From: a bacterium
Lineage (GTDB): Bacteria > Patescibacteriota > Saccharimonadia > Saccharimonadales > Saccharimonadaceae
Assembly (NCBI GenBank): GCA_020626475.1
Contig: JAHKZT010000008.1
Span: forward strand, 1-17,792
Direction: 5' to 3'
Length of the DNA: 17,792 nucleotides
Numbering within the stretch: position 1 is the first letter of the stretch; every line of letters begins with the position of its first letter. Under the pieces are notes generated by a model that saw nothing but the letters and a program-made list of their open reading frames with translations, did no database searches and was not told the origin of the DNA. The position numbers were made by a program, and so were the translations under genes. This document shows, one piece after another, positions 1-17,792 of this stretch.

Positions 1-296
1 AAATCGTCAGAGCTATTACTAATACGCTCTACGATTTTGTCGTATTCTTTTAGATATTCATCAATGGTTTTGTCGGTAACTTCACCCTCGTTAGAGAAAG
101 TCTCTTTCTGGTCGTCTTCTTCGCTGTGTTTTTCGTCTTCAAAAATGTAGCCCGGGCGAGAACGATCGAGATAAATATCGCCAGTATTACGATAAACCTG
201 CAGACTTACTGCCGTAGAGATTAAAGCGATAACAGTGGCACTAAGGCCGAGGATAATCAGATTGCGACCGCCGCGAATTGGTTTGTCTTCTTTCAT
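1..296 (-). CDS. Single-pass membrane protein of unknown function, cut by the left edge
   Basis: An open frame runs from an ATG at 296 to the window edge without a stop, giving 98 residues of a longer protein. The N-terminus is short and basic (MKEDKPIRGGRN), followed by one hydrophobic segment at about residues 12-34, then an acidic, charged region rich in E, D and K. This predicts a type II-like membrane protein with an extracytoplasmic charged region. The ATG overlaps the TGA of the upstream secreted-protein gene as ATGA, so the two are probably translationally coupled and may act together. No domain is recognised and the C-terminus is not visible. Confidence 0.75.
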   Translation of the reverse strand, partial: MKEDKPIRGGRNLIILGLSATVIALISTAVSLQVYRNTGDIYLDRSRPGYIFEDEKHSEEDDQKETFSNEGEVTDKTIDEYLKEYDKIVERISNSSDD

Positions 297-799
297 TTCG
301 CGAGCTCCTCACGCAAATTGCGAATCGATTGACGATGGCGACCGAGAATTTCATTTAGGCGCTTGATACTTTTATCGACGTCCTCTCGCTTGGTACGAGT
401 CTTTTTGAGCTGGTTGTAGAATTTTTGCGGCTCAGTCTTACAATCAATATTAATTAAGTTCTCGAGCTCTTGCGAATAGCCGATATAGTCATTCTTGAAA
501 CGGTCGCGCTCAGACATAAAAGTCGTCTGCTGCTCTGCAATCTCGGCGCTCGCCATATTGTTTTTGACGAGGCGAAGATTGAGATTCATCATTAGATTCG
601 TTGAGATAGATTCGTACTGCGCACCAAGATGGACGCGATTGCGCGCATCGCTTTTCTGAATGCGTTTGAGCTGAAGTTTTAGGCTGGAGCAGCTCGTAGA
701 AATAAGCCCCTTCTGCTCTTCGCCGAGAGTCTTGGCAGAAACAGGATTTACCGCCGAGGCGACAAGAATAATTGCTACAATGAGAGCGAATTTCTTCAT
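293..799 (-). CDS. Small secreted coiled-coil protein, unknown function
   Basis: The protein has 168 residues. A typical signal peptide covers residues 1-22 (MKKF, hydrophobic core, then VSA before K23, a plausible signal peptidase I site). The mature part is highly charged and looks alpha-helical, with heptad-like spacing through about residues 35-165, and two cysteines (C37 and one in NIDCK) that could form a disulfide. No enzymatic motif is visible. The start at 799 is favoured because a TATAAT lies on the same strand at 811-806, six bases upstream, and there is no Shine-Dalgarno, so a leaderless message is predicted. The stop TGA overlaps the next start as ATGA. A periplasmic-type or cell-wall spacer or chaperone role is only a guess. 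Confidence 0.8.
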   Translation of the reverse strand: MKKFALIVAIILVASAVNPVSAKTLGEEQKGLISTSCSSLKLQLKRIQKSDARNRVHLGAQYESISTNLMMNLNLRLVKNNMASAEIAEQQTTFMSERDRFKNDYIGYSQELENLINIDCKTEPQKFYNQLKKTRTKREDVDKSIKRLNEILGRHRQSIRNLREELAK

Positions 800-805
800 A
801 TAACT

Positions 806-811
806 ATTATA
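806..811 (-). promoter_or_regulatory. -10 TATAAT for the secreted coiled-coil gene
   Basis: TATAAT reads leftward from 811 to 806 and is followed by six bases and then the ATG at 799. It lies in the 14-base gap after the aspS stop, so any -35 would sit inside the aspS C-terminus; no TTGACA-like hexamer is evident there. Transcription would start at or next to the ATG. Confidence 0.6.
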
Positions 812-813
812 TA

Positions 814-2580
814 TTATTCTTCGTCTTCTGGAATGAGTTGGAGATGGCAGTCGGTAATCTGATAATCGTCGACAACCGACGGCGCACCCATCATGAGATC
901 GACGCCAGAGCCATTCTTCGGGAAGGCAACGATATCGCGGATGTTTTCGGTCTTTTCAAGAACCATGAAGATACGATCGATGCCAAAGGCACAACCAGCG
1001 TGTGGAGGTGCGCCAAACTTGAAGGCATTAAGCATACCGCCGAAGCGTTCTTCGACGTACTTTTCATCATAGCCAAGAATGCCGAAGACTTTGTACATGA
1101 TTTCTGGGTTGTGGTTGCGAACTGCGCCAGAACAAATTTCGTAGCCGTTCATAACCATATCATACTGGTCAGCAACGATAGCGAGTTTTTCTTCGTCTGT
1201 CTTTGCAGCTTCGAGCGCAGCAAGACCGCCTTTTGGCATCGAGAATGGGTTGTGACCAAAGTCGAGTTTATTTGCACCGTCATCCCACTCGTAGAATGGA
1301 AAGTCGACGATCCAACAAAGTGCGACTTCGTCTGGGTTCTTGAGGTTGAAATGATCTGCAAATGCGATGCGGAGCTGACCGAGAACCTTGTTTACTTTAA
1401 CGCGAGTGTCAGCGCCAAAGAAGACAGCATCGCCTGCTTTTGCGCCAGTTTTTTCAGTAATAGCGTTAAGCTCTGCTTCGCTCAAGAATTTAGCGATTGG
1501 AGACTTGATGCCTTCTGGAGTGTAAGTAAGATATGCAAGACCACCAGCGCCAAGCTTGCGAGCCTGCTCAGTAAAGTTATCAATCTGGGAACGGCTGAGC
1601 TCTGCGCCATTTTTAACGCAGATAGCCTTAACACATTCGGCTTTTGCGAAAACTGCGAACTGAGTATCTTTCAAATCGTCGGTAAGGTCGATGAGCTCCA
1701 TGCCATAGCGAAGATCCGGCTTGTCGACACCGTATTTCTCCATGGACTCCTGGTATGGAATGCGTGGGATTTCTTCGGAAATAAGTTTCTTTTTGCCGAA
1801 TTCAGTAGCGAGCTTCTTGATGAGTGGCTCCATTTCTTTGCGGACAGTCTCGCCATCCTCAACGAAAGACATCTCGCAGTCGAGCTGATAGAACTCGCCA
1901 TAGAGACGATCGGCGCGTGGGTCCTCATCGCGGAAACATGGAGCAATCTGATAATAGCGTGGCACGCCACCAACCATCAAAAGCTGTTTGAACTGCTGTG
2001 GTGCCTGAGGCAAAGCATAGAACTGACCTGGACGAAGGCGAGATGGAATAATAAAATCGCGGGCGCCTTCTGGGCTGGAGTTTGCAAGAATCGGAGTAGT
2101 AACCTCAATAAAATCATGCTCGTGCATATATTCGCGCATGAAGCGATAGTATTCGCTACGGCGCGCAAGACGTGCCTGCATGCTTGGACGGCGGAGATCG
2201 AGATAGCGATACTTAAGGCGGAGTTCCTCGCCAGTCTCGGTGCCCTCGTCATGAGTAGAAACAGGAAGAGCCTCGGAGCGGTTTAAGAGCTCCATGGATT
2301 CGACAACAACCTCGATATCGCCAGTTGGAATATTTGGATTTTCGAGACCTTCGCCGCGCTTTCTAACGGTGCCCTCTGCGCGGATAACGAATTCATCACG
2401 AAGATGCTCGGCAAGCTCGAAAGCCTCCTTGGTTTGCGGATCGATAACGAGCTGAATAACGCCAGTGTGATCGCGCAAATCGATAAAAATGAGACCGCCA
2501 TGATCGCGACGGGAATTTACCCAGCCGGCCAATTGAACTTTTCCAGATTTGACAGTTAGATCTTTTGCGAGGGCTCTCAT
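814..2580 (-). CDS. aspS: Aspartyl-tRNA synthetase, bacterial type, probably non-discriminating
   Basis: This class II synthetase charges tRNA-Asp with aspartate in the cytoplasm. At 588 residues it has the usual bacterial length. The OB-fold anticodon-binding domain spans about 1-105 (GWVNSRRDHGG at 19-29), the catalytic core about 125-285 and 405-555, and a GAD-type insertion about 285-405. Class II motif 1 is near FIEVTTPIL (157-165), motif 2 contains the FRDED (216-220) signature, and motif 3 is FGIDRIFMVL (532-541). H27, in RRDHGG, matches the residue linked to non-discriminating AspRS in Pseudomonas aeruginosa (discriminating E. coli has Leu), and EICSGAVRNH near 481-490 is also seen in such enzymes. 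That suggests Asp-tRNA-Asn is also formed and amidated by GatCAB; GatCAB is not in this window. An SD (GGAG) and its own promoter precede the ATG. Confidence 0.97.
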   Translation of the reverse strand: MRALAKDLTVKSGKVQLAGWVNSRRDHGGLIFIDLRDHTGVIQLVIDPQTKEAFELAEHLRDEFVIRAEGTVRKRGEGLENPNIPTGDIEVVVESMELLNRSEALPVSTHDEGTETGEELRLKYRYLDLRRPSMQARLARRSEYYRFMREYMHEHDFIEVTTPILANSSPEGARDFIIPSRLRPGQFYALPQAPQQFKQLLMVGGVPRYYQIAPCFRDEDPRADRLYGEFYQLDCEMSFVEDGETVRKEMEPLIKKLATEFGKKKLISEEIPRIPYQESMEKYGVDKPDLRYGMELIDLTDDLKDTQFAVFAKAECVKAICVKNGAELSRSQIDNFTEQARKLGAGGLAYLTYTPEGIKSPIAKFLSEAELNAITEKTGAKAGDAVFFGADTRVKVNKVLGQLRIAFADHFNLKNPDEVALCWIVDFPFYEWDDGANKLDFGHNPFSMPKGGLAALEAAKTDEEKLAIVADQYDMVMNGYEICSGAVRNHNPEIMYKVFGILGYDEKYVEERFGGMLNAFKFGAPPHAGCAFGIDRIFMVLEKTENIRDIVAFPKNGSGVDLMMGAPSVVDDYQITDCHLQLIPEDEE

Positions 2581-2585
2581 TTTTA

Positions 2586-2625
2586 CTCCAATAAAAAATA
2601 ATGTTATTTACAAAGATATATTATA
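2586..2625 (-). promoter_or_regulatory. aspS promoter -10 and SD
   Basis: Leftward TATAAT occupies 2625-2620 and an SD GGAG occupies 2589-2586, five bases before the ATG at 2580. The predicted leader is about 33 nt. The -35 region, just inside the smpB stop, is weak (TTCCAC at 17-base spacing). Unlike its neighbours, aspS has a leadered message. Confidence 0.6.
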
Positions 2626-2639
2626 CCATAATTATCTCT

Positions 2640-3068
2640 TTAGTGGAAACGTTTGGACTCGCGGTCGAGGTCGCGCTTTTTGATAGTCTGACGCTTGTCA
2701 AATTTCTTCTTACCTTCGCCGACGGCAATGATGAGCTTAATATGGCGTTTGCCTGGGAGAAGCTCGACCGGAACAATAGTATTGCCCTGCTGTTTTGCGC
2801 GGTCAAGGCCGGCAATCTGCTTTTTAGTTGCAAGCAATTTGATATCCTGCTCAGTTTCCGTACCGAGCGTAAGACCTAATAGAAATAGTTCGCCGCGTCT
2901 GAGCGTGACATAAGTACCCTTGAGCTGAGCGTGATGATCGCGGATAAGGCGAACTTGCGGGCCCGTCAAAACCATACCGACTTCAAGTTTGTCGGAGAGA
3001 TTGTAGTCATAATGCGCGCGACGATTAACAACTTTTTGCGCTAGTTTTGGTTTCTTGGACTTCGCCAT
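2640..3068 (-). CDS. smpB: SmpB, tmRNA-binding protein
   Basis: SmpB binds tmRNA and delivers it to ribosomes stalled on broken messages (trans-translation). The 142-residue protein shows the family core: NRRAHYDY at 15-22, the VLTGPQVRLIR segment at 33-43, the LKGTYV block, LLGLTL, and a basic C-terminal tail with FDKR and KKRDLDRE that inserts into the ribosomal A site. Two departures stand out. The normally conserved Glu of the TG-x-EV motif (Glu31 in E. coli, reported to contact tmRNA) is Gln38 here, and the loop that usually carries the DPTRTRKLLL motif is shortened to TETEQDIKLLA. The start is fixed by a TATAAT six bases upstream. It lies downstream of the sugar transferase gene on the same strand and can be read from upstream as well. 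Confidence 0.95.
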   Translation of the reverse strand: MAKSKKPKLAQKVVNRRAHYDYNLSDKLEVGMVLTGPQVRLIRDHHAQLKGTYVTLRRGELFLLGLTLGTETEQDIKLLATKKQIAGLDRAKQQGNTIVPVELLPGKRHIKLIIAVGEGKKKFDKRQTIKKRDLDRESKRFH

Positions 3069-3074
3069 AGAGAT

Positions 3075-3080
3075 ATTATA
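3075..3080 (-). promoter_or_regulatory. -10 TATAAT for smpB
   Basis: The complete 12-base gap between the upstream TAG stop (3083-3081) and the smpB ATG is TATAAT plus six bases (ATCTCT). There is no SD. Transcription starting about seven bases after the hexamer would begin at the ATG itself. Confidence 0.6.
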
Positions 3081-3848
3081 CTACGACAACTCTTTACGAA
3101 TCTTTTTCTCGAGATTACGCGCGAATTGACGTTCGAGTTTTGAAAACAGTTTTGGACCTAAAACTTTATAGCTAGTGAGGGTAATTTTATTCTTAATTGC
3201 CTCTGTGCGCGTATGCCAGGTTGAAGCATAGTGATGATAGGCAATGGTATTTTTCGTACGTTCGTCTTTACCCGTCATATAGTGCTTTGGGCTGAAATAT
3301 TCGCGCGAAAATACTGCAAGTTCATTTTTCTCGCCATAAGTACGAGTTTTGCCGTCTTGTTCGATTGGCCAAATGTCGCGAGCATACACTGCTACCGCGT
3401 GCACCGCTTTCAAAAAATCATTGGTATTGAGTTTCTTTTTTGGCTGAGCATGTTCGTAACGCTCGAGAACTTTTTTTGTCCACGGCGAATGCTTTTTTGC
3501 GCCGAATACTGCAGTAGAAAACCAATAGTTCGATTCCCAACCAATTACCGCATCATACTTCGTTAATTCGTCGAGAGATTTGAGCAATTCTACGTCAGTA
3601 TCAAGATAAAACCCGCCCTCAGTGTAGACGGCGTAGGCGCGCAAAACATCAGAAACGAGCGACCAACGCTTTTCTTTGACAGCTTGCTTTGCGAGTGGAT
3701 ATTTATCTAAATCGATATCTTTATCTGACCAGCATTTAATCTTGTAGTCTGGGTTTAGTTTTTTCCAACCCTCAAGATATTTCCTATCTTTTTCTGGCAT
3801 CTCTTTCGTGCCACACCAAACATAGTGAATTATTTTCGGAATAGCCAT
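3081..3848 (-). CDS. DXD-type sugar transferase (Gly_transf_sug / GT32-like, OCH1/capsular type)
   Basis: The 255-residue protein begins with the IPKIIHYVWCG signature (3-13) of the DXD sugar-transferase family, which moves a sugar from a nucleotide-sugar donor to a glycan or glycolipid. The metal-binding motif is YLDTD (81-85) after EGGF, and the WSLVSDVLRAYAVY block (62-75) before it is typical of the family. No transmembrane segment is evident, but a basic C-terminal tail (residues about 215-255) could associate with the membrane. The ATG directly follows the TAG of the GT4 gene (TAGATG), so translation is probably coupled and the two enzymes likely work on the same envelope glycan. Donor and acceptor cannot be read from the sequence. 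Confidence 0.87.
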   Translation of the reverse strand: MAIPKIIHYVWCGTKEMPEKDRKYLEGWKKLNPDYKIKCWSDKDIDLDKYPLAKQAVKEKRWSLVSDVLRAYAVYTEGGFYLDTDVELLKSLDELTKYDAVIGWESNYWFSTAVFGAKKHSPWTKKVLERYEHAQPKKKLNTNDFLKAVHAVAVYARDIWPIEQDGKTRTYGEKNELAVFSREYFSPKHYMTGKDERTKNTIAYHHYASTWHTRTEAIKNKITLTSYKVLGPKLFSKLERQFARNLEKKIRKELS

Positions 3849-5117
3849 CTATAATTCCCTTTCGCGATTATCTAGAACTTGGTTATATATTTCTTCCATG
3901 CGAGTGAGTGTGTGGCTAATATCATGCTTAGCGGCGCGCTTAACACTCTCGTCGGACATCTTCTTTTGGCGTTCTTTGTCGGTGAGAATTTTTACCAATC
4001 CATTTGCCACCGCATTAACATCGTCTGCTTTGCACAAGTAACCATTCTTGTTTGTCTTTACGAGCTCATGAATGGCGCCAGCATCAACGGCAACACACGG
4101 AAGACCGCTCGCCATTGCTTCCATTAGAACAATACTCTGCGTTTCGGTCTTGCTCGTAATCGCAAACACAGTACCGGTACGATATAGCTGCGGAAGATTG
4201 TCGCCAATCACGCGACCGAGAAAATGTGCGTGGTCGGAAATGCCGGCTTTGGCAATCTGTGCTTCCAATTTTGGACGAGCCGTACCGTCACCAACAACAA
4301 CTAGATGTGCATCGGGCACTTTTTTCTGCGCCGCAATAAATGCGTCCATTAAAATATCAAGTGATTTTTCTGGATCGACGCGACCGACATAAAGCACGAT
4401 AGGCTTTGTTTTTGGGATGCCGTATTCTTCGTAGATTTCTTTGTTTGCGCGACCCTTTGCGAAGCGCGAAAGATCGATACCATTACTAAGTGCCTCGACA
4501 GGAACTTTGAATGGTTTGCGCTTTTGCGGGATCAAATCGGCGACTGCCTGCTCGGTTGGCATCGTGGCATACTCGCTGCGCTTCAAAAAACTCACGAAAT
4601 ATTTATTCATCATGGAATTAATTGGCTTTTTGGCGACCCTCGGGAGCTTGAGCTGCTGCGTTAAATTATCTGGGTAAGCATGATCGGTCGAAACGAGCGG
4701 AATATCGCGCTTCTTTGCGTAGCGAAAAACCGCCAAAGCGACTGGACCAGGAGTCTGGTCGTGAATAATATCTGGTTGGAAATCGTCGAGAATTTTCTTA
4801 ATCGTAGAATAACAATTAAGACTGACATTTAGACCGTTCTTGTAATAAATTTTCGGCAATTTAACGCCAAGAAAATCTTTTGCTTCAGGAACTTTATTGA
4901 TCTGATCTGGATATACATGAACTTTGAAGGATTTTAGACGTACAATCGTAAAACCGTATTCCTCGTCTTTTTCGATATGAAATTCGCCATCAATACTTGG
5001 CGCAAGAACCATAACTTTGTGGCCGCGTTTTTTGAGTCCAGCAGCGAGATTGCGCGAGAAAACCGCCACGCCATTTATCATCGGGTAGTAGATATCAGTA
5101 GAAATAACAATTTTCAT
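3849..5117 (-). CDS. GT4-family glycosyltransferase (GT-B fold)
   Basis: The 422-residue protein is a retaining GT-B glycosyltransferase. The N-terminal acceptor domain opens with STDIYYPMINGV (6-17), typical of enzymes that glycosylate diacylglycerol or phosphatidylinositol, and has DQTPGP near 120. The C-terminal donor domain carries LYVGRVDPEKS near 240 and the E-x7-E signature in ETQSIVLMEAMASGLP near 320, used to hold the nucleotide-sugar. It most resembles glycolipid-forming GT4 enzymes, so a membrane glycolipid anchor is a fair guess, but phosphatidylinositol mannosyl transfer or polysaccharide assembly are alternatives. The start at 5117 is supported by a TATAAT seven bases upstream. 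The DXD transferase follows at once. No membrane segment is seen. Confidence 0.92.
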   Translation of the reverse strand: MKIVISTDIYYPMINGVAVFSRNLAAGLKKRGHKVMVLAPSIDGEFHIEKDEEYGFTIVRLKSFKVHVYPDQINKVPEAKDFLGVKLPKIYYKNGLNVSLNCYSTIKKILDDFQPDIIHDQTPGPVALAVFRYAKKRDIPLVSTDHAYPDNLTQQLKLPRVAKKPINSMMNKYFVSFLKRSEYATMPTEQAVADLIPQKRKPFKVPVEALSNGIDLSRFAKGRANKEIYEEYGIPKTKPIVLYVGRVDPEKSLDILMDAFIAAQKKVPDAHLVVVGDGTARPKLEAQIAKAGISDHAHFLGRVIGDNLPQLYRTGTVFAITSKTETQSIVLMEAMASGLPCVAVDAGAIHELVKTNKNGYLCKADDVNAVANGLVKILTDKERQKKMSDESVKRAAKHDISHTLTRMEEIYNQVLDNREREL

Positions 5118-5124
5118 TGCTACT

Positions 5125-5130
5125 ATTATA
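5125..5130 (-). promoter_or_regulatory. -10 TATAAT for the GT4 gene
   Basis: Leftward TATAAT at 5130-5125, seven bases before the ATG at 5117, in a 31-base gap after the hydrolase stop. No SD is present, so a leaderless transcript for the two-transferase unit is predicted. Confidence 0.6.
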
Positions 5131-5148
5131 CAACACTAAAAAATCGGC

Positions 5149-5901
5149 TTAGTTTCGGATGAATTCGTCGATAACATCGGCGACGACAGTTGGGCGTTCG
5201 TAATTAAGTAGGTGGCCGGTACCGACAAGTTCCATATATTGTGCGCCCTGCTCTGCGGCAACGGAGCGCGCCAAGACGGCTTTCGTTAGACGGTCCTTGT
5301 TTCCGATAACATAAAGGACCTGCTTGTTCGTCGGAGTCTTCGTCTGGCTCTTCATGGAAATTTCCATATCAATCAAAAGGCTGTCCGCCGAAGCAAAACG
5401 GCCAGAATAAAGATAATGAAGTTGATCAATCTGTTTCTGCTGAGCGCGGTCGGCGGTAAGATAGTGCGAGATGCAGAAAGAGACCATCTTGCTCTTCATC
5501 AGCTTAAAGCGCTGACGTTTCGGCAAAATATGAAGTGCGCCGCTCGCCATTGCATACATAAAATTACTGCTATGCTGGCCGGCTTTAGTGCGAAAAATCG
5601 GTGACATTAAAATTACTTTTTTGCGAACATCGTCTGGATATTTTTCGAGATAATGCGAAACGATGATTGAACCCATTGAATGGCCAATAATATACGGTTT
5701 ATGTGGGATTTTCGAGATGTATTCATGAAGCCATTTCGCGTAAGCATTGAGGTCTTTCTGCGCAATATCTGCTTGATCGCCCGAGCCCGGTAGATCTGGT
5801 GTTAAAACTTCATAACCACGCGTTTCGAGACCACGCGCAATTGCCGACATGCCATGGTGCGTGCCGCGAAGTCCATGAATTAGTACGACAGTCGGTTTCA
5901 T
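5149..5901 (-). CDS. Alpha/beta-fold hydrolase
   Basis: The 250-residue protein is a cytoplasmic serine hydrolase of the alpha/beta fold. The oxyanion-hole segment is LIHGLRG (7-13); the nucleophile elbow is GHSMGS with Ser75; the likely acid is Asp203 in GNKDRL; the base is His230 in GTGHLLNYERP. The NYERP context after the histidine is common in monoacylglycerol lipase or esterase-like members. No signal peptide or membrane segment is seen. Its ATG overlaps the dus TGA as ATGA, so it depends on the dus transcript and has no promoter of its own. The substrate cannot be inferred; lipid ester hydrolysis is possible given the adjacent glycosyltransferases. Confidence 0.88.
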   Translation of the reverse strand: MKPTVVLIHGLRGTHHGMSAIARGLETRGYEVLTPDLPGSGDQADIAQKDLNAYAKWLHEYISKIPHKPYIIGHSMGSIIVSHYLEKYPDDVRKKVILMSPIFRTKAGQHSSNFMYAMASGALHILPKRQRFKLMKSKMVSFCISHYLTADRAQQKQIDQLHYLYSGRFASADSLLIDMEISMKSQTKTPTNKQVLYVIGNKDRLTKAVLARSVAAEQGAQYMELVGTGHLLNYERPTVVADVIDEFIRN

Positions 5902-6833
5902 AGCTTGTCAATAATCGCACGGGCTTCGGCGATGGATTTAGTTAGCATCAACTCGGCGCGTAAATCGCTGGCGCCCGGAAAATTATTAATATAAATCTTG
6001 TAAAAATGTTTGAGCGGGTCGTATGGTTGAAGACCGTATTTTTCGTAGAGATCGAGATGGTAGCGCATAAGGTCGAGCAATTCTTCGCGACTATGCTCTT
6101 TTGGTTCGCGTTCGAAGCAGAATGGATTTTGAAATACACCGCGACCAATCATAATGCCGTCCGCGCCCTGCTCTACAAATTTCGCAGCCTCAGTAGCAGA
6201 CTTAATATCGCCATTAATAATGAGTTTGGTTTCTGGCGAAAGTTCGTTTTTGAGCGCGACAATTTCTGGCACGAGCTCGTAGTGTGCGTCGACTTTAGAC
6301 ATTTCTTTTTTCGTGCGAAGATGAACCGTGAGCGCAGCTGGGTGTTCGTTTAATAGCGTGCCGATCCAAGTCTTCCATTCGTCGAGTTTACTGTAGCCGA
6401 GACGAGTTTTAACGGAAATAGTGATGCCCTCAACTTTCTGCGCAGCACGCAAAATCTCGACCGCCAGCTCTGGCGTACGGATAAGGCCCGAGCCGCCGCC
6501 AGTCGCTACGACATGACGATCTGGGCAGCCCATATTGATATCTAGAGCCTCATAGCCAAGATCCTTAGCAGCCTGAACAGTCTCAAAAAACATTTCAGGA
6601 TTCTTGCCCCAAATCTGCGCAACAATCGGGCGCTCCTCTGCTTCATACTTGAGGCGCTCAAGCGCATTTGGGCGGCCTTTTTCGCTAGAGTAACTATTTA
6701 CGTTCGTGAACTCAGTAAAGAAAATGTCTGGGCGCGCCGCTTTTGCGACAACCTGGCGAAATGCAATATCCGTCACGCCTTCCATCGGAGCGAGACAAGT
6801 AAAGCCTTTTTCAAATTTATCCCAGAAATTCAT
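5898..6833 (-). CDS. dus: tRNA-dihydrouridine synthase
   Basis: This FMN-dependent enzyme reduces specific uridines in the tRNA D-loop to dihydrouridine using NADPH. The 311-residue length fits bacterial Dus proteins. The TIM barrel starts with LAPMEGVTD (14-22); the catalytic acid Cys103 lies in NMGCPDRHVVATGGG; SVKTRLG near 140 and HLRTK near 172 line the FMN and tRNA side; NGDIKS and MIGRGVFQNPF bind FMN phosphate. The small C-terminal helical domain follows. I cannot assign it to DusA, B or C. It is the first gene of the leftward series, with a TATACT nine bases upstream and no SD, so a leader of only a few bases is likely. Confidence 0.95.
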   Translation of the reverse strand: MNFWDKFEKGFTCLAPMEGVTDIAFRQVVAKAARPDIFFTEFTNVNSYSSEKGRPNALERLKYEAEERPIVAQIWGKNPEMFFETVQAAKDLGYEALDINMGCPDRHVVATGGGSGLIRTPELAVEILRAAQKVEGITISVKTRLGYSKLDEWKTWIGTLLNEHPAALTVHLRTKKEMSKVDAHYELVPEIVALKNELSPETKLIINGDIKSATEAAKFVEQGADGIMIGRGVFQNPFCFEREPKEHSREELLDLMRYHLDLYEKYGLQPYDPLKHFYKIYINNFPGASDLRAELMLTKSIAEARAIIDKL

Positions 6834-6842
6834 GTATATACA

Positions 6843-6848
6843 AGTATA
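6843..6848 (-). promoter_or_regulatory. Possible -10 (TATACT) for dus
   Basis: Leftward TATACT at 6848-6843, nine bases before the dus ATG. The surrounding sequence is alternating TA, so other registers are possible. No SD and no clear -35 are visible. Confidence 0.4.
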
Positions 6849-6855
6849 TAATAGA

Positions 6856-6884
6856 TTGACTTTTTGCGCTAGATGTGATATAAT
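6856..6884 (+). promoter_or_regulatory. Consensus promoter of the lipoprotein gene
   Basis: TTGACT (6856-6861), a 17-base spacer and TATAAT (6879-6884), with TGA just before it forming an extended -10. This is the best sigma70-type promoter in the window. Transcription should start near 6891, leaving a leader of about 110 nt. Confidence 0.75.
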
Positions 6885-7002
6885 GAAGCTATCTAATACA
6901 ACTTAGCGCACATTTAGAGTTACTTTGAGGAAATAGGTATCCTTAATTCTATTTTGCGCGTCTTATCAATCGTCTGAATCTATTGAAAGGAAGGTGATTT
7001 TT
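6885..7002 (+). promoter_or_regulatory. Long 5' leader and SD of the lipoprotein gene
   Basis: About 110 transcribed bases precede the gene. A strong SD (AAAGGAAGGTG, 6986-6996) sits six bases before the ATG at 7003 and selects it over the in-frame GTG at 6994, which lies inside the SD. I found no convincing hairpin, riboswitch core or leader peptide in the rest. Confidence 0.55.
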
Positions 7003-7890
7003 ATGACGATGAAGAGAATGTTCGGAATGCTTACTACCTCAAAGTGGATGAAGGTAATAAGTATCATAACTGTAGCTAGCATGCTGCTCACTTTGACAGC
7101 TTGCGGAGGAACAACAGCATCCCAGCAGGGTGCAGGAATGGTGACTGAAGAGAACGACACCGTAGAAAGAGTAACGGAAATTCCAAACGAGCCCGGCTAT
7201 GACATTGCTCCTGGAGCAGACATACCGGAAACTTCAACGGAAGAGCCTAGCTCGACAGAAGAATCACCATCGGATAATGACACGACCGAGAACCCGCCTA
7301 CGGGTGGAGCATATACGTATACCGTGTACGATGGCATTACTATAAATATGGACGTGAATATAGACGACTATATTATGACCAATGATAACGGTTCATTCTT
7401 CGAACTATACAAACTTATGTTCGATTATGACTGGCTGGCATCAGGGATTTATTCCGAAAAAGACGATAGTGAAAGTCTGTCATATGCACCTCGTTGGTAT
7501 TCAAGAGTTGACGGTGAGCTAATGACTATAATAGAACTCGCTAACAACGATAACCATCTAGTTTCAGTAAACGGAAGGGACGCAAAACAGTTTTATAGTT
7601 TGAGTATCACCTATCGTACGGAATCTGGAGGGACATATTATAATAGCGATGACAACGATATAATGCATTCTCCGCTTACCGTAGAGTTTAGCGAACGTCA
7701 AGGCGCTCTAGACTATAGGATTTTAGGAAATGGCGGCGCTATTTCGCGCGACGACATAGTTTTAATCTCCTACATCATCTGGACTTACTCAAATAATCCA
7801 GGCATCAATCCATTAATCCCATTTTTCGGGGATACATATAGAGATCACCTTGGAACGGTCGATACGCACACACGATATCTTATTCCCTAA
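7003..7890 (+). CDS. Secreted lipoprotein, unknown function, possible horizontal acquisition
   Basis: The 295-residue protein has a type II signal peptide: basic N-terminus, hydrophobic segment about residues 17-32, and a lipobox LTAC with the lipidated cysteine at 34. A linker at about 40-105 is rich in E, T, S, P and D. The remainder, from the YTYTVYDG block, is acidic and rich in N, D, Y and T with very few lysines, suggesting an extracellular globular domain that I do not recognise. The first ATG after the SD was taken as the start. Codon use differs from neighbours: AGA for Arg, GGA for Gly and ATA for Ile are frequent, whereas adjacent genes favour CGC/CGA, GGC/GGT and ATT/ATC. With its own promoter, SD and terminator it resembles a Clostridia-type lipoprotein cassette. 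Confidence 0.88.
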   Translation: MTMKRMFGMLTTSKWMKVISIITVASMLLTLTACGGTTASQQGAGMVTEENDTVERVTEIPNEPGYDIAPGADIPETSTEEPSSTEESPSDNDTTENPPTGGAYTYTVYDGITINMDVNIDDYIMTNDNGSFFELYKLMFDYDWLASGIYSEKDDSESLSYAPRWYSRVDGELMTIIELANNDNHLVSVNGRDAKQFYSLSITYRTESGGTYYNSDDNDIMHSPLTVEFSERQGALDYRILGNGGAISRDDIVLISYIIWTYSNNPGINPLIPFFGDTYRDHLGTVDTHTRYLIP

Positions 7891-7896
7891 CATGAG

Positions 7897-7925
7897 AAAG
7901 GTCGTCCACGTAGACGACCTTTTTT
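7897..7925 (+). terminator. Intrinsic terminator after the lipoprotein gene
   Basis: A perfect 10-bp stem AAAGGTCGTC (7897-7906) / GACGACCTTT (7913-7922) with a six-base loop and a T run through 7925. The stop of the convergent membrane-protein gene (7926-7924) lies in the T run. It may also act leftward, where the T run is shorter (TTTCT). Confidence 0.9.
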
Positions 7926-10900
7926 ATGCCGTAATATTATCCGTATAACGTCGTCCTAGATAATACTCTCTATTTGGAATAATAGTAATTGGAGATAACG
8001 TAATCAACTTATTTTCAATTATATCGACACTATAATCATCATCGGCTAATATTTGACTCTCAGCATATGGCGCACAAGAAGACGGATCGTAGTTGGCGAG
8101 CCAGTTAGATAGCTCGAGAACGGCTATTACGTTTTCTACAGTATCTTTTGTATAGCCAGAATAGCGCGCCAATAGCCCCTCGAAGGAATTATCTAGCGGA
8201 TGTTTTTCGTAATAACTAGAAACGAACTTTGTAACAGCCGATTCTTCTATAATACCCTCAGCCTCTGCTAAGCGTTGGTCTTCAATAAAGCGCTGGTATG
8301 TCTTTGCTTCTTCCCAGCCAATACTCTCGTCAAAACTATTATTGCCATTATTATTCCCAACAACGCACGATTCGCCACTAATCCATCCCATGTTCTCATA
8401 TTTTTGTTTATTTGAGGCGATATCAAAGCCATCTCCAACAATTGGGATAGCGCCGATAATTGAGCTCCCAACAGTCCCACCGGCATTACCTGCCTTATCA
8501 ACTTCGCCGGCAATATTCTGGTCGGCTACCCCCCATGGAGACGAACGCTGGCCGCAATATATAATATATTTTGCTAGTTTAGAATCTTCTTTTACGACCG
8601 GATTACCTTCATTATCCGCCTCCAGATTATCGTCATTTATGCTGTTCACAACTTCGGCTGGCTGAATATTCATAGTACTAGTATCCGTAATAACGTATGG
8701 ATTACAGAAAGCGTCCGCAATGCCGCCAATATCGGCCATATCTGGACAATATTTTTCCGTATTGTCCGAAGCTGCCTGCGCCTCAATGGCGGCTGAAACG
8801 GCCGACGTTTTCGGAGAAAGCGAGCTCACCGCACCGCCGATTACCGTACTCATCCCATTAATGGCTCCAGTTAATGAGGTCGCACTAGAGGCGAACGGTA
8901 TCATTTGATTTGCTAAGCTACCAAGGAAAGTATATTTAGAAGTAACATCGAACGGGCTACGCGTTTCTCGCTCATAGCGTGCGTTTTCCGCAACAACCCT
9001 ATCTTTCTCTTGCAGATACGCTATTAATCCACTCTTATTAGCCACGGCGCCACCAGAATATTGATGATTCTTCCCCATATACATATTCGCCCCCGATACA
9101 AGTGCATTGCCAAGATCTTCCCCTAGCACTTCGGTCGCAATTTTTCTTGTCAAAATTTTTGCAACGTATGGGACCAAGAAACTGACAGCGACGCCAATCG
9201 CTATACTAAACGCAGCCGAAAATGCCGCACTACTAGCTTCTTCGACGAAGAAGTCTACTAGACATCCAATGCCCGCCGTAAAGATACATGCTACAAGAAC
9301 GCCCGTATCTATCAATGCACCTGCCGCCGCTGCTCCCATTTTTGCCACCGTACAGTTGCGAAAAGCCGAGGCACTAACACTAAAACCATTCAGGACACTA
9401 GCAAGTCCGGTATACATATTTTTCAATGAAGTATTAATATTGAAGCTTTTAACACTTGGGTCATTGTTATCTACGGTCGTGCCGCCATAAATGGCACCAA
9501 TAGCATTAGCTTCCATAGCCGAACGACTTCGCGTAGTAGAATCAGTTTTGTCTGCCACATAATTATCATTACCTGTATCTTTTACGCTCTTAACTTCTTC
9601 GTAGGTCGATTCCGTTCTTTGAGTCAGCGATGTAGATAATTCATGGATTGGAGAACTTGCTCCGTCTCCAATTTGCGCCTTCTGAATCCCCTCAAATACA
9701 TTCGATGCAACTCCGATAATCTGAACCGCCTGATAAGCCGCCACTATGCCATATACTGCGCCAACGAAATCTTGTATTCCGCAATATATACCAGTAGCAA
9801 TCTGAGTAAAGCCTTTGATTTTCCCGACCGCATCAGCAACTCCCTTCAATTTAGTTTTTACCCCCTCAGTACTAGTAATTTTCCCGTTGCTATCCGTTTC
9901 AACGTCAGTTCTCGACAACGAAACATCTTCTTTTGTGCCAGAAGATACTTCTTCCTTATATACAGGATTGCCATTTGCATCTGTTTCACCGGTTTCAGTT
10001 CTCGTAGCCTCCGACGATCCAGCCTTACCTCCTGCAGAATCAGCATCAGAATCACCGGATATTGTCTTTTTCATATCAGCCATACCTTCTTCTTGTTTCT
10101 TTCCACTCTTGAATTCTCTCCACACTCCACGTTGGACCCCTAGTTTCTTTAAGAGACTATTCATACTGGAGTCGAACCATGCCCCAACAGCGCCGCGCCA
10201 AGTGCGCGCACCTTCCGTATAGCTAGTACGAAACTCTACATCGTTTTCAAAAGCATCATTAAAGTAGATGCGACCTTCGCCAGCCTGGCCAGGATCGGCT
10301 ACAATAGTCTGTATTTCACCATTAGAGCGCATATGCTTCATTACCGTGACGCCACCTTCTTCTTCGAAAGTAATGCCCGATTTTGCGAGCTTCTGCTTTT
10401 GACGACTACTCACTTTGAATTCATCCGCTTTGAAATAATGAGCTTTTATACAATCTTTAACTTTATTGCTTTCTTTCGCAGCCTGCCATCTTAGAAACTT
10501 CTTCGAACGCATATTTTGAGACACCGAAATAGAATCGAAATTTTCCTGAAATTGCGAAATTAAGCTGAATGGCATAGCCATCTGGCCAAAGAAGCTAGCG
10601 CCGCCGAAGCCGAGACAGAGAGCGAGAATCGCCATGAGTGGGCCGGCCTTTTTGAGCTTACCCTTACCCTTACCAATTTTGCCGGATTTTATATCTTTAA
10701 TGCCTTGGACGGCATTTTTAAACTTACCGGCAGTAGACTGGTCGTCGGATTCAACGTTATTTTCTTTCTCACCGAGAGAGGCTTTTTTGTCGCCGCCTTT
10801 ACCATTAGTATTCGGTTTTTTACTGGCGTCATCTTCACCTTTTTTGAGCAAGCCCCATTTCTTGTTGCCATTTTCGTCAGTTTTTTGGCCAAACTTGCCA

Positions 10901-11073
10901 AAACCGGCAGTATTTTTACCATCATCGCCAACAGGTTTGCCATTTATGCGGGTCTGGGCGTTATTGCGAATATAATCTTGCGCATCCTGAGAATAGCGAC
11001 TAAGGTCGTCACCAAAATTCGAATCACCAGAATCGGTATAGTCACCGGAATAGTCTTCATCGCCCAACGCCAT
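7924..11073 (-). CDS. Large multi-pass membrane protein, unknown function
   Basis: A 1049-residue protein from the ATG at 11073. A further in-frame ATG at 11082 would add three residues, but it lies one base after TATAAT and so is probably not transcribed. Residues 1-145 are cytoplasm-like, low complexity, rich in G, K, D and N. A hydrophobic segment follows at about 144-167, then a long extracytoplasmic region with a disordered stretch near 325-415 (S, T, D, E, G). Hydrophobic segments recur at about 422-461, 580-609 and 615-641. The C-terminal 350 residues have several cysteines (YCPDM, FCNPY, YCGQ, ESCVV, SCAPY), suggesting disulfides outside the cell. A block near 680-720 (SGGAVANKSG, then SPFDVTSKYTFLGSL) looks like a conserved core. 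A VirB6/TrbL-like channel role is speculative. Confidence 0.82.
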   Translation of the reverse strand: MALGDEDYSGDYTDSGDSNFGDDLSRYSQDAQDYIRNNAQTRINGKPVGDDGKNTAGFGKFGQKTDENGNKKWGLLKKGEDDASKKPNTNGKGGDKKASLGEKENNVESDDQSTAGKFKNAVQGIKDIKSGKIGKGKGKLKKAGPLMAILALCLGFGGASFFGQMAMPFSLISQFQENFDSISVSQNMRSKKFLRWQAAKESNKVKDCIKAHYFKADEFKVSSRQKQKLAKSGITFEEEGGVTVMKHMRSNGEIQTIVADPGQAGEGRIYFNDAFENDVEFRTSYTEGARTWRGAVGAWFDSSMNSLLKKLGVQRGVWREFKSGKKQEEGMADMKKTISGDSDADSAGGKAGSSEATRTETGETDANGNPVYKEEVSSGTKEDVSLSRTDVETDSNGKITSTEGVKTKLKGVADAVGKIKGFTQIATGIYCGIQDFVGAVYGIVAAYQAVQIIGVASNVFEGIQKAQIGDGASSPIHELSTSLTQRTESTYEEVKSVKDTGNDNYVADKTDSTTRSRSAMEANAIGAIYGGTTVDNNDPSVKSFNINTSLKNMYTGLASVLNGFSVSASAFRNCTVAKMGAAAAGALIDTGVLVACIFTAGIGCLVDFFVEEASSAAFSAAFSIAIGVAVSFLVPYVAKILTRKIATEVLGEDLGNALVSGANMYMGKNHQYSGGAVANKSGLIAYLQEKDRVVAENARYERETRSPFDVTSKYTFLGSLANQMIPFASSATSLTGAINGMSTVIGGAVSSLSPKTSAVSAAIEAQAASDNTEKYCPDMADIGGIADAFCNPYVITDTSTMNIQPAEVVNSINDDNLEADNEGNPVVKEDSKLAKYIIYCGQRSSPWGVADQNIAGEVDKAGNAGGTVGSSIIGAIPIVGDGFDIASNKQKYENMGWISGESCVVGNNNGNNSFDESIGWEEAKTYQRFIEDQRLAEAEGIIEESAVTKFVSSYYEKHPLDNSFEGLLARYSGYTKDTVENVIAVLELSNWLANYDPSSCAPYAESQILADDDYSVDIIENKLITLSPITIIPNREYYLGRRYTDNITA

Positions 11074-11083
11074 ATTACCCATA

Positions 11084-11089
11084 ATTATA
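11084..11089 (-). promoter_or_regulatory. -10 TATAAT (extended) for the large membrane protein
   Basis: Leftward TATAAT at 11089-11084, preceded by TGG to form an extended -10. Transcription should begin near 11077, after the first ATG (11082) and just before the second (11073). No SD is present ahead of either ATG. Confidence 0.6.
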
Positions 11090-11111
11090 CCACATAGCGC
11101 TTATGCAATAA

Positions 11112-11152
11112 TTGATTTTTGCGACAAGATATGTATATAATGTTTACAGGAG
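11112..11152 (+). promoter_or_regulatory. Promoter and SD for the 11163 gene
   Basis: TTGATT (11112-11117), an 18-base spacer and TATAAT (11136-11141). The SD AGGAG is at 11148-11152, close to the expected transcription start near 11148, so the SD would sit at the very 5' end of the message. It is back to back with the leftward membrane-protein promoter. Confidence 0.65.
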
Positions 11153-11162
11153 TGAAAAGCCT

Positions 11163-11759
11163 ATGGTCAAAAAACAAAAACGAAACAAAAATACATCAAA
11201 AAATATTATTATCTTTATTCTTTCCGTCTTATTAATTGCGGCACTCACTTTTGGCGTGATAGTTTTTATTAAGCAAATTAAATCTGACAATTCTAAAAGC
11301 AATCAGGACAATGCATTAGATCAAAATACTGCCGATACTGAACTAAAGACCGAAGAGGACTTTAAGGATGAGGATAAAGTCGCCAAGTCTAGTAATGACG
11401 CCAAAGACCGCATGGAGGCAGACGAAAAAGTAAAGTCTCAGACTAAGCAAGACGAAAGCGGCAAAAATATCGCAGAACCAGTAATAAGCTTCGTATCTGA
11501 AGAAGATGGCAAAATTGCTGCCGGTGGCGCAATTTATAATATCAACGAGTCAGGCGGCACTTGTACCTATATCTTCTCAAAAGGCGACACAAATATTACT
11601 GCAAGTGCAGGAATACTACCAAATCCAAGCTATATCTCATGCGAAACGGTTCGCGTCGACAAAGCAAAATTCACTACGGGGACTTGGCAAGTGAAAATAC
11701 AATACAAATCTAATCTATCGGAGGGCGAGAGTGAAACACAAAGCATTACGATTCAGTAG
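11163..11759 (+). CDS. Membrane-anchored small protein with a C-terminal beta-rich domain
   Basis: The 198-residue protein starts at ATG 11163, ten bases after the SD AGGAG; upstream in-frame codons are ahead of the predicted transcription start. A very basic N-terminus (KKQKRNKN) precedes one membrane helix at about residues 14-36, giving an N-in, C-out topology. A charged, disordered linker (about 37-105) leads to a C-terminal domain of about 90 residues with alternating beta-type pattern and two cysteines, ending in SITIQ. An Ig-like fold is a plausible guess. The gene overlaps the next by 29 bases, so the two are very likely one operon, and this protein may anchor or assist the secreted hydrolase/lectin. 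Confidence 0.82.
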   Translation: MVKKQKRNKNTSKNIIIFILSVLLIAALTFGVIVFIKQIKSDNSKSNQDNALDQNTADTELKTEEDFKDEDKVAKSSNDAKDRMEADEKVKSQTKQDESGKNIAEPVISFVSEEDGKIAAGGAIYNINESGGTCTYIFSKGDTNITASAGILPNPSYISCETVRVDKAKFTTGTWQVKIQYKSNLSEGESETQSITIQ

Positions 11760-14079
11760 CATCCTAGCAGGCATAGCCTTCTTAGCTGTGTTTTTCGGTG
11801 CCGCTATTTACAATACGCCGACATCCGAAGCTATTTCGGCGCTAGATTTTAAAGCTGGAAATATTATTGATGATGGCGTTTTTTACAACAAGAACACCAT
11901 GACCGTGGCCGAAATTCAGGCGCACCTAAATCGCTACATGCCAGCTTGCGATACTTGGGGCACTGGCGCTGTTGGATCTGGGCGCTATATTAACGGCAAA
12001 GCCGTTCCGGCTAGCACGACTCGCGCAGAATACGCACGCCAAATGCGCGCCGCCGGAAACACGCGCTATCATGAGCCGCCATATGTCTGCGTTCAGAATT
12101 ATTACGAAAACCCTACCACCCATGAAACCTTATTTGAGACCAAGAACGTTATTAAAGACGGCATGATTTCTGCGGCCCAAATTATCTATAATGCGTCACA
12201 AAAATACGGCATCAATCCTCAGGTCTTGCTCGTTCTATTGAAGAAAGAGAGCTATGTCTGGGGAGACAACTGGCCGCTCAAAAATGAGTACAACACGGTC
12301 ATGGGTTACGCATGCCCAGACACTGCGCCTTGCGATTCAAAATATTTCGGTTTTTATAACCAGGTCGAAATGGCAGCATGGCAGCTCAACTACTACAAGG
12401 AACATATTTATAGCTATAACTATCGCCCATACGCAACGAATTCAATCCTCTACTCTCCAACTACCTCTTGCGGCAGAAAGAGCGTCTACCTAGAAAACCT
12501 CGCCACTACTTCCCTCTACATCTACACTCCATATACACCGAACGATGCCGCTTTGCGCAATTATCCTGGCACCGCAACTTGCGGTTCATATGGCAACAGA
12601 AACTTCTTCATGTACTTTAGTGAATGGTTCGGCGATACGCACGGATTCAATGCCGCCAAGAGAACAATCCCGGATTATGATTACAAAATTTTATCGACAG
12701 ACAAAACGAAATCATTGCATATATCCGGAGATAGCGATAAGGCCGGCTCATCGATTGTAGCCGATAACTTAAGCAACGGCAGCAACATATTCAGTTTTAG
12801 AAAAAATACAGACAATAGCTATACTATTATTAACTCTTTTTCGAAGCTCGCACTAGATATTCCGTACGCAAATGCAACCGTTGGTACAAAAATTCAACAA
12901 TGGACAAACAACGGCTCGAATGCTCAAAAATGGTATATATATTCTGACGGTTTTAGCAACTATTATATTTCTAGTGTTTTAGCTCCGTCATACGTTCTAT
13001 CGATCTCCAAAAACAATGACATTGTCCTAGATGTATATGGCAGTCAAAATAGCACTCCGCTTAAACTGATTCCTGTCATAAAAGAGAAAATCCCCAATAA
13101 TAACTACACTATTGAAAGTCTACTCAAAAAAGATCTGCTTCTAGATTTATATCATAATAACCCTAATGAAAATACAAATATCGATGTAAACCTTGCAAAT
13201 AATACCACAGCTCAAACTTTCAGCATATCATTAGATAGTGACTCTAGTTCGTATATTATCAAAAGTAATCACGGCACAATATTAAGCATCGACAGCGAAA
13301 AGCCGCAGAATGGCAGTAATATCGTAGTTTCCTCAGATAAGAAGCTTTGCTCTCAACGTTTCTTAATTCTAAAAAATAATTCTAATAACAGCCACGTTTT
13401 TTATTCTCTTTGCGATCTTTCGTATGCAATCGATATTGTTAATGCAAGCACTGCAAACCAGACAAATGTTCAATTGTGGAATGCTAATGGATCTAATGCG
13501 CAAGCATGGCTATTGAATATCGACAAAAGCGGCGAAGAATCCACTGTCTCAGATCCCGACAATACGCCAACCACCAAAGCGAGCGAAGATAGTGTTCAAG
13601 CTCTAGATAATACTTCGCCCACTACGCCAGAATCTCCTCTAGTCAAGGACGGCAACTATATTATTCATTCTGCGATTAAAGATAATTACGTAATCGATGT
13701 CGCCTATGCCGGCAAAATGAACGGTACAAACATAAACACTTGGTCAAAGAATAGTACTGCAGCTCAAATTTTTAATATCAAATATAACTCACGGAATGAT
13801 ACCTATCAAATAATTAATCCAAACTCTGGTCGCGCGATAGATTTAAGCGGAGCAACGACACGTAATTCATCAAATATACATATTTGGTCAATTAATGATA
13901 CTTGCGCACAATATTGGAAAATTAATAAAACTAATAATGCACATTACAGGATTAGTAGCTCGTGCGATGAATCATTCGTCCTCGATGTTGCATGGGCTGG
14001 TTCTTCCAATGGAACAAATATACAATTATATAAGAGCAATAACACTCTAGCGCAGGAATGGTGGTTTGAAGCAATGTAG
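11731..14079 (+). CDS. Secreted lysozyme-like protein with three ricin-type lectin domains
   Basis: The 782-residue protein starts at GTG 11731, six bases after the SD GGAGGG and inside the preceding gene; this start is needed to include the signal peptide (basic KHKALR, hydrophobic 11-27, possible cleavage near residue 34). Residues about 40-305 form a lysozyme-like region: GINPQVLLVLLKKES (160-174) with candidate catalytic Glu173, then MGYACPDTAPCDSKYFGF (191-208) and AAWQLNYY (215-222). From memory, this layout is found in actinobacterial secreted proteins. Three beta-trefoil (ricin B, CBM13-like) domains follow at about 314-448, 456-597 and 640-782, with QxW-type repeats such as IQQWTNNGSNAQKW (388-401) and VQLWNANGSNAQAW (580-593). 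A Thr/Ser/Pro-rich linker separates domains two and three. Likely role: binding and perhaps cleaving a cell wall, its own or a host's. Activity is inferred. Confidence 0.9.
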   Translation: MKHKALRFSSILAGIAFLAVFFGAAIYNTPTSEAISALDFKAGNIIDDGVFYNKNTMTVAEIQAHLNRYMPACDTWGTGAVGSGRYINGKAVPASTTRAEYARQMRAAGNTRYHEPPYVCVQNYYENPTTHETLFETKNVIKDGMISAAQIIYNASQKYGINPQVLLVLLKKESYVWGDNWPLKNEYNTVMGYACPDTAPCDSKYFGFYNQVEMAAWQLNYYKEHIYSYNYRPYATNSILYSPTTSCGRKSVYLENLATTSLYIYTPYTPNDAALRNYPGTATCGSYGNRNFFMYFSEWFGDTHGFNAAKRTIPDYDYKILSTDKTKSLHISGDSDKAGSSIVADNLSNGSNIFSFRKNTDNSYTIINSFSKLALDIPYANATVGTKIQQWTNNGSNAQKWYIYSDGFSNYYISSVLAPSYVLSISKNNDIVLDVYGSQNSTPLKLIPVIKEKIPNNNYTIESLLKKDLLLDLYHNNPNENTNIDVNLANNTTAQTFSISLDSDSSSYIIKSNHGTILSIDSEKPQNGSNIVVSSDKKLCSQRFLILKNNSNNSHVFYSLCDLSYAIDIVNASTANQTNVQLWNANGSNAQAWLLNIDKSGEESTVSDPDNTPTTKASEDSVQALDNTSPTTPESPLVKDGNYIIHSAIKDNYVIDVAYAGKMNGTNINTWSKNSTAAQIFNIKYNSRNDTYQIINPNSGRAIDLSGATTRNSSNIHIWSINDTCAQYWKINKTNNAHYRISSSCDESFVLDVAWAGSSNGTNIQLYKSNNTLAQEWWFEAM

Positions 14080-14082
14080 CCG

Positions 14083-14110
14083 AAAAGAGCGCCCCGCAAG
14101 GCGCTCTTTT
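14083..14110 (+). terminator. Intrinsic terminator after the lectin/hydrolase gene
   Basis: An 11-bp perfect stem AAAAGAGCGCC (14083-14093) / GGCGCTCTTTT (14100-14110) with loop CCGCAA, ending in four Ts. It starts three bases after the TAG stop and separates this operon from the polymerase gene. Confidence 0.92.
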
Positions 14111-14117
14111 AATATGA

Positions 14118-14123
14118 TAAAAT
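14118..14123 (+). promoter_or_regulatory. -10 TAAAAT (extended) for the polymerase gene
   Basis: TAAAAT at 14118-14123, preceded by TGA as an extended -10, lies seven bases before the ATG at 14131 and eight bases after the terminator. No SD is present. Confidence 0.55.
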
Positions 14124-14130
14124 ATATCTT

Positions 14131-15231
14131 ATGCAATTAACTGTTTTCGCCAGCGTTCTTCTATATCTTGCCGCATTCTCATCGGCATGTCTTTTTGCGT
14201 ATTTAGGCGAAAAAAAGAATCGCAAAACATATTTTTTATTAGCTATTTTAATTCCAACGCTTATTGCCGGTTTGCGCTATAGCACTGGCACAGACACGCT
14301 AACATATACTGCTCTCTATAATGAAGTAGGCGGAGAGTCATTTAGTACCTCGTTACAACGCATTACAAGCGGAAGTCTAGAGCCATTCGTTGTCGTTATT
14401 TCTTTTATCGGAAATGCGCTTCATTTACCGACTTCTTTTATGTTTTTGTCTTTCGCAGTTATTACGGCGAGCTTTCTTTTTCTTTCAACTAGACTACTCA
14501 GCGAAAAACACGCATGGCTAATATACGGGATGCTACTTTTCATAGTATTTCCAGAAAGCCTCAATATGATGCGTCAGCTTGCCGCAAATAGCGTACAGGT
14601 TTTCACATTAGCGTATATATTTAAAAGACAAAATGAGCATCATCGTACTAGAGTTATATCAGCTACACTGTTGCTATTATTCTCGATCTCTTTACATTAC
14701 TCTTCCCTATTGTTGCTTCCCGTCTTTGTCATGCCATTCATCATTAAACATATTCGAGGGCGAACACTTAGTCTATTATTATGTTTGCTAAATATCGCGT
14801 TTGTCGCAGCATTTCCTTTCTTGTTGGATTTTGTAGTAAAACTAGGCATATTATCCCCCCGCCATTACGCTACTCTTATGGAGCTTGAAGGATCGATCGT
14901 TAATATTAAATTCGTCGCATCAGCAATACTTGCCGCCATCCTGATTGCAAATTACTTACGCAGGCGCAAAAATACCGATAAGCAATATGCGCTCCTAATG
15001 CTGCTAGGCGTTGCTTATTCCGCGATCGGGTTCTATTCCGGCTATATTGGGCGTTTGGCAATGTTCTTCTGGATTTTAATTATTCCATATCTTGGAAAAA
15101 TGATTTGCCAGTTGTTTGAAAAAGAAAGCCACCGCGTGCTTGTCTGCAGCGTGGTGGCAATATCTTATTTCTTGCTGTATTTCTGCGTTCTTGGTTTTAA
15201 CGCAATCATACCATACGATTTTATTATCTAA
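14131..15231 (+). CDS. EpsG/Wzy-like polysaccharide polymerase
   Basis: The 366-residue protein is almost entirely hydrophobic, with about ten predicted membrane segments. The sequence GLRYSTGTDTLTYTALY (47-63) matches the arginine-rich, G-T-D-x-x-x-Y loop typical of EpsG-family proteins, which act like Wzy to polymerise repeat units of exopolysaccharide or capsule outside the membrane. LRR or RQL contexts (MMRQLAANSVQVF near 148-160) fit the family too. A leaderless start at 14131 is predicted from TAAAAT seven bases upstream. It stops exactly where the convergent Wzz-like gene stops. With Wzz and GalE next door, a surface-glycan role is likely; no flippase or priming transferase lies in this window. 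Confidence 0.82.
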   Translation: MQLTVFASVLLYLAAFSSACLFAYLGEKKNRKTYFLLAILIPTLIAGLRYSTGTDTLTYTALYNEVGGESFSTSLQRITSGSLEPFVVVISFIGNALHLPTSFMFLSFAVITASFLFLSTRLLSEKHAWLIYGMLLFIVFPESLNMMRQLAANSVQVFTLAYIFKRQNEHHRTRVISATLLLLFSISLHYSSLLLLPVFVMPFIIKHIRGRTLSLLLCLLNIAFVAAFPFLLDFVVKLGILSPRHYATLMELEGSIVNIKFVASAILAAILIANYLRRRKNTDKQYALLMLLGVAYSAIGFYSGYIGRLAMFFWILIIPYLGKMICQLFEKESHRVLVCSVVAISYFLLYFCVLGFNAIIPYDFII

Positions 15232-15780
15232 TTATTTTTCGGCTTTGTAATCAAACTTAATAAAAACTACAACTAGTGCGAGAGCAAGTCCAGCAAAGGC
15301 CGCAACGGCAGTCGAAATAATGCGCTTTTTAGTCGTCATTGTCTGAGTCGATTCAGTCGCGCGTGCTAGGATCGTGATACGATAATCTTCATAGTCATCG
15401 AAAGCAGTAGCGATTGCTTCGCCTGCATTATCCATAACCATGTTGGCAGTTTTGATTGCTTCGTCGGAGCTACTGGCAGTAGCGACTACTTCAAAAACAC
15501 CGAATGGCTTTTCTACTACAGAATATTCGCTCAATTCACCTTTAATTAATTCTCCGCTTTCTAGCAAGCTACCAATCTGCGCATAAGGAGAAGTAATGGA
15601 GCCAGTATTAACGATTGAATTATAGACAGAAAACTTTGCGGAAGCTTCGTAGTTTGTTGGCTTAGTGAAGGCATAGTATGCGCCACCACCGGCACCAATA
15701 ACAAAGAAGATTGCAAGAAGAAGCCAAGATTTCTTGAGCTCTTTAAGATAATTTTTGAAGGTAAACTGAGGTTTAGACAT
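15232..15780 (-). CDS. Wzz/YveK-like polysaccharide chain-length determinant (no kinase domain)
   Basis: The 182-residue protein has two membrane helices, at about residues 18-37 and 153-176, around an extracytoplasmic domain, as in Wzz/CapA/YveK modulators of capsule and exopolysaccharide length. The first helix is preceded by basic residues (KELKKS) and followed by YYAFTKPTNYEASAKF, where the Y-A-F-T-x-P-x-x-Y-E-A context is typical of the family. There is no tyrosine-kinase domain; Gram-positive systems often keep it on a separate protein. The ATG lies inside galE (8-base overlap), so it is translated from the galE transcript. It probably partners with the polymerase encoded opposite. Confidence 0.83.
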   Translation of the reverse strand: MSKPQFTFKNYLKELKKSWLLLAIFFVIGAGGGAYYAFTKPTNYEASAKFSVYNSIVNTGSITSPYAQIGSLLESGELIKGELSEYSVVEKPFGVFEVVATASSSDEAIKTANMVMDNAGEAIATAFDDYEDYRITILARATESTQTMTTKKRIISTAVAAFAGLALALVVVFIKFDYKAEK

Positions 15781-16786
15781 TAGATTCCTTTGCTTTGTTT
15801 AGATAATTTATTGTATCACGCATTGCGTCATCAATAGTTAATTCCGTTTGCCAGCCTAGCTCGGCTTTTGCTTTGCTCGGGTCTGCATACATCTCAGCAA
15901 GATCGCCGGCGCGACGCGCGGTGAACTCATGCGGAAGCTCACGACCGCTTGCTTTTTCGAAAGCAGCAATCATTTCTTTGACGCTAGTTGCTTTGCCTGT
16001 ACCAAGATTATAAATACTTACGCCTGGCTTCATATGCTCCAGCGCCGCAACGTGACCTTTGGCGAGGTCGACGACATGAATATAATCACGACGGCAAGTT
16101 CCATCCTCGGTCGGATAATCGTCGCCATAGACCTGAAGTTTTTCAATACGGCCATCAGCGACGCGCATAATAATTGGCATTAGATTATTAGGAATGCCAT
16201 TTGGATCTTCACCAATAAGGCCGGACTCGTGAGCGCCGATAGGATTAAAATAACGCAAGAGCGTAGCATTGAAATCCGGGTATGCAACCACATAATCTTT
16301 AATAATCTCTTCAATAAAGTATTTAGTGCGGCCATAAGGATTTGTAATAGCACCGCCAGTTTTCATAGTCTCCACGCAAGCTGGAGTATCTTGCTCGCCA
16401 TAAACGGTTGCAGAAGATGAGAAGATTAGCTCTTTGACGCCATATTTACCCATGACGTCCAACAGATTTAGGGTACTATCGAGATTGTTATGGTAGTAAA
16501 GAATTGGCTTCTCTACAGATTCGCCGACGGCTTTGAGTCCAGCAAAATGGATTACTGCATCATAGTTGCCCTGCTGGAAGATTTCGTCGAGCTTCTCAGC
16601 ATCAAGAAGGTCGGCCTCGAAAAATTTCGGGCGTTTGCCGGTAATTTTCTCGATTTGGTTAAGAACGGTAATTTTGCTATTAAAAAGGTTGTCGATAATT
16701 TCGACTTCGTATCCCCTATTGATCAATTCGACGACAGTATGGGAGCCAATATAGCCCGTGCCGCCAGTTGCTAAAATCTTCTTCAT
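15773..16786 (-). CDS. galE: UDP-glucose 4-epimerase
   Basis: The 337-residue protein is a short-chain dehydrogenase-type epimerase that interconverts UDP-glucose and UDP-galactose, supplying galactose for surface glycans. The NAD-binding GGTGYIGSH stretch is at 8-16; FAGLKAVGES at 81-90; the catalytic set is Ser125 in SSSATVYG, Tyr151 and Lys155 in PYGRTK. RRDYIHVVDLA near 228-238 and YNLGTG near 259-264 are also diagnostic. UDP-GlcNAc activity cannot be excluded. The ATG at 16786 lies seven bases after TATAAT with no SD. Its 3' end overlaps the Wzz-like gene by eight bases, forming a two-gene operon. Confidence 0.96.
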   Translation of the reverse strand: MKKILATGGTGYIGSHTVVELINRGYEVEIIDNLFNSKITVLNQIEKITGKRPKFFEADLLDAEKLDEIFQQGNYDAVIHFAGLKAVGESVEKPILYYHNNLDSTLNLLDVMGKYGVKELIFSSSATVYGEQDTPACVETMKTGGAITNPYGRTKYFIEEIIKDYVVAYPDFNATLLRYFNPIGAHESGLIGEDPNGIPNNLMPIIMRVADGRIEKLQVYGDDYPTEDGTCRRDYIHVVDLAKGHVAALEHMKPGVSIYNLGTGKATSVKEMIAAFEKASGRELPHEFTARRAGDLAEMYADPSKAKAELGWQTELTIDDAMRDTINYLNKAKESNV

Positions 16787-16793
16787 ACCAATA

Positions 16794-16799
16794 ATTATA
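16794..16799 (-). promoter_or_regulatory. -10 TATAAT for galE
   Basis: Leftward TATAAT at 16799-16794, seven bases before the ATG at 16786, without an SD. The message for galE and the Wzz-like gene should be leaderless. Confidence 0.6.
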
Positions 16800-16810
16800 C
16801 CTTATTCCCT

Positions 16811-16838
16811 TTGCTAAATGCGATTTTTGTAGTATAAT
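16811..16838 (+). promoter_or_regulatory. tRNA-Pro promoter
   Basis: TTGCTA (16811-16816), a 16-base spacer and TATAAT (16833-16838); the mature tRNA begins ten bases after the -10, so the transcript has a 5' extension of only a few bases. It is divergent to the galE promoter. Confidence 0.6.
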
Positions 16839-16848
16839 AGCAAAAGGC

Positions 16849-16924
16849 CGGGGTTTGGCGCAGTTGGTAGCGCGCGCGCTTTGGGAGCGTGAGGTCAGCA
16901 GTTCGAGTCTGCTAACCCCGACCA
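16849..16924 (+). tRNA. tRNA-Pro (UGG)
   Basis: A complete 76-base cloverleaf: acceptor stem CGGGGTT with AACCCCG (perfect), D arm GCGC/GCGC, anticodon stem CGCGC/GCGTG with one G-U pair, anticodon loop TTTGGGA giving anticodon UGG, T arm AGCAG/CTGCT with loop TTCGAGT, and an encoded CCA end. The initial C and general layout match bacterial tRNA-Pro. A run of six Ts directly after the CCA may end the transcript. Confidence 0.97.
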
Positions 16925-16950
16925 TTTTTTGTTGGTTGAATTTTTATTTT

Positions 16951-17792
16951 TTACATTCCAGGAATATGGAAGGCGGACGGATCGGCATAAACCTGATCCT
17001 GCATAACCGGATTAACGCCATTTACGCTTGGGCTAGCCGCAATCGTATTATCCTCTTCCTGTAAAACAGCTGGCATAATCGGCTCAACTGGAGCTTGCAT
17101 AGCGGCAGCGGCCTGAATATCGTCCTGCATGCCCTGGACGTATTGCTGGGCGCTTGGTGCGGCAGCTGGCATTTCAGGAGTTGGCGCTGGAGCAGCTTGT
17201 TGCATTGGCATCGGAGCAGGCGCGGCAGCAGGCGGCATTGGCATGCCATCTGGACTAAATGGAACTGGCGGTGGTGGCAAAAGCGAGCCGTCGGAAGGCA
17301 TTGGAAGTGGCGGTTCAATATATTCAGCAGCATTCGGATCAACACCCATTGGCGCAACTGGTGGTTGGGCTGGATTTACATTTGGCACTGGTTGAAATTC
17401 TGCGGTTGGCGGAATTGCAGCAGCAACCTGATTTTCCTCATTAATAACCGGAGCCTGGACAACTGGAACAGCGTTTTCTGGAGCATAAGCTTCCATTGGA
17501 GCAACAGGTGCTTCAATAGGAGCCATTTCGGCGGTTGGAAGTTCAGTCGGAGCCATCGTCGGCGCAGGAACAGCACTCTGGAGCGCCTGTTCCATTTCGG
17601 CGGCATAATCAACATTCTCTCTTGCCGGCATAGCGGCTTCGCTTGGCGGCGTGAGGCTCTTTTCGTTATTTATTGCCGATGAATTTGGATGCGGATCTGG
17701 CTCGGACATATCTTCTTCTGGTAGCGGTTCTGGCTGCGGCAATGGAGCTGGCGTTGGCGCTGGAGCATCTTCCGCAATACCGACTGGCTGCT
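16951..17792 (-). CDS. Proline/alanine-rich low-complexity protein, N-terminus beyond the right edge
   Basis: The frame is open from the right edge to a TAA at 16951, giving at least 280 residues. About one in five residues is proline, most in P-A, P-M, P-P or P-E repeats, with an acidic balance and no membrane segment. There is a TTG at 17742 and an ATG at 17709, but neither has a convincing SD, and the sequence upstream of both (QPVGIAEDAPAPTPAP) is of the same composition, so the true start is probably outside the window. The last 25 residues (VYADPSAFHIPGM at the end) are less repetitive and may be a conserved C-terminal motif. Function is unknown; a disordered linker or a scaffold is possible. 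Confidence 0.7.
   Translation of the reverse strand, partial: QPVGIAEDAPAPTPAPLPQPEPLPEEDMSEPDPHPNSSAINNEKSLTPPSEAAMPARENVDYAAEMEQALQSAVPAPTMAPTELPTAEMAPIEAPVAPMEAYAPENAVPVVQAPVINEENQVAAAIPPTAEFQPVPNVNPAQPPVAPMGVDPNAAEYIEPPLPMPSDGSLLPPPPVPFSPDGMPMPPAAAPAPMPMQQAAPAPTPEMPAAAPSAQQYVQGMQDDIQAAAAMQAPVEPIMPAVLQEEDNTIAASPSVNGVNPVMQDQVYADPSAFHIPGM

Follow-up and report, generated by a model that had tools for sequence, protein, structure and literature searches.

In a 17,792-nucleotide stretch of a Saccharimonadaceae contig (JAHKZT010000008.1, assembly GCA_020626475.1; hereafter the window), we find the gene for a modular protein that is probably a wall-glycan hydrolase, engaged in remodelling of the cell's own wall or polysaccharide and tied to its own surface polysaccharide. 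The gene and the parts of its product are as follows.

11731..14079, + strand: gene for the 782-aa modular protein, an intact ORF with GTG start, TAG stop, and GGAGG just 5' of the GTG
11731..11838, + strand: signal-peptide-like region, about residues 1-36, by eye (basic start, hydrophobic stretch, then SEA-IS)
11839..12654, + strand: N-terminal lysozyme-like domain, residues 37-308
12247..12249, + strand: E173, proposed general acid at the end of a helix (model residues 127-137), from conservation, profile alignments, and the DSSP helix
12361..12363, + strand: Q211 in GFYNQ, invariant (123/123 sequences)
12517..12531, + strand: YIYTP (Y263, Y265, T266, P267), proposed to correspond to the YNxG loop of lytic transglycosylases
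12664..14076, + strand: three ricin-type beta-trefoils, about residues 312-455, 456-600, and 640-782 (Pfam PF14200, PF00652; Q-x-W/F)

The first-pass annotation had described this ORF as encoding a secreted, lysozyme-like enzyme fused to ricin lectin domains, and much of that description holds. The ORF is intact over the whole interval, and the quoted motifs are present in the N-terminal domain: INPQVLLVLLKKES, whose Glu is residue 173, and the block GYACPDTAPCDSK...NQVEMAAWQ. The C-terminal half matches two models of ricin-type beta-trefoil lectins (CBM13), RicinB_lectin_2 (PF14200; E 4.2e-41, five stretches, 140 bits against a cut-off of 25.6) and Ricin_B_lectin (PF00652; E 2.8e-16, 60.3 bits against a cut-off of 29). 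The number and borders of the trefoils were set by eye from the sequence; nine Q-x-W/F triplets, at residues 389, 399, 495, 542, 581, 591, 679, 727, and 775, seem by eye to fit three trefoils in which some repeats are degenerate, with a Ser/Thr-rich linker ahead of the third. Secretion is likewise plausible from the signal-like start, as read by eye. The source genome, an 808-kb draft in 265 contigs that is 82% complete, holds a single copy of the gene.

The N-terminal domain appears to constitute an unnamed, class-wide family that lacks a Pfam or NCBIfam model. Searches of these two collections with the window's protein and with 29 aligned members gave nothing above cut-off, PDB sequence searches with the single protein and with a profile gave no match to the domain, and the best PHROGs matches were at E 0.01 (an endolysin family) and 0.64 (a tail fibre). 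A description of the domain was not found in the parts consulted of open-licence PMC papers. Invariant columns run through the alignment of 29 sequences from the window's phylum and through that of 81 sequences including Actinobacteria (L022 was left out of alignment A1 for its unknown residues), and conservation, judged from these alignments, is far beyond chance. The window's domain as sole query found matches in 105/286 genomes of the phylum; the profile of 81 sequences found the domain in 169/195 genomes of the class (Saccharibacteria, going by the nearest named relatives), mostly with one match each, and in 7/246 genomes of the phylum to which Agromyces soli belongs, the A. soli genome counted. 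Of 10 genomes sampled in the window's genus, 9 (counting the window's) have the domain. Among the best 80 matches, the named relatives belong to Saccharibacteria or Actinobacteria. Most of the actinobacterial ones are Microbacteriaceae, such as Agromyces, Leucobacter, and Cryobacterium; Demequina and Isoptericola, among others, are also represented. The occurrence of the motif in actinobacterial proteins, stated in the first-pass annotation, is thus correct. Four pairs of loci (L009/L070, L010/L065, L011/L052, and L032/L173) each represent one contig seen twice, to judge from identical domains on contigs of equal length. In one genome of the class, G094, the family occurs at two distinct loci separated by about 45 kb (L125 5123-7168, - strand, and L024); one has the partner gene described below upstream, and the frame of the other locus has an in-frame TAG.

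The AF2 model of the domain (pLDDT 93.5) has a predicted fold like that of the lysozyme superfamily, with the invariant Glu at the catalytic position, in keeping with the lysozyme-like enzyme first proposed. Of the 50 VIA-align rows listed, almost all are, by title, either glycosidases acting on peptidoglycan or chitin or lysins of phages; the values were 9.2 for LytB, 8.5 for AtlE, 7.3 for PlyC, 6.6 for MltF, 6.3 for MltE, and 6.1 for g-type lysozyme. As in that superfamily, the Glu closes a core helix, the one at model residues 127-137. Profile comparison by hhalign matched the domain to SLT (E 0.00029) and GH73 (E 0.0012), both across the catalytic-Glu helix, as compared to a best E of 0.12 among 51 unrelated profiles, and set E173 against the E in the ES motif of both families, which we take to be their catalytic Glu. 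Sequence models place the domain in neither family. The GH73 model PF01832 was above cut-off in none (1/29 members matched at E 0.064, the window's domain not at all), and the GH23/SLT model PF01464 was listed for 0/29 members at E 1, in a scan where HMMER filters drop most matches above 0.1. Compared to the GH73 endo-beta-N-acetylglucosaminidases (LytB, AtlE; PF01832), the family has its own CPD..C, GFxxQ, and YxYTP motifs. With GH23/SLT lytic transglycosylases and g-type lysozymes it appears to have the superfamily fold in common and its glutamate helix aligns, yet it is unmatched by PF01464 and has GFxxQ and YxYTP instead of GLMQ and YNxG, whose places they presumably occupy. The predicted fold class is one already known; the family itself is unnamed. 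We propose that this divergent glycosidase would use E173 as general acid on a peptidoglycan-type glycan; it may be an N-acetylglucosaminidase, muramidase, or lytic transglycosylase. That the lysozyme-like part is instead an inert scaffold, and the protein purely an adhesin or polysaccharide-binding anchor, is highly improbable. The binding part is indeed large and variable, and enzyme activity is a prediction, but E173 is Glu in 123/123 sequences, as invariant as Q211, whereas cysteines of the domain are missing in some distant members of the same set. The Y, Y, T, and P of YIYTP are each found in 122/123 sequences, with one gap.

The enzyme gene forms a two-gene unit with a partner gene.

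11163..11759, + strand: partner gene for a 198-aa membrane-anchored protein, overlapping the enzyme gene by 29 bases

The partner protein has a helix at 12-38 and a fibronectin-III-like domain at about 100-198 with invariant C134 and C160. Its gene lies directly upstream of the enzyme gene in 47/48 testable loci, by a position test on stop-to-stop frames that required the neighbour's end to fall within -200 to +400 bases. In Actinobacteria, the position test finds the partner in 4/30 loci; clustering likewise gives 4, but counts two others, L083 and L109. One locus from a Nomurabacteria-titled record (L069) has neither the partner gene nor recognized neighbours.

Around this unit lie genes for surface polysaccharide, which in the window are the following.

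14131..15231, + strand: EpsG-family membrane protein (polysaccharide polymerase-like), next downstream of the enzyme gene (PF14897, E 1e-31)
15232..15780, - strand: Wzz-type chain-length determinant protein (PF02706, E 3.7e-8)
15773..16786, - strand: nucleotide-sugar epimerase (PF01370, E 3.6e-56)
3081-3848 and 3849-5117, - strand: two glycosyltransferase genes (PF04488, E 6.5e-14; PF00534, E 5.9e-41)

This setting recurs across the class. We compared 22 long Saccharibacterial loci (Patescibacterial loci of 20 kb or more) to 20 control regions of 7 genomes, a slightly asymmetric comparison in that the controls were scored by BLAST matches and the targets by clusters made from the target loci themselves. 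Glycosyltransferases occur in 21/22 long loci versus 1/20 controls, a Wzm-like permease in 16/22 versus 0/20, a Wzt-like ATPase in 16/22 versus 3/20, a nucleotidyltransferase in 16/22 versus 1/20, and an epimerase in 13/22 versus 0/20. Clustering of neighbours over all loci, divided by record title (some read only 'bacterium'), gave glycosyltransferases in 47/51 Patescibacterial loci, the window counted, and in 26/30 actinobacterial loci within 10 kb; the glycosyltransferase cluster is a single-linkage one that may hold several families. For the other clusters, the Patescibacterial and actinobacterial counts were 28 versus 7 (Wzt-like ATPase), 25 versus 4 (permease), 27 versus 2 (nucleotidyltransferase), and 24 versus 11 (epimerase), under names that Pfam confirmed on single examples. 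Pfam also identified UDP-galactopyranose mutase and GlfT2 in the loci of Agromyces fucosus and a Pseudoclavibacter. In another member of the window's genus (G244), the partner gene, the enzyme gene, and three glycosyltransferase-looking genes share a strand, with ABC ATPase and permease genes next on the opposite strand, all by eye. The window's genome gave no match to Wzt_C. It has Mur-ligase domain matches, two of them over cut-off, which suggest that the cell makes its own peptidoglycan, though the Mur-ligase family is not exclusive to that pathway. According to part of PMC10633639 (2023), an EPS locus of a cultivated Saccharibacterium includes one essential gene and two with a growth effect.

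Two other window genes were noted. Positions 7924-11082 (- strand) encode a 1052-aa protein, hydrophilic at its N-terminus and with hydrophobic segments, that has no Pfam, NCBIfam, or PHROGs family above cut-off; among the compared loci, a homologue clustered only in L032, and in L122, from the window's genus, a large ORF occupies the corresponding place. Positions 6994-7890 (+ strand) encode a lipoprotein-like protein of 298 aa (LTACGG) that includes a low-complexity stretch and has no Pfam or NCBIfam family above cut-off.

Such a neighbourhood could also suit a glycan ligase, in which the lysozyme-like domain would cut a wall strand and join the exported polysaccharide to it by transglycosylation, the task that LCP ligases perform in other bacteria. 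Export and polymerase genes nearby, the membrane-anchored partner, and the ability of some lysozyme-superfamily enzymes to transglycosylate all agree with this idea; fusion of the domain with an M15 peptidase in one case and with a PcsB-like coiled coil in another suggests ordinary wall hydrolysis, and we consider a ligase quite improbable. The M15 fusion is encoded on a viral contig (L112 4860-6227, with the domain and then the peptidase, E 1.7e-17) and looks like an endolysin in build. A search of viral contigs for the domain yielded two weak relatives. A query with the Agromyces soli domain found no match among phages and plasmids. The PcsB-like match belongs to a distant relative, L119 (E 6.6e-6; 26.3 bits, just below the cut-off of 27), the one scanned of three relatives, L119, L120, and L121; these three, from 1.8-Mb genomes of Agromyces soli's phylum, have a divergent domain after a long coiled-coil-like stretch.

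The binding tail is exchangeable, and the ricin-type form is only one of several: other relatives have B_lectin, DUF5648, CWB2, LGFP, or N_BRCA1_IG, and CWB2, LGFP, and SLH repeats are found fused to the domain. We compared tails in eight further members of the window's genus (nine loci, of which L032 and L173 are one contig). In the catalytic domain, these members show 66-85% identity to the window's protein and 63-99% to each other, or 63-85% across the genus once one near-identical pair is set aside. BLAST linkage joins the tails of G658, G570, and G573 to the window's ricin-type tail, and those of G602, G696, G572, and G597 into another group, LGFP-like by eye; the G244 tail matches no other in the set, so that within this one genus an LGFP-like or a third tail takes the place of the ricin type. 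The window and G602 have catalytic domains 85% identical and tails without a BLAST match at E 0.001, as do G658 and G696 with catalytic domains 83% identical. These two close pairs with unlike tails require at least two tail exchanges. Phage endolysins vary in a similar manner.

The tails bear on whether the enzyme faces its own cell or a host. Known Saccharibacteria are tiny bacteria living on other bacteria, and in the first-pass annotation the protein was a candidate factor for binding or entering the host wall. On a host-directed reading, the trefoils would attach the epibiont to host wall glycans, the enzyme would breach that wall so that nutrients can be taken up or the cell can enter, and swapped tails would track changes of host. 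Consistent with this, essential envelope proteins with glycan-binding domains in Southlakia epibionticum are read as host-directed in the portion of PMC10633639 on which we draw (two essential genes with consecutive numbers, SEML1_0890 with fibronectin III and SEML1_0891 with VCBS, might conceivably, by domain name, be the two-gene unit described here), and lytic transglycosylases that compromise the host envelope are proposed for Patescibacteria in passages of PMC11665869. Those enzymes and ours are alike predicted wall-active enzymes of epibionts. The comparison with PMC11665869 is general, as the passages do not name the enzymes meant; PMC12102498, in its relevant part, deals with VirB1-type SLT enzymes that belong to type IV secretion, whereas our family gives no match to the SLT model and is located amid polysaccharide genes. 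Tail exchange agrees with either a changing host or a changing polysaccharide of the cell's own. Self-directed envelope work is favoured because the gene lies in an apparent surface-polysaccharide locus of the cell itself, because it is widely present in the class, usually in one copy per genome, and because the actinobacterial relatives also lie amid glycosyltransferase genes (Pfam-checked in two loci). The actinobacterial genera concerned are free-living, and these relatives are not known to be epibionts. The host wall is a hypothetical target, and a host-directed role seems to us possible, if rather unlikely.

The first-pass annotation had also allowed for ancestry by transfer from a host. 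Neither the trees nor the spread of the domain (169/195 in the class versus 7/246 in the actinobacterial phylum) support this, and in none of four trees, all with query-biased sampling, did Saccharibacterial sequences nest within Actinobacteria. The best tree leans the other way, towards a possible transfer from Saccharibacteria to Micrococcales, an order in the phylum of known Saccharibacteria hosts. Actinobacteria appeared nested within Saccharibacteria in a first quick tree; in a careful tree of 67 of 109 sequences, a mixed clade (100/97) contains the Micrococcales as a single clade (95/97), and Saccharibacteria form one clade in 0% of 200 bootstrap trees. Yet, AU tests do not reject Saccharibacteria as one clade, either for the careful tree (p 0.289) or for a quick tree that left out L060, L010, L011, L009, L086, L020, and L023 (p 0.782, the constrained tree having even higher likelihood). 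Sampling is biased to the query's vicinity, the search for named relatives having kept the best 80 matches; when distant rows were added, the outgroup failed to form a single clade and long branches joined one another. Candidatus Lumbricidophila eiseniae (L060 10001-10702), presumably a Microbacteriaceae MAG, encodes the partner as well as an enzyme with lectin repeats, and its sequence clusters with Saccharibacteria and away from the remaining Actinobacteria; it may represent a separate transfer or a mis-binned contig.

In the self-directed role that we prefer, the secreted enzyme would be kept at the cell surface by its three trefoils gripping a glycan, and may interact with the adjacent membrane-anchored fibronectin-III-like protein co-encoded in the surface-polysaccharide locus. 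It would cut or remodel the cell's own wall glycan during export or attachment of polysaccharide, and the binding tail may be exchanged in step with the changing polysaccharide. A broader scheme is speculative and, in our estimate, unlikely as a whole: a class-wide two-gene envelope module would join or tailor surface polysaccharide to the wall, its exchangeable tail picking out a glycan of the cell or of the host, and Micrococcales would have acquired the enzyme from Saccharibacteria.

These results bear on surface construction and host attachment in episymbiotic Saccharibacteria, questions that remain open, and many of their surface proteins are unnamed. A probable wall-glycan enzyme and its partner gene can now be pinpointed, the enzyme having a likely active-site residue and a binding tail that varies, and a family for which Pfam and NCBIfam offer no model gains a likely fold and activity. 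Whether the enzyme is aimed at self or host thereby becomes testable in genetically tractable Saccharibacteria.
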